This document shows, piece by piece, positions 1 through 64,000 of a DNA stretch of 64,000 bases (position 1 is its first letter; each line of letters opens with the position of its first letter). The notes beneath the pieces are model-generated. The model was given only the letters and a program-made list of their open reading frames with translations. It searched no databases and was not told the origin of the DNA. This DNA is from Ensifer adhaerens. GTDB taxonomy: Bacteria; Pseudomonadota; Alphaproteobacteria; Rhizobiales; Rhizobiaceae. A program made the translations under genes and the position numbers. The DNA is taken from assembly GCF_020035535.1 (NCBI RefSeq), contig NZ_CP083351.1, positions 124,001-188,000 on the forward strand. The letters run 5' to 3'.

Positions 1-1488
1 CGTTGGCTGATTGTCGGTCTGGCCACGGTTGGGCTGAGCTGCCTTGCCGCCGGCGTCGTCTGGCTTTCGACAGGGATCCATGTCTTGGAAGGTGGCAAGG
101 GTCCGACAACGGTCGCGGCATCGATCCCTGAGAGCGTGAAAACCGACGTCGAGAAGGAAACTGCGCGGCTGTCGATCGTCGTTCTGCCCTTCCGCAACCT
201 CAGCAATGAACCCGACCAGGATTACTTTGCCGATAGCCTGACCGACGACATCACGACGGACCTGTCGCGGATTGCCGGCAGCTTCGTCATCTCGCGCAAC
301 ACCGCCTTCACCTTCAAGGGGACATCCAATGACGAACGGACAGTCGCCAATGCTCTGAGCGTCCGCTACCTCCTTGAGGGCAGCGTCCGGCGGACGGGCG
401 ATCAAGTCCGCGTCAACGCCCGGCTGATTGACGGCAGCACCGGCGGACAGTTGTGGAGCGAACGGTTCGAGCACGACATGCGCGACATCGCGGCTTTTCA
501 GGACGAGGTGACCGGACGGATCGTCAACGCGCTCAGCCTCGAACTCGTCGCCACTGAGGCGCATAGGGCGCAACTTGCCCATCCGAACGATCCCGACGCG
601 GTCGATCTGACGATGCGCGGCTGGTGGCTTCTGCGCCAGCCGGCCGATCGACAGCGGATGCTTGACGCGCGCCAGTTGTTCGAGCGCGCTCTGGAAAGGG
701 ACCCCCAATTCGTCCCGGGTCTACTGGGACTGGCGACGACCCACGCGGACATGGTCTTTCTGACCTGGAGCGAAGATCGCGACACGGACCTGGAGCGGGC
801 CGACGCCGCACTGGCGCAAGTTTTCTCGGTCTCTCCCCAGAACGCCGTCGCGTCCTATGTCAGAGCCCATGTGTTCTTCGGTCGAGGGCAGCTTCAGGAC
901 GCGATCGATGCCTGCGAGACGAGTCTGGCGCTCGACCACAACTATGCGTCAGCCTATGGTTTCCTTGCTGCAATGGTCAGGCTGGACGGCCATCCGGAGC
1001 GTAGCGTCAAGCTTCTTCAGCGGGCCATGCTGCTCAGCCCGCGCGATCCCGAGATGTGGACATGGCTGCAATATCTCGGGCGCGCCCAGTCGGACCTCGG
1101 CCAGGCGGAAGACGCGATTGCGAACTTCCGGAGGGCGATCGCCATTAATCCGACGGCCCCAGCCTACCAATGGACCCTGTTGTCCACGGCCTACGCGCGC
1201 GCCAAGCGCCCGACGGAGGCCCGAGAGGCGATGGACACGTTCCTGCGTCTGTCTCCGCACCTGATGGACGGCAGGTCGGGCGAGGTCATGAGGGCGATGC
1301 AGCTCCAGATACAACTGGCCGTCAGAGGATACTACCTTGGCGTAATTGATGGGGACATTGGAAAACAGACCCGAAAGGCTTTGGCATGGTTTCAACGGGA
1401 TCAAGGGATCGCGGCCTCCGAGCAGGCGGATGATGAGACACTTCGTCGCCTAGGGCTGTCGCAAACTGCTTCAGGCAGAGTTCACTAG
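1..1488 (+). CDS. TolB-like / TPR protein with C-terminal peptidoglycan-binding-like domain (5' end outside window)
   Basis: The reading frame is open from base 1, so the N-terminus lies upstream; the visible part is 495 residues. It opens with a hydrophobic membrane segment (about residues 2-22). Next is a TolB/CyaC-like domain (about 57-175) with the usual 'VVLPFRNLSN' and 'YFADSLTDDITTDL' blocks. A TPR-rich region spans about 190-430, and the last 60 residues resemble a peptidoglycan-binding domain ('GYYLGVIDGDIGKQTRKAL'). Rhizobial proteins of this build usually carry an N-terminal adenylate-cyclase or winged-helix domain in the cytoplasm, so the missing part probably holds the output domain. 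Likely a membrane-anchored sensor or scaffold; its ligand cannot be told from the sequence. Confidence 0.8.
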   Translation, partial: RWLIVGLATVGLSCLAAGVVWLSTGIHVLEGGKGPTTVAASIPESVKTDVEKETARLSIVVLPFRNLSNEPDQDYFADSLTDDITTDLSRIAGSFVISRNTAFTFKGTSNDERTVANALSVRYLLEGSVRRTGDQVRVNARLIDGSTGGQLWSERFEHDMRDIAAFQDEVTGRIVNALSLELVATEAHRAQLAHPNDPDAVDLTMRGWWLLRQPADRQRMLDARQLFERALERDPQFVPGLLGLATTHADMVFLTWSEDRDTDLERADAALAQVFSVSPQNAVASYVRAHVFFGRGQLQDAIDACETSLALDHNYASAYGFLAAMVRLDGHPERSVKLLQRAMLLSPRDPEMWTWLQYLGRAQSDLGQAEDAIANFRRAIAINPTAPAYQWTLLSTAYARAKRPTEAREAMDTFLRLSPHLMDGRSGEVMRAMQLQIQLAVRGYYLGVIDGDIGKQTRKALAWFQRDQGIAASEQADDETLRRLGLSQTASGRVH

Positions 1489-1859
1489 CCCGGATCCTTT
1501 GTTTCCCATCGACAACCGTCATTATGTTACCCTAGGTGACCAGCGCCAGGTTCTGCTGCGAGTACAATCGTCGAAATCCAAGTGCGATGAGACCGCCCAA
1601 GCGAATTTGATCATGGCGCTCCATGAAGAAAGGACGCGGCTAATGGAATTTGGCTGGTTCGCCGGACCATACCGACAAAGGCGTGGTGAGCGAAAACCAG
1701 AGACCTTAGCCTTCCCGGGTTTGATACGATCGCCTCGTGATGGCCGGTGCAACATTGCTTGACCTAGATGAAGAACCGCTCGATCATTCACGCCTCGACC
1801 CACCTCAAAATGGTAGGGTCGCTTGTTGATTTGGCAGACTACGCTCCTGGAGCAAGGCG
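1489..1859. other. Non-coding gap before nitrile hydratase operon
   Basis: 371 bases between the TPR protein and nthA. Short open frames occur on both strands but none has a convincing ribosome site or recognisable protein. The nitrile hydratase promoter should lie here; I see no clear -35/-10 pair. Confidence 0.5.
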
Positions 1860-2507
1860 ATGACAAGCTTCGATTCGCGACGCATTTCCAGTATTCATCA
1901 CGACCTGCATCAGCACTTGCCCTCCGAGCCCATGCTGAGAACCAAAGCACTCGAAAGCCTTCTGGTGGAAAAGCGGCTGATCGATCCCGCTGCTATGGAC
2001 GCTTGGATCGAAATGTACCGCGACGAGATCGGACCCAAGCGCGGGGCGAAGATCGTGGCGCGGGCGTGGAGAGAACCGTCGTTCAAAAGGGCTCTTCTCG
2101 AAAATGCGACCGCTGCAATCGAGCAGTTCGGATTTGCTGGGCACGGAACGGGTCACCTGCAGGCGGTTGAGAATACATCAGAGATACACAATCTCGTCGT
2201 CTGCACCCTTTGTTCCTGCTACCCATTCTCGATTCTGGGAATTCCGCCTGCGTGGTACAAGTCGAACGAATACAGGGCGCGCGCTGTGCGCGAACCGCGT
2301 GCCGTTTTGTCGGAGTTTGGCGTGGAAATTCCCCCGACTGTCGAGGTGCGGGTCTGGGACTCGACGTCGGAGAGACGATATCTGGTGATACCGCAGCAGC
2401 CCAACGGTGTGGAATCCTGGAGCGAAGAGCAGCTCGCGGAGCTGGTCTCGCGTAATTCTATGATCGGAACGCAAAGGGATCTTTCTCCAACCAGGAGGGA
2501 AGCCTGA
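1860..2507 (+). CDS. nthA: Nitrile hydratase alpha subunit, cobalt type
   Basis: 215 residues, the normal size. Nitrile hydratase converts organic nitriles to amides in the cytoplasm as an alpha/beta heteromer. The metal-binding claw is visible as 'VCTLCSCYP' with Cys115, Cys118, Ser119 and Cys120. Thr in the second position is the hallmark of the non-corrin cobalt class (the iron class has VCSLCSC). 'GTGHLQAVENT' and 'AWYKSNEYRARAV' are also typical. The start ATG follows a GGAG about 7 bases upstream. The stop overlaps the nthB start (TGATG), so the two are translationally coupled. The related thiocyanate hydrolase gamma subunit shares the claw, but beta subunit size and gene order favour nitrile hydratase. 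Confidence 0.93.
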   Translation: MTSFDSRRISSIHHDLHQHLPSEPMLRTKALESLLVEKRLIDPAAMDAWIEMYRDEIGPKRGAKIVARAWREPSFKRALLENATAAIEQFGFAGHGTGHLQAVENTSEIHNLVVCTLCSCYPFSILGIPPAWYKSNEYRARAVREPRAVLSEFGVEIPPTVEVRVWDSTSERRYLVIPQQPNGVESWSEEQLAELVSRNSMIGTQRDLSPTRREA

Positions 2508-3163
2508 TGGACGGCGTTCACGATCTTGGCGGGCGCGAAGGATTTGGCCCCATTTTAGGCAAGGATGACGAGCGTCCCTTCCGTTCGGATTGGGAAATGC
2601 GAGCTTTCGGTCTAGCCCAGGCTGCCGCTGGCGATGCGGACTGGTCGATTGATTGGTTCAGGCATTGCCGCGAGTTGATCATTCCGGCCGAATATTTGAC
2701 GCGGCCATACTTCGATCAATGGGTGGTGACGATCGCAGCCCAGATGATTGATGCCGGCTATCTTACATTGGAGGAACTCGATTCTGGCCGGTCGTCATTT
2801 GCACGCCAGCCTGGCTATCCGCCTGAAACCGCGGACGAGGCGCGTGCCTACGTCAAGTCTGCGCGCAGCTACGTTCTTGGTTCCGAGGCGCCGCCGTTAT
2901 TCGTCGCGGGCGATGCGGTGCGCGGCAAATCCCTGGGACATCCCGGACATACGCGCTTGCCGTCCTATGCCCGGGGAAGGCGTGGAAGCGTGATTGCGCA
3001 TCACGGCGCCCATGTACTGCCGGATGCGTCAGCCGCCGGATCGCCCAGAGGCGAGCACCTTTACACGGTTGGCTTTGCCGCGTCGGAGTTGTGGCCGGAA
3101 ACCCACGACAGCCGCGATCAAGTTTTCGTCGATCTCTGGGAGAGCTATCTTGAGCGGATCTGA
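2507..3163 (+). CDS. nthB: Nitrile hydratase beta subunit
   Basis: 218 residues beginning 'MDGVHDLGGREGFGPI', the conserved N-terminal signature of the beta subunit. It ends with the SH3-like barrel segment, including 'HPGHTRLPSYARGRRG', that packs on the alpha subunit and shapes the active site. The start overlaps the nthA stop by one base and the 3' end overlaps the accessory gene by 14 bases, so the three genes form one operon. The substrate nitrile cannot be read from sequence. Rhizobial enzymes are often tied to plant nitriles such as indole-3-acetonitrile, which is only a possibility here; no amidase gene follows in the window. Confidence 0.92.
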   Translation: MDGVHDLGGREGFGPILGKDDERPFRSDWEMRAFGLAQAAAGDADWSIDWFRHCRELIIPAEYLTRPYFDQWVVTIAAQMIDAGYLTLEELDSGRSSFARQPGYPPETADEARAYVKSARSYVLGSEAPPLFVAGDAVRGKSLGHPGHTRLPSYARGRRGSVIAHHGAHVLPDASAAGSPRGEHLYTVGFAASELWPETHDSRDQVFVDLWESYLERI

Positions 3164-3506
3164 CCCCCGGACGGCCCACCTGACACAAAGGGACAGCGAA
3201 CCGGCTTTCGCGGAGCCGTGGCATGCTCAGGCTTCCGCGATGGCAAGTTTGTTGGTTGCTTCGGGCGTAATATCAGGAGCGCATTGGTCTGAAACCCTGG
3301 GAGCGAAGTTGCGCGAGGCACATCTCGCCGGACAGTCGGATGACACCGAGACCTACTATCGTGCCGTGTTGTCCGCGCTCGAAAGTCTCCTCGATCAAGT
3401 ACGCGCGATTTCCGGCAATGAACTAATCCAGCGGCGAGACGCCTGGGAGCGCGCATACTTGCGGACGCCCCACGGACGGCCCGTCGTGCTGAATGGGGAC
3501 TTGTGA
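3150..3506 (+). CDS. Nitrile hydratase accessory protein (cobalt activator type)
   Basis: About 118 residues from a TTG start inside the end of nthB. GGGAG lies just upstream at 3137-3142 and no ATG or GTG fits as well. The protein resembles the small accessory or activator proteins encoded after cobalt-type nitrile hydratases, which help load cobalt into the alpha subunit and are themselves beta-like. Visible landmarks are 'FAEPWHAQASAMASLL', 'GLISGAHWSETLG'-like sequence in the middle, and a C-terminal 'RRDAWERAYLRTPHGRPV'. The order alpha, beta, activator is the standard one. The longer upstream extension of this frame overlaps nthB and is unlikely to be translated. Confidence 0.8.
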   Translation: MSGSDPRTAHLTQRDSEPAFAEPWHAQASAMASLLVASGVISGAHWSETLGAKLREAHLAGQSDDTETYYRAVLSALESLLDQVRAISGNELIQRRDAWERAYLRTPHGRPVVLNGDL

Positions 3507-3632
3507 CAATCGTTCCTGCTGTTAACTCGATGTCCGAGCTATCGTACCACAAAGCCTAAGAGGCGATCTTGTAAGCCGGCACACGACACAATGGCACCCG
3601 TGCCCGAAGCCGTGGAACATAAATGAGGGATT

Positions 3633-3658
3633 TGGTGGGCCCGGCCTGACTTGAACCT
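3633..3658 (-). other. tRNA 3'-end-like fragment (possible attachment-site remnant)
   Basis: Read on the minus strand this ends GCCGGGCCCACCA after a GGTTCAAGTC stretch, like the T-arm and acceptor end of a tRNA with CCA. The rest of a tRNA is absent. The same 13-mer TGGTGGGCCCGGC recurs at 40645-40657 in the same orientation. Such remnants are commonly left by elements that integrate at tRNA 3' ends. Confidence 0.35.
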
Positions 3659-3766
3659 GAAAGAGCGAATTCGATCGCCGGGGAATGATTCGGGTCATAA
3701 TCGAGCGCATCAACGACGTTGCTCGCCTGGTCGATCGGGCTGATGGGTCGAGCTTAGCCGAGATCC

Positions 3767-4147
3767 CTAGGCCGCGACTTCGCCGATCAGGGAACCAGCC
3801 GGAATGTTCCATTCTTTGCTGAGCTTTCTAATCTGATCCAGATTAATTTCCCGTTTTCCGTTCAGAAGATCGGCCGCCCGCGCTTTCGAACCAATAACCG
3901 CCACGAGATCGGCGCGCGTGTAGTTGTTCGCAGCCATCACCGACTTGACCACTTCAACGGGGCTCGCCGTCGGGATTGGATAGTGCTTGCCCTCGTACTG
4001 TTCGATCAGAAGGACGAGCGCGTCAAAGTGCGCAGCTTCCTCAGAGCCTTCTTGGGGTTCGGCTTCGAAATATGGCCGAACTTCCTTCAGTGCGGCGTTG
4101 TACTCGGCCTCACTCTGAAGCGTCCGAAAACCTTTCAAATCCAACAT
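3767..4147 (-). CDS. higA: HigA-type antitoxin with C-terminal XRE helix-turn-helix
   Basis: 126 residues. The N-terminal half ('TLQSEAEYNAALKEVRPYF', about residues 8-26) and the C-terminal helix-turn-helix ('YTRADLVAVIGSKARAADLL') match HigA proteins of the HigBA type. These neutralise the HigB toxin and repress their own operon. It lies 17 bases downstream of higB on the same strand, the usual toxin-first order of higBA. Two palindromes upstream of higB are candidate binding sites. The reading frame is complete and shows no damage. Confidence 0.85.
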   Translation of the reverse strand: MLDLKGFRTLQSEAEYNAALKEVRPYFEAEPQEGSEEAAHFDALVLLIEQYEGKHYPIPTASPVEVVKSVMAANNYTRADLVAVIGSKARAADLLNGKREINLDQIRKLSKEWNIPAGSLIGEVAA

Positions 4148-4164
4148 GTCGACTTCCTTTCACG

Positions 4165-4476
4165 TCAGAGTTCTTTGACGTCGATCGCATCGTACTGGGC
4201 GTGCGTCCCGACAAACAGGACGAAAATCCGCTTGGACCGAAACGCGACCAGCCCCACAATGCGGTACTTGTTGCCGCCGACGCCGAAGATAACCTTGTTG
4301 CCGGCCACCAGATCAGCTGAGTTAAATGTCTTCTTTAACTCGCTGAAATTATTCCAGCTCGCCTTCGATGCGGTAGTATACCATTCCGTCATTGCGGCTC
4401 GCGCGGTCTCTTTGGGGACGCCTTTCGGCAAGCTATTCCAAAAGCTGACCAGCGCAGATTTAGCGATAACGTTCAC
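4165..4476 (-). CDS. higB: HigB-type mRNA interferase toxin
   Basis: 103 residues from a GTG start preceded by AGGGAC. 'KASWNNFSELKKTFNSADLV' and 'GGNKYRIVGLVAFRSKRIFV' are typical of HigB toxins of the RelE superfamily, which cut mRNA at the ribosome. The C-terminal 'FVLFVGTHAQYDAIDV' fits the family end. It precedes higA in one operon. A copy of about 40 bases of its 3' end is found fused to a ParE-like gene at 46580-46621. Confidence 0.87.
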   Translation of the reverse strand: MNVIAKSALVSFWNSLPKGVPKETARAAMTEWYTTASKASWNNFSELKKTFNSADLVAGNKVIFGVGGNKYRIVGLVAFRSKRIFVLFVGTHAQYDAIDVKEL

Positions 4477-4496
4477 TTGAGTCCCTATTTAACGAA

Positions 4497-4537
4497 TTCC
4501 CAATCTGGAAACAAGCATAATGTTCCCAGTTTGGGAA
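4497..4537. promoter_or_regulatory. Paired palindromes in the higBA control region
   Basis: Two related inverted repeats lie just upstream of higB: TTCCCA-ATC-TGGAA at 4497-4510 and TTCCCA-GTT-TGGGAA at 4523-4537, with starts 26 bases apart. They resemble dyad operators bound by HigA-type repressors. On the minus strand, TTGTTT and TAAATA spaced by 17 bases overlap the first palindrome and could be the promoter, which would fit autorepression. Confidence 0.55.
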
Positions 4538-4670
4538 TTTGTTCCGAGTCATTCTTTGATAAGATCCAGTCAACGCTGAATGCAAATCTCGGGCAGCACT
4601 GTCTGACATACCTTCGAGTGCGGGTCCAACTCGGAAAACGCGCTATTCCTTTGGCCGCCAGCGATCAAGT

Positions 4671-5078
4671 TCACTTATGGGGCCTGGTCGCCTTCACCAT
4701 TTTTGGGACCTTCCGCGAAACCTCCTCAAGCGTCGTCATAACCCGGTTCATCTGCGAGAGCATGGACGTCAGCTCAGGAGCATATCGGACGATGAGATAT
4801 TCTTTAGCTGAGGAGAGCGTTGCCAGGTGCGCCAGCGTGCGCTGGCGCAAGACAAGTCCTGCGGCCCCCGCTATTCGGGCCCGCTCGCCAAGGTCATGAT
4901 GGAAGTTGTGGATCGGCTCGTCATCGAGGCCTTTCGCCTGAAGAAGAGCATCGAGATAAAGCTCGATGGCATGAAGAGCCAGCAGCCTTTGCGGAAAACG
5001 ATTGGGACTGGATGGGGCCTCACCCAGCTTGACGGCGGCGGCTTTGTATTGCGTCGCCAGGTTCAAAACGTCTCGCAC
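4671..5078 (-). CDS. HEPN-like hypothetical protein
   Basis: 135 residues from a GTG start; an in-frame stop lies 17 codons upstream with no other start between, and there is no strong ribosome site. The protein is alpha-helical and has the spacing of HEPN-type bundles: 'ALHAIELYLDALLQAKG' (about 33-49), 'NFHHDLGERARIAG' and 'EYLIVRYAPEL'. HEPN domains are found in RNases of toxin and defence systems and in stand-alone helpers. The R-x4-6-H nuclease motif is not evident, so RNase activity cannot be claimed. It stands alone between higBA and an IS30 remnant. Confidence 0.6.
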   Translation of the reverse strand: MRDVLNLATQYKAAAVKLGEAPSSPNRFPQRLLALHAIELYLDALLQAKGLDDEPIHNFHHDLGERARIAGAAGLVLRQRTLAHLATLSSAKEYLIVRYAPELTSMLSQMNRVMTTLEEVSRKVPKMVKATRPHK

Positions 5079-5478
5079 ATCCGTTGATTTGCCGAGGTTG
5101 GCGTCGGACCGTTCTCCCTGCGCCCGTCAAGTTCTGCAATACGCGCGCTCAGCAGCTGTCCGGCAACAGGCAGAAGGTTGCGACGATCGATCCGGTAGGG
5201 CAGGTTTTTGGGGGCGCCATCGTTCGCGCATCTATTTCTACGCGTAATTGCAGGCAAAGTCCGGGTTTCACCAGGACTAGCTTGCCTTTCGCGTGGATGA
5301 TTGTGGAGGACGGCCCGGTGGCTGGCGGCTCAGACCGTCCTGCCGTTTTCGGCTCTCGATTCCCGTCTTGCGCCGGAACATTGATGCCCTAGAAATGCAA
5401 CCGAACTCCCATGAGACAACCGTAAAGTCGAAAGACAGATCAACCTGGCAAAGGCTCGTTGCGCGTATGTTCACCGTC
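5079..5478. other. Gap with no recognisable gene
   Basis: About 400 bases between the HEPN-like gene and the IS30 end. A minus-strand frame up to 5257 runs into the HEPN-like gene region, but its protein is unfamiliar. Nothing here is convincing as a gene. Confidence 0.4.
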
Positions 5479-6386
5479 GGGAGATCCTAACTGAAGTGCA
5501 ACACGCCGGTTTTCAGGGTAGGGGTTCAGCCTCCCTCTTGCAAATGTGCGCGGAACACTTCGGCGGGCGTCCGGTAGTCGAGGCACTTTCGCGGCTGGTC
5601 GTTGAGATGGCGAGCAAGCTGGATGAGCTTGCGTTGCGACACGCCTGCAAGATCGGTATCGCCTGGCATGAACCGACGGATGCGCTTGTTGATGTTTTCC
5701 ACGGCACCTTTCTGCCACGGTGCACTGGGGTCGCAAAACCAGCTCCGCGCGCCGATACCATCTTCCAAAGCCCTGAAGCCGGCAAACTCCGTGCCGCGAT
5801 CAAAGGTGAAGCTCTGCCGGGCAAAGGCTGGCAAGGGAGAGAACGTTTCGATGATCTTGTCCATGATCGGCCGCGAGTGCCGGCTCTGGTTCTTGATCAT
5901 GACGGTGTAGCGGCTCTTGCGCTCGATCAGTGAGGTTACGTTGGCGTTGCCCAGGTCACGTTGGAAGATCAACAAGTCGCCTTCCCAATGCCCGAACTGC
6001 GAACGATCACCAATGAAATCAGGACGTTGCAATATCCAGCAGGCAGCAGGAAAAGTGCCGCCGCGCGGCTTCCTCGCGCCGCGGGGACGGCGTTTGCGGC
6101 GACCTTCCGTCAGATGCTGATAGAGCTCCAGCGCCTGATCGTCCTTGCCGTAGATGAAGCGATAGATCGTCTCGGTACAGACCCGCACGGCGCTCACGCC
6201 ATCGGCGAGCAGACGACCGGCGATCTGTTGCGGGGACCACAGCGCCTTCAGCTGTTCGACCACCAGTTCGCGCAATTGCGGGTGCCGCACAAGCTCTTTG
6301 CGGATGCCGTCAGCAACGGTCGGGAAGTAACCGCTATAGTCGGGCAGCTCGCGATCGTGGAAGGTGTTGCGCCGGATCTCACGGTA
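5479..6386 (-). mobile_element. Truncated IS30-family element
   Basis: The terminal inverted repeat lies at 5479-5504 and matches that of the intact copy at 45061-45086. Sequence identity to the intact IS30 runs to 6386 and then stops inside transposase codon ~40, so the 5' end of the element and its other inverted repeat are lost. There is also an internal 21-base deletion relative to the intact copy. The element cannot move on its own. Confidence 0.9.
5526..6386 (-). pseudogene. IS30-family transposase, N-terminally truncated
   Basis: The frame keeps the DDE integrase core, including 'YREIRRNTFHDRELPDYSGY', 'GDRSQFGHWEGDLLIF', 'SFTFDRGTEFAGF' and 'WQKGAVENINKRIRRF'. It has lost about the first 40 residues, which hold the DNA-binding helix-turn-helix, compared with the 333-residue copy at 44038-45039. 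Seven residues (R-Q-R-L-R-K and a neighbour) are deleted where the intact copy reads 'KERRQRLRKLVRHP'. The open frame runs on to 6434, but that part is unrelated flanking DNA. Non-functional by inference. Confidence 0.88.
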
Positions 6387-6439
6387 CCTTCTGTGCGTTT
6401 GAGATCGCATAATGTATCGACTGGAAGGCTCCATTATGC

Positions 6440-6659
6440 TGCTCGATCGATTTCTGGGGCCAACTCCAGTGCATGGAGCGTTATTTCCTCTCGAGGTTAA
6501 AGCTGGTCTGCATGTTCATCCAAAATTCCGCTGTTGTGCGGAAGTATTTGGCGTGCCGCTGAGCGGTATCCATCGTTATCGGTGTTTGTTCCGCCATACG
6601 AGTGCGAGGAACCTCACGGAGGCTCCGGCCGGATGGATCGGTGGAAGAATGTGGGTCAT
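6440..6659 (-). pseudogene. HigA antitoxin relic, related to the copy at 17716-18015
   Basis: The DNA is clearly similar to the intact higA at 17716-18015 over both ends. It opens 'MTHILPPIHP' from 6659 and later encodes 'EFWMNMQTSFNL'. About 80-100 bases of the centre, including the helix-turn-helix, are missing and the frame is broken. No toxin partner remains. It directly abuts the broken end of IS30, so insertion and deletion of that element may have destroyed the locus. Confidence 0.75.
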
Positions 6660-6720
6660 CCGTCTTTCAAGTTGGCTAGAGGCTAATCGTTCAAAACTTG
6701 CAATGCTGGAACTTGAAGTG

Positions 6721-6748
6721 TGACTACAATGGCACTACATTGCAGTCA
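6721..6748. promoter_or_regulatory. Palindrome upstream of fitAB-type operon
   Basis: Half sites TGACTACAATG (6721-6731) and CATTGCAGTCA (6738-6748) form an inverted repeat with one mismatch and a 6-base spacer, ending 26 bases before the antitoxin start. Ribbon-helix-helix FitA/VapB antitoxins bind such dyads to repress their operons. Confidence 0.55.
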
Positions 6749-6774
6749 ATGAAGTCGAATAGGAGGGTCTGACT

Positions 6775-7029
6775 ATGGCGATCCTGACGGTACGAAATGT
6801 GCCTGATGAAGTGCACCGCGCTTTGCGTGTCCGGGCGGCGATTCACGGCCGCAGCACAGAGGCGGAAGTCCGCGAGATTTTGGAACGTGCGGTCAAGCCC
6901 GAACAGCGTGTCCGCATAGGCGACGCCTTGGCTGAGCTGAGCGGGCGGCTTGGCCTGACCAATGAGGATTTTGAAGTGTTCGACCAGGTGCGAGACAAAG
7001 TGCCGGCTGAGCCAATGAGGTTTGAATGA
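6775..7029 (+). CDS. FitA-like ribbon-helix-helix antitoxin
   Basis: 84 residues with a strong AGGAGG at 6761-6766. 'AILTVRNVPDEVHRALRVRA' followed by 'STEAEVREILERAV' is the classic FitA/Arc-type ribbon-helix-helix fold for DNA binding and dimerisation. The C-terminal tail would wrap the PIN-domain toxin. The stop overlaps the toxin start by ATGA, so the two proteins are coupled, as in FitAB and VapBC systems. A palindrome upstream is its likely operator. Confidence 0.88.
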   Translation: MAILTVRNVPDEVHRALRVRAAIHGRSTEAEVREILERAVKPEQRVRIGDALAELSGRLGLTNEDFEVFDQVRDKVPAEPMRFE

Positions 7030-7445
7030 TCGTTCTGGACACAAATGTCGTCTCGGAAGCGATGAAGCCGGCCCCGGATTTAGCCGTGCGTAATTGGTTA
7101 AATGATCAAGTGGCTGAAACCTTGTATCTGTCCAGTGTGACGCTGGCGGAGTTACTCTTTGGCATTGCTGCGCTGCCGGAGGGACGGCGCAAAAAGGCGT
7201 TGGCCGAAACTCTTGATGGTATGCTCGAACTGTTTGATGATCGCGTGTTGCCATTCGACACTGCAGCCGCTCGGCACTATGCCGACCTTGCGGCAATCGC
7301 GCGAGCGGCGGGGAAGGGATTTCCGACACCTGATGGTTACATTGTCGCTATCGCAGCCTCCAGGGGGTTTATAATCGCAACACGCGATACAAGCCCTTTT
7401 GAGGCGGCAGGTCTCTCCGTCGTAAATCCTTGGAGTGACCTATAG
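7026..7445 (+). CDS. FitB/VapC-like PIN-domain toxin
   Basis: 139 residues. The PIN-domain acidic residues are visible: Asp in 'IVLDTNVVSEAMKP' at the N-terminus, Glu in 'TLAELLFGIAALPEG', and the C-terminal Asp residues in 'PTPDGYIVAIA' and 'ATRDTSPFEAAG'. These bind Mg2+ and cut RNA, often tRNA or rRNA. Length and the 'EGRRKKAL' insert are typical of the FitB subgroup. The frame is intact and coupled to the antitoxin, so the system is probably functional. Confidence 0.9.
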   Translation: MIVLDTNVVSEAMKPAPDLAVRNWLNDQVAETLYLSSVTLAELLFGIAALPEGRRKKALAETLDGMLELFDDRVLPFDTAAARHYADLAAIARAAGKGFPTPDGYIVAIAASRGFIIATRDTSPFEAAGLSVVNPWSDL

Positions 7446-7703
7446 ACTCGTCATACGGTGGGTCTCAGGTTCGAATGCGTTCAAAAGCAAGGGTAAGATC
7501 GACATTCCGGGCTAGCGCATGTTGTTGGCTTCCGACGTCCTTAATCGGAAGGAACTCAATGGATCGACGGGAGTGTGCACGCTCTGGGATATTACCCGTC
7601 TTGCCGCACCTATGAACATCATGCTGGCCATTGATGGCTCGACATCGAGCCAGTTCAACCCACCGTCCAGGGGGGCATCCGGAATTGTTGATAGCATTGA
7701 GCA

Positions 7704-7730
7704 CAAAATTGTACCTCCATAACAATTTTG
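7704..7730. promoter_or_regulatory. Operator-like inverted repeat 1 upstream of XRE-cupin regulator
   Basis: CAAAATTGT (7704-7712) and ACAATTTTG (7722-7730) are a perfect inverted repeat with a 9-base spacer. A TTGACG that could serve as a -35 box lies immediately after it at 7732-7737. A near copy lies at 7755-7780, about 50 bases downstream, on the same face of the helix. Confidence 0.65.
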
Positions 7731-7754
7731 CTTGACGAGGGGCCGGGCTGAAGG

Positions 7755-7780
7755 CAAATTGTACCTATAGAACAATTTTG
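7755..7780. promoter_or_regulatory. Operator-like inverted repeat 2 overlapping regulator 5' region
   Basis: CAAATTGT (7755-7762) and ACAATTTTG (7772-7780) repeat the upstream operator, with the spacer 'acctataga' against 'acctccata' in the first. It ends one base before the GGAGG ribosome site of the regulator gene, well placed for autorepression. Confidence 0.65.
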
Positions 7781-7791
7781 GGAGGATTGTT

Positions 7792-8376
7792 GTGAGTGAG
7801 GTGGATGAACCTACCGCGCCCTTGACGGATCGCTTGCGCCAGCGGCGCAAGGAGTTGAAGCTGACGTTGAAGGATGTGGCAGAGAAGTCGGGGCTATCGT
7901 TTAGCTTCATATCGCAGATCGAGCGGGGCCAGACGACGCCTTCGCTGACGTCGCTTTTGGCCTTGTCGCGCGCCCTTGGTTCCTCGATCAATCATTTTCT
8001 CGTACAGCCTACAGGCGGTTCTGCCGAGACGCGGCACAACAAACGCGTGCCCTACGCAATCGGCCCGAATGCAGCAACGTACGAGCGCCTTTCGACGAAC
8101 TTTCCGGGCAGCGTGTTGAGCAGCGCCCTTATCACCGAGCCTCCCGGCCGACGCACTGAGGCTATGTCACATGAGGGGGAAGAGTTCATCTTCATGGTCG
8201 AAGGGGCGCTGACAGTAGAGGTCGAAGGGGAGACCTTCGTTCTCGAGCAGGGAGATTCTCTGCATTATGCTTCGACGCGTACGCACACGACCTGGAACCA
8301 CACCGACCGCATCGCAGTCATGCTCCACACCTGTACGATGGAGTACTTTGGAGACGGGCCAGATAGCGCCCCCTAG
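7792..8376 (+). CDS. XRE-cupin transcriptional regulator
   Basis: 194 residues from a GTG start with GGAGG at 7781-7785. An N-terminal XRE helix-turn-helix (about 13-67: 'LRQRRKELKLTLKDVAEKSG', 'SFISQIERGQTTPSLTSL') is joined to a C-terminal cupin_2 domain ('SHEGEEFIFMVEGALTVEVE', 'GDSLHYASTRTHTTWNH'). Regulators of this build sense small metabolites and control adjacent catabolic genes. Its own control region carries two copies of a 26-27 base dyad. It heads the cluster with HyuA, HyuB and the APC permease, so it is the likely regulator of that pathway; the effector is unknown. Confidence 0.88.
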   Translation: MSEVDEPTAPLTDRLRQRRKELKLTLKDVAEKSGLSFSFISQIERGQTTPSLTSLLALSRALGSSINHFLVQPTGGSAETRHNKRVPYAIGPNAATYERLSTNFPGSVLSSALITEPPGRRTEAMSHEGEEFIFMVEGALTVEVEGETFVLEQGDSLHYASTRTHTTWNHTDRIAVMLHTCTMEYFGDGPDSAP

Positions 8377-8548
8377 TTTAGCGAAGCTCTAAGCGCCGCC
8401 TGCAACAGGGCGAGCTGAGCAGACCAGCATCCTTATACCAATTTCATCCGCCTGCTTCGCAGCCGGAAACGCTTTCGTATTGCCTGCCGACAGCCACATG
8501 GCGCGGCGGTTGCGATGCATCGTGCACAAAACAGGGAACAAGAAATCG

Positions 8549-8872
8549 ATGATCAGAAGCGTGTTGAGTTTGACGCCCAAGGTGGGGGCTAGCCAGGACC
8601 TCGTTCAATTTTTCGAGGATCGGGAAATCCCTCAGCGAGCGCTTGCGACGCCGGGATGCCTCGGGGTCGAGGTTCAGACCCTCCTTCCCGACGGAGGAGA
8701 AGTGCTGGTGACGGCGCTCTGGACATCCGCTTCGAGCTATCGGGCCTGGCTGGAATCAGCGGGCCGGCTGGAGGACGGCGCGTTGATGAGACCGCTGTTG
8801 GCCGGCGGTGGCGAGGTTGTCGCTGCCGCAAGGCTCTACGACATCGGGCAGCGCGCCGCGCGCCCGGACTGA
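8549..8872 (+). CDS. Small ABM-like (dimeric alpha/beta barrel) protein
   Basis: 107 residues from the ATG at 8549. The frame is open further upstream, but AGGGAAC precedes this ATG and the protein begins properly here. The pattern of one strand, a helix, 'PGCLGVEVQTLLPDGGEVLV', 'ALWTSASSYRAWLES' and a final strand is that of the antibiotic-biosynthesis-monooxygenase fold. These small proteins may act as cofactor-free oxygenases, isomerases or binding proteins. Placement between the regulator and HyuA suggests a role in the same pathway, but the reaction is not deducible. Confidence 0.65.
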   Translation: MIRSVLSLTPKVGASQDLVQFFEDREIPQRALATPGCLGVEVQTLLPDGGEVLVTALWTSASSYRAWLESAGRLEDGALMRPLLAGGGEVVAAARLYDIGQRAARPD

Positions 8873-8940
8873 TTGGTTTTGCCCGGGAGGAAGCCGAGGC
8901 AAAGCCAACGAATTGAAATGCTTGCAAAGTTGGAGGAAAA

Positions 8941-10953
8941 ATGAGTTCGCCCCATCTGCGTGTCGGGGTCGATATCGGTGGTACGTTCACGGATATCGTC
9001 GTCATGGACACGCGCACAAACACCACTCGCGCCCACAAGGTTCTCAGTACGCCGCGCGAACCCGCCAAGGGCATGCTTCACGGCCTGGACGAGCTTGAGA
9101 TTGCAAAGGCGATCGAGTTCCTCGTTCATGGCACGACGGCGGGATTGAACGCCATTCTTTCGAGAACAGGGGAACGAGCGGCGCTTGTCACGACCAAGGG
9201 GTTTGACGATGTGCTGTTGCTAGGGCGGGCCGGCAACAAGGATATCTGGAGCCTTTCTCCGAAGCGGACTGCACCACTCGTCGATCGGGATGACATTCAT
9301 ACCGTCAACGAACGCATGCGCTACGACGGTTCGGTGGAAATGCCGCTTGATCCCCAGGAGGTAGCGGCACTTTTAGAGACGCTCGAACGCGACGGCGTGC
9401 GCAGTGTCGCGGTCTGTTTCTTGCATTCGCACCACAATCCAGCCCACGAGCTCGCATTCAAGGCCCTGCTTCAGCAACGTCTCCCCGGCATTTCCATCGT
9501 GCTGTCCCATCAGATCGCACCAGAACAGGGTGAGTTCGAGCGGACGTCGACTACCGTCGCAACAGCGTATGTCTCGCGTACGGTGGAAACATATCTCGCC
9601 GCCCTCGTTGAGGAGCTTGACGTAAGAGGCTGCGCAGCGCCGCTCCATGTCATGCGCTCAAGTGGCGGCATCTGCTCTGCCGAGCTGGTCGCACGCCAGC
9701 CCATTCAGACCATCCTGTCCGGACCGGCGGGTGGAGTGGTTGCCGCCGAAACCGTCGCGCGGACGCTCGGCCGACCCAACCTTATCGCCATCGACATGGG
9801 CGGGACCTCTTCCGACGTCAGCCTTGTCATTGACGGACGCATGACGCTTTCCGCCGAAAGCGAGATCGCTGACACTGTTATGAAGATGCCGGTGGTCGAA
9901 CTGCACACCATCGGTGCCGGCGGCGGTTCTATCGCACGCGCCGAGGCCGGCGGATTGCGGGTCGGGCCCCTTAGTGCTGGCGCAAATCCGGGACCGGCAT
10001 GCTACGGGCTCGGGGGCACCAAGCCCACTGTCACCGATGCTCAACTCTTGCTGGGCCGTATCGATCCCGAATGGTTCCTCGGCGGTCGCATGGGGCTCGA
10101 CGTTCACGCGGCAAAGGAGGCGATGGCCTCGCTCGCAGGCGAGTTGAACATTGATGTCGAGGCAGCCGCAGCCGGTGTCTTGGCCGTTGCCAACGGTATG
10201 ATGGCCAACGCGATCAGAACGCTCACCATGCGGCGTGGCATCGATCATCGCGGCTTCTCGCTGTTGGCGTTTGGCGGCGCGGGCCCGCTGCACGGCGTCG
10301 CCCTTGCGGAGGAGTTGGGTATCACCGAGGTGATCGTGCCATTCAGCACCGGCGTACTTTCTGCCTGGGGAATGCTGCACGCCGATATCCGCCACGATGT
10401 CTCGGCGCCACTCGGCGGTCTTGCCAATGCTGTCGAAGCGCGCGCGCTCGTCGTGCGAACGCTCGGACAGTTGCGTGAGGAGGGCGCCAAATTGCTCCTC
10501 CGCGAAGGCGTCGATGCTGCGGGGTCGAGCTATGTGGCGAGCGTGGAGATGTGTTACGCCGGGCAGACCCACACTGTTTCTGTGCGCATGGCCGATCCGG
10601 AAACGTTGCTGCAGGACTTCCACGACACCTACCATCAGCACTTTGGTCATTCCATGCCGGGCGCGCCGGTCGAGCTTGTGCAGATGCGTCTTGCCGCTAC
10701 CGGCCGCATCGGCGCGCAATTCCTCGACCGTGACATGTCGTCGGAAAACCGCCCGGAGGCAACTCGGACGGTAACGATCGACGGGGTCCATTGCGAGGCG
10801 CGCATCGTTCATCGCGAAAGCCTCGGCCGCGCCGATGTGGTGGACGGACCGGCGATCATTCTGGAAGCCGGCTCCACGACGCTCGTTCCGCCCGGATGGT
10901 CCGCGCGGCAGGAAAAGTTTGGCACACTCATCATCAGGAAAGCAGGCGCATGA
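8941..10953 (+). CDS. hyuA: Hydantoinase/5-oxoprolinase, HyuA subunit
   Basis: 670 residues, the full length of the HyuA family. The N-terminal ASKHA-type ATP-binding motif 'VGVDIGGTFTDIVVMDT' and the second phosphate loop 'AIDMGGTSSDVSLV' are present, along with 'GNKDIWSLSPKRTAPLV', 'NPGPACYG' and 'LAFGGAGPLHGVALAEELG'. The family hydrolyses cyclic amides (N-methylhydantoin, 5-oxoproline, or acetone/acetophenone carboxylation variants) with ATP, usually with a HyuB partner. GGAGG precedes the ATG. The stop overlaps the hyuB start (ATGA). The neighbouring APC transporter and ProC homologue favour an amino-acid-derived lactam or hydantoin substrate, which is inference. Confidence 0.9.
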   Translation: MSSPHLRVGVDIGGTFTDIVVMDTRTNTTRAHKVLSTPREPAKGMLHGLDELEIAKAIEFLVHGTTAGLNAILSRTGERAALVTTKGFDDVLLLGRAGNKDIWSLSPKRTAPLVDRDDIHTVNERMRYDGSVEMPLDPQEVAALLETLERDGVRSVAVCFLHSHHNPAHELAFKALLQQRLPGISIVLSHQIAPEQGEFERTSTTVATAYVSRTVETYLAALVEELDVRGCAAPLHVMRSSGGICSAELVARQPIQTILSGPAGGVVAAETVARTLGRPNLIAIDMGGTSSDVSLVIDGRMTLSAESEIADTVMKMPVVELHTIGAGGGSIARAEAGGLRVGPLSAGANPGPACYGLGGTKPTVTDAQLLLGRIDPEWFLGGRMGLDVHAAKEAMASLAGELNIDVEAAAAGVLAVANGMMANAIRTLTMRRGIDHRGFSLLAFGGAGPLHGVALAEELGITEVIVPFSTGVLSAWGMLHADIRHDVSAPLGGLANAVEARALVVRTLGQLREEGAKLLLREGVDAAGSSYVASVEMCYAGQTHTVSVRMADPETLLQDFHDTYHQHFGHSMPGAPVELVQMRLAATGRIGAQFLDRDMSSENRPEATRTVTIDGVHCEARIVHRESLGRADVVDGPAIILEAGSTTLVPPGWSARQEKFGTLIIRKAGA

Positions 10954-12530
10954 CCGTCGACGTCGTCACAACCGAGATTGTCCGAAATCTCTTTCTTTCC
11001 GCCGCCGACGACATGTTGGCGACCCTGGTGCGTTCGGCCTTCCAGCCGCTGATCTACGAAAACGGCGATGCTGCGGTGGCATTGCTCGACCGCAATGCGG
11101 ATGTTCTCGGCCAGTCCAGCGGCTTGCCGCTTTTCCTCGGCAGTCTTGATGAGTCTGTGAAGGAGGCCGTTCGCCTACGGGGCGGAACGAGCTGGTTGCA
11201 GGATGGCGACATCGTCTTCTTCAACGATCCCTACATCCAGGGCACCCACCTCAATGACGTCACGATGTTCGCGCCGCTTTACCTTGACGGGGAGTTGGTC
11301 GGTTACGTCGCTGCGCGAGCCGATGTCACCGACGTCGGCGGGCGGGATCCCGGCGGTGGAACTGAATCGACGGAGGTCTATCAGGAAGGGATCCGTTTCG
11401 GACCGGTCAAGATCGGAACCAAGGCCGGGCCGGTGGACGATATTATCGACATCATTAGGCGCAACAGCCGCAGCAAGGAGATGATCGTCGGCGATGTGAA
11501 TGCGATGATCGCCGCTTGCCGCACAGGGCAGCGACGGATGCTGGAAATCGTCAATCGCTTCGGCCTTGCCACTGTCGAAGCCTGCCGGGACGAGATATTT
11601 CGGCAGAGCGCGCTGGCCGACCGGCAGGTCGTGGCCGCAATTCCCGATGGCGCCTATTCAGGCAAAGGCTTTCTCGACAACGACGGCGTCGTTCTTGACC
11701 AGCCGGTACCGATTTCGATCAAGGTCGAGGTTCAAGGCGAGCGCCTGGTCGTCGATCTCAGCAACAGTCCTGATCAAACCAAAGGTCCGATAAACTGCGG
11801 CCGGGCGCAGACGATCGCGGCGCTGCGTGTGGCCTACAAGATGCTGCTCGCTCCCGAGCGCTCCTTCGACGGAGGTTGCTTCCGAAACATCGAGATCGTG
11901 ACGCGGCCCGGCTCCATGCACGATGCCGCCGAACCGGCCGCCTGTGCCTGGTACTATTCATCCTTCGGTCTTCTCATCGATCTCTTTATCAGCGCGCTTT
12001 CGAGTGTGCTGCCCGAGCGCGCGACGGCCGCCCAGTTTGGGGATTCGATGATCACCTACTTTGTGGGACAGGACAGGCGCGATCCCAACGGTACCTGCAT
12101 GTGCGTGGAGGCCCATGCCGGCGGCTGGGGTGCTTCTGCGAGCGCTGACGGGGCGGACGGCGTGATCAACGTTCTCAATGGCAGCTTCCGCAATACGCCC
12201 GTCGAGGCCCTCGAAGAGCGCTACCCGGTAACCGTGACACAATATGCGATCCGGGAGGGCTCAGGTGGCGCCGGCCGCAAGCGCGGTGGATGCGGCATCG
12301 TACGAGCCTACCGCTTCGACGCGCCGACGCAGCTCTACCTGTGGCTGGACCGGTCGCTGACACCGGCCTGGGGACTGATGGGCGGAGAACCCGGCCTTCC
12401 GCCGCGCGTCGAAATCTCGGGCAGTGTCGAGCGTGACGACCTTCTGAAAGTCAACGCGCTGCAGCTGGAGGCGGGCGACCGCTTGACGATCATGACCGGT
12501 GGGGGAGGCGGCTTCGGGAGAGCCGCCTGA
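10950..12530 (+). CDS. hyuB: Hydantoinase, HyuB subunit
   Basis: 526 residues from the ATG at 10950, overlapping the hyuA stop; a longer upstream extension in this frame is just hyuA DNA. 'SAADDMLATLVRSAFQPLIY', 'GDIVFFNDPYIQGTHLND' and 'DVTDVGGRDPGG' carry the conserved metal-binding and substrate residues of HyuB. 'GGWGASASADGADGV' and the 'MTGGGGGFG' end are also family hallmarks. HyuA and HyuB act as a complex in the cytoplasm. No damage is seen. Confidence 0.92.
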   Translation: MTVDVVTTEIVRNLFLSAADDMLATLVRSAFQPLIYENGDAAVALLDRNADVLGQSSGLPLFLGSLDESVKEAVRLRGGTSWLQDGDIVFFNDPYIQGTHLNDVTMFAPLYLDGELVGYVAARADVTDVGGRDPGGGTESTEVYQEGIRFGPVKIGTKAGPVDDIIDIIRRNSRSKEMIVGDVNAMIAACRTGQRRMLEIVNRFGLATVEACRDEIFRQSALADRQVVAAIPDGAYSGKGFLDNDGVVLDQPVPISIKVEVQGERLVVDLSNSPDQTKGPINCGRAQTIAALRVAYKMLLAPERSFDGGCFRNIEIVTRPGSMHDAAEPAACAWYYSSFGLLIDLFISALSSVLPERATAAQFGDSMITYFVGQDRRDPNGTCMCVEAHAGGWGASASADGADGVINVLNGSFRNTPVEALEERYPVTVTQYAIREGSGGAGRKRGGCGIVRAYRFDAPTQLYLWLDRSLTPAWGLMGGEPGLPPRVEISGSVERDDLLKVNALQLEAGDRLTIMTGGGGGFGRAA

Positions 12531-12579
12531 ACCGCGAGCGGCATTTGCCGACCAAATGAACAAAAAAAGGGGAGTGAAA

Positions 12580-14043
12580 ATGACCAATCTGTCTTCAACG
12601 GGAGACGGCGGGACGACTAGCCTTCGCGAAGGGGCAAGCAGTTCCGTCGGGGGGCGGCTGAGTGCGCGCGATGTCGTGTTCTTCGTCGTCGCTGCGGCGG
12701 CGCCGCTTGGGTTTGCAGTTGGCTCGACGCCATTGGCCATCGGGCGAGGCGGCATCGGTACCGCCGGAATGTTTCTGGTGGTGGGAGCTTTCCTTGCGAT
12801 CTTTGCGGTCGGCTACACCGCAATGACCCGTTTTGTGCCGAATGCCGGCGCGCTCTCCTCCTACATCGCGGCAGGGCTCGGGAGGCCGCTCGGTCTCGGC
12901 ACAGCCTTTGTCGCGGTGCTCGCCTATGCCATCGCCGCGACCGGCGCAATCGGACCGTTCGCGGTCTTTGCCAGCCAGGCGCTGACATCAATCACTGGGA
13001 TCTCTACGCCTTGGGAACCTTGGGCATTCGGGGCGCTGGCGGCGATGGGCATTCTCGGCGTTTTGAATGTCGAGCTCAACATACGTGTGCTCGGCATCAT
13101 CATGCTGGTCGAAGTGGCGGTGCTGGTGGTCCTTGCCACCGGCATCCTGGCTGCCGGCGGCGCTGAGGGTCTGTCGCTCCAGCCGTTCAGGCCGGATGCG
13201 ATCGTGGGCGGAGAAATAGGCGTTGTGCTGCTCGTCGTTTTCGCAGCCTTCGCCGGCTTTGAAGCAACGGCGCTGTTTCGTGAGGAGGCGCGTGATCCGG
13301 TGGCAACGGTCCGCAAAGCGACGTTCGCGTCTATCGCGCTGATCGCAGTTTTCCAGGCTTTCGTCACCTGGGCGATCATCGAGGCATTCGGTGGCGCTGC
13401 CGTATCGGTCGCAAACGAGAAGCCGACCGAGATGTTTACCCTGGCCGCAGGGCAGTACATTGGTGCGGGCTTTGCCGAGGTGATCACGCTTCTGGTTGTT
13501 GGAAGCTGGTTTGCATCGATCCTTGCCTTTCACAATGCCACCGCCCGCTATCTCTATGCGCTCGGCCGAGATCGGGCGATCAGCCCGCTCTTTGCACGCC
13601 GCTCAGCGCGCACCGGCTCGGCCTGGATTGCAAGCCTTTCTCACACCGCCTTCAGTGCCGTCGTTCTCGTCTTTTGTGCCATGCAAGGCCTCGATCCTTA
13701 TCTCGACCTCTTCGTCGTCGGCAGCGTACCTGTCGCCGTCAGCATACCGGCCATGGAAATGCTCACGGCGGTTGCGGTTTTTGCCTTCTTCTGGCGCGAC
13801 AGGCGCGGTGTCTCGTCGTGGGAAGGTCTGATCGCACCCGCAATCTCGGCACTGGCACTGGCGGCTGTGGTCTACTTCGTGCTCAGCAACATTCCGCTGT
13901 TCACGGGGCGTGAAGGCGCGATCAACTGGATGCTTCCCAGCATCAATCTGGCTGTGCTCGCGACCGGTATCGCGCGTGCTCTTTGGATGCGGCGCCATCG
14001 ATCCGCGGCGTACCTATCAATCGGCCATTGGGGCGAGAGGTAA
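12580..14043 (+). CDS. APC-superfamily amino-acid/amine permease
   Basis: 487 residues from the ATG at 12580 with AGGGGAG 6 bases upstream; the frame is open for 27 codons before this without a good ribosome site. About twelve hydrophobic segments are present. The conserved APC motif appears in helix 1 ('DVVFFVVAAAAPLGFAVGS'), and 'FAAFAGFEATALFREEARDP' is typical of helix 6 to the following loop. It lies 50 bases after hyuB on the same strand and probably imports the substrate handled by HyuAB. A second APC permease (38053-39495) belongs to the other catabolic operon; the two are only moderately alike. Confidence 0.9.
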   Translation: MTNLSSTGDGGTTSLREGASSSVGGRLSARDVVFFVVAAAAPLGFAVGSTPLAIGRGGIGTAGMFLVVGAFLAIFAVGYTAMTRFVPNAGALSSYIAAGLGRPLGLGTAFVAVLAYAIAATGAIGPFAVFASQALTSITGISTPWEPWAFGALAAMGILGVLNVELNIRVLGIIMLVEVAVLVVLATGILAAGGAEGLSLQPFRPDAIVGGEIGVVLLVVFAAFAGFEATALFREEARDPVATVRKATFASIALIAVFQAFVTWAIIEAFGGAAVSVANEKPTEMFTLAAGQYIGAGFAEVITLLVVGSWFASILAFHNATARYLYALGRDRAISPLFARRSARTGSAWIASLSHTAFSAVVLVFCAMQGLDPYLDLFVVGSVPVAVSIPAMEMLTAVAVFAFFWRDRRGVSSWEGLIAPAISALALAAVVYFVLSNIPLFTGREGAINWMLPSINLAVLATGIARALWMRRHRSAAYLSIGHWGER

Positions 14044-14056
14044 GCCGATATTCCGC

Positions 14057-14090
14057 GCGTCGCGTCCCGGATCGGCTGCGGACGCGACGC
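14057..14090 (+). terminator. Strong hairpin between permease and proC
   Basis: GCGTCGCGTCC (14057-14067) pairs perfectly with GGACGCGACGC (14080-14090), 12-base loop, followed by a weak T-rich stretch. It lies 13 bases after the permease stop. It may partly end transcription or protect the upstream message; the short T tract makes it an imperfect intrinsic terminator. Confidence 0.5.
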
Positions 14091-14118
14091 AGTTTCTCAC
14101 AAATCGGAGCCGAATGTC

Positions 14119-14952
14119 GTGCCGCTTTTTTCTGAACGATGCCCTGTACTGTTGATTGGTTGCGGAAACATGGGTTCCGCAATTGCGCTTGCTCTTAAGG
14201 GGGCAATGGCGAACCTCGCTCTGACCGTGATCGATTCAGATGAGCAAAAGGCGAGGAAGCTACTGGGCGAACAATTCGAAGGGAAAGTCGTAAGCGGCAG
14301 TGCTGCGCTGGGCGATGAACAATTTGATGTCTGCGTTCTAGCGGTCAAGCCCGGTGATGCGGTCGAAGCACTGTTAAGCGTCCAGTCCAATCTGCAAGCG
14401 TCATTGATCATATCGATCGCGGCGGGGACCTCTCTCTTCTCGCTCAAGCGCGGTGCAACTCCTGCTTCACGATTGGTCCGTGTTATGCCGAATTTGGCCG
14501 CGATCGTGCGGAAGGCGGTGAGTGTCGGATATGCAGATGGTGCCGTGTTGTCCGCCGATCGAAAGTTTGTCGAAGTCGTCTTTGGGGCCATTGGCCGTTT
14601 CCACTGGCTGAAATCGGAAGAGGAGATAGACATTGCGACCGCAATCACCGGCAGCGGACCAGGGTTCGTCTTCTCATTGACGCAACATCTGCAGCAAGAA
14701 GCCGAACGGATCGGGATTTCGAAGGAAGCCGCCGATCTGTTCGCGCGCCAGATCATTGTTGGCGCCGGCGCGCTCCTTGAAGCGGACACGCGATCACCGA
14801 ATGAACTCAAGCACGCGGTGGCGAGCCCCGGCGGCACGACGGCAGCAGGGCTGGCCGTTTTTGAGCAAACGGAAGCGATGCCGCGGGTCATACGGGAGAC
14901 AATCGCCGCAGCCGCAATGCGCGCCAAGGAATTGGCACTGGGGCAAAGCTAG
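14119..14952 (+). CDS. Pyrroline-5-carboxylate reductase family protein
   Basis: 277 residues from GTG. The N-terminal Rossmann motif 'VLLIGCGNMGSAIALALKG' binds NADPH. 'VLAVKPGDAVEALL', 'RVMPNLAAIVRKAVSVGYAD' and the C-terminal 'SPGGTTAAGLAVFEQ' are ProC landmarks; the family's active-site block 'ITGSGPGFVFSLTQHLQQEA' is also present. ProC reduces pyrroline-5-carboxylate to proline. As a cluster copy beside hydantoinase genes it may instead act on a pathway imine or lactam, since a housekeeping proC is usually elsewhere. It is slightly divergent ('NLAAIVRKAV' for the usual 'NTPALVGEGV'). Confidence 0.85.
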   Translation: MPLFSERCPVLLIGCGNMGSAIALALKGAMANLALTVIDSDEQKARKLLGEQFEGKVVSGSAALGDEQFDVCVLAVKPGDAVEALLSVQSNLQASLIISIAAGTSLFSLKRGATPASRLVRVMPNLAAIVRKAVSVGYADGAVLSADRKFVEVVFGAIGRFHWLKSEEEIDIATAITGSGPGFVFSLTQHLQQEAERIGISKEAADLFARQIIVGAGALLEADTRSPNELKHAVASPGGTTAAGLAVFEQTEAMPRVIRETIAAAAMRAKELALGQS

Positions 14953-15029
14953 CCACCCCGGCCCTATTCGGCACTGCCAAATCTACCCAAACGATTTTTT
15001 CCTCATGCAACCGATGGAAAGGAACCATC

Positions 15030-15224
15030 ATGCCCTGGATAAGAATTGACCTGTCGGAAGGTCGTACTGTCGAGCAGAAGCAGAAAACTTCCGAGGCCGT
15101 TACACTTGCACTGGTGGAACATTGTGGGTGCACGCCCGAGACCGTGAGCATCGTCTTCAATGACGTCAGCGCTGATGATTGGGCATTCTCCGGAAAGCTT
15201 TTGTCACAAGGTGGCAAGCCTTAG
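15030..15224 (+). CDS. 4-oxalocrotonate tautomerase family protein
   Basis: 64 residues. After removal of Met the protein starts Pro1, the catalytic base of this family ('MPWIRIDLSEGRTVEQKQK'). The fold continues with 'ETVSIVFNDVSADDWAFSGK', which carries the family's downstream loop. Tautomerases convert enol to keto forms of ring-cleavage or side-chain products. It has a good ribosome site (GGAAAGGA) and is the last gene of the hyu cluster, before a strong hairpin. Its substrate is unknown. Confidence 0.85.
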   Translation: MPWIRIDLSEGRTVEQKQKTSEAVTLALVEHCGCTPETVSIVFNDVSADDWAFSGKLLSQGGKP

Positions 15225-15235
15225 AACGTCCGAGA

Positions 15236-15272
15236 TCTCTTGTCCGGCAAGCTTTCGCTGCCGGACAAGAGA
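15236..15272 (+). terminator. Long perfect hairpin after the tautomerase gene
   Basis: A 14-base stem, TCTCTTGTCCGGCA (15236-15249) with TGCCGGACAAGAGA (15259-15272), and a 9-base loop lie 11 bases after the stop. There is no long T tract, but position and strength mark it as the likely end of the hyu transcript. Confidence 0.65.
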
Positions 15273-15572
15273 TGCGGATACCGCAGGAACGCTGCACGGG
15301 TAGGCGCCTAGGATGAGAGAGGGATAAGCCCGGCAGGACTCGATCCTGGTGGGAAGCCGGCGATGAGATTAAGCTTGTATCGGGAGTTGACAGATGGTCC
15401 GTTACAGAAGCCGACGGCTGCTGGCTCAAACTGGCCCGCCAGTCCGCGGCGCGATGTGTTATCATTTGCCATCCATTTAAAGCCGTTGAGGCTGTATCTG
15501 CTCATGCAAAGTCAGAGTTGTCCAAGGGTACATGCTCCGTATCACGCTGGCGCCTTTGGAAGGGAGGGGCCC
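15273..15572. other. Intergenic stretch before ABC transporter pseudogene
   Basis: 300 bases with no convincing gene. The frame of the downstream pseudogene stays open back to 15363, but the ribosome site GGGAGGGG marks the ATG at 15573 as the original start. Confidence 0.4.
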
Positions 15573-16263
15573 ATGCATACCCTATACCCTGCACGGTACA
15601 GCCGACGGAGGTTCCTGCGTGGAATGGCACTTGCGGGAACAGAAGGGCTCCTGCATCCCAGGTGAGCCGCTGCGGAGCCACCGCCTGAGACGACGCGGAT
15701 CCGGCTCGTGAGGATTCCCAGTATCTGTCAGGCACCGCAGTATGTAGCCGAAGAGTTGCTACGCAGCGAAGGTTTCACTGATGTGCAATACCTTCAAAGA
15801 GCGGGGACCGCTGACATCGGGACGGCCCTTGCCTCCGGTGAGTCGGTGAGGCCGATATTAACGGACATTTCGCCGCTCCGCTCCTTATCCGTCTAGAGGC
15901 AAGGGATCCCATCGTCGTCCTGGCAGGGCTTCACGTCGGCTGCTTTGAGCTGTTTGGAACCCGTGACATCCGAGCGATTCGCGACCTCAAGGGCAAGACC
16001 GTGGCCCTGCCGGCGCTAGTCGATACGCTTTTCTGGCCACTATCACCGCGTATGTGGGAAGGCTATACAAAGCGCCATGACCATGCGCTTCAAGTGATGA
16101 AGGCGCTGCCTTCTCAATGGCGTGAGTATAGCGCAGACGACACCCTGCGATTTTACGCCCTGCGCCTGGGGTCGGGCTGCTGAACACTTCGCCCCAGACG
16201 CTTTTGGCTGAGGGCACCGACTGGCGTTTCATTAACGAACTAAAGAGGGGACTGAAGGGATAG
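15573..16263 (+). pseudogene. ABC transporter substrate-binding protein (NMT1/SsuA-like), decayed
   Basis: Original start at the ATG 15573 after GGGAGGGG, with a twin-arginine leader 'SRRRFLRGMALAG'. An in-frame TGA at 15663 interrupts the leader. The mature part resumes in the same frame ('RLVRIPSICQAPQYVAEELL'). A frameshift follows near 15835. The second frame reads 'DPIVVLAGLHVGCFELFGT' and 'IRAIRDLKGKTVALPALV'. A large part of the centre is deleted before 'YTKRHDHALQVMKALP'. After another stop and shift near 16180 the tail encodes 'AEGTDWRFINELKRGLKG' and ends TAG at 16261-16263. Intact relatives are periplasmic binding proteins of nitrate/taurine-type ABC importers. No permease or ATPase gene remains. 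Confidence 0.85.
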
Positions 16264-16515
16264 CGTTCTTACTCTGCCGCCAAGTGGCTTCTTCCTCGGC
16301 GGCACTGCCGAAGGCGCAACCGCAGCGACCAGCCATTGGTCGGTCGATCCGACTGATGCCGCTGATTGCGACCGGGGAAGCGAATACGCTTCATCGGCGC
16401 CTTGATTGCGATACCCACAAAGAAACCGCGGGAACAACCACCCTGCGCATGGGTTTTCGACTCCAGCAACATTCGAACAGGCGATCAAACGCCTCGGCAA
16501 GCAGAAGGCAACTGC

Positions 16516-16927
16516 ATGACAAGCAGGCATCACTCGCGGGATTCGCGGAGTGCAGGAAGCAAGACATTCCGATTGAGCGACTGGTCCGGCTGCGCCGAAT
16601 ACGCGGATTGGCAGGGCTGATGGACACGGCGCTCCGCGTACCCGGCACTAGCATTTCGTTCGGCGCGGACTCGATGCTGGGGTTGATTCCTGGGCTCGGC
16701 GATTTTGGGGCTCCGGCCATCAGCCTTCTTATCGTCAACGAGGCGCGGCATCTCGGCGTGCCAAAGGACAAGCTTCTCAAAATGCTGACGAACATCGGCG
16801 TTGACGCCGCGGCGGGCAACATCCGGTGCTCGGCGACGTGTTCGACGTCTATTTCAAAGCCAACCGCCGCAATCTCCGGCTGGTGCTGGATCACTTCGGT
16901 CTCGATCATGCCGACCTCGACCAATAG
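16516..16927 (+). pseudogene. DUF4112-family membrane protein, frameshifted
   Basis: The start 'MTSRHHSRDSR' is in one frame. After a shift the core 'RLRRIRGLAGLMDTALRVPG' and 'FGADSMLGLIPGLGDFGAPA' is in another, and near 16830 a one-base loss moves the end ('VLGDVFDVYFKANRRNLRL') to the third. DUF4112 proteins are small membrane-associated proteins of unknown function. With two frameshifts this copy is surely dead. The 250 bases before it hold no recognised gene. Confidence 0.8.
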
Positions 16928-17110
16928 GAGCCTCATCTGGGCGGGGAACGCATTTCGCGTCCACCGTTATCCTTGCGCTTCTCTTCCGAAAGAACGGCGA
17001 CACCCGCTCAGTATGTATATCAACGAAGCAACTAAAAATTCCCCAATCAGGGCAGATGCCTCCGCCCGACGAGAGCAGCGTCCGCCACTGAGCAGGCTTT
17101 ATGCCAAGCT

Positions 17111-17535
17111 TTAGCGGAGCTCCTCGATCAGTTCGGGATGGTGATCGAGGAGCCGCAGCAATTGGCTGGTTGGGCCGCTCGGCTCGACCAGGCCTCTCTC
17201 GTACTTGTCGAAGGCATTCTCGCCAACTTTGAGAAGGCCCCCGCCTCGAGCTGAGACAGTTTCAGCTTCTTGCGCACGCGTCGTATGGTGGCGGGCGAGG
17301 GAATGCCTTCGACTTCTTCTTTCAACGCCCTAATCGCCGCGTCGGTAACGGCCATATCATCGCCGACGTGGATCCCCTCATCACCATTTTCCGGGTAATA
17401 CCCTGGAAGCTCGACGGTCTTGCTGGTGCCCTTGTAGGTAACGAGGAAGGGTCGTTCACCCCGGCGCAGCGTTTCGCCGGTTTCCGGAGATACCATCGTT
17501 TCGGGCAGATCTCTTTTTGCTACTGCCATGCTCAT
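17111..17535 (-). pseudogene. MqsA-family antitoxin, frameshifted
   Basis: The N-terminal part ('MVSPETGETLRRGERPFLVT', 'LPGYYPENGDEGIHVGDDMA') and the XRE helix-turn-helix start ('PATIRRVRKKLKLSQLEAGA') match MqsA-type antitoxins. A one-base deletion near 17247 then throws the frame. The shifted frame restores the expected end, 'KVGENAFDKYERGLVEPSG' followed by 'LLRLLDHHPELIEELR' and TAA at 17111. The DNA-binding domain is therefore broken. Confidence 0.85.
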
Positions 17536-17618
17536 TTCTCCTTGAAAGACATGACCACGAACTCGGTGATAACGTCTGCCTGAAACTTCACGTAAAGATG
17601 CATGCCGCGTGCTGGCCC
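17532..17618 (-). pseudogene. 3' remnant of MqsR-like toxin gene
   Basis: The last 27 codons ('GMHLYVKFQADVITEFVVMS' then FKEK and stop) match the C-terminus of MqsR toxins, which end in a strand pair and '(V/M)SFKEK'. The stop overlaps the antitoxin start by ATGA, as expected for toxin-first mqsRA. Upstream the frame changes to IS110 transposase sequence, so the rest of the toxin is gone. Confidence 0.7.
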
Positions 17619-17712
17619 GCGCAAAAGGCGCTCACGCATCCCCAGCAACATCAGCACCGCCTGGTTGTCCCTTGTCTTCACCGGAACGAACCGCATCGTT
17701 GGTCGACTCATG
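17619..17712 (-). mobile_element. IS110-family transposase fragment
   Basis: Reads 'SRPTMRFVPVKTRDNQAVLM' followed by LLGMRERLL, the short conserved stretch of IS110 transposases just before the 'INALR' motif. About 30 codons remain, joined directly to the MqsR tail in the same frame. It has no ends and is only a scar. Confidence 0.6.
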
Positions 17713-17715
17713 CCG

Positions 17716-18015
17716 CTATGCTGCTCTGTCGATTTCGGGGATCAATTCCAGTTCGCTATGAAGCGCCACTTCCTCTGTCTTGAGGTTGAAGCTGGTCTGC
17801 ATGTTCATCCAAAATTCCGGCGTTGTGCGGAAGTACTTGGCGAGCCGGAGGGCGGTATCCGTCGTTATCGGTGTCTGCTCCGCCGCTATACGTTCGATGC
17901 GGGTGCGAGGAACATTGAGCTTTTTCGCCAGTGCACCGGCACTCATGTTCAGGGGGAGCAGATACTCCTCGCGGAGGATTTCGCCCGGGTGGACCGGCGG
18001 AAGAATATGGGTCAT
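17716..18015 (-). CDS. higA: HigA antitoxin (second higBA locus)
   Basis: 99 residues, opening 'MTHILPPVHPGEILREEYLL', the signature of the short HigA/VapI family. An XRE helix-turn-helix follows ('MSAGALAKKLNVPRTRIERI'), then 'TALRLAKYFRTTPEFWMNMQ' and a Glu-rich end. It binds HigB and represses its own promoter. It lies 30 bases after higB on the same strand. A degenerate copy is at 6440-6659, so this family has been duplicated in the region. Confidence 0.9.
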   Translation of the reverse strand: MTHILPPVHPGEILREEYLLPLNMSAGALAKKLNVPRTRIERIAAEQTPITTDTALRLAKYFRTTPEFWMNMQTSFNLKTEEVALHSELELIPEIDRAA

Positions 18016-18045
18016 CTCAAGCTCCCTGTCTGCCGTGCTTGGCCT

Positions 18046-18327
18046 TCAATGGTAGTCAACTATTTCAACGTCTTCGATACCGGCATCAGTCCAAACGAAG
18101 CATATGCGCCACTGATCATTGATGCGGATCGAATGTTGGCCTTCTCTATTCCCCTTAAGGGCTTCCAATCGATTGCCCGGAGGAGAACGCAAGTCCTCAA
18201 GAGCTGCAGCGTTGTTCAGGATTGTCAATTTCCGGACGGCCGACCTCACGATGTCCGAAGGAAAGCCCTTTGGTGCTTTGCCGCGGGCAACGGCTTCGGT
18301 TTTAGCGTCCTTGAATGACCTGATCAC
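18046..18327 (-). CDS. higB: HigB toxin (RelE superfamily)
   Basis: 93 residues from GTG, beginning 'MIRSFKDAKTEAVARGKAPK'. The conserved centre 'ALEDLRSPPGNRLEALKG' and end 'QHSIRINDQWRICFVWTDAG' plus 'VEIVDYH' are diagnostic of ribosome-dependent HigB mRNA interferases. The operon higB-higA appears intact. This subgroup differs from the HigB at 4165-4476, so the two loci are separate acquisitions. Confidence 0.92.
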   Translation of the reverse strand: MIRSFKDAKTEAVARGKAPKGFPSDIVRSAVRKLTILNNAAALEDLRSPPGNRLEALKGNREGQHSIRINDQWRICFVWTDAGIEDVEIVDYH

Positions 18328-18346
18328 GTCTTTGCCCTTTATGCTT

Positions 18347-18363
18347 GTATCATATGGCGATAC
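18347..18363. promoter_or_regulatory. Dyad upstream of second higBA
   Basis: GTATC (18347-18351) and GATAC (18359-18363) with a 7-base spacer lie 20 bases before the higB start on the minus strand. Position fits a HigA operator over the promoter; the half sites are short. Confidence 0.35.
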
Positions 18364-18777
18364 TGCTGAAAGTCAACCAGTACGTATCACCCGGCGATAC
18401 GGATTCGCAACTGCGATCCTTTTACGCACCCGTAGGTAGCAATCCTTTGGTTCGATTCCGGTCAAGAGCACGGATGACGGCAAATGGCCAACGAGGGGGT
18501 GAGTGAAGCGAACAGGTGGCGCCCTTGCTGAGAAACGGCGACTGCACTGCCAGAATCCCACCCGCGGACCCCGCTCAGGCCTCCTGCGTTTCATTTCACG
18601 ACAGCAAGACGCAAGGTGTCGGCTGATGCTTGCCCACCTAGAGTCGACTACGTTAATAGGCCAAGTTGGCGCCGATCGGTCGGTCTTGTCTCTATAAAAA
18701 TAGCTAAGGAATGTGTATTTCTCGCTGTGATACGCCTTCTTGTGTTGGGCTCCAAGGACGCCAGATGACGATGGGCT
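18364..18777. other. Gap with no recognisable gene
   Basis: About 410 bases between the second higBA and the CheB relic. Several short overlapping frames occur but none resembles a protein I know. Confidence 0.4.
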
Positions 18778-18920
18778 TCATACCTCTAGTGATCGCGTTG
18801 AACGCGCCTCAGCGATCCGCTCGGCCAAGCGAGCAAGTGCCACGACATCGGCAACACCGGTGGCAATGGCGTTTTGCGGCATGGACGGAAACCCCGCCTC
18901 TGCCGGCTCCTGCACCATTA
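18778..18920 (-). pseudogene. CheB methylesterase C-terminal relic
   Basis: The 46-codon frame reads 'MVQEPAEAGFPSMPQNAIAT', then GVADVVALARLAERIAEA. This is the last part of the CheB catalytic domain, with 'Q-x-P-x-x-A-x-x-x-x-MP' and 'A-I-x-x-G-x-x-D'. In many rhizobia such a domain is part of large CheB/CheR/PAS fusions. The rest of the protein is absent on both sides. Confidence 0.65.
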
Positions 18921-18927
18921 AAGCGGT

Positions 18928-19188
18928 CTATCTATCTGCGCGAATACCCCGGGCTGTGTTCGGAAGCATTTCAAGAACCAATCTCAATTCGACCACCAAA
19001 ACATGTTCCTCGTCGAGGACTTGGATGCTGATCAAGGAAATCGGGTCCTGCGGGAGGCCGTCAGCCGCCATCTCAGCCAGTGTAACCTTTGCCTCATTGA
19101 TCGCCGCCTGCTCGTCGGCGAATTCGAACGCGCGATCTTCCGCACTAAAGCCTTCCTGATCAGTTGTCCTGAAGTAGAACCTTGGCAA
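18928..19188 (-). CDS. DUF6894-family small protein
   Basis: 86 residues from a TTG start that follows a strong AGGAGG (7 bases), giving 'MPRFYFRTTDQEGFSAEDRA'. The '(M/L)PRFYF' opening, the 'EFADEQAAINEAKVTLAEMA' helix and the 'DPISLISIQVLDEEHVLVVE' strands define this family, common in rhizobia as short stress-associated proteins. The frame stays open upstream to 19488, but the ribosome site and the family start agree on 19188. Function unknown. Confidence 0.8.
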   Translation of the reverse strand: MPRFYFRTTDQEGFSAEDRAFEFADEQAAINEAKVTLAEMAADGLPQDPISLISIQVLDEEHVLVVELRLVLEMLPNTARGIRADR

Positions 19189-19488
19189 GTGACTTCCTCC
19201 TGTCGTCGCATCGACCCAATGGCGCGCTCGCGTCAAAACGAGCGGCATAACCACGTTCGTCAGTAATCGAATGACATCGACCTCGATCCGCGCGCAATCG
19301 GACTCGAGTTCGGCCACGTGGCGCGAGTTCCGACCCTCGACCGCTCGGACCTGGTCGCGTTGAGTGGCCGTGAACCCGTAGACCTGCAGCAGATCTTTCA
19401 GCGCAGGGATCGGCAGGCGCTCAATCTGCCGCCGATACGCGGGCAACTGGGTCATCAAGCGCGAGCGCCCTATCGTTTCGAAATCCAA
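19189..19488 (-). other. Open stretch in frame with DUF6894 gene, possible degraded gene
   Basis: The 100 codons before the DUF6894 start are open and protein-like ('LMTQLPAYRRQIERLPIPAL', 'GRNSRHVAELESDCARIEVD'), predicted helical. I do not recognise the family. It may be an upstream gene that lost its stop, so that it now reads into the next gene. Confidence 0.4.
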
Positions 19489-20335
19489 GCCTGCCTCCGA
19501 ATTTTTCGCTTCTGTCGAATCCAGTCGCGAACGAAGAGAAAAGTTCCCGCCAAGCGTCAGGGGCCGGCGGTCGCCATCACCAGGGCGCTCAGCAAGGCGG
19601 CCGAGGCAGCCAACGTGGCCAAACGGTCGGTGCGGACAGCAAGGTGGTCAGCAGCGTTAACATCGAAGTGCTGAAGGGCGATTTCTTGCCCTTCAGATCG
19701 AGCCGCGACCATCACATGCCTCGAGGTCTCGATAACCCTCGTGCGCCGTGGCGGCGGTCGAACCCGCTGCGCCTAGGCCAACCGTCCGGGGTTAGTGACG
19801 GCTTCGATCAAGGCCTCGGCATAGACCCGGCTCTACCTCAGAGCCGGATACGTCCCCTGACAGCTGAGTTAATGTCGGCCCATTTTGACGAATTTGCCAC
19901 GCGGGGAGGCGGTTCTTTCATCTTCAGTACTGACGGGAGTTTTGGCCAACCGGCCATACTTCCTCCACCTCTCGCATGATCAATGCCATCCTACCTATGG
20001 TTACGCTGAGTGCGAGGTTTGCGCTTTGCGAACCCTCTGCGGAGGCGCTCGGCCGTCCTCGGCGCCGCATCTTCACGCACCCGTACCGCGGCGCGTGCAG
20101 CAGCTATGGGATGCTCTATAGGAGAGTGCGGCCTCTGCGTATACCGGACGGCGAAAAGAGTAAGCCGGCAAAATTGCGGACAAGGGACTTGTCGCGGTGC
20201 CCGTGACGTTAGAATAAGTTGAGACTGAGGTGGAACATAGCTCAGCCGCTGGCATTGAGTAGCTGTAAACTTTTGACGCAACTATTCTTGCTCGCTGTAG
20301 CCGTTACAATACAAAATCAACGAGGAGATATACTC
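19489..20335. other. Long gap with no supported gene
   Basis: About 850 bases of mixed short frames. GGAAC at 20232-20236 and CATT at 20253-20256, 16 bases apart, resemble a general-stress (EcfG) promoter ahead of the DUF892 relic. Nothing else is recognisable. Confidence 0.4.
20232..20256 (+). promoter_or_regulatory. Possible EcfG-type promoter of DUF892 relic
   Basis: GGAAC-N16-CATT, one mismatch from the alphaproteobacterial general-stress pattern GGAAC-N16/17-CGTT, 80 bases upstream of the DUF892 start. DUF892/YciE genes are often in this regulon. A short motif, so chance is possible. Confidence 0.3.
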
Positions 20336-20811
20336 ATGGCGACAAAGACAATGGACGATTTTTTGTTAGATGCGGTCAAGGACATCTATTACGCAGAGCG
20401 AAAGATCATCGCCGCGCTGAAGAAGATGTCTCGTGGCTCAAGACGAAAGGTTGAAGCTCGCATTTGACAAACATCTGGAGGAAACTGAGGGGCAGGTCGA
20501 GCGGCTGGTTCAAGTTTTTGATCTGCTCGGGAAGCCCGCCCGCGGCAAGACCTGCCCCGCAATCGATGGCCTCATTGAGGAAGGGCAGGAAATTCTCGAA
20601 GAGTTCAAGGGTTCTGATGCTCTCGACGCCGGTCTGCTCGCTGCAGCGCAAGCGGTAGAGCATTATGAAATCGCCCGCTATGGCACGCTGAAGTCATGGG
20701 CAATGCATCTCGGCAAGAACGACATTGCTTGAAGAGACCAAGACCGATCAGGCGCTGACGCAGCTTGCGGAAACCAGCGTCAACACCAAAGGCAAGCGGA
20801 AGGCCGCGTAA
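20336..20811 (+). pseudogene. DUF892 / YciE ferritin-like protein, frameshifted
   Basis: The start 'MATKTMDDFLLDAVKDIYYA' after GAGGAGA is typical. A frameshift near 20433 moves the body to another frame ('LAFDKHLEETEGQVERLVQV', 'GKPARGKTCPAIDGLIEEGQ'). A second break near 20725, with loss of some residues, moves the end to the original pattern 'EETKTDQALTQLAETSVNTK' and GKRKAA-stop at 20811. Intact relatives are four-helix ferritin-like stress proteins. This copy is dead. Confidence 0.88.
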
Positions 20812-20861
20812 CTGATCGAAGGCGGCGCTACGGCGCTGCCGCGTCATTGGTTGGAGTTGCA

Positions 20862-21521
20862 ATGAAGATTCTCAAGGACAATGGGCTGACAATCGTATTG
20901 CTGCTGGCGACATTCGTTACCATCGGCGGAATGTTCCTAACGGGGTTGACCGTCTACAACGACGAACCCGCAGAGCACGGCGCTGGCGCCATTTCTCTCG
21001 GGGAATATATTACCACAGGTCATTTCCTGGCGGCCCTCTTCGAGAACTGGGAGTCGGAGTTCCTTCAGATGTCCGCGTACGTGATACTCACCGCCTTTCT
21101 CTTTCAGCGTGGCTCCGCTGAATCGAAAGATCCCGATGAGGCGTCGCCGGAGGATGCCGATCCGGCCGACGACAAGGACCAATCCGAAGCGCCGCTACCG
21201 GTGCGGATGGGCGGACTACCCCGATCCGTGTACTCCTATTCTCTGGGCCTGGCTTTGTTTGTACTGTTCGTGGTGAGCTTTGTTATGCACCTGCGCGAAA
21301 GCGCTGCGGCCGACGCTGCCGATGCATTGATGCATGGACAACCGGCCCCCTCGGTAGGCGAGCATTTGCTGAGTGCGCAGATGTGGTTTGAATCATTCCA
21401 AAATTGGCAAAGTGAGTTCCTTTCGACAGCCATCCTTGTTGTTCTTTCTATCTTTCTTCGGTTCCGAGGGTCGCCCGAATCCAAGCCGGTGTCTGCTCCT
21501 CATTCGGAAACGGGGGCGTAA
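20862..21521 (+). CDS. DUF6766-family membrane protein
   Basis: 219 residues from the ATG at 20862 with TTGGAG upstream. Two related halves are visible: membrane helix, 'GEYITTGHFLAALFENWESE' then FLQMSAYVILTAFLFQ, and after an acidic linker (about 85-120) a second helix, 'GEHLLSAQMWFESFQNWQSE' and another helix. The repeated 'F-x-x-F/L-x-NW-x-SEF' motif shows internal duplication. The family is widespread in rhizobia, often near stress genes, and is of unknown function. It sits in the inner membrane. Confidence 0.82.
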   Translation: MKILKDNGLTIVLLLATFVTIGGMFLTGLTVYNDEPAEHGAGAISLGEYITTGHFLAALFENWESEFLQMSAYVILTAFLFQRGSAESKDPDEASPEDADPADDKDQSEAPLPVRMGGLPRSVYSYSLGLALFVLFVVSFVMHLRESAAADAADALMHGQPAPSVGEHLLSAQMWFESFQNWQSEFLSTAILVVLSIFLRFRGSPESKPVSAPHSETGA

Positions 21522-22443
21522 GGTCGGTGGAAGTATAATGCCGCAGTGGTGGGGGCAGGTCGCAGCCGTGCGACTGCCACTGTGCCATTGCCTGAAGGAC
21601 AGGTCGCCATTTCCATCTCCCGCAAGCTGACGGACCCCGATCCTTGCGCACCCAGGGCCCGTCACTCGGGCATGGCTTGTCCCAGCGATCAGCAGGTGCG
21701 ACACCACCGTTGACGGCCAGGTTGCCCGACGATTGGTCTGGCGCGCCGTGTTTGACCGCATGGACGGCAAGTTTGTGCGCCGCCATGGCAACATCCGCGT
21801 GGTCGAGACGTTACCGATCAGCGTGACGGCGTCATAGCTGTCGATGCCCCATCAGCACAGCACTTTACAGCTGCGAGCAAATTTTACCAAAGGCAATGTT
21901 GCGCTTCGAGTGCGTGCCGGCGCCCTGGTTCACCCGCGGAGAATGATGAATGTGAACGCGAAGCAAGCAATTCTCGCTCCGAACGGGTTCGTTCAAATCC
22001 ATCACATTCATGACGAATGTTGATCGGCTACGTCCCGCATCCAAAGGCAGGTTCGCGATGTTCGGCCCCTAAAACAGATGACCAGGCGCTCTGCCGGGTA
22101 TGCTTGGAGTCTGCGCGTCTGTGGTCCCACGTATCGTGGGGATCTCAGTCGGCACTTGCGTTCGAAGACGGCCTTCCTTTGAGTTTCGACGACAATCGGG
22201 CCCGGCGCTGGCTTGCCCGGAGATCCGGACAAGAAAATCCGATAACCGCACCGTAAAGGCCCGCTTGGCCTGATGAAACGGCTCCGCAGAATCCCGTGTC
22301 ACGTCACACCGGTTGTTTGCCGCGAACGCTAGCAATTATCCAACCGACGCCTGCGCAGAATAGAGTTTCATTCACCACAAAGTGCGCCAGTGGTTCTTTC
22401 ATGACAACCGATGACAATCAGCTCGATGAACAGCGACCAGTTG
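21522..22443. other. Long gap, possible small relics only
   Basis: About 920 bases. A plus-strand stretch near 21708-21836 reads 'RLVWRAVFDRMDGKFVRRHG' and ends at a TAG, coding-like but unrecognised. No intact gene, hairpin or repeat is convincing. Confidence 0.4.
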
Positions 22444-22797
22444 CTATGACGCGCCCTCAAACAGTGCGCCCGAGGGTTGGCGGCGCTGCCGCTGAGTTCC
22501 CAAATCTTCAAAGCAGATCGTGGAAAAGGAATGCGGCTGACTCGTCCATCCGGTCTGATGAGGAGGTTCCATCCAAGTGACGTCGACGAACCTTCCGATC
22601 GATCGGAGATATGCGATCACATCTGTTTGCAGGTGATCCCGTGGCCCGTACTTTTCGCCGATTCGACGCAGTTCACTGCCGGCCGCTTCGATCTCCTGCA
22701 CATCGCCAAGCACGTACATGTCATGTCCGACGGCACAGATCGCGCATCCGGTTGCTATTACCTCATCTACGAAATTGGGAATTTCGCTCAGCTTCAT
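22444..22797 (-). CDS. Small conserved hypothetical protein, paralogue of 45141-45374
   Basis: 117 residues from the ATG at 22797 with GAGGCG upstream. The first 70 residues ('CAICAVGHDMYVLGDVQEIE', 'LRRIGEKYGPRDHLQTDVIA', 'YLRSIGR') parallel the 77-residue protein at 45141-45374, which ends at the matching 'LLSISR'. Here a 45-residue tail of low character follows, suggesting loss of the original stop. An EcfG-like promoter lies 53 bases upstream. Family unknown to me. Confidence 0.65.
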   Translation of the reverse strand: MKLSEIPNFVDEVIATGCAICAVGHDMYVLGDVQEIEAAGSELRRIGEKYGPRDHLQTDVIAYLRSIGRFVDVTWMEPPHQTGWTSQPHSFSTICFEDLGTQRQRRQPSGALFEGAS

Positions 22798-22849
22798 CGT
22801 GCGCCTCGCCTGCGGTGTTATTGACTGTGAACTGTCGAGTAATGGTCTA

Positions 22850-22874
22850 AACGCAGATGAGCGCGTATGGTTCG
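22850..22874 (-). promoter_or_regulatory. EcfG-like general-stress promoter
   Basis: On the minus strand, CGAAC (22874-22870), 16 bases, then CGTT (22853-22850), close to GGAAC-N16/17-CGTT. It lies 53 bases before the start of the small gene at 22797. Confidence 0.4.
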
Positions 22875-22889
22875 AGGGGTAGAAGGTTT

Positions 22890-24260
22890 TTATTCCTGCT
22901 TCTCTGATGAACCCGAAGCGCATCGGCGGGATTGATCGCGGAGGGTGGCAAGCACCCGCTCTGACTGACGCCACCAGCCAACATTGGCCAAGCTGGCATG
23001 ATGCCAGCTCCCCGAAGTGGCCAAAGCAGTGGTTGCCTCCGCTAGCAGGGTTGGCCTCAAGCTCTTGCCGCCGATGTCGAATACGCCGGTTTCATAATGA
23101 CCGTTTTCTGCCGTGAGCAAACTGTTCCAGTCGACCGCCCCGAACATCGACCATACTGTTACCGCGCGGACATCCGCCCCACAAGAACGAAGCTCGGTCG
23201 CGGCTTGCCAAACTTCCATGAGCCATCTCGCTTGCTCATCTGGTGCCGCCCCGTTGTGGACCTCGGTAACGGCGATCGGTAGGCCATAGCGTGCCCAAAG
23301 CTCTGAAAGTCGGGCTCCCGGGCCGAGTTCCGCATCGGGCAGATCGGCACGGAAGGCTTCGATGTCCGCGTAGCAATCGCGGCCGTTTCCGCCGTGGCTC
23401 GTGCGCGGAAACAGTGACAAACGTTCGTCGAGGTATCGATCACTTGTGAGGTAATGGTTCATGCCAATTACGTCAACGACGGGCCCACTGTCGCGAATAA
23501 ATGCAAGTTCGCGCTCGCTGACACCGGCCTGTACCAACGTGCGATAGAAGGGATGGTCGCGCTCGACTCGGCCGCAAAGGAGATCCAGACTGAGCCAGCG
23601 CCGTTCGTTCTCGTAGTTGGCTTGGTAACGCAGGCGCGGGGTGCTGAAAATGCGACCGATGTCTTCCGTTTGGACGAGTAGGGCATCCTTATTGACCGTC
23701 TTGATAGCCGACATCGACAAAATGGTCGCGATGCATTGCTCCACGACCGTCCTTAGAAACGCGTCGTGGTCGCACAGATGCGGATGCCACAGGCCGTAGA
23801 GCATGGAAAAACGGGCAGTCGTCAGGGGCTCGTTCACGGGTGTGTAGCAGTTGACCCAGGGATATCGCTCGGCAACATTTCTCGCATGAACCGCAAGCCC
23901 TTCTGAAAATCGCCCAGCGAGGAATTGGCTGTGATCCGGTCCGCTTCCATGATGAACAAGTCCTACGATTGGCCGCAGAGAGAGGTCGCGCATGCGTCGC
24001 ATTTGATTGTCATGCCAAGCCCAGTTGCAGTGCTCTGGACGCGCGGGCGACACCTTTTCCCAAATGACGGGATAACGAACAGTCTTTATCCCGAGCTGTG
24101 CGATCCGCAGGAGGTCGTCGCCGCGAAGGTGATGCCCCGTTTCCACGACCTGATCTCGCACCCTATCCCCGATGCGAACGACTGAGCACTCGACGCCGCC
24201 CCAAAGCGCGAGTTGTGGCGGTCGGGTTCTGACATCCAATCCAGCAAGCGGCGCGATCAC
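22890..24260 (-). CDS. GH1-like glycoside hydrolase
   Basis: 456 residues from GTG, overlapping the glf stop by GTGA. The TIM-barrel acid/base region 'NCYTPVNEPLTTARFSMLYG' (motif NEP) and the nucleophile region 'LPIAVTEVHNGAAPDEQARW' (TE-x-HNG for TENG) are present, with 'DVIGMNHYLTSDRY' between. The family hydrolyses beta-glycosides, but cluster members of this divergent branch are found with polysaccharide genes and may trim or transfer sugars. It ends in a Ser/Arg-rich tail. Last gene of a glycosyltransferase, glf, GH1 operon. Confidence 0.82.
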   Translation of the reverse strand: MIAPLAGLDVRTRPPQLALWGGVECSVVRIGDRVRDQVVETGHHLRGDDLLRIAQLGIKTVRYPVIWEKVSPARPEHCNWAWHDNQMRRMRDLSLRPIVGLVHHGSGPDHSQFLAGRFSEGLAVHARNVAERYPWVNCYTPVNEPLTTARFSMLYGLWHPHLCDHDAFLRTVVEQCIATILSMSAIKTVNKDALLVQTEDIGRIFSTPRLRYQANYENERRWLSLDLLCGRVERDHPFYRTLVQAGVSERELAFIRDSGPVVDVIGMNHYLTSDRYLDERLSLFPRTSHGGNGRDCYADIEAFRADLPDAELGPGARLSELWARYGLPIAVTEVHNGAAPDEQARWLMEVWQAATELRSCGADVRAVTVWSMFGAVDWNSLLTAENGHYETGVFDIGGKSLRPTLLAEATTALATSGSWHHASLANVGWWRQSERVLATLRDQSRRCASGSSEKQE

Positions 24261-25393
24261 GGCTGTCTCGTGACTTTAGAATCGGTACGATTTACAGGTA
24301 TTTCTGCCTGAATTCGGCGGAACTCTGCCAAAGCCTGGCCTACGATCTGATCCATATTGTAGTAGCGATAGGTCGCGAGCCTGCCTAGGAAACGCACATT
24401 TTCAAGTTCTTCGCCCAGCTCCCGGTATCGATTATAGAGCTCTTGATTGTCTCTGCGCGGGATCGGGTAGTAGGGATCGCCTTCCGCTGCTGGGTACTCG
24501 AAGGTGAGGCTCGTGCGCGGGTGATCTTGACCTGTCAGATGCTTATATTCGGTGATGCGAGTGTAGGCTTTGTCCTGCGGATAGTTGACAACGGCCACGG
24601 GCTGGTGCCACTCACAATCGACAGTCCGATGTTCGAACTTCAGTGAGCGATAGGGCAGTTTGCCATAGCGGAAGTTGAAGTACTCATCGATCGCCCCGGT
24701 ATAGATCACCCGGCGGACCGCAACATTGCGGCGGACCGCTTCAAACTCTGCCTGCAGCATGATCATTATGTTCGGATGGCTTAACATTCGCTCGAACATG
24801 CGGGTGTAACCTCGCCAAGGCATGGCTTGGAACTTATCCTGAAAGTAGCGGTCGTCGTTGTTAGTGCGTGCTGGAACCCTGGCGGTAACCGACTTGTCCA
24901 GTTGTGAAGGGTCCATTCCCCACTGTTTGCGGGTGTAACCCCGGAAGAATTTTTCGTAGAGATCGCGCCCAACTCGACCGACGACTACGTCCTCCGAAGT
25001 CAAGATTTGCGCAATTGGCTCGGCTTGAGCGGAGTAGAACCGTTCGACTTCATCCTCAGTCGCAAGATGAAGTCCATACAGCTGGTTGATGGTCGTTCGG
25101 TTGATCGGTACTGGCAAGAGTTGACCATCGACCGCTGCCAGCACGCGGTGTTCGTACGGGCGCCAATCAGTGAAAGCCGAAAGATATTCGACGATAGCGT
25201 CGGAGTTGGTATGGAAGATATGGGGGCCATATTGATGAATGAGAATCCCGCTGTCGTCGTAGCGGTCATAGGCATTGCCACCAATGTGGTTGCGACGGTC
25301 GATGACGAGCACACGCTCATCGCGCTGGCTCGCCAATCTCTCAGCGATGACGCTCCCGGCGAAACCAGCGCCAACCACAAGCCAATCAAACAT
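24257..25393 (-). CDS. glf: UDP-galactopyranose mutase
   Basis: 378 residues from the ATG at 25393, the start that gives the FAD-binding motif 'MFDWLVVGAGFAGSVIAERL' at the very N-terminus and overlaps the preceding gene by 8 bases. 'GGNAYDRYDDSGILIHQYGP' and 'HIFHTNSDAIVEYLSAFTDW' are family blocks; 'YTGAIDEYFNFRYGKLPYRS' and 'YPIPRRDNQELYNRY' carry the substrate-binding Tyr and Arg residues. The enzyme is a reduced-FAD protein converting UDP-galactopyranose to UDP-galactofuranose. It shows that a galactofuranose-containing surface glycan is made. Coupled to the genes on both sides. Confidence 0.95.
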   Translation of the reverse strand: MFDWLVVGAGFAGSVIAERLASQRDERVLVIDRRNHIGGNAYDRYDDSGILIHQYGPHIFHTNSDAIVEYLSAFTDWRPYEHRVLAAVDGQLLPVPINRTTINQLYGLHLATEDEVERFYSAQAEPIAQILTSEDVVVGRVGRDLYEKFFRGYTRKQWGMDPSQLDKSVTARVPARTNNDDRYFQDKFQAMPWRGYTRMFERMLSHPNIMIMLQAEFEAVRRNVAVRRVIYTGAIDEYFNFRYGKLPYRSLKFEHRTVDCEWHQPVAVVNYPQDKAYTRITEYKHLTGQDHPRTSLTFEYPAAEGDPYYPIPRRDNQELYNRYRELGEELENVRFLGRLATYRYYNMDQIVGQALAEFRRIQAEIPVNRTDSKVTRQP

Positions 25394-26651
25394 CGCTGGC
25401 ACGCGCAGCGGCGGTTGCTGTGGACGAGGTGGCCGGGCTTCGGCGGGCATCCCAGTCTGGCGTCACCTGGAGGATCAGCCCGTGCATTTCAGCCCATGTC
25501 TTTTCCCAAGACATGCCCGCCAAGAAGGTGTCGACTTCACCTAGCCACCGCTCTGTCGGTTGTGAAAGCAACGCGTCCACTGCACATACTAAGCTTTCCG
25601 GTGTATCGCAGATCTTGACCAACCCGCGTTCGCCATAGGGACGAACCACGTCTTTCACAGCGGTCGAGACCACAGGTATGCCTGCGGCCAGGAACTCTGG
25701 CGTTTTTGTCGGGCTTATAAACCGGGTGGATGCGTTCAATGCGAAAGGCATAAAGGCCACGTCCCAGCCGCGCAGGAAATTGGGCAGAACCGCGTAGTCC
25801 TGCCGGCCGAGCCAATGCAAGTTCTCCCGCCGCGGAAGAGATGTCTCTTCAATCTTTACGACGGGCCCGACTAAAATGAATTCGAAATTGGGCCGCAGCC
25901 GGGCTGCGGCCTCCACCAGGTTAAGATCCATTCGCTCATCGATGACGCCGAAGTACCCGATGCGGGGATGACGGAGGTGAGATTGAGACGCCGGCTCTGG
26001 CAGGCTCGGACGCCTCGCTTTTCGGAAATGATGCTGATCAACGCTGCTGGGAAAGGCGCAGACTGCACGATGCAGGCGCCGTTTGGCTTCATACAGACTC
26101 ATGCCGCCGGTGAACAACAGATCGGCTACACGCAGCAGCCGGCGCTCATTTTCAGCCAGCCTTTGGGGAGCACCTTTAAACGCTGAAAGCTCATCCATGC
26201 AATCATAGACAAGAATGTCAGCCTCGATCCCATCACTAAACTCGTAAGCCATAGGCGTGTAGTACCAGCACACATGGATGCGTTCCCCAAGATCGGCTGC
26301 TAACTCCCGCGTCAATCTTGTCTGTTCAGCAACCGCTTGTGCTTCCGTCAGTGTCGCGGGCAAGATTGGCGTCAAAACTCCAACTCCGCTCTCGTCCCGC
26401 TCGCTGCGTAGCGTCGGCTCCGCGCCTTCCTCAAACAACGGTTCCTCGACGTAAAGGACTTTGTAATGTCGCGTCGCAAGCGTCATTAGTTGCTGGGGTC
26501 GTTGAAAAACGAACCTCCAGCGCAGGTGTGAAAAGCAAACCAAGTATCGTCGCGTATCTACAGGACGAAATGCGTTGGGATTGCCGTCGAGTTTGAGCAT
26601 GACTTTGTCCTTGCCGTCGCTAGGGCGGGAGCCCTTGTGCGTTCTGGACAT
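25386..26651 (-). CDS. Glycosyltransferase (GT4-like, GT-B fold)
   Basis: 421 residues from the ATG at 26651. Another ATG at 26600 with AAGGA 6 bases upstream is also a good start, giving 404 residues. The N-terminal block 'LVCFSHLRWRFVFQRPQQLM' is typical of a group of GT-B enzymes found beside glf. The C-terminal half has 'IGYFGVIDERMDLNLVEAAA' and the donor-site 'SPTKTPEFLAAGIPVVSTAV' with the conserved Glu. A low-complexity Thr/Ala tail ends the protein. It probably adds galactofuranose or another sugar. Confidence 0.85.
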   Translation of the reverse strand: MSRTHKGSRPSDGKDKVMLKLDGNPNAFRPVDTRRYLVCFSHLRWRFVFQRPQQLMTLATRHYKVLYVEEPLFEEGAEPTLRSERDESGVGVLTPILPATLTEAQAVAEQTRLTRELAADLGERIHVCWYYTPMAYEFSDGIEADILVYDCMDELSAFKGAPQRLAENERRLLRVADLLFTGGMSLYEAKRRLHRAVCAFPSSVDQHHFRKARRPSLPEPASQSHLRHPRIGYFGVIDERMDLNLVEAAARLRPNFEFILVGPVVKIEETSLPRRENLHWLGRQDYAVLPNFLRGWDVAFMPFALNASTRFISPTKTPEFLAAGIPVVSTAVKDVVRPYGERGLVKICDTPESLVCAVDALLSQPTERWLGEVDTFLAGMSWEKTWAEMHGLILQVTPDWDARRSPATSSTATAAARASDV

Positions 26652-26814
26652 CAAACCACGCCACCACCTTGAGGTTCCCCAGTTAGGCTGAGCCGCCCGA
26701 CTAATTTAGGGGTTGCGCTCTCAGTCGGAATCATTATGTCATTCCACTCGAATTTAGGTGCCTGGCCCCTGTTGCCCCAAGCCCGTTGCCACCCCATCGA
26801 AGACTGTGCTCACG

Positions 26815-27762
26815 ATGAAAGTCGATTTCCGAAGTAACGTTTTTCCGTTGTTTCATCCGCAGGAAAAGGATGACTTGAAGGATCCGTGTCCTGTCTTTGA
26901 CGGTTCGACATGGCATATGTTCGGTTCAGCCGGCACTGTAACGACCGAGACGTGGGAGCTGTTTCACGCCACGTCTGAGCGGCTTGACGGCCCATGGACG
27001 GAACAGGTCCCGATTATGTTGCCGATCCAGGGCTCGGGCATCGCGGCTCCTGGGGTGATCTTCGCCGACGGCGTTTTTCACATGTTCGTTCAGACCGAGT
27101 TCATGCGACCGGGGGGGCGCGTCGAGCACGCTGTCTCAAACGATGGCTTTGCTTGGGTCGTGTTGCCGCCCGCCATCGTCGCCATGGAAGATACCGAAGA
27201 GCATGGCATATACGATCCCCATCCCGCAGAGGTTGGGGGGCTGAAGTATCTCGTCTATTCGGCGATGCCTAGGTTTGATCGCGTGCCGCAGCCGGACGTC
27301 TACTTGGCTCGCAGTGTGTCCAACTCTTGGTTCGGTCCTTGGGAACGGCTTGGAAAGATACTTGATCACGCGGATGTCCCCCATCACAATCACCGCGAAG
27401 ATCCTGACTACGAATGGGGGATTGAAGGAGCGCAATTGGTGGAATTGCCGGACGGCAGAGTGCTCTTGAACGCGACATGTTTCCTCCCGACGGGTGAACG
27501 GGGGACACGTCAGCGGGTATTCTTCGCTATTGGTGAAAGCGTCGCGGGGCCCTACCGGTCAGTCGGGCCTGTGCTTGACCCTGCCGAAAGGGGCGAGAAC
27601 GGCCATTCGACTGTGATGATACGCGACAACGAACTGGTTCTGTTCTATCAGAGCCGCGTCGAAGGAACGAACCACCGCTGGCGGTATGGCATAGCGCGGT
27701 GCGATCTTGCCTTCCACGATCAAGTTGAGGTGAAAGTGCCCTCGGCATGCAGCGCACGCTAG
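26815..27762 (+). CDS. GH43/GH130-like five-bladed propeller protein
   Basis: 315 residues from the ATG at 26815. The fold is indicated by repeated blocks: 'KDPCPVFDGSTWHMFGSAGT', 'APGVIFADGVFHMFVQTEF', 'YDPHPAEVGGLKYLVYSAMP', 'WGIEGAQLVELPDGRVLLNA' and 'NGHSTVMIRDNELVLFYQSR'. Asp and Glu residues at blade tops are as in GH43/GH32/GH68 superfamily glycosidases. It is transcribed away from the glycosyltransferase operon, leaving a 160-base divergent control region. Likely acts on the same glycan; no signal peptide is visible, so a cytoplasmic role is suggested. Confidence 0.75.
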   Translation: MKVDFRSNVFPLFHPQEKDDLKDPCPVFDGSTWHMFGSAGTVTTETWELFHATSERLDGPWTEQVPIMLPIQGSGIAAPGVIFADGVFHMFVQTEFMRPGGRVEHAVSNDGFAWVVLPPAIVAMEDTEEHGIYDPHPAEVGGLKYLVYSAMPRFDRVPQPDVYLARSVSNSWFGPWERLGKILDHADVPHHNHREDPDYEWGIEGAQLVELPDGRVLLNATCFLPTGERGTRQRVFFAIGESVAGPYRSVGPVLDPAERGENGHSTVMIRDNELVLFYQSRVEGTNHRWRYGIARCDLAFHDQVEVKVPSACSAR

Positions 27763-28050
27763 GAGGTACTTCGCGACGGTCCCCAAAGTCTGGAAAGGTA
27801 GGGGCCTTCAATACTGGTTTTTTACGGACATTTTTTCGCGGTGATTTATGCAACAGCTTCCTGCGGAACGATCTCGCTGGCCTCGAGTTTGAGCGCATCG
27901 CGTGATTGGAGGCGACAAGGAACGTTCGTGACCTGCAAGGACTAGACCGTATGTTGGCAGGGTGAGCGTGGCCCGCCCCCCGCGGTAAGCTGAAGTCGGG
28001 GGTGCTCTGGATTGGCCGGAGCCGAGCCCCAAGCTTAGCGAGGGCGAACC
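27763..28050. other. Gap containing IS110-associated repeat
   Basis: 288 bases with no gene. The last part (27988-28027) is nearly identical to 41602-41643 and lies directly before a remnant of an IS110 transposase start. Confidence 0.45.
27988..28027. repeat. 40-base repeat shared with 41602-41643
   Basis: Begins AGCTGAAGTCGGGGG and ends GGCCGGAGCCGAGC; the second copy differs by one extra T. As it precedes the transposase ATG here, it is probably the leader end of an IS110-type element. Confidence 0.7.
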
Positions 28051-28089
28051 ATGGAAGAAGGTAGCGTAATTTTCGTTGGCTTGGATACA
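28051..28089 (+). pseudogene. IS110 transposase N-terminal scar
   Basis: The first 13 codons, 'MEEGSVIFVGLDTSK', match the start of IS110-family transposases, where the first catalytic Asp is in 'GLDTSK'. The frame then runs into unrelated DNA and stops. Only the extreme 5' end remains. Confidence 0.6.
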
Positions 28090-28640
28090 TCCAAGCTTGG
28101 TCCCATCTCTACAGCGGGTACGGGTTCAGGGCTAGTGTTTTGCTCTAGTCGATGAGTGGTCCCGATGGCTATCTCACGGCTCTCATCATCGGCCCGAAGT
28201 TATCGACCCACGTCAGTGGATCCCGGAGCTGACTGGCCCAGAGGCCCTGAACCTGCCAATGGAAACAACCGAGCATCGGGCCGTGCAGACCATCGTTGCG
28301 GAATACAACCGGATATCTGCAAGCCCCTCGCCGAAACGCCGAAAGACCATCGGTCTAGGTTCAGCAGGATCGATGATCAGACCTTTGATCCCTTCGATTG
28401 GACCTCCACTTTCTGCTAGGTACAAGGTACGCACCCAAGCTTTGGCAGCCCGTCCTTCGAGGTCATGCCGTCACTGGCGATATCGCCGCGCCCATCTGCA
28501 AGCTCGGCGAGGCAAAACGGAAAGCGACCCGCCAGGATGCTGCTGAGGTCGCCGACGCACTCGTCAATATCCGCACCTATTTTATGCCGAAGCGGGCAAA
28601 GCAGAAGTTCTGAGAAAAATCGCTGTTCCCGTTCCGTCAA
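28090..28640. other. Degraded region without recognisable gene
   Basis: About 550 bases of broken frames. A plus-strand frame ending at 28613 is protein-like ('QDAAEVADALVNIRTYFMPK') but unrecognised. Likely decayed accessory DNA. Confidence 0.35.
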
Positions 28641-28647
28641 CGCCGAG

Positions 28648-28759
28648 AGCAGTGGGCTGTTCGTCGCTCACGTTCATCCAGACAGGTGAGCGGACGGCGC
28701 TGTCCTACCTGGTCAAGCCGCTTGCCGATCAGATCACCAGGGCAATGCGGGAAGAGTAG
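28648..28759 (+). pseudogene. 3' remnant of HlyD-family type I secretion adaptor
   Basis: The frame ending at the TAG 28757-28759 reads 'IQTGERTALSYLVKPLADQI' followed by TRAMREE. This is the C-terminal signature of periplasmic adaptors of type I secretion systems such as PrsE/HlyD. The rest of the gene and any ABC exporter are missing. Confidence 0.75.
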
Positions 28760-29066
28760 TGAAACAGCGGTTTTCAAGGAGTTTGGTTCGGGCAGAATTC
28801 TTGGCGCATGGAGCGCGATAAAAATAAAGCATCTCTACGGGCGACCTCCGTCTGCGCCACGCGATAGTGGCTCACGTACCCGAGTGAAGGAGCTGTGTCC
28901 GGCTTCCGGCGGATCAAGTCGATGGTTTCAGGGCGCATAGGCGGTCGCGCAATGCGGTATCCGCCAGCATGGAATGATCAAGGAAAGGCAAGCCTATCTG
29001 CTCAACCAAAGTTGGTGCGGAGGAAAACAACGATGTTCCCAAGCCGTGTCGGGCGAAATGAAAAAC
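28760..29066. other. Gap before IS3 element
   Basis: About 300 bases between the HlyD remnant and the IS3 left end. Nothing recognisable, and no match to the phosphoglycerol-transferase relic on the other side of the element. Confidence 0.4.
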
Positions 29067-30690
29067 TGACCCCCTGGAGGTGCGGACGAATTCTTGGACT
29101 GCTTATGCTGCAATTCCGAGGTTCCGGCGGTATTCCGCGGGGCTAAGGCCACCGAGTGAGATTTTTATGCGATGCTGGTTGTACCAACGGATATAGGAAT
29201 CCACTTGCTGCATGAAGTCGTCAAGCGTCGTATTGATCCAGTCGCGATGGTAGTACATCTCGTTTTTTAGCCGTCCAAAGAAGCCCTCGCAGGCTGAGTT
29301 ATCCGGTGAGCACCCTTTGCGTGACATGGAGCGGGCCAACTGAGCATTGTGCATGCGCGACAGCCAGCCAGGCCAGCGATAATGGGCACCCCGATCAGAG
29401 TGCACAACTGGCCGCTCGGAAAGGCTGATCGTTTCGATTGCGGCATCGAGCATGGTGTTCACGAGTTCTGCGTCTGGACGTGTGCTCACGGACCAACTGA
29501 CAACAAGCCCGTCGAAGCAGTCGATAATAGGCGACAGATACACTTTCCCCGCAGGCAACTGGAACTCCGTGATATCGGTAAGCCACTTCTCGTTTGGCCT
29601 TGCAGCGTGGAAATCACGATTGACCAAATTTTCTGGTGCAGCGTCTAGTTCCCCTTGGTACGACGTGTACCGACGCCGCTTCACGGTGGCGACGACGAGC
29701 TGCTCCTGCTTCATCAGGCGGCGTACGACCTTTTCGGAAACCTGCTCTCCTCTCCTGGTCAGGGCCGCATGAATGCGTCTGTAGCCGTAACAGTTACGAT
29801 TGGCTTCGAAGAGAGACACAATGGTTTGGCGAAGCTCGGCGTATTGGTCATCAAGGCAAAGCAGAGACCGATGATAAAAATAGGAGCTGCGGGCGAACTC
29901 AAGCCGCGTGAGGAGTTCTGGTAACGCATAGATCTGTCTCAGGGCATCAACCAGCAGGGTCTTTTCCCGGTTTGCCAGGAGCCGCAGGTCGATGCCCAGA
30001 TCTTTTTTTATGAGTTCGTTAGCCTTCTTCAGCAGGTCGTGTTCGAGTTGAAGGCGCTGCACATCTCTACGTAGCGCCTCGAGTTCACGCTCGAGTTCGT
30101 CTCGGCTGGCTGTCGGTGGTAATGCGCGACGGCGTGTCATGGATGCAGGGACCTCACGACCAAGTTTCTGGTTCTTCCAGTCGTACAACGTCTGCCGGCT
30201 CACGCCTACCTTCTGAGCCACCGAGCGGGCACTCTCACGCCGAGAGCACAAATCGATCACGGCCGTTCGCTTCTGTTGCTCCGATCTCGGAATAGCGGTT
30301 GCGTTGCTGCTGAGAACTCGTCGCCTGCCATCGGGTTCATATTCGTCGATCCAAGCCGAGAGCTTTCCACGGCAAGGGTAGCCAAGCGCCTTGATGGTCC
30401 ATGCTATGCAACGGCCGTGGCTCAGATAGTGCTCGACGGCAATCCGCTTCTGCTCATCCGAATACCGTCGTTTGGTGCGAATATAACCTGCCGACAAGCC
30501 GGGACCGCGTTCGTACTCGCGGCACCATTGCTTGAGAGCATTCTTCGTCGGATAGCCCAACTGACGGATCGTGGCATTCACGCGTCTACCAAGCTTGATG
30601 TAGAGCTGCACGGCTCTCATGCGGTCTTCGTACGAATACATGAACTATCTCCTGTTAGTCCAAGAATTCGTCCGCACCTCCAGGGGGTCA
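29067..30690 (-). mobile_element. Intact IS3-family element, 1624 bp
   Basis: Bounded by 34-base inverted repeats without mismatch at 29067-29100 and 30657-30690, starting TGACCCCCTGGAGG. The single transposase gene fills the inside. The 3-5 bases outside the two ends do not match, so no target duplication is visible. The right end sits in a phosphoglycerol-transferase relic. Confidence 0.92.
29103..30641 (-). CDS. IS3-family transposase, single open frame
   Basis: 512 residues. Two N-terminal helix-turn-helix repeats (about 5-45 'DRMRAVQLYIKLGRRVNATI' and 60-95 'SDEQKRIAVEHYLSHGRCIA') and a third ('RESARSVAQKVGVSRQTLYD') precede a leucine-zipper-like coil ('LERELEALRRDVQRLQLEHD'). The HTH_21 and rve integrase core has its acidic residues in 'EKWLTDITEFQ', 'VVHSDRGAHYRWPG' and 'NSACEGFFGRLKNEM'. 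Most IS3 members make the transposase by frameshift between two genes; here one uninterrupted frame covers both parts. Probably active. Confidence 0.9.
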   Translation of the reverse strand: MYSYEDRMRAVQLYIKLGRRVNATIRQLGYPTKNALKQWCREYERGPGLSAGYIRTKRRYSDEQKRIAVEHYLSHGRCIAWTIKALGYPCRGKLSAWIDEYEPDGRRRVLSSNATAIPRSEQQKRTAVIDLCSRRESARSVAQKVGVSRQTLYDWKNQKLGREVPASMTRRRALPPTASRDELERELEALRRDVQRLQLEHDLLKKANELIKKDLGIDLRLLANREKTLLVDALRQIYALPELLTRLEFARSSYFYHRSLLCLDDQYAELRQTIVSLFEANRNCYGYRRIHAALTRRGEQVSEKVVRRLMKQEQLVVATVKRRRYTSYQGELDAAPENLVNRDFHAARPNEKWLTDITEFQLPAGKVYLSPIIDCFDGLVVSWSVSTRPDAELVNTMLDAAIETISLSERPVVHSDRGAHYRWPGWLSRMHNAQLARSMSRKGCSPDNSACEGFFGRLKNEMYYHRDWINTTLDDFMQQVDSYIRWYNQHRIKISLGGLSPAEYRRNLGIAA

Positions 30691-30705
30691 ATTCTTCGAT
30701 TCGCT

Positions 30706-31020
30706 TGACAAGCCGGCCCGATCGTTCGGAAGCTCGTAGTTCATGGCCTCCAGGATCGTCGGAAGGACATCGATCATACTTCCAGCCTTTGGGGCTGTTT
30801 GGCCTGAAATTCCCTCCTTGATAATAATCAACATGTTGCGCCGCTCTGACCCTCAAGCATCGAATATATCTCGTTGCGCATGGCAAGATGGTCGCTTTGA
30901 ATGACAAGGACAGTGTCTTCCATAAGGCCAGACCGCTCCAGGCGGTCGACAAACTCGGCAGTCAAGGCATTGGTGCACGCCAGAGCCCTGAGCGTGTCAT
31001 TCGGATAGCTCATAATGTCC
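30706..31020 (-). pseudogene. Phosphoglycerol transferase / sulfatase-like C-terminal relic
   Basis: One frame reads 'ACTNALTAEFVDRLERSGLM' and 'EDTVLVIQSDHLAMRNEIYS'. After a shift near 30840 it continues 'NMLIIIKEGISGQTAPKAGS' and 'MIDVLPTILEAMNYELPNDR'. These are the metal-binding C-terminal blocks (SDH, and Asp-x-x-PT) of MdoB/OpgB-like phosphoglycerol transferases that decorate periplasmic glucans. The 5' part is missing and the 3' part is cut by the IS3 element. Confidence 0.78.
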
Positions 31021-31338
31021 GAACGTCCTGTGCGCGCGGCGCGCTGACCATCATGTCGCTTGACACTTCTGTGGTTGCCGCCGTTTGGCAAGAAGTTTCT
31101 GACCTTTTTTGACGTGTGATCGAGTGCGGTCTTCTGTCAGGCCTTTCGTTGCCGCGCTTGCAAAGGCCCCTGGCCGGTATGGTGATCTGCGGAGCGGGTC
31201 CAAATCTTAAGCTCGAGCTTGTAGGCTCAAAGTGCCAAACTGGTTTTCCCGTTCCCAATCGGTTCGATCATGCGCCCATTCAGGTCGTCGACTTCTCACA
31301 CCTCTTTGCTGGCCCTGGCTACCCGCGGCTGCTTCCTT
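31021..31338. other. Gap with no recognisable gene
   Basis: About 320 bases between two relics, with no protein or RNA feature I can support. Confidence 0.4.
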
Positions 31339-31500
31339 TCACACCGGCATTGCCAGGGCTGGGTCTCGATAGTCTTCCTGCCTCGTTAACATGGCCCATG
31401 TTGTCCGAGCCATCTTGTTCGCCAGTGCGATCGCCACCAGCATGCGCGGCTTCTTCGTGAGCATCCGCGAAAGCCACGACCCGGCGCCGACTGGGTCATC
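31339..31500 (-). pseudogene. IS110-family transposase C-terminal relic
   Basis: Reads 'SRMLTKKPRMLVAIALANKM' and 'ARTMWAMLTRQEDYRDPAL', ending TGA at 31339. This is the C-terminus of IS110 transposases ('VAIALANK-x-AR-x-x-WA-x-L'). No other part of the element is seen. Confidence 0.7.
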
Positions 31501-31681
31501 GTTCGGCGCCGGAAGCGGTCATAGTTTCACGCTTAAACACAGACATCCGAAATCTCTCACGCTTCGGCCGCGGAGACTTGTCATGTCGATGCGTCGTCCT
31601 AAGTTAAGTCTATGAAAATAAATGATTTTCGAGGTCGAACTTCATCCTGGCTCCGCGGCATTTCCGTGCCCGGAATTAACA

Positions 31682-31711
31682 CTTGACAAAACTTCAGACT
31701 TCAAACAATTT
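31682..31711 (+). promoter_or_regulatory. Possible promoter of the catabolic operon
   Basis: CTTGACA at 31682-31688 is a good alphaproteobacterial -35; CAATTT 17 bases further on is a weak -10. The region 31680-31730 is AT-rich compared with the GC-rich genes that follow, and lies 55-85 bases before the first start codon. Confidence 0.35.
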
Positions 31712-31766
31712 TTAACCCACAAGTAAAGAAATCGCTGAGGGGCGATCCAAAAATCTGGAGGGTTCA

Positions 31767-32816
31767 ATGCTGCAGGAGCGCATTGAAGGGAAGTGGCTTG
31801 CCTGCTTCCGACGGGTCTTCGTGCTCAATGGAATAGGTCCGGGAGCGCGGGTGGCGATCGTGGCGGAAACGCAGTCGCGGCCGGTGCTGGTACAGCTCGC
31901 CGATCTCGCCTGCCATGATCTCGGCGCCGATTACTGCATGGTCACCATGCCCACCCCGCGCCAGACGGCGCCGGTGCCGGTGAAGTCGACCGGCACGTCG
32001 CTCGCCATCCAGGGCAATCGCGCGGCGATCGAGGCCATGAAGCAGTGCGAGATCATCGTCGACTGCACGGTGGAGGGCATGGTCCATGCCGTCGAATGGC
32101 CCGAGATCGAGGCGGCCGGTGCGCGTATTCTCGTCGTCTGCAACGAGCATCCCGAAATCCTCGAACGCTGCGAGCCGACGGCAGAACTCGGCCCCAAGGT
32201 GGCGCTCGGCATCCAAATGCTGCGCGAGGCGAAGGAGATGCGCGTCACCTCGGCCGCAGGCACCGATCTCGTCATCGACCTCAGGGATGCGCCCTGCGGC
32301 GGCACACCGGGTTTCGGCACGACGCCGGGTGCCGTGGCGCATTGGCCGGGCGGCCTGTGCCTGGCCTTCCCTGGCTCGAACACCGTCAATGGCCGCATCG
32401 TCATGGATGTTGGCGATATGAACCTGACCTTCAAGAGCTATCTGACGAGCCGCATCGACTTCACTGTCGAGAACGATTTCGTCAGGGAAATCAAAGGCGA
32501 TGGTTTGGATGCCGAGCTCTTCCGCGACTATATGGAAGCCTGGGAGGACCCGCTGGCCTACGGCTTCTCGCATGTCGGCTGGGGCATGAATCCGACCGCC
32601 CGCTGGGTCTCCGGCGCGCTCTATGACAAGCGCGACATGCAGGCCGTCGAGTTCCGCGCCTGGGCCGGCAATTTCCTCTGGTCCACCGGCGCCAACCAAT
32701 ATGCCGGTCGCTTCACCGAGGGGCATTTCGACCTACCGATGCGCAAATGCACGATCACGCTCGATGGTCGCGTGGTGGTGAAGGAAGGCCGTCTCCAGGG
32801 TGATCTCGCCCTCTGA
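31767..32816 (+). CDS. NicX-like Fe(II) ring-cleaving dioxygenase (M29 fold)
   Basis: 349 residues, GGAGGG 6 bases before the ATG. It belongs to the M29 aminopeptidase-like superfamily that includes 2,5-dihydroxypyridine 5,6-dioxygenase NicX. The metal-site pattern of NicX is recognisable: a central Glu ('LVVCNEHPEILERCE'), a His in 'GFSHVGWGMNPTARW', and H-x-D in 'RFTEGHFDLPMRKC'. NicX-type enzymes open hydroxylated pyridine rings between C5 and C6. First gene of a seven-gene operon with a hydrolase that could take the ring-opened product. A peptidase role is the alternative, less likely given the neighbours. Confidence 0.75.
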   Translation: MLQERIEGKWLACFRRVFVLNGIGPGARVAIVAETQSRPVLVQLADLACHDLGADYCMVTMPTPRQTAPVPVKSTGTSLAIQGNRAAIEAMKQCEIIVDCTVEGMVHAVEWPEIEAAGARILVVCNEHPEILERCEPTAELGPKVALGIQMLREAKEMRVTSAAGTDLVIDLRDAPCGGTPGFGTTPGAVAHWPGGLCLAFPGSNTVNGRIVMDVGDMNLTFKSYLTSRIDFTVENDFVREIKGDGLDAELFRDYMEAWEDPLAYGFSHVGWGMNPTARWVSGALYDKRDMQAVEFRAWAGNFLWSTGANQYAGRFTEGHFDLPMRKCTITLDGRVVVKEGRLQGDLAL

Positions 32817-32838
32817 CCGGATTTGAGAAGGACTGATC

Positions 32839-34149
32839 ATGAGCGAACCTGCAGACTACTATGACCTCTCCCGCACCCGGCCCGAAGTGCTCGATGTGCT
32901 CACCCGCATCAACGAACTTGGCCGCGAACGTTTCGCGCCGCGCGCCAAGGGCGTTGACGACGAGGCGTCCTTCCCTGTTGAGAACTACAGGGATCTTGCC
33001 GCCGAGGGATTTCTGACCCTGACGGTTCCCGAGGAATTCGGCGGCCACGGCTTCAGCCTCGGCGAATATGCCATGGTCGGCGCGGAGATCGGTAAATATT
33101 GCGGCGCCACCGCGCTCACCTTCAACATGCACAACTCCTCCATGATGTGGTCGCGCTTCATGTACGAGCTGCCGAACCTCACCGATGAGGACCGCGCCGC
33201 CTTCGCGCCGCTGCGCGAGCGCCAGTTCCGACGCGCTGTTAAGGAGCAAGGCATCTATTCGCAGCCGATTTCCGAGGCCGGGCAGAACTGGACGTCCAAG
33301 CCCGCGCAGACCTCCTGTCGCAAGGTCGAGGGCGGCTGGAAGATCAACGGCTTCAAGAAGTTCGCCTCGCTTGCCGGCTATTGCGACTACTACTCCATCG
33401 TTTGCACCGAGCATTTCGAGGGCATCGAGCCGCGCCATGAGGACACGATGATCTTCGTCGTCCACAAGGATGCGCCGGGGCTTTCCGTGACGGGCAGCTG
33501 GGATCCGCTCGGCATGCGCGGCACCAACAGCCGCGACTTGATCCTCAAGGACGTCTTCGTCACAGAAGAGGACCTGATGATGCCGCGCGGCATCTTCATC
33601 AAGACCCTGCCGCACTGGCCGCACATGATGGCGACGCTCTCGCCAACCTATATGGGCGTGGCGCAGGGCGCCTTCGATTTCACCGTCGCCTATCTGCGCG
33701 GCGAGGTGCCCGGCCAGCCGCCGGCCGACCGGCGCATGTTTGGCACAAAGCGCCTTACCGTCGGCAAGATGTACACCCAGCTCGCCGCCATGCGCGCGCT
33801 GTGGTGGCAGGCCTTCATGGAAGCGCAGGGCTTTCCAACCAAGGCGCAGGTCATGCGCATGTATGCCGCGCAGTACAATGTCATGGAGGGCGTACAGGAG
33901 ATCGCGGCTCTTGCCATCCGCACCTGCGGCGGCCAGTCCATGCTGAAGACCATGCCGCTGGAGCGCATGTATCGCGACAGCCGCTGCGGCGCGCTGATGC
34001 TCCCCTACACGACCGAGATCATGGAGGACTACCTCTCTGTCCTGACGCTCTACGACATGGACGAGCTCGACAGGGCGCCGGGCGACGAGGGCGGCGCGCG
34101 CTCTTCGCTGTGGCGCGGCACAGGCGGCACGCTCAAGGGGCTGCGCTGA
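32839..34149 (+). CDS. Acyl-CoA-dehydrogenase-fold flavoprotein, probable monooxygenase component
   Basis: 436 residues, AAGGA before the ATG. All three ACAD domains are present: N-terminal helices, a beta domain ('GWKINGFKKFASLAGYCDYY', 'SWDPLGMRGTNSRDLIL') and C-terminal helices ('IRTCGGQSMLKTMPLERMYR'). The usual catalytic Glu of short- and medium-chain dehydrogenases (Y/F-E-G-T) is replaced in 'LMLPYTTEIMEDYL' by Pro. The alternative isovaleryl-type Glu position in 'MATLSPTYMGVAQGA' is also not Glu. This loss, with a flavin reductase in the operon (37470-37976), suggests a class D two-component monooxygenase of the DszC/HsaA type. This is inference. Confidence 0.8.
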   Translation: MSEPADYYDLSRTRPEVLDVLTRINELGRERFAPRAKGVDDEASFPVENYRDLAAEGFLTLTVPEEFGGHGFSLGEYAMVGAEIGKYCGATALTFNMHNSSMMWSRFMYELPNLTDEDRAAFAPLRERQFRRAVKEQGIYSQPISEAGQNWTSKPAQTSCRKVEGGWKINGFKKFASLAGYCDYYSIVCTEHFEGIEPRHEDTMIFVVHKDAPGLSVTGSWDPLGMRGTNSRDLILKDVFVTEEDLMMPRGIFIKTLPHWPHMMATLSPTYMGVAQGAFDFTVAYLRGEVPGQPPADRRMFGTKRLTVGKMYTQLAAMRALWWQAFMEAQGFPTKAQVMRMYAAQYNVMEGVQEIAALAIRTCGGQSMLKTMPLERMYRDSRCGALMLPYTTEIMEDYLSVLTLYDMDELDRAPGDEGGARSSLWRGTGGTLKGLR

Positions 34150-34152
34150 GCC

Positions 34153-35445
34153 ATGGTCGAGGAGCGGGTTCAGGTCATCGGGTTTTCCGCGGCAGAACCT
34201 GCCGCGGTCTGGGCAATCGTCGGCAATTTCTGCGGCGCCTGGCATCCCGTTATCGCGGAGATCCGGGCCGAGCGCGATGAACGCGGCGCGCTGATCCGCG
34301 CCTTCACAGCGAAGGGTGAGGAGACGCTCTACCGCGAACAGCTGACCTACCGTTCCGACACCGACCTTGTGCTCGCCTATACCCATCTCACAGGCATTGC
34401 TGGCGTGGAGCGCTACGACGCCCGGCTTCAGGTCTTTGCCGGCGAGGCGAGCGGCAGCCGCATCGAATGGTCGGCGCAGCTTTCCGCCTCCGCCGAGCGG
34501 GCATTAGCGATTGCCGCCGGCACCCGTGCGATTTTCGAAATGGGCCTTGCTGCGCTTGATGGTCTCGTCGGCGATGCGCGGCCGAACAAGCCAGTTGCTT
34601 CGGAGGACGAAGCGCCCGCACTGCGAACGCTTTTCATCGACGGCAATGCGCAACTCGCGCTGGCCGTCTCGCCGCAGAAGCCAGGCCCGCTCGTGCTGTT
34701 CCTGCATGGCATCGGTGGTGGTCGCGACAATTGGCTGGCACAGCTTCGCGCGGTTGCGCCGACCATGCGGGCCGCCGCCCTCGATCTGCGGGGCTATGGC
34801 GAAAGCCGCCTCGGTGCATCGCCAAGCACGGTCGAAGCCTATTGCGGGGACATCCTGCGGGTCGCCGACGCGCTGGGTGTTCAAAAACTCGTGCTCTGCG
34901 GTCTTTCCTACGGATCTTGGATCGCCACCTCCTTCGCCATGCGTTACCCCGAAAAGCTGGCGGGCCTTGTGCTCTCGGGCGGCTGCACCGGCTTGTCCGA
35001 GGCCAGTGTCGCGGAGCGTGAGGCCTTTCGCACGGCGCGGGAAGCGCCGCTCAATGCCGGCAAGACGCCGGCCGACTTCGCGCCTGCGGTCGTCGATGTG
35101 CTGGCCGGCCCGAATGCCGGGGAGGCGGTGCGCCAGGCGCTCTTTGCTTCCATGGCCGCCATTCCGACCTCAACATATCGGGATGCGCTCGCCTGTTTCA
35201 CCACGCCGCCGGAGCGCTTCGATTTTACCAGGCTCACCATGCCGGTGCTGATGATGACCGGCGAACACGACCGCCTCGCATCCCCGGCCGAAATCCGCGG
35301 CGTGGCAAGCCGGATCGTCGAGGCCGCCCCGCGCGCCTCGGTCCGTTTCGAGGTGATCGCGGATGCCGGCCATGTCTGCAATGTCGAGCGGCCCGAGGCT
35401 TATAACCGGGTGCTCACGGAATTCCTCACGGAGGTCGCGTCATGA
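34153..35445 (+). CDS. SRPBCC domain fused to alpha/beta hydrolase
   Basis: 430 residues in two domains. The first about 150 residues are an SRPBCC (START-like) ligand-binding domain ('VQVIGFSAAEPAAVWAIVGN' to 'ATRAIFEMGLAALDG'-like end). The second, from about 165, is an alpha/beta hydrolase with 'VLFLHGIGGGRDNWLAQL', nucleophile Ser in 'LCGLSYGSWIATSFAM', Asp in 'MMTGEHDRLASPAEI' and His in 'IADAGHVCNVERPEAYN'. NicD, which hydrolyses the product of NicX, is of this hydrolase type. The fusion could hold a hydrophobic substrate next to the active site. It starts three bases after the previous stop and overlaps the TetR gene by ATGA. Confidence 0.85.
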   Translation: MVEERVQVIGFSAAEPAAVWAIVGNFCGAWHPVIAEIRAERDERGALIRAFTAKGEETLYREQLTYRSDTDLVLAYTHLTGIAGVERYDARLQVFAGEASGSRIEWSAQLSASAERALAIAAGTRAIFEMGLAALDGLVGDARPNKPVASEDEAPALRTLFIDGNAQLALAVSPQKPGPLVLFLHGIGGGRDNWLAQLRAVAPTMRAAALDLRGYGESRLGASPSTVEAYCGDILRVADALGVQKLVLCGLSYGSWIATSFAMRYPEKLAGLVLSGGCTGLSEASVAEREAFRTAREAPLNAGKTPADFAPAVVDVLAGPNAGEAVRQALFASMAAIPTSTYRDALACFTTPPERFDFTRLTMPVLMMTGEHDRLASPAEIRGVASRIVEAAPRASVRFEVIADAGHVCNVERPEAYNRVLTEFLTEVAS

Positions 35446-36119
35446 CGGCTCTTCCCAAGCGCCAGCAGAACCGCATCCTGCGCGAGCGCCGCATTCTCGA
35501 CGCCGCCCTCGTCGTCTTCTCGCAGAAGGGTTTCGTCAGCGCCTCGATGGATGACATCGCCGCCGAGGCGGGACTGACCAAGCCGACGCTCTACCAGTAT
35601 TTCCCCTCCAAGGACGAACTCTTCACGGCCATGATGACCGAGGAGCGCGACCACATGCTCGAATCCTTCGAGTATCCCTCCGCGTCCGGCATGGTCGCCG
35701 AACTCTACGCCTTCTCCTGGCACTATGCCGATGTCGTGCTGCGCCCAGATATGCTGAACCTCGCCCGGTTGATCATCGGTGAAGCGCAGCGGCTGCCGGA
35801 TGTCGGCCGCGCCTACCAGGCCTCCGGCCCCGACCGGGTGCTCGCCGGCATGATCGCCTATCTCGAGCGCCAACGCGCGACCGGCCTGATCGTCTTCGAC
35901 GATGCCGAACTGGCGGCGGAGGATCTCTGGGGCCTCATTCTTTCAGCGCCGCGCAACAGGGCGCTGCACATTCCCGATGCCGTGCCCGACCGCGCAACCA
36001 TCGAACGCTATATCCGCAACGGCCTCCGCGTCTTCCTGCGCGCCTATTCCACGGCGCCGGACAAGGACCTTGCCGCCCTTTCATCCCTGACGCCGCCGCC
36101 GGCCACCGCAACGGAGTGA
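35442..36119 (+). CDS. TetR-family regulator
   Basis: 225 residues. The helix-turn-helix is clear at residues 10-56 ('RILDAALVVFSQKGFVSASM', 'DDIAAEAGLTKPTLYQYFPS', 'KDELFTAMM'). The C-terminal ligand domain resembles the AcrR-type TetR_C group ('VLRPDMLNLARLIIGEAQRL'). It lies within the operon, coupled to the hydrolase before it and followed two bases later by the ligase gene. It probably represses the operon until the substrate or an intermediate is bound. Confidence 0.9.
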   Translation: MTALPKRQQNRILRERRILDAALVVFSQKGFVSASMDDIAAEAGLTKPTLYQYFPSKDELFTAMMTEERDHMLESFEYPSASGMVAELYAFSWHYADVVLRPDMLNLARLIIGEAQRLPDVGRAYQASGPDRVLAGMIAYLERQRATGLIVFDDAELAAEDLWGLILSAPRNRALHIPDAVPDRATIERYIRNGLRVFLRAYSTAPDKDLAALSSLTPPPATATE

Positions 36120-36121
36120 CC

Positions 36122-37465
36122 ATGACCCTCGACGCCTATCTCGACGATCCCGCCACCCGTTTCGCCACCGTCGCCATGACCGATACGAACGGCCTGCTGC
36201 GCGGCCAGATGGTGTCCGTGCGCTCGCTCGCCGGCATTGCGCGCGCCGGCATGGGCATGTCGCCGGTCACCTTCGCGCTCGACCCGACTGACGTCGTGCT
36301 GAATATCCCTGGCGTCTCGGACGAAACCTCGGATTTCCACGACGACCCGCTGGTGCTGGATCCCTCCACGGTCCGCCGCCTGCCCTGGTCGAAGCCAGGT
36401 CATGACCTCTTGGTGCTCTCCAACTATGGCGGCGCGACGTCGGCACTTTGCCCGCGTTCGCTCCTGACGCGGGTGCTGGCGCGGGCCGGGGAGGCGGGTT
36501 ATGCGCCGCGCTACGGCATGGAGCTGGAATATACCCTGTTCGACGAGACGCCGGAAAGCGCGCGCGAAAAGGGCTATCGCAACCTCAAGACCGCGACCAT
36601 GCACAAGAGCCACGACCTCGTGCTGTATCAGGTGCAGCAGACGGAGTGGTACGAGGCACTTGCCGAAATCTGCGAGCCGCTGAAGATCGACCTCGCCAAG
36701 ATGCATGAGGAGATCGGCGGCGGCTTCCTCGAAGCCTGCATCGCCGCCGGCACGGGCCTTGAGCCGGCTGACCAGCTCGTCCTTCTCAAGAATTTCGTGC
36801 GCGCACTGGCGCAGCGGCAGGGCAAATGCGTCACATTCATGCCGCGCTGGACGGAGGAGGCCGACAGCCAGTCGATCCACCTCCATGTCAGCCTCATGGG
36901 CAAGGACGGCGGAAAGGTCTTCCACGATCCCGCGGGTAAAAACGGCATGTCGCAGGCCTTCCGCCACTTCATCGGCGGACTGCAGAAATATATCGGCGAC
37001 ATGACGCTGATCTTCCAGCCGAGCGTCAATTCCTACCGCCGCTTCGCGCCCGGCACCTTCGCGCCGCCGGGCCTCACCTGGGGCTTCGAGAACCGCACGA
37101 CCTGCTTCCGCGTCGTCGGTCATGATGCGGGCTCGCTGCGCGTCGAAAACCGCCTGCCGGGCGCCGACACCAATCCTTATCTGACGGTCGCCGCGACCGT
37201 TGCGGCCGGTGTCGCCGGCATCGTCGAGGGCATCGAGCCCGAGCCGGAGGTCATCGGCAACGGCTATGTGAAGGCGGGTGCCGGACCGGATTTCGCCCGC
37301 TCCATGCCGGAGGCGATCCAGCGCCTGCGCAGCTCCAGCTTCGCCAAGGACTGGCTCGGCGAGCGCTTCGTCGAGGCCTTTGCCGCAAGCCGCCAGAGCC
37401 AGCATGACGAATTCTGCAAGAAAGTACCCGATGTAGAACTGCAACGCTTCTTTGACCTGGGGTAA
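36122..37465 (+). CDS. Glutamine-synthetase-like gamma-glutamylamide ligase
   Basis: 447 residues from the ATG at 36122, three bases after the TetR stop with GGAG upstream. Glutamine-synthetase fold motifs are present: 'YGMELEYTLFDETPESARE' (metal Glu residues), 'HEEIGGGFLEACIAAGTGLE', 'SIHLHVSLMGKDGG' (for the G-x-H-x-H loop) and 'RVENRLPGADTNPYLTVAAT' (glutamate site). The sequence belongs with GS-like ligases such as PuuA, IpuC and AtdA1, which join glutamate to amines, not with GlnA. In amine and aniline degradation this step activates the amine for oxidation. The operon context supports such a role. Confidence 0.87.
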   Translation: MTLDAYLDDPATRFATVAMTDTNGLLRGQMVSVRSLAGIARAGMGMSPVTFALDPTDVVLNIPGVSDETSDFHDDPLVLDPSTVRRLPWSKPGHDLLVLSNYGGATSALCPRSLLTRVLARAGEAGYAPRYGMELEYTLFDETPESAREKGYRNLKTATMHKSHDLVLYQVQQTEWYEALAEICEPLKIDLAKMHEEIGGGFLEACIAAGTGLEPADQLVLLKNFVRALAQRQGKCVTFMPRWTEEADSQSIHLHVSLMGKDGGKVFHDPAGKNGMSQAFRHFIGGLQKYIGDMTLIFQPSVNSYRRFAPGTFAPPGLTWGFENRTTCFRVVGHDAGSLRVENRLPGADTNPYLTVAATVAAGVAGIVEGIEPEPEVIGNGYVKAGAGPDFARSMPEAIQRLRSSSFAKDWLGERFVEAFAASRQSQHDEFCKKVPDVELQRFFDLG

Positions 37466-37469
37466 CGCC

Positions 37470-37976
37470 ATGAAACCGGAACTTCGCCTGCAATTCCTCG
37501 AAGGCATGAGCCGCGCCGCAACCTTCGTCGCCGTGGTGACGACGGACGGTGAGGCGGGCCGCTTCGGCGTTACGATTAGTTCCCTCACATCGGTCTCGGC
37601 CGATGGCGAGCATCCCTCGCTGCTCGCCTGCCTCCATCATATGAGCCCGGTCGCCGCGGCGATCCTGAAAAACCGCTCATTCTGCGCCAACCTCCTCCAC
37701 GAGGACCAACATCAGGTCTCCGACCTTTTCGCGGGGCGGCTTTCGGCTGGCGAACATGCCGAGCGTTTCGAGCGCACGCCGTGGTCGGCGGGCGACCTCG
37801 GCCAGCCGGCGCTCGAAGGGGCGACGGCGAGCTTCCAGTGCCAGGTCGCGACCTCGGTGCTCTGGGAAACGCATCACATCATCATCGGACGCGTCATGAA
37901 CGTCCGCTTGTCGGAAAATCCGGCCTCTCTGCTCTATGGCCACCGGGCCTATCACCGGGCGGTTCAACTGCCGTAG
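37470..37976 (+). CDS. Flavin reductase (two-component monooxygenase partner)
   Basis: 168 residues, starting 4 bases after the ligase stop. The flavin-reductase-like FMN-binding split-barrel is visible: 'MSRAATFVAVVTTDGEAGRF', 'GVTISSLTSVSADGEHPSLL' (substitute for 'GxTxSSFxSVSxxPP-L'), 'NRSFCANLLHEDQHQVSDLF' and 'ETHHIIIGRVMNVRLSENPA'. Such enzymes supply reduced FMN or FAD to an oxygenase. The only oxygenase candidate in the operon is the ACAD-fold protein at 32839-34149. Confidence 0.9.
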   Translation: MKPELRLQFLEGMSRAATFVAVVTTDGEAGRFGVTISSLTSVSADGEHPSLLACLHHMSPVAAAILKNRSFCANLLHEDQHQVSDLFAGRLSAGEHAERFERTPWSAGDLGQPALEGATASFQCQVATSVLWETHHIIIGRVMNVRLSENPASLLYGHRAYHRAVQLP

Positions 37977-38052
37977 CGCACATAATAACGAAACGAGGCT
38001 GCGGATGCCGGTGGGGTGAGCCGGCGCGTGGGGAACAAAACTGGAGAGACCA

Positions 38053-39495
38053 ATGACTGACGTGACGACGGCGGGGGTAAACCAACTCCGCAGAAATTCG
38101 CTGGGGCTGATCGCCGTGACCTTCATGGTCATCTCGGCCGCCGCCCCGCTGACAGGCGTGGCCGGCGCGGTGCCCATCGCCTTCCTGCTCGGCAACGGCA
38201 CGGGCATTCCCGCGACCTTCCTTCTGATGACGCTGATCATGCTGGCCTTCTCGGCCGGCTACGTGGCGATGTCGCGCCATGTCACCAATGCCGGCGCCTT
38301 CTATGCCTATGCCGCGCGCGGGCTCGGTGGGCGCATGGCCGGTGCGGTCGCGATCATCGCGGTGGTTGCCTATAACGCCATGCAATTCGGTCTGATCGGC
38401 CTGCTCGGCGGCGTGGCAGCAGGCGTGTTCGCCGGCTTCGGCATCGAATTGCCCTGGTATCTCTGGAGCCTGATCGCCGTCGCGCTCGTCGGCGTCCTCG
38501 GTTATCGCCAGGTCGATCTCTCGGCCAAGGTGATGATCGTGCTGGTGTTGCTCGAATATCTCATCGTGCTGCTGGTCGATTTCGCCATTCTGGGCAAGGG
38601 CGGGGCGGGCACGCTGTCGTTCAATTTCTTCGACACAACCGCCATGTTCTCCGGCTCGCTGACGGCGGCGATCCTGTTCTGTCTCGGCTCCTTCATCGGC
38701 TTCGAGGCGACGACGATCTATGCCGAAGAGGCACGCGATCCGGAAAAGACCATTTCGCGCGCGACCTATTTGTCCGTGTTTATGATCGGCCTGTTCTTCG
38801 TCTTCACGACCTGGCTGATGATTGCCGGCGTCGGCGCCGACAAGCTCCTGCCGACCATCGGCGCGCTGCCGGATCCGACCGCCTTCTTCTTCGATCTCGC
38901 CGGCACCTATGTTGGCGGCCCGGTGCCGGCCATTGCCGGCCTGCTTCTGGTGTCGAGCCTGTTTGCGGCGATCAGCGCCTTCCACAATTACATCGCCCGC
39001 TACAGCTATGTCGCCGGCCGCGAAGGCCTGCTGCCGGCCGCCTTCGGCCGCACGCATGATGCGCACCAGAGCCCGCATGTCGGCTCGGTGGTGCAGACGG
39101 TGATGGCGCTGGTGGTGCTGGCGGTCTTTGCCGGTCTGGGGCTCGATCCGGTGCTCAACATGTTCACCTGGATCAGCCAGGTCGGCACGCTCGGCGTGCT
39201 CGGCATGATGACGATCACCTCGCTCTCGGTCATCGTCTTCTTCCGCAAGAAGGGTGGCGACGCTCTGGTGCTGACGACGCTCATCTTGCCGGCCGTCTCC
39301 GGCTTCGTGATGGCGGCGCTCTTCGTCTACATCTTCATCAACTTCGGCGATCTCACCCAGACTACCGGCGGTTCGCTGGGCATCATCCTGCCGGCGCTGA
39401 TCCCTCTCGCGGGCATTGCCGGCTTCCTGATGGCGAGCCGCCTCAAGGCGTCCGACCCGGCGGCCTATGCCCGCATGGGCCAGAACCGCGGTTAA
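38053..39495 (+). CDS. APC-superfamily amino-acid/amine permease
   Basis: 480 residues with GGAGAG before the ATG and about twelve transmembrane segments. Conserved landmarks are helix 1 'LIAVTFMVISAAAPLTGVAG', 'GYVAMSRHVTNAGAFYAYAA', and 'SFIGFEATTIYAEEARDPEK' of helix 6. It ends the operon, followed by a 10-base-stem hairpin. It probably brings in the amine or amino-acid-like substrate of the pathway. Confidence 0.92.
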   Translation: MTDVTTAGVNQLRRNSLGLIAVTFMVISAAAPLTGVAGAVPIAFLLGNGTGIPATFLLMTLIMLAFSAGYVAMSRHVTNAGAFYAYAARGLGGRMAGAVAIIAVVAYNAMQFGLIGLLGGVAAGVFAGFGIELPWYLWSLIAVALVGVLGYRQVDLSAKVMIVLVLLEYLIVLLVDFAILGKGGAGTLSFNFFDTTAMFSGSLTAAILFCLGSFIGFEATTIYAEEARDPEKTISRATYLSVFMIGLFFVFTTWLMIAGVGADKLLPTIGALPDPTAFFFDLAGTYVGGPVPAIAGLLLVSSLFAAISAFHNYIARYSYVAGREGLLPAAFGRTHDAHQSPHVGSVVQTVMALVVLAVFAGLGLDPVLNMFTWISQVGTLGVLGMMTITSLSVIVFFRKKGGDALVLTTLILPAVSGFVMAALFVYIFINFGDLTQTTGGSLGIILPALIPLAGIAGFLMASRLKASDPAAYARMGQNRG

Positions 39496-39502
39496 GCGTT
39501 TA

Positions 39503-39526
39503 CGGCGCCGGCCTGTGCCGGCGCCG
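39503..39526 (+). terminator. Hairpin ending the catabolic operon
   Basis: CGGCGCCGGC (39503-39512) pairs with GCCGGCGCCG (39517-39526) around a 4-base loop, 7 bases after the permease stop. Very stable but without a long T run. Confidence 0.7.
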
Positions 39527-39533
39527 CTGATCT

Positions 39534-40160
39534 GGTCTGATGGACAGAAGCCGCGTCAGCGGATGCTGCGCATCGGCCAGGCCGTCGATGACGTTGAAAT
39601 GGTGCCTGTCCGGCTCGATGACTTCAGCCGTGGTCGCGCCGAGAGAGACCCGTCCAGATATTGGCGAGCAGCGCGTTCTGCCGCAGGAATTCCGAACGCT
39701 CGTTGCCGCCCACCCAGCAGGTGATGCGGGCATTCCGCATGGGCCGCAGCAAGGCGGGGCTTTCCGCCATTGCCTCCGCCTCGTCGATGGCAAGCCTTGC
39801 ATTCATGGCCGTCGAGAGCATCGGGCGAAGGTCGTGCGACGGTATAACTACTCGCGATCCTGCGGGCGGCCAGATGCGACCACAACTTCTTGTCGAGCTG
39901 AAGCCAGAAGCCGCCATGTACGAAGACGATGAGACCCTTGGGCGTGCCCTCTGGCAAGAAGAGATCGAGGCGGTTGCCCGTCCAGTCGCCTTAAGCGAGG
40001 TCGAGTTTCGCGCGGCCGGCGGCGGCCGTGTTGCGGAAGGTTTCGGCGGGCTCTACCCAGGCGGCCGGCCAGCGGTCATCGCGCGCGATACTCGCACCGT
40101 TGGAATAGGCGTCGTCCCACTCCGAGTCCGGTGCTCCAGCACTGCCGCACTCCCCCTGTG
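39534..40160 (-). pseudogene. Alpha/beta hydrolase (formamidase-like), multiply frameshifted
   Basis: Pieces in three minus-strand frames join in order: 'EWDDAYSNGASIARDDRWPA', 'GDWTGNRLDLFLPEGTPKGL', 'IVFVHGGFWLQLDKKLWSHL', 'VVIPSHDLRPMLSTAMNARL', 'ARITCWVGGNERSEFLRQNA' and 'PDRHHFNVIDGLADAQHPLT'. These are the blocks of the kynurenine-formamidase-like hydrolase family (HGG oxyanion motif, 'GGNER-E', catalytic His near the end). At least three frameshifts and a stop make it dead. Its GC content matches the catabolic operon just upstream. Confidence 0.85.
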
Positions 40161-40640
40161 GCGGTTGAAGTCGCCAACAATGGCTAGAGGGGATAAAGCA
40201 GATCTTCCTGGTGGCGCGATGCGATTTGCGTTCGATCGACAAGACGTTCACCCGATCGTCGTTAACTGGCGATAGCGTCCGTCTGCGGCCCTCCATTCAT
40301 CTTGGCGGCGGGCGACGTCGATACGATCGTGGAGCGCCTGGGCGATGCGGTTGATGCCGCGGTTGCCTCCATCTCCTAAGCGTCCCATCTGTCCGACCAA
40401 GCGCGATACAGGTGCGATCGGCGGCGCTGTCCGCTGATCGCACGCGCAGATCGTGCTGGCTCTGAGCGGGATGCTCCCTCTACGCGACTTCCTCGTCTGA
40501 GATCCCTTGAGGTTATGCGCGTCCGTAGTTCGGTCAGTTCGCAGCCAGAATGAGCTAAGCCGTGCAGACGACAAAACAAATACTAAATCAGATCGCCGCT
40601 CATTTACAGCCAACCGCCTTCGGGGTTAGAGCAACCCAAA
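40161..40640. other. Degraded gap
   Basis: 480 bases of short broken frames on both strands, none recognisable. It lies between the hydrolase relic and the tRNA-like fragment. Confidence 0.4.
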
Positions 40641-40644
40641 AATA

Positions 40645-40675
40645 TGGTGGGCCCGGCAGACACGAACCCGCAACG
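40645..40675 (-). other. tRNA 3'-end-like fragment, second copy
   Basis: On the minus strand this reads GTTGCGGGTTCGTGTC then TGCCGGGCCCACCA, like a T-arm and acceptor with CCA. The remaining tRNA is absent (vapC ends 20 bases further). TGGTGGGCCCGGC at 40645-40657 repeats 3633-3645. Confidence 0.4.
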
Positions 40676-40694
40676 ATCATCATCGTTTCAGCAT

Positions 40695-41078
40695 TTAGTT
40701 CCGTGAATTGCCAGCCAAATGCAACAGAGCCCCTGCCTTTTCAGCGGCTACCCGCAGCCGCTTGTCTCTGGTCCACAAAGTGGCTCGATGATCAAGGAGA
40801 ACTGAGGCCAGCAAATGGGCATCTGTGTAGCCAATGCCCATGCTGAAAATGGCGTGCCGATCAATCATCGTCATGACTTCGTCATGGGTTGCGACGAGCG
40901 CCTCACGCTGAGCCGCCAGGACGGCCAAGACGTTACTGCGGTCGCGAAGGCTGCCAAGTGCCAGTTCGCCAATCACAGCGGGATGGCAGAGGAGAAGATC
41001 GTCTTCAATAATCCTGCGCAACTCACCATCGGCATGCCGAAAATGATCAATCCAGATTGAGGTGTCTGCAAGTATCAC
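40695..41078 (-). CDS. vapC: VapC PIN-domain toxin
   Basis: 127 residues. PIN acidic residues are seen in 'MILADTSIWIDHFRHADGEL' (Asp5), 'HPAVIGELALGSLRDRS' (Glu) and 'MGIGYTDAHLLASVLLDHRA' (Asp), with 'TRDKRLRVAAEKAG' closing the site. VapC toxins are Mg2+-dependent RNases. Overlaps the vapB stop by ATGA. Intact. Confidence 0.93.
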   Translation of the reverse strand: MILADTSIWIDHFRHADGELRRIIEDDLLLCHPAVIGELALGSLRDRSNVLAVLAAQREALVATHDEVMTMIDRHAIFSMGIGYTDAHLLASVLLDHRATLWTRDKRLRVAAEKAGALLHLAGNSRN

Positions 41079-41275
41079 TTGGCTGCTGCGCTCCTGCGGC
41101 GTGGGGCTGCCTCCGCATTCGGCATAGTTCCCCCGAGCGCGATGAGGCGTTTTCCGGACTCCACCCGAACAAGTGTCTCTAACGCCTGCCGAACCAAGGC
41201 GGAGGTTTCCTTCGTGCCGGTCAGGGACTTGGCTCTTTCTATGAGAGTATCATCGAGGTTGATAGTCGACCGCAT
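41075..41275 (-). CDS. vapB: VapB antitoxin
   Basis: 66 residues, 'MRSTINLDDTLIERAKSLTG' with 'TSALVRQALETLVRVESGKR' and a short basic tail. This is the DUF2191-type VapB, a ribbon-helix-helix-like repressor and toxin inhibitor. It precedes and overlaps vapC. Confidence 0.92.
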   Translation of the reverse strand: MRSTINLDDTLIERAKSLTGTKETSALVRQALETLVRVESGKRLIALGGTMPNAEAAPRRRSAAAK

Positions 41276-41448
41276 AATTTGGATCCTTATTTTCCGGCGT
41301 TACGAATAGCACCAATTGGTGATGATATCTACGCCTGCGCATGGACCGAATTCAAGATGCTCTAAAGAAGGCAGTCCGGTGAATTCTCAAGCGAACAGAA
41401 CGCTCGCATTCCCATAGCTTGTGGGGAGGTCGCGTCCTGTTCCGGGTC

Positions 41449-41561
41449 GGGAGATCCTAACTGAAGTGCAACACGTCGGTTTAGGGTAGGGTTCAGCATC
41501 CATCTTGCAAATGTGCCCGGAACGCTTCGGCCGGTGTTCTGTAGTCGAGGCACTTTCTCGG
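41449..41561. mobile_element. IS30 end fragment, diverged
   Basis: The 26-base terminal repeat (41449-41474) is the same as at 5479-5504. The following ~85 bases encode the last codons of the transposase on the minus strand but carry several substitutions and small gaps relative to the two other copies. A remnant of a related, older element. Confidence 0.8.
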
Positions 41562-41601
41562 TGACCTGCCACGGGCAATTTCCTCCAGATGGGATTGACC
41601 G

Positions 41602-41643
41602 AGCTGAAGTCGGGGGTTGCTCTGGATTGGCCGGAGCCGAGCC
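41602..41643. repeat. Second copy of the IS110-associated 40-base repeat
   Basis: Matches 27988-28027 with one extra T. No transposase start follows here. It abuts the IS30 fragment. Confidence 0.65.
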
Positions 41644-41826
41644 GAACTAGAGAGTTCACGTTGAAATTACGATCCATGCTCATGGATATATGATCAAGGA
41701 TTGGCATATTGATTATCTTTGAATGTCCAGCTTAATTCTTAGATGGCGAGCCGCGCGTCTCGGGCGCATCACCAACGCGGCTGCAGCATTTGGGTTCGCT
41801 GGTTTTGCTCACGAGGAAGTATCCAG

Positions 41827-42754
41827 TCAAAGTCCTACTGGGGCACTGTCAATGTATCCGTCAAACGCGTAGTCGTTTAGGAACTGACGCCGCCAAAAAA
41901 ACGTCCGATCGACCCGGCTAAGTTCCGCTTCATCGCAAATTTCACCCCACGCGCGTCGGATGCCCTCGATCAGGCCATCAATGCAGGCCCGCGCGTCCTT
42001 GTCGCTGAGAAGAAATGACGGTGCGGAGAGCCGGCAAAGCTCTATCTGGCTCCGCTTGTCGCCCTCATGAATGAGCATCGCTTGGCTTGCTTCTCGCCCC
42101 GATCGTGATTGAGGGCATATATCGTAAGCTGGCGTCAGGGAGAGGCGACTACCGTCCCAAAAAGCGGCGTGGTTGCGGGCATGGTCATCCGTGTTGCCGA
42201 CGAGGATGTTGAAGACCATTCGGTTGAACAGCTCACGCAAGGTCGGCTGTGGTTGTGAGAAGCGTGCGCGAACGATTTCCGCCAAATCAATGTAGCTGGC
42301 ATAGCGCGCCTCCATTTCCGAAAGCCCAAGAACTGTCAGCGCGGAGGCCATGGCACGTCGCGCCCAACCGTGCTTGCCACGTTCACGATCAAAGCGGCGC
42401 ACGAGCAATACGTCTTTGCCATTGGCTTTTGCCAATTGCACCGGTGCCACATTCAATCCAGCCACTTCGGCTAGTCGCATCGCCACATACTCCGCCTTTA
42501 CCACCGCATAGGTGTCGTTTGTCGCGGAGAATTTGGCTATGTACTTCTCGTTCTTTCGGGCGGGCGCCGCCGATGGAACTTCCATGAAACAATGCCTTCT
42601 CAAGGGCCGGCGGAATTGGCTCCCCGCGATCGACACGCTCTGCAGCTTCGAGCATTTCCTCAAGCGTGGCATTCTCTTGTTCGCGAGACACGTAACGTTC
42701 GGCTGTAGCCTGAAAGTCGAGCGCCCCTATCCGGTCCGAGCCGGAATGAAGCAT
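41827..42754 (-). pseudogene. HipA-family kinase toxin, frameshifted and 5'-truncated
   Basis: The 5' part in one frame reads 'MLHSGSDRIGALDFQATAER' and 'ALEKALFHGSSIGGARPK'. Near 42565 the frame changes, and the kinase core follows: 'EKYIAKFSATNDTYAVVKAE', 'NGKDVLLVRRFDRERG', 'FNRMVFNILVGNTDDHARNH' (catalytic and metal residues) and 'LTPAYDICPQSRSG'. HipA toxins phosphorylate tRNA synthetases. The first ~100 residues and any hipB partner are missing. The intact kinase half could be expressed only by chance. Confidence 0.85.
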
Positions 42755-42979
42755 GAAGTTTGGCGCTCCGCTGTCTGTACCTACTCGACGGCCGAGCCTG
42801 CCACTATTGGGCGGCGAGCGCGCTCAGCCGAGCGTTGCTGAGTTTCTCGTCGAGCTTGATACGACTTGTCCGTTTGGCGGGCGGACAATGGCCGTCCGAA
42901 AAGCCGGTCGGCCGAGCTCAATCAAGTGAGGAACAGTCAGGCGCATACTGACGTTACTATCATGCCGTTAGTCCAAACT
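42755..42979. other. Gap between hipA relic and terminator
   Basis: 225 bases; a few codons before the hipA relic may still be part of it ('DSGAPNF' just ahead of 'MLHSGS'). No other feature. Confidence 0.35.
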
Positions 42980-43007
42980 GGCCCTCCGCACGGAGGGCCT
43001 CTTTTTT
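42980..43007 (+). terminator. Strong intrinsic terminator, plus strand
   Basis: GGCCCTCCG-CA-CGGAGGGCC (42980-42999) followed by TCTTTTTT. A textbook terminator, yet no plus-strand gene is recognised just upstream; it may belong to a lost gene or an unseen small RNA. Confidence 0.75.
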
Positions 43008-43036
43008 GTCGCTGGCCCTGAACTTAAACCCGGGAT

Positions 43037-43070
43037 CAAAAAAATGGCCCCGAGTGCGCCTCAGGGGCCA
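43037..43070 (-). terminator. Intrinsic terminator of the hypothetical gene at 43211
   Basis: On the minus strand, TGGCCCC-N12-GGGGCCA (43070-43045) is followed by TTTTTTT. It lies 140 bases beyond the stop of the 43211-43714 gene. A similar TGGCCCC/GGGGCCA hairpin occurs at 46153-46179. Confidence 0.7.
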
Positions 43071-43210
43071 AGAAGAGCTGATCCAAACAGGAGCCCCCGT
43101 TGGGGAGAGAGGAACTCCTTTTCGATGACCCAGCTCGATCATCGACATCGATAAACGGATTGAGAACGGAGTTGTTCCGTTGCCCTGCATTTATTTTCTT
43201 CGGTGCCGAG

Positions 43211-43714
43211 TCATGCATCCCAGCGGTATGCCGTATCGCTGGAATGCTGCTCAAGCCACACCGCAATTTCGAACAACGACGTTCCATCGTATCGCCCGCT
43301 TCTGAACCTTTCGGTCAGATATCGGGCGAGCCGGTCGGCCCGTTTTCCATATCTCGGAATGCTGCACCAGACGCACATACGGTCTAAAGTGCGCTGGAGC
43401 ATTTGGAGGTCTTCGGGGCTGATCTGGCTATCGGGACCGCCGGCCACCTCTTCGACCGAAACCACCGCGATTTGGTCGCGGGCAACGTCTGACGTCTCGT
43501 CGGCGCCAGATCTCAAACTTATGCCAATCGCGTCTTTCAGGACCGCAAGATCCCGAAGGCCTCGTTGGTAATGACCAAGTATGCGGGCTGCGATCGATTC
43601 TGCTGCGGCACAGTCGCGCGGGAGGCCTAGCTCGTTCACAATCTCACTGAAGCGCCGATCGACCTCATTCATTTCGTGGGGGAGAAGTGCCTTGGGACTG
43701 GCCGTGGAATTCAT
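43211..43714 (-). CDS. Hypothetical protein
   Basis: 167 residues, intact, beginning 'MNSTASPKALLPHEMNEVDR'. Mostly helical, with a first part 'GLPRDCAAAESIAARILGHY' and a second with a Cys-x-x-Cys-like 'MCVWCSIPRYGKRADRLARY' and 'FRSGRYDGTSLFEIAVWLEQ'. I do not recognise the family. The start has GAGGAGGT about 7 bases upstream on the minus strand, and a terminator follows, so it is probably a real single-gene unit. Confidence 0.6.
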   Translation of the reverse strand: MNSTASPKALLPHEMNEVDRRFSEIVNELGLPRDCAAAESIAARILGHYQRGLRDLAVLKDAIGISLRSGADETSDVARDQIAVVSVEEVAGGPDSQISPEDLQMLQRTLDRMCVWCSIPRYGKRADRLARYLTERFRSGRYDGTSLFEIAVWLEQHSSDTAYRWDA

Positions 43715-43972
43715 CGCGCGACCTCCTCAACTGGGGCGAAAGCGCTAATGATCTTCCAGCCGGCGAGGCCCTGGTAACTGCCCACCGATAGAAGTGATAT
43801 ATGTGGCAAACCTAAAATAAGACAGCCCCTGGCGGGGATCAATAGGTTCTCACGACAAACGCGCCTGAGAAAACCTCAGGCGCGTTTGCGATCCGACTAC
43901 CGAGGGTGCTCCGCGCGCTCCAGCCTGGCAACCGGCATGCGATCGGAATTATGCGATGTCCGGAAGCCTAAT
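43715..43972. other. Intergenic region with long hairpin
   Basis: 258 bases between the hypothetical gene and IS30. Holds the inverted repeat at 43857-43887; no coding frame. Confidence 0.4.
43857..43887. repeat. Perfect 12-base inverted repeat
   Basis: AAACGCGCCTGA (43857-43868) and TCAGGCGCGTTT (43876-43887), 7-base loop. Symmetric, so it could act as a terminator on either strand or as a protein site. Confidence 0.55.
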
Positions 43973-45086
43973 GGTACATTCTAATTTGAAGTGCGACATG
44001 CCAATGATTTCAATGGTTTCCCCCTGGAGATTTTGGAATGTCCCGACGCTATTCGCAGCTGAATCTGGCCGATCGACGCCGCCTCTTCCACTTTGTCGAA
44101 CGCAAAGTGCTGATCAAAGAAATGGCGCGCGAACTTGGTCGTCATCGATCGACGATCTACCGTGAGATCCGGCGCAACACCTTCCACGATCGCGAGCTGC
44201 CCGACTATAGCGGTTACTTCCCAACCGTTGCTGACGACATCCGCAAAGAGCGGCGGCAGCGTTTGAGGAAGCTCGTGCGGCACCCGCAATTGCGCGAATT
44301 GGTGATCGAGCAGCTGAAGGCACTTTGGTCACCGGAACAGATTGCCGGTCGTCTGCTCGCCGATGGCGTGAGCGCCGTGCGGGTCTGCACCGAGACGATC
44401 TATCGCTGCATCTACGGCAAGGACGATCAGGCGCTGGAGCTCTATCAGCATCTGTCGGAAGGCCGCCGCAAACGCCGCCCCCGCGGCTCGAGGAAGCCGC
44501 GCGACGGCACTTTTCCGGCTGCCTGCAGGATATCGCAACGTCCTGATTTCATTGGTGATCGTTCGCAGTTCGGGCATTGGGAAGGCGACTTGTTGATCTT
44601 CCAACGTGACCTGGGCAACGCCAACGTGACCTCACTAATCGAACGCAAGAGCCGCTACACCGTCATGATCAAGAACCACAGCCGGCACTCGCGGCCGATC
44701 ATGGACAAGATCATCGAAACGTTCTCTCCCTTGCCAGCCTTTGCCCGGCAGAGCTTCACCTTTGATCGCGGCACGGAGTTTGCCGGCTTCAGGGCTTTGG
44801 AAGATGGTATCGGCGCGCGGAGCTGGTTTTGCGACCCCAGTGCACCGTGGCAGAAAGGTGCCGTGGAAAACATCAACAAGCGCATCCGTCGGTTCATGCC
44901 AGGCGATACCGATCTTGCAGGCGTGTCGCAACGCAAGCTCATCCAGCTTGCTCGCCATCTCAACGACCAGCCGCGAAAGTGCCTCGACTACCGGACGCCC
45001 GCCGAAGTGTTCCGCGCACATTTGCAAGAGGGAGGCTGAACCCCTACCCTGAAAACCGGCGTGTTGCACTTCAGTTAGGATCTCCC
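43973..45086 (+). mobile_element. Intact IS30-family element, about 1.1 kb
   Basis: The right inverted repeat is at 45061-45086 (GTGTTGCACTTCAGTTAGGA then TCTCCC). The left repeat at about 43973-43999 is imperfect (core TTTGAAGTGCGACAT against CTGAAGTGCAACAC). One full transposase gene lies inside. Target duplications of 2-3 bases cannot be judged. Confidence 0.88.
44038..45039 (+). CDS. IS30-family transposase
   Basis: 333 residues, full length. The N-terminal helix-turn-helix ('MSRRYSQLNLADRRRLFHFV', 'IKEMARELGRHRSTIYREIR') is followed by the rve DDE core, with acidic residues in 'GHWEGDLLIFQRD', 'SFTFDRGTEFAGFR' and 'WQKGAVENINKRIRRFMPGD' (Glu). The C-terminal 'LARHLNDQPRKCLDYRTPAE' is the IS30 end motif. 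Likely active. The same element exists truncated at 5479-6386. Confidence 0.95.
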   Translation: MSRRYSQLNLADRRRLFHFVERKVLIKEMARELGRHRSTIYREIRRNTFHDRELPDYSGYFPTVADDIRKERRQRLRKLVRHPQLRELVIEQLKALWSPEQIAGRLLADGVSAVRVCTETIYRCIYGKDDQALELYQHLSEGRRKRRPRGSRKPRDGTFPAACRISQRPDFIGDRSQFGHWEGDLLIFQRDLGNANVTSLIERKSRYTVMIKNHSRHSRPIMDKIIETFSPLPAFARQSFTFDRGTEFAGFRALEDGIGARSWFCDPSAPWQKGAVENINKRIRRFMPGDTDLAGVSQRKLIQLARHLNDQPRKCLDYRTPAEVFRAHLQEGG

Positions 45087-45140
45087 AATCTACTCCGGGA
45101 TCCATCTCAAACACGAAGTTGCCGCTGGCGGACCGGACAG

Positions 45141-45374
45141 TCATCGACTAATCGATAGGAGGTAGTTAGCAATCTCCCGCCTGATCGAATCGCGGTCAGT
45201 GTACTTCTCGCAGATGCGGTTAAGCTCCTTTAATACGGCATCCTGTTCGCCTTCGTCACAGATCACGTACATATTGTGACCGACAGCGTTGACGTGCCCC
45301 CCTGACGCAATCACACCTTCTACGAACCCCGGACTTTCGTCTTCGCTTAAGCGCACCGGGATGGTTTTGCTCAT
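45141..45374 (-). CDS. Small conserved hypothetical protein, paralogue of 22444-22797
   Basis: 77 residues from the ATG at 45374, preceded by AAGGAAG; an upstream in-frame start lacks a ribosome site. 'FVEGVIASGGHVNAVGHNMY', 'VICDEGEQDAVLKELNRICE' and 'YTDRDSIRREIANYLLSISR' align with the 22444-22797 protein ('AVGH(D/N)MYV', 'L-x-R-I-x-EKY', 'YL-x-SI-x-R'). A small alpha/beta protein of unknown function. Confidence 0.7.
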   Translation of the reverse strand: MSKTIPVRLSEDESPGFVEGVIASGGHVNAVGHNMYVICDEGEQDAVLKELNRICEKYTDRDSIRREIANYLLSISR

Positions 45375-45429
45375 GCTGACGCTTCCTTCTGCTGAAGAAT
45401 GCTTCGGGTTGAAAAGCCTATGCAACTAT

Positions 45430-45856
45430 CATGCGAGCCGCAATTGACCCCGGACCATTGGCGGATCGACTACGACCAAGGCCCTACATCGAACGGGCGC
45501 GGGCCAAGCAGAGTCCTACTCGAAATTGATTACTTGGCCTTGTGAAGGGCTATCCAGAAAGGAGATGGCTTCGACAGGGCGCCGAGGCCATTCGACTCGA
45601 TCTATAGGGCTTTAGGTGAGCCAACCTCTGATATGCGGGGGTAGGTCAGGGGTCTCTAAATAACCGGAAAGAAACCGGATCGTTCCAGAAAAGAGGGCTT
45701 CGTCAGATTCCGGACGAAAGAATGGCTCCGAAAGGGAATAAGGGGCCAAAGAAAGGATGTGCCGAGCTCCGGTGGTCAACGAGGGACCGGAGACTAGCTT
45801 CATAATCCTCAAGCCCGAAACGGTTCCAGCTCGCCGGCGACGTGCTAGACTGGATT
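45430..45856. other. Gap with no supported gene
   Basis: About 430 bases. A minus-strand frame (45612-45812) is open but lacks any recognisable feature. Confidence 0.4.
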
Positions 45857-46171
45857 ATGATCGCTCTGGCCCTCATCAATCGAAGCCTTGCAATGGCTGA
45901 ACGCCACGTGCTCGATTCTGCGCGCCACATAGCTTCCCAGCGGGAAATTGTCGGCACGCTTGAGGCGCGTGGCGGTGACGCTCGGCTGGCTCACGTCTTA
46001 CTCGCCACCTTCGAGCAGTCGGCGGCTCTTCATGTTAGAGACCGAGACCGCCTTAGGGAGATGAAGATGTACGCGGAGAAGGTTGCCTTACATCGGATGT
46101 TGATAAAAGTGCGTTTGAGCAGACTTCGCGCTCATCGTGCTGCCAAAGAAAATGGCCCCAAAGGTGTCTAG
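45857..46171 (+). CDS. Small coiled-coil-like hypothetical protein
   Basis: About 104 residues from the ATG at 45857 (a TTG five codons earlier is possible; ribosome site weak). 'AMAERHVLDSARHIASQREI', 'VGTLEARGGDARLAHVLLAT' and 'FEQSAALHVRDRDRLREMK' resemble a family of short helical proteins common in rhizobia ('E-R-H-V-x-x-x-x-x-H-I-x-x-Q-R-E-I-V-x-x-L'). Function unknown. The basic tail runs into a TGGCCCC/GGGGCCA hairpin and may be an extension. Confidence 0.6.
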   Translation: MIALALINRSLAMAERHVLDSARHIASQREIVGTLEARGGDARLAHVLLATFEQSAALHVRDRDRLREMKMYAEKVALHRMLIKVRLSRLRAHRAAKENGPKGV

Positions 46172-46179
46172 GGGGGCCA
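46153..46179. repeat. TGGCCCC/GGGGCCA hairpin, like 43045-43070
   Basis: TGGCCCC (46153-46159), 13 bases, GGGGCCA (46173-46179). T-rich side is on the minus strand, as at 43037-43070. It overlaps the 3' end of the 45857-46171 gene. Confidence 0.45.
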
Positions 46180-46254
46180 AGTGTGTTCCGATCCGGCGGG
46201 CCCTAGGCGAAATGGGGAAGCCTAGGACCCGCGCCTGTGGTTCCGGGGAGAATC

Positions 46255-46510
46255 ATGGACGCTCATCAAACGATCGGCGAGGAGATGAAACCGCGAGCAA
46301 GCTTGATCAGCTCGTTGGGAAGCTGGATCGGTCCCGCTCTTACATGGCTGCCGAAGCCATCGAGGCTTTCGTTGAGCAGCAGGAATGGCAGCTCGTCGAG
46401 ATCGAAGCCGGGTTGGCCGAGGCCGACCGGGGTGAGTTCGCCCGCGATGAAGATGTGGCGAAAGTCGTTGGGAAGTACGTCAGGTCTGTCGTCAATAATG
46501 AGTGTGAAAC
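46255..46510 (+). pseudogene. ParD/CopG-like antitoxin, frameshifted
   Basis: The start 'MDAHQTIGEEMKP' is in one frame, but the rest ('ETASKLDQLVGKLDRSRSYM', 'AAEAIEAFVEQQEWQLVEIE', 'RDEDVAKVVGKYVRSVVNNE') is in another, so bases have been lost near 46290. The family is a ribbon-helix-helix antitoxin with a C-terminal toxin-binding tail. Its expected stop is also missed by a small change at the junction with the toxin. Confidence 0.75.
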
Positions 46511-46644
46511 GTATTCGCTGGACGCTTCGGGCGTTGCGGCGGCTTGATGAGATCGGCGCGTATATCGAGAAAGACAATCCGGAGTTCTTTGACGTCAATC
46601 GCATCGTACTGGGCGTGCGTCCAGCCGGTATGGAGAGTAACTAA
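46498..46644 (+). pseudogene. ParE-like toxin, truncated and fused to higB 3' sequence
   Basis: 48 codons. The first 29 ('MSVKRIRWTLRALRRLDEIG', then AYIEKDNPE) are the ParE/RelE N-terminus. At about 46580 the DNA switches to a near copy of 4167-4208, the 3' end of higB in antisense orientation, giving the nonsense tail 'FFDVNRIVLGVRPAGMESN'. The toxin core is absent. Confidence 0.75.
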
Positions 46645-46717
46645 ACATCCTCAGCGGGCCAGATTTGCGTGTCGCCTAAGGACCAATTCACGCTTGATAG
46701 GGGCTGCGACCCAGAGC

Positions 46718-46969
46718 GGCGGTCTTTTCAAGGAAGATCGGGAACGGATCACGATGGGGAGTGATAGAGCAGGGTCGGCCCTTCACATTCACGATTTTTT
46801 CCAGCAGAACCCTTTTCACACGGCAAACCAGATTGTTCACATAGCAGGTCTGCCCGCACCAACGGTCAACGCCGCACTCGCCGATCTAGAGAGAATGGGC
46901 ATCATTGATGAGGTGACCCGCCGCAAGCGTGGACGATGTTCAGCTATCGACGACATCTTGCAATTCTGA
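46718..46969 (+). pseudogene. Fic-family protein C-terminal relic
   Basis: The frame reads 'GLFKEDRERITMGSDRAGSA', 'HIHDFFQQNPFHTANQIVHI' and 'AALADLERMGIIDEVTRRKR', ending TGA... at 46969. This is the winged-helix end of Fic/DOC-type AMP transferases ('DRERI', 'T-x-x-T-V-N-x-A-L-x-x-L-E-x-x-G-I'). The catalytic HPFx(D/E)GN domain is missing. Confidence 0.7.
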
Positions 46970-47111
46970 GCGAAGCCACCGATCCCCTTCCTCTTAGTTC
47001 ATGACAAATAGCTGGGTAGAAGCTTCGGTCTTCACCAAGGCGAGCGATAGTAGGCATTCGGAAGGGTCGGCATATTGCCGCCGTCCGATCGTTTCAGTGG
47101 GCTGGAGAGTT

Positions 47112-47264
47112 CGCGTTTCGTTCGACGCGGCTCTAAGAGAGCGAAACCCAGCCTGGGGTGTGCGTGATATCGCTGATCTTGAACACGCGGGTGAGACCGC
47201 GGGGCTTAGCGAAACGATCGAGATGCCTACCAACAACATGTTGTTGGTCTTTCGCCACCGGTAG
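47112..47264 (+). pseudogene. DUF938 methyltransferase C-terminal relic
   Basis: 'SFDAALRERNPAWGVRDIAD' and 'LSETIEMPTNNMLLVFRHR' followed by stop match the C-terminus of DUF938 SAM-dependent methyltransferases ('F-D-x-x-L-R-x-R-x-P-x-W-G-x-R-D', 'E-M-P-x-N-N-L'). The upstream part is not recognisable. Confidence 0.65.
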
Positions 47265-47355
47265 TGCCTGAACAACAATCGCCAAAGCGTGAGAGCGAGG
47301 ACGTTCAACGCCAGCCGAACCTTGCATATCCCAATATTGTGAAGAGCTGAAGGAG

Positions 47356-48807
47356 CTATCGTTTGAGTGCGGTCGTGGGGATCGAGAGATCAAATCGAAG
47401 TCCATCAGCTTGATATAAAAGTTGCGCCGCCCCCCCGGTTTGGAAAGATAATGCGCGTTCAATCAATCGCGATCCGAAGCCTTTGCGCGTGGGCGGCAAG
47501 ACGGGCGGGCCGTTTCGCTCCTTCCATCTCAAGGACAGCCCGCCGACCCGATCCCCCCAAGTGATCTCGATCCGTCCACCGGATACGGAAAGGGCCCCAT
47601 ATTTGGTAGCGTTAGTTGCCAGCTCATGGAAGCCCATGCCCAAACAAAGAGCCAGCGATGAGTCGAGGCGCACATCTCTCCCCTTGATGTTAACGCGGGT
47701 CTCGAAATCGTCCTCTGCGACGAACGGACGAAGGCTGCCACGGATTACCTGGGCCAGGTCTGCGCTTTCCCAACTCTTGCATGCCAGAATATCGTGCGAA
47801 CTGGCCAGCGCGAGGAGACGACCATCCAGTTGGGCCCGGACCTCTGTCTCGGCTGCGCTGTCTTTCAACGTCTCCCTCACGATGACTTGGACCAGAGCGA
47901 GGGTGTTTTTTACACGATGATTGAGTTCTCCAATGAGAGTCTTGTTCAATTCTTCGGCCCGGTGGCGCTGTGTTTGATCTCGCATGATCTTGAGGAAGCC
48001 CGGCGTGCCCTCCGCTCGGAGCGGCAACATCAAGCCGCTACCCCAAAACTGGGTGCCGTCCTTCCGCACGTGCCAACGCTCGTTTTCAGCCCTTCCGTCG
48101 GTCAGGGCTTTGGCGATTTCTTTTTCGGGCTCGCCGGTTTCGCGATCCTGCGAGGTAAAAATAATACGCCCGGGTTGCCCCAGGATCTCGCCGCCCTGAT
48201 ATCCAAGGAGCCGTTCGGCACCCGGGTTCCAGGTAGTCACAAGTCCGCCGCGGTCCATAGTGAATATCGCATAGTCAACGGCGCTGTCTAAGATAAGCTG
48301 CATCTGTTCTTCATCAGCCAGCTCCTTTGTTCGATCATGAACAATTCTCAAAAAGCGTGGGGGCTGGTCGCCAGAGGAGCGAATTGCGCGTTCATGGGCG
48401 TAAAACCTGCTGCCATCTTTGCGGAGATGCCATCGGTTCGCTTCAAACACCTCGTCAGCGAGCGCCTCGCCCCCCTCGGGCACGCCTGAGCGAGGATCCT
48501 CGGGTGTAAAGAGCAACGACATATTCTGACCGATAGCTTCCTCTTCGGTCCACCCGTGCAACGTGGTCGCGCCGGCGTTCCAGAATGTTATTCGGCCCTC
48601 AGCATCGGTCTCAATGATGGCGTAGTCGGTTGCACCACGCAGAAGCGCCCGCATCCGGGCAGACTCAAAGGCGGCGGCGTCCGAGATCTTGCTGTCTACC
48701 ACGGGCGCAGCTTGCCCGGATTCCGTGCGTAGAAGGGCATTCTCGTTTTCCAACGAGGCTATTCTTTCATTGAGGGCTTCGATTTGTTCGGTCGACTTAC
48801 GGTTCAT
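47356..48807 (-). CDS. PAS-PAS HWE-family sensor histidine kinase
   Basis: 483 residues from the ATG at 48807, which has GGAGG 6 bases upstream. A short coiled coil ('EQIEALNERIASLENENALL') leads into two PAS/PAC domains (about 45-160 and 165-285; 'ADYAIIETDAEGRITFWNAG', 'VDYAIFTMDRGGLVTTWNPG'). The HWE kinase core has H-box 'IGELNHRVKNTLALVQVIVR', N-box 'GMGFHELATNATKYGAL' and the W-x-E motif in 'LSLRWKERNGPPVLPPTRKG'. No membrane segment, so it is cytoplasmic. HWE kinases commonly feed the general-stress (PhyR-EcfG) pathway or light responses; PAS ligands are unknown. No response regulator is adjacent. Confidence 0.93.
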   Translation of the reverse strand: MNRKSTEQIEALNERIASLENENALLRTESGQAAPVVDSKISDAAAFESARMRALLRGATDYAIIETDAEGRITFWNAGATTLHGWTEEEAIGQNMSLLFTPEDPRSGVPEGGEALADEVFEANRWHLRKDGSRFYAHERAIRSSGDQPPRFLRIVHDRTKELADEEQMQLILDSAVDYAIFTMDRGGLVTTWNPGAERLLGYQGGEILGQPGRIIFTSQDRETGEPEKEIAKALTDGRAENERWHVRKDGTQFWGSGLMLPLRAEGTPGFLKIMRDQTQRHRAEELNKTLIGELNHRVKNTLALVQVIVRETLKDSAAETEVRAQLDGRLLALASSHDILACKSWESADLAQVIRGSLRPFVAEDDFETRVNIKGRDVRLDSSLALCLGMGFHELATNATKYGALSVSGGRIEITWGDRVGGLSLRWKERNGPPVLPPTRKGFGSRLIERALSFQTGGAAQLLYQADGLRFDLSIPTTALKR

Positions 48808-50382
48808 TGCGGGCCTCCAATTGCATGGCGCCAAGCAATCCTGGTTACAGCTTTTTCTCTAAACCGGTCGCCGTCGCCATATCCAATTTGCGAGTGCTTT
48901 TGGCTTGGTGGGTGCTCTTCTGCTCACCGCTATGCTTACCCCGTTGGGCTATGGTGTCAAATTGCGATACATCAGCCCACGCGGTTCACAGGCGCATCGC
49001 CGCGATCAAAACCAAGAGTCGATCTTCTTTTCCTGGCAGCAACTAACCTCAAGGATGGACAAGAGACGCGGTCGTGAAGTGATTGCGCCGGCCAAGCGGA
49101 TGGAGGCAAGGCACCTTTTGCGGCGACTAGATTTCAGAAGCAATTCCGCCACCGGGATCACGGCCGCAGTCGTGGGCTATATCGCGTCGAGATGAGTAAG
49201 AGCGGCCGCGGTCGAGCTGCGCATGCTGTAGATTCCGGGCCGAGAAACCGGCGGTCGATGCGTTGGCTGTCGAGACTGGCCGGCTTAGCGTGAGCGCGAA
49301 GGCGTCTCCCGAAACCGCATCGCGAAGTAGCGGAGAACAAAAAAGCGACTTACTCGCGGGAATTTTTGATGCATTGAACACGGTCGCGCATATGTTGCTC
49401 CCGCCGGCCACAACCTTGTCGTGCTCGACAACCAGCCCGACCGGGACTTGATCTACTCTTCCGTTCGGTTGGTGCCTCTTTCGGTCACGGTCAATTGCGG
49501 TCGTGCTTGCCGGAAAACTGAATGACGGCGCGCCGGCCCCGCCGATGTCAAGCGTTGCAGAGGGGTCACTGTTGTCCAGAGACGATGCGACGCGACTTTG
49601 GTCAAAGCCGTCACCCTCTCGGAGCCGAATATGTCCACTGACGGCTGATCATAGTGTCGGCATTTTGTGCAATTTGACGCGCCGAGCCTTGGCTTCCTCA
49701 ACTTTAATGCTGACTGCAGTTCACTGCGCTGCTGGATCACAAGGTAGGCACTGAGGTTATAAGCGCATCAACTAGGCAAAAATGCATGGTTCTGCCCCGT
49801 CGGTGCAAGGCTCGGGGCGTCGCAAATGACGATTCCAGTTGCGTAAATGTATCCCGCCTCTCGCGAGTGGACTGCTGTTGCGGCCATGCCGTGATGAGAT
49901 CCGCGCACACCGTTGAGCGTTGCAATCGAGCTCAGAGCCTCAAGCGAAAGCAGGATCCCTGCGTTCGCAGCCGTTCGCCCGTTTGTTTAGAACAGCCCGG
50001 AGCCGATTCATGATCCCTGCCGACGTGACGCGGCAAAGTGGTTTGGCGTACCGGAACCATCCACTGACCGGCCGGTTTGATACGGAGAAAGCAAGCGCGA
50101 GCTTGGAAGAAAATGGCGGATCGGAACGAGGCAACGGTTTTGCGACGGCTGAAAAGCGGCTGGCGGTCGCGAACTCCCGTGACGAGCGCTCGCAAAACGG
50201 CTGTGCTTGAACGCCTTTGCAAATGGCGAACAAAGAAGGGATTGCTGCGTGATCATCGACCTTCAATTCACGGTCGGACATGGAGCGGGATGTTGGAAGC
50301 CTATTCCCTTCACTGTCTCCGACTAAGTTCCCGGGGCTACTTTTGGCGGCGCGCTGTATCAATGCAAACAGGAGTAGAATTC
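48808..50382. other. 1.6 kb region without a supported gene
   Basis: Many short overlapping frames on both strands, none with a family signature. An EcfG-like motif is at 50053-50077. The frame of the DUF1003 gene is open back to 50077, but that part is arginine-rich and unlike the family. Confidence 0.45.
50053..50077 (+). promoter_or_regulatory. EcfG-like general-stress promoter
   Basis: GGAAC (50053-50057), 16 bases, GGTT (50074-50077), one mismatch from GGAAC-N16/17-CGTT. It lies 305 bases before the DUF1003 gene, so the leader would be long. Confidence 0.35.
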
Positions 50383-50937
50383 ATGGCATCGACAGTCGAA
50401 ACCGGGGGTACGGGCGCTACTGATACGAGCGATGGTGAAGCGCAGCTCGAGCGTAACATCCGGGCCATCTTGAGGCGGCGATCCCAACAGGAGCAAGCAC
50501 GAACGACACAGGACCGTGTTGCACAGGGGCTCACGCGCTTTGCCGGTTCGATGACTTTTGTCTATCTACATGTCGCGATATTCGGAGCTTGGATCGTCAC
50601 AAATCTCGGCATCCTGCCCGGCTCGCCGGTGTTCGACCCGACCTTCGCCGTCTTGGCTATGGTGGCCTCGGTCGAGGCCATTTTCATTTCGACGTTTGTG
50701 CTTATCAGCCAGAACCGCATGGCTAACCGCGATGACGAGCGCGACGATCTCAACCTCCAGATCTCGCTTCTGGCTGAACAGGAGGCGACCCATGTGCTGA
50801 CACTTGTGAGCGCCATAGCAGAACGTCTCGGGGTCAGCTCGAACGTTGACGGTGATATAGGTGGACTTGCCTCTCCGACCACGCCGGAGGAGGTAATCGT
50901 CGAACTGGAGCGGCACAAGCGTAAGTTGGAGGACTAG
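50383..50937 (+). CDS. DUF1003-family membrane protein
   Basis: 184 residues from the ATG at 50383 with AGGAG upstream. The core 'RFAGSMTFVYLHVAIFGAWI' and 'PTFAVLAMVASVEAIFISTF' gives two membrane helices; 'VLISQNRMANRDDERDDLNL' and 'QISLLAEQEATHVLTLVSAI' are the conserved DUF1003 blocks. The family is an inner-membrane protein of unknown function, frequent in stress regulons of rhizobia. The N-terminal 60 residues are hydrophilic and cytoplasmic. Confidence 0.9.
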   Translation: MASTVETGGTGATDTSDGEAQLERNIRAILRRRSQQEQARTTQDRVAQGLTRFAGSMTFVYLHVAIFGAWIVTNLGILPGSPVFDPTFAVLAMVASVEAIFISTFVLISQNRMANRDDERDDLNLQISLLAEQEATHVLTLVSAIAERLGVSSNVDGDIGGLASPTTPEEVIVELERHKRKLED

Positions 50938-50963
50938 GTCACCAGCCCCTTAGGAGGAGCCAG

Positions 50964-51026
50964 GTGAGTGGAACCTCTGCGCTGTTTACCAGTTCGAAGG
51001 AGCAGGAGGTGCTGGCCGTTGCCTAA
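50964..51026 (+). CDS. Putative 20-residue leader peptide
   Basis: GTG start with AGGAGG at 50952-50957, 6 bases upstream. Encodes 'MSGTSALFTSSKEQEVLAVA' and ends TAA at 51024-51026. The end overlaps the TTG start proposed for the next gene. The good ribosome site and coupling suggest it is translated. Its role (coupling, leader, or a peptide modified by the following enzymes) is unknown. Confidence 0.45.
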   Translation: MSGTSALFTSSKEQEVLAVA

Positions 51027-52083
51027 GATGGGCGTTCTCACGTTTCACAGCTGCATCAACTATGGATCCTTCTGGCAAGCCTATTGCCTTGTGCATGGCC
51101 TGAGATTGTTTGGTGCCAATGCCTGGATCCTCGACCATCGTTGCGAGCGGGTCAGGCGCGCTGAACTGCGTTGCGCCTTGCAGCCGTATCGGCCGATCAA
51201 GTCACTGCCCTCCGATCTTCCTGCCTATGGCGCAAAAGTGCGGAAGTTTGCCCGTGCGCTGGATTGTCTTCCTTTGACCACTCCGTTCTTGCTTGACGAA
51301 CCGCAGGATCTTGAGGCCTTCGACACGATCATCGTTGGTAGCGACGAAGTGTGGAACCTCCGTCATCCCTGGTATGGTGGATGCCCGATCTTCTATGGCG
51401 ACGGCCTTGCCGCGCGCAGGATCACTTCCTATGCGGCAACTTTTGGCAGCCACCCATCCGACTGCGGAATCGGCTCCAGATGGGCGCTGCGCCTGAAAAA
51501 ATTTGATGCGATCTCCGTGAGAGACGAGAATTCCAGATCGATTCTGGAGCGATATGTTGGGCGGGAAGCCGCGATCGTCCTTGATCCTTGCCTGCTGTTT
51601 CCCGAAGTTATAGCGCGTATCGACGGTGCACGAGCCGCCATGCGCTATGCGGTCGTTTATGGCCATTCGTTTCCGCGCTGGTTCCAGTGCGGAGTTCGAG
51701 ATTGGGCGAACGCGCGGGCCTACAAGCTTGTCAGCGTCGGCTATCGAAACGACTGGGCCGATGAGCATTGGCTAGATGCGGACCCCTTCGAGTTTGCCAA
51801 CTGCATGGCATATGCGAGCGCCGTCGCAACCAATTTCTTCCATGGATGCGTCTTCGCCCTTCTCAACGCGAGACCGTTTGCCTGTGTTCTATCTGATTAT
51901 CGTCATAATAAGATTCGTGACTTAACGACGCTACTGGGCGTGGAGGAACGCATCGTCTCCTCGCGCACGTTACCGACTCAGTACGAGGCCATTCTGGACC
52001 TACCTCTGGGACAGGCGGTTTCCGATCGCCTTCGCGAGCTGCGCCAGCAATCTTGGAAGTATCTCGGCAATGTCGTCCAGTGA
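51019..52083 (+). CDS. Polysaccharide pyruvyl transferase family protein
   Basis: 354 residues from TTG 51019, which sits 9 bases after AGGAGG; the ATG at 51028 is the alternative. 'MGVLTFHSCINYGSFWQAYC', 'DTIIVGSDEVWNLRHPWYGG', 'ITSYAATFGSHPSDCGIG', 'FDAISVRDENSRSILERYVG' and 'AVATNFFHGCVFALLNARPF' are the blocks of this GT-B-like family. Classic members transfer pyruvyl ketals from PEP to sugars of surface polysaccharides. Coupled to the next gene, an FrhB-like iron-sulfur protein, by a 14-base overlap; such pairs are known in glycan clusters. Confidence 0.88.
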   Translation: MPKMGVLTFHSCINYGSFWQAYCLVHGLRLFGANAWILDHRCERVRRAELRCALQPYRPIKSLPSDLPAYGAKVRKFARALDCLPLTTPFLLDEPQDLEAFDTIIVGSDEVWNLRHPWYGGCPIFYGDGLAARRITSYAATFGSHPSDCGIGSRWALRLKKFDAISVRDENSRSILERYVGREAAIVLDPCLLFPEVIARIDGARAAMRYAVVYGHSFPRWFQCGVRDWANARAYKLVSVGYRNDWADEHWLDADPFEFANCMAYASAVATNFFHGCVFALLNARPFACVLSDYRHNKIRDLTTLLGVEERIVSSRTLPTQYEAILDLPLGQAVSDRLRELRQQSWKYLGNVVQ

Positions 52084-53476
52084 GCCTCATCGAGTTGACC
52101 CTGAACGCCTGGCGCTCACGCCGGAATGCATCGTGCGCTCGGGCCTTTGCATCGGATGTGGATGCTGCGCTGCGCGATCAATGGGCGGCACGATGCGCTA
52201 CGACAGGCTCGGACAAATAAAGCCCTTGGCGGCGGGTTACGTTCCCGGGTTCGGAGAGCTTTGCTCGTTTTCTCCTCACGCTTCAAACGAAGACGACATT
52301 GCGTCCTCACTGTTTCAGGCACCAAGATTTATCAATCCGTTGATCGGTAGATTTGAAGCGGCCTTCGTCGGCCATGTGCGTGAAGGCCGCTTCCGCGCGC
52401 ATGGTAGTTCCGGGGGAATGGCGAGCTGGGCAGCCGCGGAGCTTTTGAAACGGGGCATGGTGGACGGCGTTGCGCATGTGGTCCCTCGCTTAACCCCTGG
52501 TGTTCCGCTCTTTGAATATGCCGTCTCGCGTTCGGCTCTCGAAGTCTGCAGCGGTGCCAAGTCGCGCTACTATCCCGTAGAGCTGTCACGCATCATCCGT
52601 GAGATCAGACAACGGCCGGGGCGCTATGCGGTTACTGGCATCCCGTGCTTCATCAAGGCTCTTCATTTGCTGGCCAAACAAGATCCGCTGATTAAGGAGC
52701 GGCTGACATTCACGCTCGGTCTCTTTTGTGGACACATGAAAAGCGCGCGGTTTGCCGAAAGCCTCGTTTGGCAGATGGGCGAACAAATGGAAGGGGTGGC
52801 GGCCCTCGACTTCCGGCTCAAGGACACCGCCCGACCTGCCAACTGGTATGCCGCGCATCTGCGTTTGAGAAATGGAGGAGTGAAACGTCTCGACTGGTGG
52901 CATCTCGCCGATGGCGACTGGGGCGCGGGCTTTTTCCAGAACTCAGCCTGCAACTTTTGCGATGACGTCGTTGCCGAAACTGCCGATATTTCTTTCGGCG
53001 ATGCCTGGGTTGAACCATATTCATCCGACGGCAACGGTACAAGTGTTGTGATTGTGCGCAATCCTCAAATCGAGGAGCTTGTTCGCGCGGCGATTGCCGA
53101 AGGACGTTTAGAGTTGCGAGAGGTCGACGCAGAATTCGTCATACGGACGCAGGCGGCGGGTTTTCGGCAGCGCCGCGAGGGGCTCGCTTTTCGCTTGAGT
53201 TGGCCGCGTCGCGGCGTCATCCCGAAGAAGCGGGTCATGCCGAAACGGGGTGGACTAGAAACCCGCAGGATGGTGATCTATTGGCTGCGCAGTTCAATCA
53301 GCGAAGGCAGTCATCGTGTATTCTGGCTTGCGCGAAGCCTCAACGCTCCGAGGATCTATCTCTGCTGGGCCTCTTCGATGCTCGCCCTTTATCAGGGAGT
53401 TGCCTATTCGCGGGGCTGGTTGGGCGCCATTGTCGATCGACTGTTTCCGCCAAAGGGGGGTGAAGGCGGCGCGTAG
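52070..53476 (+). CDS. FrhB-like coenzyme F420 hydrogenase/dehydrogenase beta-subunit family protein
   Basis: 468 residues. N-terminal cysteine cluster 'CIVRSGLCIGCGCCAARSMG' and a central 'FFQNSACNFCDDVVAETADI' followed by 'SFGDAWVEPYSSDG' are the FrhB iron-sulfur and flavin motifs. 'GRFRAHGSSGGMASWAAAEL' and 'RYAVTGIPCFIKALHLLAKQ' are also typical. Outside archaea such proteins act as redox partners or as modifiers in polysaccharide clusters, probably without F420. The C-terminal 80 residues are hydrophobic, so it may be membrane-associated. Works with the pyruvyltransferase-like protein by context. Confidence 0.87.
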   Translation: MSSSEPHRVDPERLALTPECIVRSGLCIGCGCCAARSMGGTMRYDRLGQIKPLAAGYVPGFGELCSFSPHASNEDDIASSLFQAPRFINPLIGRFEAAFVGHVREGRFRAHGSSGGMASWAAAELLKRGMVDGVAHVVPRLTPGVPLFEYAVSRSALEVCSGAKSRYYPVELSRIIREIRQRPGRYAVTGIPCFIKALHLLAKQDPLIKERLTFTLGLFCGHMKSARFAESLVWQMGEQMEGVAALDFRLKDTARPANWYAAHLRLRNGGVKRLDWWHLADGDWGAGFFQNSACNFCDDVVAETADISFGDAWVEPYSSDGNGTSVVIVRNPQIEELVRAAIAEGRLELREVDAEFVIRTQAAGFRQRREGLAFRLSWPRRGVIPKKRVMPKRGGLETRRMVIYWLRSSISEGSHRVFWLARSLNAPRIYLCWASSMLALYQGVAYSRGWLGAIVDRLFPPKGGEGGA

Positions 53477-54351
53477 CGCGTCGTCATGTCGGCGCAAAAC
53501 TGTGCGAACTCCTCTGGCACGAGGGGTGGGCTTGTGTGATGCGGGGCGAGCCCTCTATGTTCGGGCGTGAAACAGTAAGTGATTGTTACTTCAAACTCTT
53601 CGAGAGCGCTCATCTGGCGATCGAACCAGTCGAGCGCGTTGGGGCGGAAGCTATCGGCCCAGGACAGCCCGGTACGCAGATAGGTCACCCCAAGTCGTTT
53701 CATCCAAGAAACGGCGTCCTCCAATCTTTCATCTTCGAAATTAAACCATTGAACAAGGCCCATATCAGGTGTGTTCCTCGCGAATTCTTCGAGTGCCAGC
53801 TTGGGCGAGCCATCCTCTCGAAGTAGCCCCATATAGAAGTGGCGATAGTAGGAAGACCCTTCGGCCTCCCTATGTCGCGTTGTGGCCTGCCAGGCGCGTG
53901 GCAAATCATAAAGACTGTACCATTGCAGGCGCTCGACCTTTCCTTTCAGTAGCTCGGCCGTCTTGCGCAACCCCCAAAGTTGAACTTCTTCGGCGCCAAA
54001 CGTCGACACGCCTACTTCGCTCACCCAAAGGGGAAGATCTGTCACGACACGTAGCTCTTCGAGCTTTTGCGGCCATTCCTGGATCTGCCACAAGTTCCAA
54101 TCGAGTGGGAACCCGTGAGCGGCCACGGCATCGACGTGATCCAGCACCCCGTATGACTTCATCAGCGACAGGAAATGCGGATCGATGGGCGATATGCCGC
54201 CGAGAACTCTTTTCAGTTGCGGGTTCACATCGCCGATCGCCCGGCATGCCAGCTTAGCCATTTGAGCAAACCGGCTCCAATCCGGATCAACCTCCGGATC
54301 CCAATGGGACTTGTTGTTCGGTTCGTTCCATATCATCGCAGCTTCGATCAT
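53404..54351 (-). CDS. TIM-barrel glycoside hydrolase (beta-xylosidase-like)
   Basis: 315 residues from the ATG at 54351 with GGAGG 6 bases upstream. 'AMIWNEPNNKSHWDPEVDPD' holds the acid/base Glu of clan GH-A (NEP) and 'LPLWVSEVGVSTFGAEE' the nucleophile Glu. 'VDAVAAHGFPLDWNLWQIQE' lies between. The last 25 residues overlap the end of the convergent FrhB-like gene and look unlike the family, so the natural stop may have been lost. No signal peptide. It ends a small operon with the phosphatase and inositol-phosphate synthase genes. Confidence 0.75.
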   Translation of the reverse strand: MIEAAMIWNEPNNKSHWDPEVDPDWSRFAQMAKLACRAIGDVNPQLKRVLGGISPIDPHFLSLMKSYGVLDHVDAVAAHGFPLDWNLWQIQEWPQKLEELRVVTDLPLWVSEVGVSTFGAEEVQLWGLRKTAELLKGKVERLQWYSLYDLPRAWQATTRHREAEGSSYYRHFYMGLLREDGSPKLALEEFARNTPDMGLVQWFNFEDERLEDAVSWMKRLGVTYLRTGLSWADSFRPNALDWFDRQMSALEEFEVTITYCFTPEHRGLAPHHTSPPLVPEEFAQFCADMTTRYAPPSPPFGGNSRSTMAPNQPRE

Positions 54352-54399
54352 CGACAACCTCCGGGCTTGACGGAAGAACGGTTCGGGCGATGCCTCGGC

Positions 54400-54996
54400 C
54401 TACACACGTTCGTTCAGGTTCAAGATCTTTGCACCCCATTCACCCACAACGATCGTCGAGACAGACGCGGGCGCAATTTCGAAGCTCTCCGAGGCATTCG
54501 TCGAAATTCCCAGGACATGGCACACCGCCGCCTTGATGACTTCGGCATGGCTCACAAGCAATATCGTGTCGCCCCTCCTTTTTTCTTCGAGCGTCTCGAT
54601 GAGCTCCATCACCCGCTTCTCGACGTCAAGCATGGTTTCTCCACCGGCCGTTCGAGCAAAGCTGCGAACAGCGTTCCACCTGCGCCAAAGCGGATCACTG
54701 TCGAGGGTCCTGAAGCTTTCGCCGGCCCATCGGCCGAAATCCACCTCATCCAGAGCTTCCTCGATCTCCATTCGAAACAATCCGCGCGCTGCGCCAATCG
54801 CTCTTGCGGTCTCCTGGGCGCGCTTGCGCGGGCTCGTGTGAATGGCGTCGACCTTATCTGTCGTGAGCCGCTCGGCCAAACGCACCGCCTGTTGACGACC
54901 GTCGCTGCCGAGGGAAACATCCATCGTTCTACCCGCCAGGTAGCTTCCCAGATTGTCATGTGCGGCATGGCGCACGAGCAGGAACGTCGTTGTCAC
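54400..54996 (-). CDS. Histidine phosphatase (phosphoglycerate mutase-like)
   Basis: 198 residues. The N-terminal phospho-His site reads '[20 protein letters not shown]' (R-H-A for R-H-G), followed by '[20 protein letters not shown]' and the second His in '[20 protein letters not shown]' with '[12 protein letters not shown]' as the acid loop. The family removes phosphate from sugar or inositol phosphates. It overlaps the inositol-3-phosphate synthase gene by ATGA, so it could act as the inositol monophosphatase; that is inference. Confidence 0.9.
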
Positions 54997-56096
54997 TTGC
55001 TCGCTCCTTGGAGCGCGTCTTCATCGCCGGCTATGAAGTCCTCAAGGAGGCGGCGCGCTTCGGCATCCGTAAACTGGCGAGGGGGAGACTTCATGAAGTA
55101 GCTGGAAGGCGCGATCAAGGGACCACCAAGTCTTCGGTCAAGTCCGAGCTTGGCGCAGCGCACCGCGTCGATGACGACTCCGGCCGAATTAGGAGAATCC
55201 CACACCTCCAGTTTGAGTTCGAGGTTGAGGGGAACATTGCCGAAGGTCGTTCCCTCCGCCCGAATATATGCAAACTTCCGGTCGGCGAGCCACGCAACAT
55301 GGTCGCTTGGGCCGACGTGAATGTTCTCGGATGCGAGTGGTGCGCTTAATTGGCTGAGGACCGATTGCGTTTTGGATATCTTCTTTGATTCCAGTCGCTC
55401 TCGCTCAAGCATGTTGAGAAAGTCGGTATTTCCTCCGAAATTGAGCTGGTAGGTGCGGTCCATTCGCACCCCGCGATCTTGGAAGAGGTTCGCCAGGAGC
55501 CGATGAATGATCGTCGCTCCGACCTGGCTCTTGATGTCATCTCCGATCAGGGGGAGCCCAAGTTCTGCGAACCTGCGCTGCCAACATCTGTCAGATGCGA
55601 TGAAGACGGGGATGCAGTTGACGAAGCCACAGCCGGCGGCGAGCGCCTGCTCGGCGTACCAGCGCGTCGCAACCTCGGAGCCAACGGGAAGGTAGGAAAC
55701 CACGATATCGGTTTCTGTTTGCTTGAGCACCTTGGCGACGTCTACGGGTGCCTCTGTGGACTCTCTGATCGCGTCACGCAAGTATCGACCGATCCCGTCA
55801 TGCGTCTGGCCACGCTGAACGACAACGCCGGCCGCGGGGACGTCGGCGAAACGGATCGTATTGTTCGGGAGGGCGTAAACCGCGTCCGCCAGGTCTAATC
55901 CAACCTTGGCGGCAGCCACATCGAAACAGGCTGAGACCTTAATATCGCGGATATGATACCCCCCGAGAGTGGCATGCATCAGTCCCGGGACCGGCTCATC
56001 GTCTGGTGCCTCCTTGTAGAAGGTTAATCCCTGGACGAAAGATGAGGCGCAATTGCCGATACCGACCAGCGCAACTCTGATGGATTTCGTTGGCAT
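54993..56096 (-). CDS. ino1: Inositol-3-phosphate synthase
   Basis: 367 residues, the size of the short bacterial type. NAD-binding '[19 protein letters not shown]' is N-terminal. '[20 protein letters not shown]', '[20 protein letters not shown]', '[20 protein letters not shown]' and '[20 protein letters not shown]' are the catalytic blocks with conserved Lys and Asp residues. It cyclises glucose-6-phosphate to myo-inositol-3-phosphate. Uncommon in rhizobia outside special clusters. Divergent from the phosphoribosyltransferase/kinase-like gene with a 120-base shared control region. Confidence 0.92.
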
Positions 56097-56218
56097 CGAT
56101 GATCGTCTCCACAGCTACAATCCTCGTCCAACCAACGCCTACGACATAGGTTCCTCCAACGCATTTAAGCTGGATCAATCCGCGTTCAGGAGAGTTGGAT
56201 CGACAGGCGGAGACCGGG

Positions 56219-57955
56219 ATGATGTGGATCTACGGCGAAAAGAGGAAGTCAGTATGCGTGGACGCGATGTGCGTGGAACTGACCGCCCGGTTGCGGGCGA
56301 TAGACCGGCAGGCACCCGGGCTGGAGCGCCACTGCGCACTTGTTGCCCTCTTGCTGAGCGCGGCTGAACTGGTTGAGGGGGTGGTTGACAAGGATCAGGC
56401 CATGTCGGGCTGTGATCGCCCTTCTGTTGAGCGCGACGTTGGCGAGCTTCTGCTTCGTGATCTCGCCACGCTTGTTGTTCGCTCGTGGCGGAGCGCGATG
56501 GTGGCGCCCATTATTGTTCCAGACCGTATCCCGAATTTGCTTGCCAGACTTCGGGCGCCGAAGATCGTCGAGACCAAGGAAGCAGAAGGCTACGCTTTCT
56601 ATGCTGTCTATCCCGAGAGTTATGCGGAGGCTGCAGTTGCGTCCGGCCTGTCGTCGAGTACCCTGGTAATCGGGATCCGAAGCATAGGCGCAAGTCTATC
56701 GGCCATGTGCGCATCAGCCCTTGGAGCGCAGGCGCCTACAACGCTTCGTCCACTGGGACACCCATTCGACAGGCGAGTGGCAATGGCGTCAGAGCTATCA
56801 AAAAAATTGTTGAATTATGCGCAAGGCGATGTGGCGATCGTCGATGAGGGGCCAGGCCTTTCCGGCAGTTCGTTCTGCTGCGTGGCTGAATGGCTGGAAG
56901 ATCATGGATTTGAAAGTGAGCGGATCCATTTCTTCCCAAGCCATAAGGGGGGACCCGGCTCGAAGGCCGGTGAGCGACGTCAAACGCGTTGGAGCAAAAC
57001 CACAAGCCATGTTCGCGATCTCGACGATCTTCTTCTCGGTTCATCGTGCCGGCTCGCCCAATGGCTTAGCCAATTGGTAGGCCCGCTGATAGAGCCTTTG
57101 GAGGACATTTCTGCCGGTAAATGGCGTTGGAAGCTCGGTTGCGATGCGGGTGAATGGCCACCGACCGACCCCAGGTTTGAGCGTAGAAAATTCCTGGCTC
57201 ATACCGAGGACGCCACATGGCTTGTCAAGTTCGCAGGACTTGGAGAGACGGGGAGCCGAAAACTGGTCCGGGCTCGGCTTCTGGCCGATAAGGGTTTCAT
57301 ACAGCCGGTTATGGGGCTTTGCCACGGTTTCCTCGTTCAACGCTGGTGCGTTGGTCGACCTTTGCAGCTGGAGGAGATTCATTGCGACATGTTCATCGAG
57401 CACCTTGGGAATTACCTCTCTTTTCGCACGCTCTATCTTCCGAAGAGCCGTTTTCGCGGTGCGCCTCTTTCGACGCTCTGCGAGATGGCCGTGGCCAATG
57501 TGCACGAAACAATGGGATCACGCGCCGCATGGCATCTAACAACGAAAATCAACATGGCGAAGATAGAGGCTGTGCGGCCCGTCGACATCGATGGAAGGCT
57601 GCATCGCTGGGAATGGTCCTTGCACGCGGGTCAAAACTACCTGAAGGCCGATGCGCTTGATCATAGCACCGGACACGATCTGATAGGCTTTCAGGACGTA
57701 GCCTGGGACCTTGCTGGTGCCTGTGTCGAGTTTGATCTTTCCCGATCGGAAACGGACGCTTTACGATCGATCGTTTCGAAAAACTGTGGAAGAGACGTGA
57801 ACACCAAGCTCCAGACATGTCTTGAACCGTGCTACTCAGCGTTCCAGTTGGGACTGTGGGTATCGGCTCGATCCGGCGCGGCAGACGCCGACGTTCCGCA
57901 ATTGGAAGAGACCGCATCGCGCTACCGCAGGCACCTCGAACGCTACCTGACTTGA
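56219..57955 (+). CDS. Phosphoribosyltransferase-like / kinase-like fusion protein
   Basis: 578 residues from the ATG at 56219 with GGAG 6-7 bases upstream (a TTG at 56195 is too close to its ribosome site). About residues 80-240 resemble a type I phosphoribosyltransferase: 'STLVIGIRSIGASLSAMCAS' and the PRPP loop 'VAIVDEGPGLSGSSFCCVAE'. From about 300 on a kinase-like (APH-fold) domain is suggested by 'ATWLVKFAGLGETGSRKLVR', 'GFLVQRWCVGRPLQLEEIHC' and 'GHDLIGFQDVAWDLAGACVE' (for the Mg-binding D and following DLA). Seen beside inositol-phosphate synthase and epimerases. Function not known; a phosphoribosyl- or phosphosugar intermediate is plausible. Confidence 0.7.
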   Translation: MMWIYGEKRKSVCVDAMCVELTARLRAIDRQAPGLERHCALVALLLSAAELVEGVVDKDQAMSGCDRPSVERDVGELLLRDLATLVVRSWRSAMVAPIIVPDRIPNLLARLRAPKIVETKEAEGYAFYAVYPESYAEAAVASGLSSSTLVIGIRSIGASLSAMCASALGAQAPTTLRPLGHPFDRRVAMASELSKKLLNYAQGDVAIVDEGPGLSGSSFCCVAEWLEDHGFESERIHFFPSHKGGPGSKAGERRQTRWSKTTSHVRDLDDLLLGSSCRLAQWLSQLVGPLIEPLEDISAGKWRWKLGCDAGEWPPTDPRFERRKFLAHTEDATWLVKFAGLGETGSRKLVRARLLADKGFIQPVMGLCHGFLVQRWCVGRPLQLEEIHCDMFIEHLGNYLSFRTLYLPKSRFRGAPLSTLCEMAVANVHETMGSRAAWHLTTKINMAKIEAVRPVDIDGRLHRWEWSLHAGQNYLKADALDHSTGHDLIGFQDVAWDLAGACVEFDLSRSETDALRSIVSKNCGRDVNTKLQTCLEPCYSAFQLGLWVSARSGAADADVPQLEETASRYRRHLERYLT

Positions 57956-57984
57956 TGAGCTTTCCTCAATAACTGTCGTTTGAG

Positions 57985-59004
57985 CTAGCACTCGTAAATA
58001 CGGTCCAGAACCTCAGCGACCCTGATCAAATTCCGGTTGCCCGCACTATAGCGATTTGCGGACGCAAGTTCCATCGCCCATGCAGCAGCGGCTCTCCCCG
58101 GCCATGAATCAGGGGGGGACGTAAGCTGCTCGCGAGCCGTTCCCTTGTTGTGATCGCTCGTAAAATCGAGAAAAGACCCATTGACGTTGCGGAAGCAAGC
58201 TCCTGCATGCGTGCCGTGGAACTCTCCGGCGATGATAGAATCGCATCCCGCATTGAGATGCCATGAGCAGGCAATACGCGCGACGAGACCGCTTGAAAGT
58301 TCGAGCGTGGCGATTGCGTAATCCTCAACCTCCTCGGCTCCCCGCTTCAGGCGCGCACCCTTCGAAAACAAGGCACTTTCGACTCGAACCACGTCTGGCC
58401 ACCCAAGGAGCCATAGAAGAAGATCGACCAGATGGACCCCAAGATCGATGACGCACCCCCCTCCAGCGAGCGCCCGATCGAAGAACCAGGGCTTTCCCGG
58501 GCCATAGGCATTGTGGAAGACGAGATCAACCGCGTACAGCGAGCCTAAGTCGCCCGAATTGATCAGCGCATGGATGCGCCGCATGGCGGACATGTGCCGA
58601 TAAGACAAGTCCACACCCAACAGCCGGTCGCTGCGCCGAGCAGCGTCGACCACCGCCGACGTCTCCGCACAATTGCGGCCAAGAGGCTTTTGACAAAATA
58701 CCGCCGCTCCACGCTCCAATGCGGCAATCGCCTGCGCTGCATGGAAGGCGCTCGGAGTTGCAATCACGATACCCTCAACGTCCTGATCAAGCATTGCCTC
58801 GAGGGACGAGGAAACGGTTGCGTTCGGGGCCAATTCGAGTGCCGCGGCGACCCTTTCAGGCGCAGGGTCGGCGATTGCGATCGCTTCGATCCTCCCGGTT
58901 GAGAGAATTGCTCTCATGCGATCAAGACCGATCCAGCCAACACCCAGGAAGCCCAGGCGCGGCCGAACAATGCCGGGCGATGAGCCTGAAGCGACGCTAA
59001 CCAT
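57985..59004 (-). CDS. Gfo/Idh/MocA-family oxidoreductase
   Basis: 339 residues from the ATG at 59004, overlapping the preceding gene by 8 bases. NAD(P)-binding 'RLGFLGVGWIGLDRMRAIL' is N-terminal. The catalytic Lys is in 'AVFCQKPLGRNCAETSAVVD' (motif EKP, here QKP). His/Asp residues in 'GGGCVIDLGVHLVDLLLWLL' complete the site. The family oxidises or reduces sugars, inositols or nucleotide sugars. Paired with a zinc alcohol dehydrogenase, so two successive redox steps on a sugar or cyclitol are likely. Confidence 0.9.
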   Translation of the reverse strand: MVSVASGSSPGIVRPRLGFLGVGWIGLDRMRAILSTGRIEAIAIADPAPERVAAALELAPNATVSSSLEAMLDQDVEGIVIATPSAFHAAQAIAALERGAAVFCQKPLGRNCAETSAVVDAARRSDRLLGVDLSYRHMSAMRRIHALINSGDLGSLYAVDLVFHNAYGPGKPWFFDRALAGGGCVIDLGVHLVDLLLWLLGWPDVVRVESALFSKGARLKRGAEEVEDYAIATLELSSGLVARIACSWHLNAGCDSIIAGEFHGTHAGACFRNVNGSFLDFTSDHNKGTAREQLTSPPDSWPGRAAAAWAMELASANRYSAGNRNLIRVAEVLDRIYEC

Positions 59005-59980
59005 CGCACCGGACCAGCGCTTTGACGAACCCTTCCGGGCGGTCACGGGTCACATTGAGTGCCGCTGCCAACTCGCGCAGCGGGAACTCGTGAGTGTAAA
59101 GGGATGACGGTGCAAACCGCTTCGCAGCCACGGCATCGATCGCGTTGCGAATGCCCACCATGTATATGCCAGGATCTCGTTCATGAGCGTTGATCACATC
59201 AAGACCCCTCCAGTTCCAGAGCTGCAGATTAACATGGCGCGGACCGTCCTGATGGTAGCCGGCAATGACGAGTCTGCCACGCTCTTTCGTCAGCTCCGCC
59301 GCAAGATCGAGTGGCCATTGTTTGCCCACCGCTTCGAGGACACAATCGCACAGGCGCCCCGATGTCAGCCGCTTGACTTGTTCGATGATCTGCCAATGGT
59401 CACTCATGGCAATGACGTCGCTGGCCCCAGCGAGCTTGGCTGAGGAGAGTGACGACTGCCGCCGCGATATCGCGATGACACGCGCTCCGGCTGCGGTCGC
59501 AAGCTCGGTCAGTACGATCCCGAGGAATCCTAGGCCGACAATCGCCACCGTTTCACCGTCCTTGATTGCGCAGCGATGCAGGATGTTGAAGGCACATCCA
59601 AGGGGCTCGCCCGGAAAGGGCTGGCCGTCGAGAGCATTCGGCAACTGCGCGACCGCGTACTGATCCGCCACATCGTGTGTGGCATAGGCATGATAGCTGA
59701 GTGCCGCGACGCGGTCGCCTACCGCTACCGTCGTTACATCATCCGCCACCGCGTCCACTATGCCCCACCCCTCGTGTCCAAGCGCTCCGGGAACTGTCGG
59801 GAACTCCATCCAAGTCGGACCTTCCCACGGCACGAGGTTTGACGCGCAAACGCCGCAGCCTTCCAGCCGGATACGTACCTGTCCGCGTTGCGGTTGAGGC
59901 AACGGAAGGGTCTCAATGCGCACTTGCCCAGGTGCGGTCACAACCGCGGCATGCATTACTTCGCTTGTCTGCAGGCTCAT
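58997..59980 (-). CDS. Zinc-dependent alcohol dehydrogenase (MDR family)
   Basis: 327 residues from the ATG at 59980 with GGGAGGGG upstream; a long upstream extension in frame is non-coding. Catalytic zinc ligands are in 'IRLEGCGVCASNLVPWEGPT' (Cys) and 'GALGHEGWGIVDAV' (His-Glu). The Rossmann motif 'TVAIVGLGFLGIVLTELAT' binds NAD(P). The structural four-cysteine zinc lobe is missing, as in several MDR subfamilies. Forms an operon with the Gfo/Idh/MocA gene. Substrate unknown; probably a polyol or cyclitol. Confidence 0.88.
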   Translation of the reverse strand: MSLQTSEVMHAAVVTAPGQVRIETLPLPQPQRGQVRIRLEGCGVCASNLVPWEGPTWMEFPTVPGALGHEGWGIVDAVADDVTTVAVGDRVAALSYHAYATHDVADQYAVAQLPNALDGQPFPGEPLGCAFNILHRCAIKDGETVAIVGLGFLGIVLTELATAAGARVIAISRRQSSLSSAKLAGASDVIAMSDHWQIIEQVKRLTSGRLCDCVLEAVGKQWPLDLAAELTKERGRLVIAGYHQDGPRHVNLQLWNWRGLDVINAHERDPGIYMVGIRNAIDAVAAKRFAPSSLYTHEFPLRELAAALNVTRDRPEGFVKALVRCDG

Positions 59981-60262
59981 ATTGCCCCTCCCGCTTCTTG
60001 GGGAACTCGTTCGATCGTTCGGAGGCGATTGGAAAAGGGCTGGCATCCGTCTAGATCGCGCACTTAACCGGAGGCGCCCGACTTTGTTCCTCGTCAGCGA
60101 CGAAGGAACACATGGACGAAGTCGAGGTTTGTAGCTCGTGGTCATGCAATGGCCGCGCAGCACGAGAGAGAGCAGAAACAGGAAAAGCAGCACCAAGGAA
60201 ACAACCCTGAAGAGGTGTTGGAGCTTTGTCGCTCTTGCTGATCAACAATCCTGAGGTGCGTT
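59981..60262. other. Divergent control region
   Basis: 282 bases between the alcohol dehydrogenase (minus) and the first epimerase (plus). No clear promoter motif is seen, though both operons should start here. Confidence 0.4.
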
Positions 60263-61369
60263 ATGGTCAAGATACTTGTCACTGGAGGTTGCGGCTTCAT
60301 CGGCTCGCATGTGGTTAAGGAGCTTCTCTCGAGAAATTACGAAGTGCGCGTTTTGGATGCGCTCAACGAGCAGGTTCACGGCGACACGGTCTTGCGGATT
60401 TCCGAAGGGACGGAACTCAGGAAGGCCGATATCCGGGACGTTCCGGCGATCAAGGAAGCCTTGGCCGACATTGACAGTGTCATCCACCTCGCCGCAGAGG
60501 TTGGTGTCGGCCAGTCCATGTACGAAATAGCGCGCTACGTTGGCGTCAATGACTTCGGCACGGCTGTGCTGTTGCAGGCAATGATTGACACTCCAGTGCG
60601 CAGGATCGTCGTCGCCTCCTCGATGAGTGTCTATGGCGAGGGACTCTATGAAACTGAGACCGGCGCGCGGGTTGGAGATGCCCGTCGTAATGCAGTTGAT
60701 ATTCGTGCAGGCAGATGGGACCCTCTTGCGGCAAATCGCTCACCCTTGCGACCTGTCGCGACCGACGAAGGCAAGCCGGTCGATCTCGCTTCGATTTATG
60801 CTTTGACGAAGTACGCGCAAGAACGACAGGTGCTCCTTTTTGGTCAAGCCTATGGCGTAGAGGCTGTCGCATTACGCCTTTTCAACGTCTATGGAGCAGG
60901 CCAGGCCCTCTCCAATCCGTACACCGGCGTTCTTGCCAACTTCGCCTCACGCCTTGCCAACGGGCAGGCCCCGATCATTTTTGAGGACGGTCGTCAACAA
61001 AGGGATTTCGTCCATGTCAGAGACGTGGCGCGGGCGTTCCGATTGGCGTTGGAGCGTCCGCAGGCTTCGGGCTGCGTGATCAACGTGGGCAGCGGGCAAG
61101 CGTTTGGCATCGCCGAGATTGCTTCGATGCTCGCCCTTGCTATGGGGGTACCCGGGATCGAACCGCAAATTCTGTACAAGGCCAGATCAGGCGATATACG
61201 CAATTGTTTCGCCGATATTACCCGGGCGCGCGCTCTTATCGGATTCGAGCCCTCGCATCGGCTGGAGACCAGCCTGGCAGAATTCGCGTCCTGGGTGCGC
61301 AGCGTCGGTGCGATCGACCGCAGCGCTGAAATGAAGCGAAACCTGGAAGAACGAGGGCTGGTGATATGA
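60263..61369 (+). CDS. NAD-dependent nucleotide-sugar epimerase/dehydratase
   Basis: 368 residues, extended SDR fold. NAD motif 'ILVTGGCGFIGSHVVKELLS' is N-terminal, 'VIHLAAEVGVGQSMYEIAR' follows, and the catalytic Tyr-x3-Lys is in 'ASIYALTKYAQERQVLLFGQ'. The insert 'DIRAGRWDPLAANRSPLRPV' is characteristic of a subgroup in polysaccharide clusters. Probably a UDP-glucose 4-epimerase-like or related enzyme. Its stop overlaps the next gene by ATGA. First gene of an operon that runs to the window edge. Confidence 0.9.
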   Translation: MVKILVTGGCGFIGSHVVKELLSRNYEVRVLDALNEQVHGDTVLRISEGTELRKADIRDVPAIKEALADIDSVIHLAAEVGVGQSMYEIARYVGVNDFGTAVLLQAMIDTPVRRIVVASSMSVYGEGLYETETGARVGDARRNAVDIRAGRWDPLAANRSPLRPVATDEGKPVDLASIYALTKYAQERQVLLFGQAYGVEAVALRLFNVYGAGQALSNPYTGVLANFASRLANGQAPIIFEDGRQQRDFVHVRDVARAFRLALERPQASGCVINVGSGQAFGIAEIASMLALAMGVPGIEPQILYKARSGDIRNCFADITRARALIGFEPSHRLETSLAEFASWVRSVGAIDRSAEMKRNLEERGLVI

Positions 61370-62493
61370 GCACAGGATCTCGCGATAACCATCCCCATCT
61401 TACAACACCAAGCCTGGCAAATGCCAATGCCGGAGCGATCGTGATCGTGGGAGGTAGTGGCTTTCTGGGCTCCAACCTTGCCCACAGCTTCCTGCGTGAG
61501 GGAGAGGAGGTGGTTGTGATCGATAATCTCAGCCGAAAAGGCGTTGAGCATAATCTTGCATGGCTCAGATCTCATCATGGCGAAGCCGTGCAGCCCCTTA
61601 TTGCCGACATACGCGATTTCGACGCGATTCAGCCGGCCTTAAGGGAAGCAAAGGCGGTTTTTCATTTCGCAGCCCAGACGGCTGTCACGACCAGCTTGGA
61701 GCACCCCCTCGAAGATTTCGAAACCAATGCTCGCGGTACACTCAATGTCCTGGAAGCGGTACGAGGCGCGGGTCGTTGTGCACCCGTCATCTTTGCCAGT
61801 ACCAACAAGGTTTACGGTGTGTTGCGCGACATCGGCCTGGAAGATGATTTCGGTGGCCGCCACATGCCCGTCGATCCGAAGCTGCGCGAGCGTGGTATCG
61901 ACGAAACCCGACCGCTTGACCTGCACACGCCCTATGGTTGCTCGAAAGGCGTGGCGGATCAGTATGTGCTGGACTACGCTCGGTCCTTTGCCCTCAAAAC
62001 GGCCGTGCTGAGGATGAGTTGTATCTACGGGCCGAGGCAGTGTGGAACAGAAGATCAGGGATGGGTAGCCCATTTCCTGAACTGCGCAATGGCAGGCAAG
62101 AAAATTTGCATCTATGGCGACGGAAAGCAGGTGCGCGATGTCCTGCATGTAGAGGACGCGATTGCTGCCTACAAGAAGTTGCTGGGCGACATCGATGTCC
62201 TCAGCGGCCGTGCATTCAATCTAGGTGGTGGTCCAGCCAACGCGGTAAGCATCGCGGAGATCATCGCCGAGATTGAAAGACTTCCCGGCTGCAAACTCAC
62301 GACCACCAACGCTGACTGGCGTGCTGGAGATCAGTTGTACTTCGTCGCCGATACGACCGCCCTGGCCAAAGCAACGGGATGGACGCCGCAGATTGGGTGG
62401 CGGCAGGGCTTGCGCGATCTTCACGCCTGGCTCCTTCAGGAAGGGCCAGCCAAAGAAGAGCGTCACGTCCAGCCAAGGAGTATCTCTGCATGA
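61366..62493 (+). CDS. NAD-dependent epimerase/dehydratase (CDP-paratose epimerase-like)
   Basis: 375 residues, extended SDR. 'IVIVGGSGFLGSNLAHSFLR' is the NAD site, 'ASTNKVYGVLRDIGLEDDFG' carries the conserved 'TNKVYG' of CDP-tyvelose/paratose epimerase-like enzymes, and 'HTPYGCSKGVADQYVLDYAR' holds Tyr-x3-Lys. 'RMSCIYGPRQCGTEDQGWVA' is also typical of that subgroup. It is coupled to genes on both sides by ATGA overlaps. Confidence 0.9.
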   Translation: MSTGSRDNHPHLTTPSLANANAGAIVIVGGSGFLGSNLAHSFLREGEEVVVIDNLSRKGVEHNLAWLRSHHGEAVQPLIADIRDFDAIQPALREAKAVFHFAAQTAVTTSLEHPLEDFETNARGTLNVLEAVRGAGRCAPVIFASTNKVYGVLRDIGLEDDFGGRHMPVDPKLRERGIDETRPLDLHTPYGCSKGVADQYVLDYARSFALKTAVLRMSCIYGPRQCGTEDQGWVAHFLNCAMAGKKICIYGDGKQVRDVLHVEDAIAAYKKLLGDIDVLSGRAFNLGGGPANAVSIAEIIAEIERLPGCKLTTTNADWRAGDQLYFVADTTALAKATGWTPQIGWRQGLRDLHAWLLQEGPAKEERHVQPRSISA

Positions 62494-63647
62494 GTGGCTT
62501 GGTGACGGTGGCAATGGAGACCGACGCACGTCGAAGGCTGCCTCAAAACTTGCCCAGCCGGGTCCTGATGACTGTCGATGCTGTCGGGGGCGTATGGCGG
62601 TACGCAATGGACTTGGCTTCCGCCGCGCAAAGTATGGGGATAGAGGTGATCTTTGCCGGGTTCGGCCCGCCGCCATCGGTGGAGCAAGCTGACGAAGCCA
62701 GGCGGATCGGGACGCTCGAATGGGTTCCCGCCCCCCTCGACTGGACTGCGACCGCCGAGCAGGAGCTTACTCTCGTACCATGGCTTCTTGAAAAGCTGGT
62801 GACGCAGCACTCCGTCGACCTGCTTCACGTAAATTTGCCTTCCCAAGCCGTCGGAATCCACGAGGATATACCAGTCGTGGCGGTCTCCCACTCCTGTGTG
62901 GCGACCTGGTTCCAATCTGTCCGTGGGACGCCACCTTCACCGGATTGGTTCTGGCACAAGCGGCTCAATAGTGAGGGGTTTAAACGAGCGAACGTGGTGC
63001 TTTCCCCGAGCGCCAGCCACGCGGCGTCACTGGTGCGTTGCTATGGCGCCATCGAGCGGATTGTCGTCGTGCATAACGCCACCCGGTGCTCATGCCGCAA
63101 TCCGCAGAAGCAACATTTCGTTTTTGCCGCGGCCCGATGGTGGGATGACGGCAAAAATGGAGCCGTTCTCGACGCCGCTGCCGGGCGGATTGTTTGGCCC
63201 CTGATCATGGCAGGCGCTTGCACCGGTCCTGACGGGCAGGGGATAACGTTTGATCATGCAAATAGTCCAGGCGAGCTCAGCCACCCGGAGGTGACCAAGC
63301 TCATGTCTCGCGCGTCGATCGTGGTCTCCCCCTCGATTTACGAACCGTTCGGTCTGGTTGCTCTTGAGGCCGCGCGAGTGGGGGCGGCACTCGTTCTGGC
63401 CGACATCCCGTCCTATCGAGAACTTTGGGACGGAGTTGCTGTTTTTGCGAATCCGCATGATCCGGCAGCTTTTGCTGATGCCGTCAATGCGTTCATCGTA
63501 GACCCGTCCCGTACGATAGATTTTGCTCGCAGGGCACAGATCCGCTCCACAGATTTCACCATCGAAGCCCAGCGCGACGGCGTGTTGAACGCTTACCGCC
63601 AAGCTATGCGCCCCTTCGTGCAACCGCAACTGGTGGGTGAAAGATGA
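62490..63647 (+). CDS. Glycosyltransferase family 4 protein
   Basis: 385 residues from the ATG at 62490, overlapping the epimerase stop. 'RVLMTVDAVGGVWRYAMDLA' is the acceptor-side glycine motif of GT-B enzymes. The donor site 'SPSIYEPFGLVALEAARVGA' has the E-x7-E retaining motif, followed by 'ALVLADIPSYRELWDGVAVF'. Likely transfers a sugar from a nucleotide donor during glycan assembly in the cytoplasm. Confidence 0.92.
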   Translation: MSGLVTVAMETDARRRLPQNLPSRVLMTVDAVGGVWRYAMDLASAAQSMGIEVIFAGFGPPPSVEQADEARRIGTLEWVPAPLDWTATAEQELTLVPWLLEKLVTQHSVDLLHVNLPSQAVGIHEDIPVVAVSHSCVATWFQSVRGTPPSPDWFWHKRLNSEGFKRANVVLSPSASHAASLVRCYGAIERIVVVHNATRCSCRNPQKQHFVFAAARWWDDGKNGAVLDAAAGRIVWPLIMAGACTGPDGQGITFDHANSPGELSHPEVTKLMSRASIVVSPSIYEPFGLVALEAARVGAALVLADIPSYRELWDGVAVFANPHDPAAFADAVNAFIVDPSRTIDFARRAQIRSTDFTIEAQRDGVLNAYRQAMRPFVQPQLVGER

Positions 63648-64000
63648 ATTTCCTGTTCTACACGCACTCCCTCATCTCTGATTGGAATCACGGAAACGCC
63701 CACTTCCTGCGGGGCATCATGCGTGAATTGTTGCGATGCGGCCACGGTGCCTTTGCGCTCGAACCCAGCCATTCTTGGAGTCGGCGCAATTTGATCGCTG
63801 ACCAGGGCATCGGGCCGATTGCCGCGTTCCGCGCAGCTTTTCCGGATCTGTCGGTAGACATCTACGAACCGGGTTTCGACCACGAAGCCGCGGTTGCCGC
63901 GGCAGACGTGGTAATCGTACACGAGTGGACAGAACCGGAGCTCATCTCACACCTCGGTCGGCTTCGGCACGGGTCCAGATCGTTCACTCTGGCTTTTCAC
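63644..64000 (+). CDS. CgeB-like glycosyltransferase, N-terminal part (runs off window)
   Basis: 119 codons visible from the ATG at 63644, overlapping the previous stop by ATGA. 'MNFLFYTHSLISDWNHGNAH', 'FLRGIMRELLRCGHGAFALE' and 'DVVIVHEWTEPELISHLGRL' resemble the N-terminal half of CgeB-family proteins, GT-B-like enzymes found in spore-coat and polysaccharide clusters. The 3' end is outside the window. Confidence 0.75.
   Translation, partial: MNFLFYTHSLISDWNHGNAHFLRGIMRELLRCGHGAFALEPSHSWSRRNLIADQGIGPIAAFRAAFPDLSVDIYEPGFDHEAAVAAADVVIVHEWTEPELISHLGRLRHGSRSFTLAFH

Follow-up and report, generated by a model that had tools for sequence, protein, structure and literature searches.

What do seven tightly packed genes on a megaplasmid of Ensifer adhaerens do together, when gene-by-gene annotation names a peptidase M29, an acyl-CoA dehydrogenase and a glutamine synthetase? 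In the window, i.e., the whole stretch of 64,000 nucleotides that was analysed, seven plus-strand open reading frames (A to G) occupy positions 31767-39495, all present and uninterrupted. As a whole, they are best explained, if still tentatively, as a D-repressed operon for opening a nitrogen heteroaromatic ring with an exit through anthranilate, and these three annotated names are probably misleading. The features are as follows.

31683..31688, + strand: TTGACA, the −35-like hexamer of the predicted operon promoter (from sequence)
31711..31728, no strand assigned: TTTAACCCACAAGTAAAG, predicted operator of D (palindrome co-occurring with D)
31767..32816, + strand: A, NicX-like non-heme iron dioxygenase, 349 aa (PDB 7cn3 match, AF2 fold, ligand columns)
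32839..34149, + strand: B, acyl-CoA-dehydrogenase-fold flavoprotein, 436 aa (Pfam Acyl-CoA_dh N, M and 1)
34153..35445, + strand: C, SRPBCC and alpha/beta hydrolase fusion, 430 aa (Pfam Polyketide_cyc2, Abhydrolase)
35442..36119, + strand: D, TetR/AefR-type regulator, 225 aa (Pfam TetR_N, TetR_C_7)
36116..37465, + strand: E, putative glutamine-synthetase-like amine ligase, 449 aa (Pfam Gln-synt_C, 277.8 bits)
37470..37976, + strand: F, flavin reductase of RutF/HpaC type (Pfam Flavin_Reduct; start as in RefSeq for W2-A p1)
38053..39495, + strand: G, APC-family amino acid/amine permease, 480 aa (Pfam AA_permease_2)
39504..39525, + strand: GC-rich hairpin downstream of G with a perfect 9-bp stem and no T-run (from sequence)
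39545..40125, − strand: broken alpha/beta hydrolase remnant, NCBIfam HSL family (tblastn, three frames, 54-88% identity)

In the window sequence, 22 bp separate A from B and 3 bp separate B from C, C and D overlap by ATGA and D and E by GTGA, while gaps of 4 bp (taking the RefSeq start for F) and 76 bp follow E and F, respectively. For F, an upstream TTG at 37452 is likewise open as a start. In the RefSeq annotation of W2-A plasmid p1, which carries an identical block, E starts 6 bp later than the window ORF. The ORFs, Pfam and, for A, the PDB match confirmed an earlier note on this DNA, which had described seven tightly spaced genes of these families. An Rfam scan of the whole window detected 0 families at the gathering threshold.

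Among the 80 closest genome loci fetched, 31 contain A-G in order, 53 contain A-E and 68 contain A-B-C; nine keep A-D with at least 7.8 kb of sequence beyond A and have no E. Two loci with A-D but without E (L089 and L103) carry another GS-like gene nearby. Plasmid p1 of Ensifer adhaerens W2-A carries the block with 100% DNA identity; Shinella PSBB067 and Sinorhizobium RAC02 match it along its full length at about 86%, and Aminobacter aminovorans pAA02 matches 89% of it at 74%. Carriers are soil and water bacteria of the Rhizobiales, the Rhodobacterales and some marine lineages. Although the IS elements and toxin-antitoxin genes that surround the block on the megaplasmid would suit a chance neighbourhood of unrelated genes, this reading is refuted by the conservation of gene order and operator in many genera, and we give it next to no probability; the gene-order comparison bears out the grouping as a conserved unit. 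The literature searched, which took in few subscription papers, yielded no described operon with the same gene set, in agreement with the earlier statement that none is known.

At the 5′ end of the operon, the TTGACA hexamer is retained in 8/8 aligned sequences (the window and seven relatives), and the DNA farther upstream diverges. The −10 region is weak, and promoter prediction called no promoter at the operon start. Of the 67 D-bearing loci, 57 have the palindrome CTTWACT-N4-AGTWAAG in the 200 bp upstream of A, as against 2 matches in 1,529,076 other positions, with the consensus derived from the same loci in which its occurrence was counted. With one mismatch allowed, 16 of 19 genomes or records have it exactly once. 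The copy in the window departs from the consensus at two positions, as do all of the six sites in its genome, of which it is one. Because the operator co-occurs with D, we predict from these sequence comparisons that D represses its own operon.

A has no Pfam or NCBIfam match. It matches the 2,5-dihydroxypyridine dioxygenase NicX (PDB 7cn3) with an E-value of 2e-57, and its AF2 model (pLDDT 81) retrieves 7cn3 in Foldseek (E-value 1.8e-35) and superimposes on 7cn3 and 7cup with TM-scores of 0.85-0.88. The next-best structures are M29-type aminopeptidases (TM 0.52-0.59). The Fe(II) ligands of NicX are reported to be His265, Ser302, His318 and Asp320 (PMC7910607). All four, which the earlier note had made the test of its NicX assignment, were found by alignment as H269, S306, H320 and D322 of A; they occur in every ungapped row among 76 close relatives, one row being gapped at three of them. 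NicX His105 and His189 correspond to H107 and H192, kept in 76/76 close relatives, but His105 is not family-defining because its site is Phe in four of six nic-type rows. NicX Glu308 is Tyr in A. Glu177, the NicX residue holding substrate atoms N1 and O1, is T180 in A and Thr in 76/76 close relatives, as compared with Glu in four nic loci and Gln in Terrarubrum and Rhodococcus. A is thus predicted to represent a NicX subfamily with a changed substrate pocket.

The surroundings of A also depart from the nic cluster of Pseudomonas putida KT2440, with which A shares the fold and the four iron ligands. The nic cluster has the hydrolase nicD nearby, whereas the neighbouring hydrolase here, C, carries an SRPBCC domain; B and F stand in for the NicC-type hydroxylase; and a GS-like ligase and an APC permease are additional. 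Neither a nicE-type gene (Asp/Glu racemase family) nor a nicF-type gene (isochorismatase family or N-carbamoylsarcosine amidohydrolase) is found among the seven genes, although both are present in all four nic loci read. NicX homology, the iron ligands and the neighbouring hydrolase would fit ordinary nicotinate-type degradation of 2,5-dihydroxypyridine with some extra genes. However, since Glu177 is replaced in all close relatives and nicE and nicF are missing, the operon is not a copy of the nicotinate pathway; that reading is very improbable, and the earlier suggestion of NicX and then NicD acting on 2,5-dihydroxypyridine was not upheld.

Two-component flavin monooxygenases of the ACAD fold include HpaB/C, DszC/TdsC and IacA-like enzymes. 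B and F resemble them in that the dehydrogenase Glu is absent and a flavin reductase lies in the operon. At what we take to be the SCAD/MCAD catalytic Glu position, B and its close and distant relatives have LMLP(Y/W)T in each of the 14 rows shown, with L386, M387, L388, P389 and T391 invariant over 30 rows, and at the presumed IVD position none of the 14 aligned rows shown has Glu. F or its counterpart (f) is present in 45 of 53 A-E loci, some of the remaining loci being cut by contig ends. Relatives of F are fused to a LysR effector-binding domain in ten loci (full-length match; Pfam was run on two of the ten). In locus L112, a class A FAD aromatic hydroxylase (PRK06126, 567 bits; RebC, E-value 3.6e-82) replaces B behind A and a hydrolase, and in Terrarubrum an HpaB-type gene precedes the NicX relative, with a flavin reductase nearby. 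Because the dehydrogenase Glu is missing, a reductase is paired with B and a ring hydroxylase replaces it elsewhere, B is predicted to be the oxygenase partner of F.

In the hydrolase C, residues S252, D373 and H407 each recur in 95% or more of the 70 sequences compared. E also departs from its annotated family: it reads GTFAP where the organism's own GlnA has GYEAP and so has lost the flap Glu. This loss is reported for NpaA1 and other GoaS enzymes (eLife 2024, PMC11335346). The GoaS amine ligases (NpaA1, AtdA1, TdnQ and others) share the GS catalytic domain and the missing flap Glu with E; in contrast to their systems, E is distant in sequence and the window operon has no Rieske dioxygenase. 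E matches NpaA1 (8wwu) over residues 11-433 with an E-value of 7.4e-33, and other GS-like chains at best with 3e-56, the glutamate-methylamine ligase 9qur scoring 6.7e-27. A homology search for E retrieved 915 proteins among 7995 scored, and such names as are given among the best 120 listed say glutamine synthetase only. We infer that E is no normal glutamine synthetase but of the amine-ligase type.

Our findings suggest the following scheme, probable in its general outline of repressed uptake, hydroxylation, opening, hydrolysis and glutamylation. D would repress an operon for opening a nitrogen heteroaromatic ring, and G would import an amine- or amino-acid-like substrate. With flavin reduced by F, the ACAD-fold oxygenase B would hydroxylate the ring, which A would cleave beside the new hydroxyl using Fe(II) and O2, by analogy with NicX. 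C would hydrolyse the N-formyl or acyl product, and E would join the released or starting amine to glutamate. From E-bearing operons, the product would most likely feed the anthraniloyl-CoA pathway. The operon looks like a previously undescribed N-ring-opening route, which could account for the use of dissolved N-heterocycles by its carriers. From the analysis come a predicted pairing of regulator and operator, a NicX subfamily whose pocket is altered, and a short list of candidate substrates, each of which, taken singly, is quite improbable.

A nearby CoA ligase and co-occurrence with PRK08255 (salicylyl/anthraniloyl-CoA 5-hydroxylase) suggest a substrate of indole or quinoline type that is degraded to anthranilate. 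Of the 38 genomes or records that have an operon with E, 37 contain PRK08255, compared with 3 of the 12 whose locus lacks E; in these counts related genomes are non-independent, and one set has 11 of its 20 genomes or records chosen for a nearby ligase. The base level is 51 of 101 relatives; in a family sample, 8 of 12 genomes with A have PRK08255, versus 60 of 186 without (one-sided Fisher p 0.019). In 11 of 84 loci, a benzoate/2-aminobenzoate-type CoA ligase sharing at least 76% identity with the Shinella copy is encoded no more than 10 kb away, and in L054, L073, L083, L094 and L110 it follows G by 68-157 bp. The HDAC-like and MFS neighbours in L094 matched no NCBIfam model. In the genome studied here, PRK08255 (C2:1690174, 1350 bits), kynureninase and the CoA ligase (C2:1704840, 90% identical to the Shinella ligase) are all on another replicon; their joint presence is a weak sign, since half of the relatives have PRK08255. 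Despite the co-occurrence, the aerobic 2-aminobenzoyl-CoA pathway with PRK08255 is a separate gene cluster, and the window operon encodes none of its enzymes. We regard the anthranilate exit from an indole- or quinoline-type, tryptophan-derived substrate as possible, somewhat short of an even chance. It is incomplete as an explanation, as mgsABC-like, homoprotocatechuate or gentisate-type genes beside A in other loci are not accounted for by it; an indole route gives E no obvious task; and the CoA ligase near the operon may serve the kynurenine pathway only. A still more specific version, rather unlikely as it stands, would have the operon degrade a benzo-fused N-heteroaromatic by a new aerobic route, with ACAD-fold hydroxylation, opening of the N-ring by a NicX-type enzyme whose substrate pocket has been rebuilt, release of anthranilate by C and, in some lineages, flavin supply gated by a LysR sensor; if true, NicX chemistry would reach past pyridine.

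Other readings of B and E compete with this scheme. B could be a true acyl-CoA oxidoreductase, with the ring acid handled as its CoA thioester either ahead of cleavage by A or following it. Both sequence and VIA-align, where they top the list, place dehydrogenases closest to B, its best database matches are dehydrogenases and 5z8t/5gj7, a point of difference from the ACAD-fold monooxygenases, and AMP-forming CoA ligases adjoin A in 11/84 close and 7/8 distant loci and recur beside it in seven actinobacterial loci. Yet B has no Glu at either known catalytic position, L112 uses an FAD hydroxylase in its place and the window operon encodes no CoA ligase, which make the thioester reading improbable. 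The earlier note had proposed import, glutamylation, hydroxylation, ring opening and hydrolysis of one substrate. In that order, E would act first on an aromatic amine, as in aniline or 1-naphthylamine degradation. The lost flap Glu and the match to NpaA1 agree with this. In aniline-type pathways, however, a Rieske dioxygenase acts after glutamylation, and the operon lacks one. Hydroxylation by B and F, opening by A and hydrolysis by C remain the best reading, but action of E on the same substrate and first is doubtful because nine A-D loci carry no E, and we consider that order unlikely.

Comparably unlikely is a route for an N-methylpyridine (homarine- or trigonelline-like), in which B and F would hydroxylate, A cleave beside the ring nitrogen, C remove formate and E glutamylate methylamine; N-methylglutamate chemistry would then follow. 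GATase, GXGXG and Glu_synthase genes, which we take to be mgsABC-like, lie beside A in 4/84 loci (directly upstream in L104), OYE-like oxidoreductase and aminomethyltransferase genes adjoin the operon in L027 and L121, the Thr at the Glu177 position leaves space for an N-substituent, E is of the amine-ligase type and marine carriers are numerous. Against this, the four mgsABC-like loci have no E, E resembles the solved glutamate-methylamine ligase 9qur less than it does other GS-like chains, and the link to the CoA ligase and PRK08255 goes unexplained. A search of the homarine literature found no gene-cluster paper, which does not exclude that one exists. The indole oxygenases described for Acinetobacter piscicola (PMC11434297) and A. 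baumannii (PMC4577076) were considered and set aside, both being styrene-monooxygenase-like and not ACAD-like; the latter paper mentions ACAD-family indole oxidisers in general.

Downstream, the terminal hairpin described earlier is present after G, but it lacks a T-run, and the predicted terminator-like sites do not include it. A GC-rich hairpin follows G in 7/7 close relatives tested, mostly with different sequence. Sequence related to the hydrolase remnant seems to continue to about 40296, and its context suggests a formamidase-like enzyme. A kynureninase suspected by eye in the distant locus L028 was unconfirmed on checking. Matches to tryptophan 2,3-dioxygenase of at least 375 bits occur in 15 of 20 genomes or records, 13 of them above the cut-off, and the gene adjoins the operon in Shinella loci only. 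In Shinella, an intact copy of the remnant hydrolase occupies the same place, beside the CoA ligase and tryptophan 2,3-dioxygenase.

The window is part of a 736-kb contig from a genome of 8.1 Mb (G000:C3:124001-188000, genome G000 and contig C3), and the operon is 100% identical to that on the 736-kb plasmid p1 of Ensifer adhaerens W2-A, with equal coordinates. The G+C content of the operon is 64.8%, compared with 58.8% for the window. The arrangement is as follows, with the mobile-element and toxin–antitoxin genes named as in RefSeq for the W2-A plasmid:

29103-30641, IS3 transposase, upstream of the operon
31767-39495, + strand, operon of seven ORFs, A to G
39545-40296, - strand, remnant of a gene for an alpha/beta hydrolase of the HSL family, disrupted in several frames
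40695-42672 and 44038-45039, VapBC pair, HipA-like gene and IS30 transposase, downstream of the operon

The family names that the earlier note gave to the seven genes were all borne out: NicX-like dioxygenase (A), ACAD-fold flavoprotein (B), SRPBCC-alpha/beta hydrolase (C), TetR regulator (D), GS-like ligase (E), flavin reductase (F) and APC permease (G). A matches NicX in the PDB (E 2e-57) and had no match in Pfam or NCBIfam. A GC-rich hairpin 3′ of G, mostly differing in sequence from that of the window, was present in all seven close relatives tested.

With an alignment of A as query we scanned a single genome for each species and fetched the best 80 of at least 526 confirmed relatives (58-97% identity in A); the gene-order counts that follow refer to this closest set, with at least 446 further relatives outside it. 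The order A-B-C-D-E-F-G recurred in 31 of the 80 loci (F as a separate protein in 23 and fused in 8), in line with the operon proposed earlier. The set A-B-C-D-E occurred in 53 loci, 45 of which also had F, and A-B-C in 68; because contig ends cut several loci short, these counts are lower bounds for the closest set. Nine loci had A-B-C-D and ample sequence beyond, but no E. The 12 loci outside the 68 comprise L111-L118, in which only A passed the 35% filter (seven actinobacterial loci and Pusillimonas L112, whose hydrolase is present below that filter), L105 (A only), L104 (A and C), and L082 and L100, both interrupted by contig ends. In the actinobacterial MAGs (L111, L113-L118), A (59-60%) is followed by a CoA ligase without B or C and, where the contig extends, by beta-hydroxyacid-dehydrogenase-like and aminotransferase-like genes. 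At L104:6857-11047, mgsABC-like genes (GATase, GXGXG and Glu_synthase) run directly into A and then C, and B is absent. More distant relatives of A (48-53% identity) came from eight of 101 related genomes sampled; seven of these eight loci had a B relative near A and a hydrolase matching the hydrolase half of C only, seven had a CoA ligase, and TRAP-type transporter genes adjoined in five.

Aligned with NicX, A has equivalents of His105, His189 and all four Fe ligands, and its AF2 model (pLDDT 81) gave TM scores of 0.85-0.88 to NicX. PMC7910607 describes NicX Glu177 as binding N1 and O1 of dihydroxypyridine. At this site all 76 of 76 close relatives have Thr, the eight loci L111-L118 have Gly or Ser, and the seven distant relatives aligned have Val or Ile; four nic loci (true nicotinate clusters) have Glu, and the relatives from Terrarubrum and Rhodococcus have Gln. 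Four of these six nic-type rows have Phe at the His105 site. Whereas all four nic loci examined carry nicE- and nicF-type genes, the window operon has neither. Retention of the Fe ligands, together with replacement of Glu177 and absence of nicE- and nicF-type genes, argues that A would work in NicX-like fashion and, judged by its substrate-binding residue, would not be a 2,5-dihydroxypyridine dioxygenase. The NicX comparison in the earlier note holds for the iron site and the likeness to a ring opener, but probably not for dihydroxypyridine as substrate. We found no description of this gene set among the open-licence papers searched, and the earlier note likewise knew of none.

At the SCAD/MCAD base position B reads LMLP(Y/W)T in 14 of the 14 rows shown, and its IVD site is also not Glu. 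Fold searches with B returned ACADs, with monooxygenases (5z8t, TdsC, DszC), nitrososynthases (DnmZ, KijD3) and dehydrogenases intermixed; the VIA-align ranking placed dehydrogenases on top. Stronger than the fold searches as an argument for a ring-hydroxylase role of B are two gene contexts: in L112 a class A FAD hydroxylase stands in the place of B behind A and the hydrolase, and in Terrarubrum an HpaB-type gene lies upstream of a NicX relative and close to a flavin reductase gene. In ten loci, full-length matching showed that the flavin reductase carries, fused to its C-terminus, the effector-binding domain of a LysR protein without the DNA-binding part, as Pfam confirmed on two of the ten (L027 and L099):

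Fused flavin reductase, gene after E: L027, L048, L049, L051, L054, L055, L057, L058, L061, L099

In p-hydroxyphenylacetate hydroxylase, the reductase is gated by an effector. By analogy, the fusion suggests that flavin supply in these loci may be gated by the substrate or another effector. Ser252, Asp373 and His407 of C, each shared by 95% or more of 70 sequences, would from their position form a catalytic triad. The GS domain of E has GTFAP where GlnA of the same genome has GYEAP, and the same loss of the flap residue is described for GoaS-type amine ligases in PMC11335346.

Upstream alignment revealed a leader beginning TTGACA that is conserved in the window and seven close relatives, with divergent DNA farther upstream. 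Across genera the leader contains a palindrome, CTTWACT-N4-AGTWAAG; its distance from A is mostly -28 to -66 but reaches -175 in a few loci. Counted in the very loci from which its consensus was built, it occurred (at most two mismatches, no more than 200 bp from A) in 57 of the 67 D-bearing loci and in three of 15 without a visible D (L082, L100 and L101, all cut short), two further loci having insufficient upstream DNA; the background was two matches among 1,529,076 other positions. Allowing at most one mismatch, a single site was present in 16 of 19 genomes or records, two sites in one and none in two, against 0-9 matches of a reversed control pattern. The site and the operon are on different contigs in genome G109. 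In the genome that holds the window, the window palindrome (31711-31728) is one of six sites, each with two mismatches, compared with 48 for the control pattern. D very probably acts as a local repressor dedicated to this operon. The second site in genome G113 (L142) lies upstream of an MFS transporter with relatives near the operon in L094 and L047, where an HDAC-like deacetylase gene and a LuxR-type regulator, both identified by eye, are also found.

As to the fate of the product, in 11 of 84 loci the 10-kb flanking DNA includes a gene for a benzoate/2-aminobenzoate-CoA-type ligase (Shinella, Rhizobium, Mesorhizobium, Rhodobacter, Tabrizicola, Ascidiaceihabitans and a Rhodobacteraceae MAG), which in five stands 68-157 bp downstream of G. 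Against TIGR02262, a Shinella copy of the ligase scored 374.2 bits, just below the cut-off of 375.25, and the copy in the genome of the window 378.1. The ligase's neighbours in Shinella are genes for tryptophan 2,3-dioxygenase and an HSL-family hydrolase. A cluster adjoining L088 includes PRK08255, the salicylyl/anthraniloyl-CoA 5-hydroxylase model (1270 bits), with thiolase, hydroxyacyl-CoA dehydrogenase and enoyl-CoA hydratase genes recognized by eye. Of 38 genomes or records whose operon includes E, 37 had PRK08255 (36 above cut-off; the L097 genome lacks it); it was also detected in three of 12 with E-less loci, and, as controls, in 0 of 14 well-known genomes and 51 of 101 relatives; in one PRK08255 sample, 11 of the 20 genomes had been selected for a nearby ligase. 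In a 198-genome family sample it was present in 8 of 12 genomes with A versus 60 of 186 without (p 0.019). All these comparisons ignore shared descent. Together, these data give moderate support to an anthranilate-type exit of the product.

Other neighbours pull in different directions: they may mean that the module serves several compounds, or that the substrate is an N-methylpyridine, which we regard as unlikely. A gentisate-dioxygenase-like cupin lies upstream in 25 of 80 loci, accompanied by an FAH protein in 24 of the 25, a second flavin reductase in 22 and a nitrilase-like gene in 15; the Aminobacter cupin scored 305 bits against TIGR02272 (cut-off 442). Also among these neighbours are the mgsABC-like genes of four loci (L050, L067, L095, L104), a homoprotocatechuate-dioxygenase-like gene with pathway partners in three (L054, L065, L089), and, close to A in five (L060, L077, L085, L089, L103), a P450 gene together with a second GS-like gene.

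Given that the window remnant at 39545-40125 corresponds to the HSL-family hydrolase of the Shinella locus, the operon block probably derives from a Shinella-type locus with the ligase, tryptophan 2,3-dioxygenase and this hydrolase. Intact copies of the hydrolase adjoin the operon in Shinella, and another is present in the genome of the window on a different contig (C2, L119).
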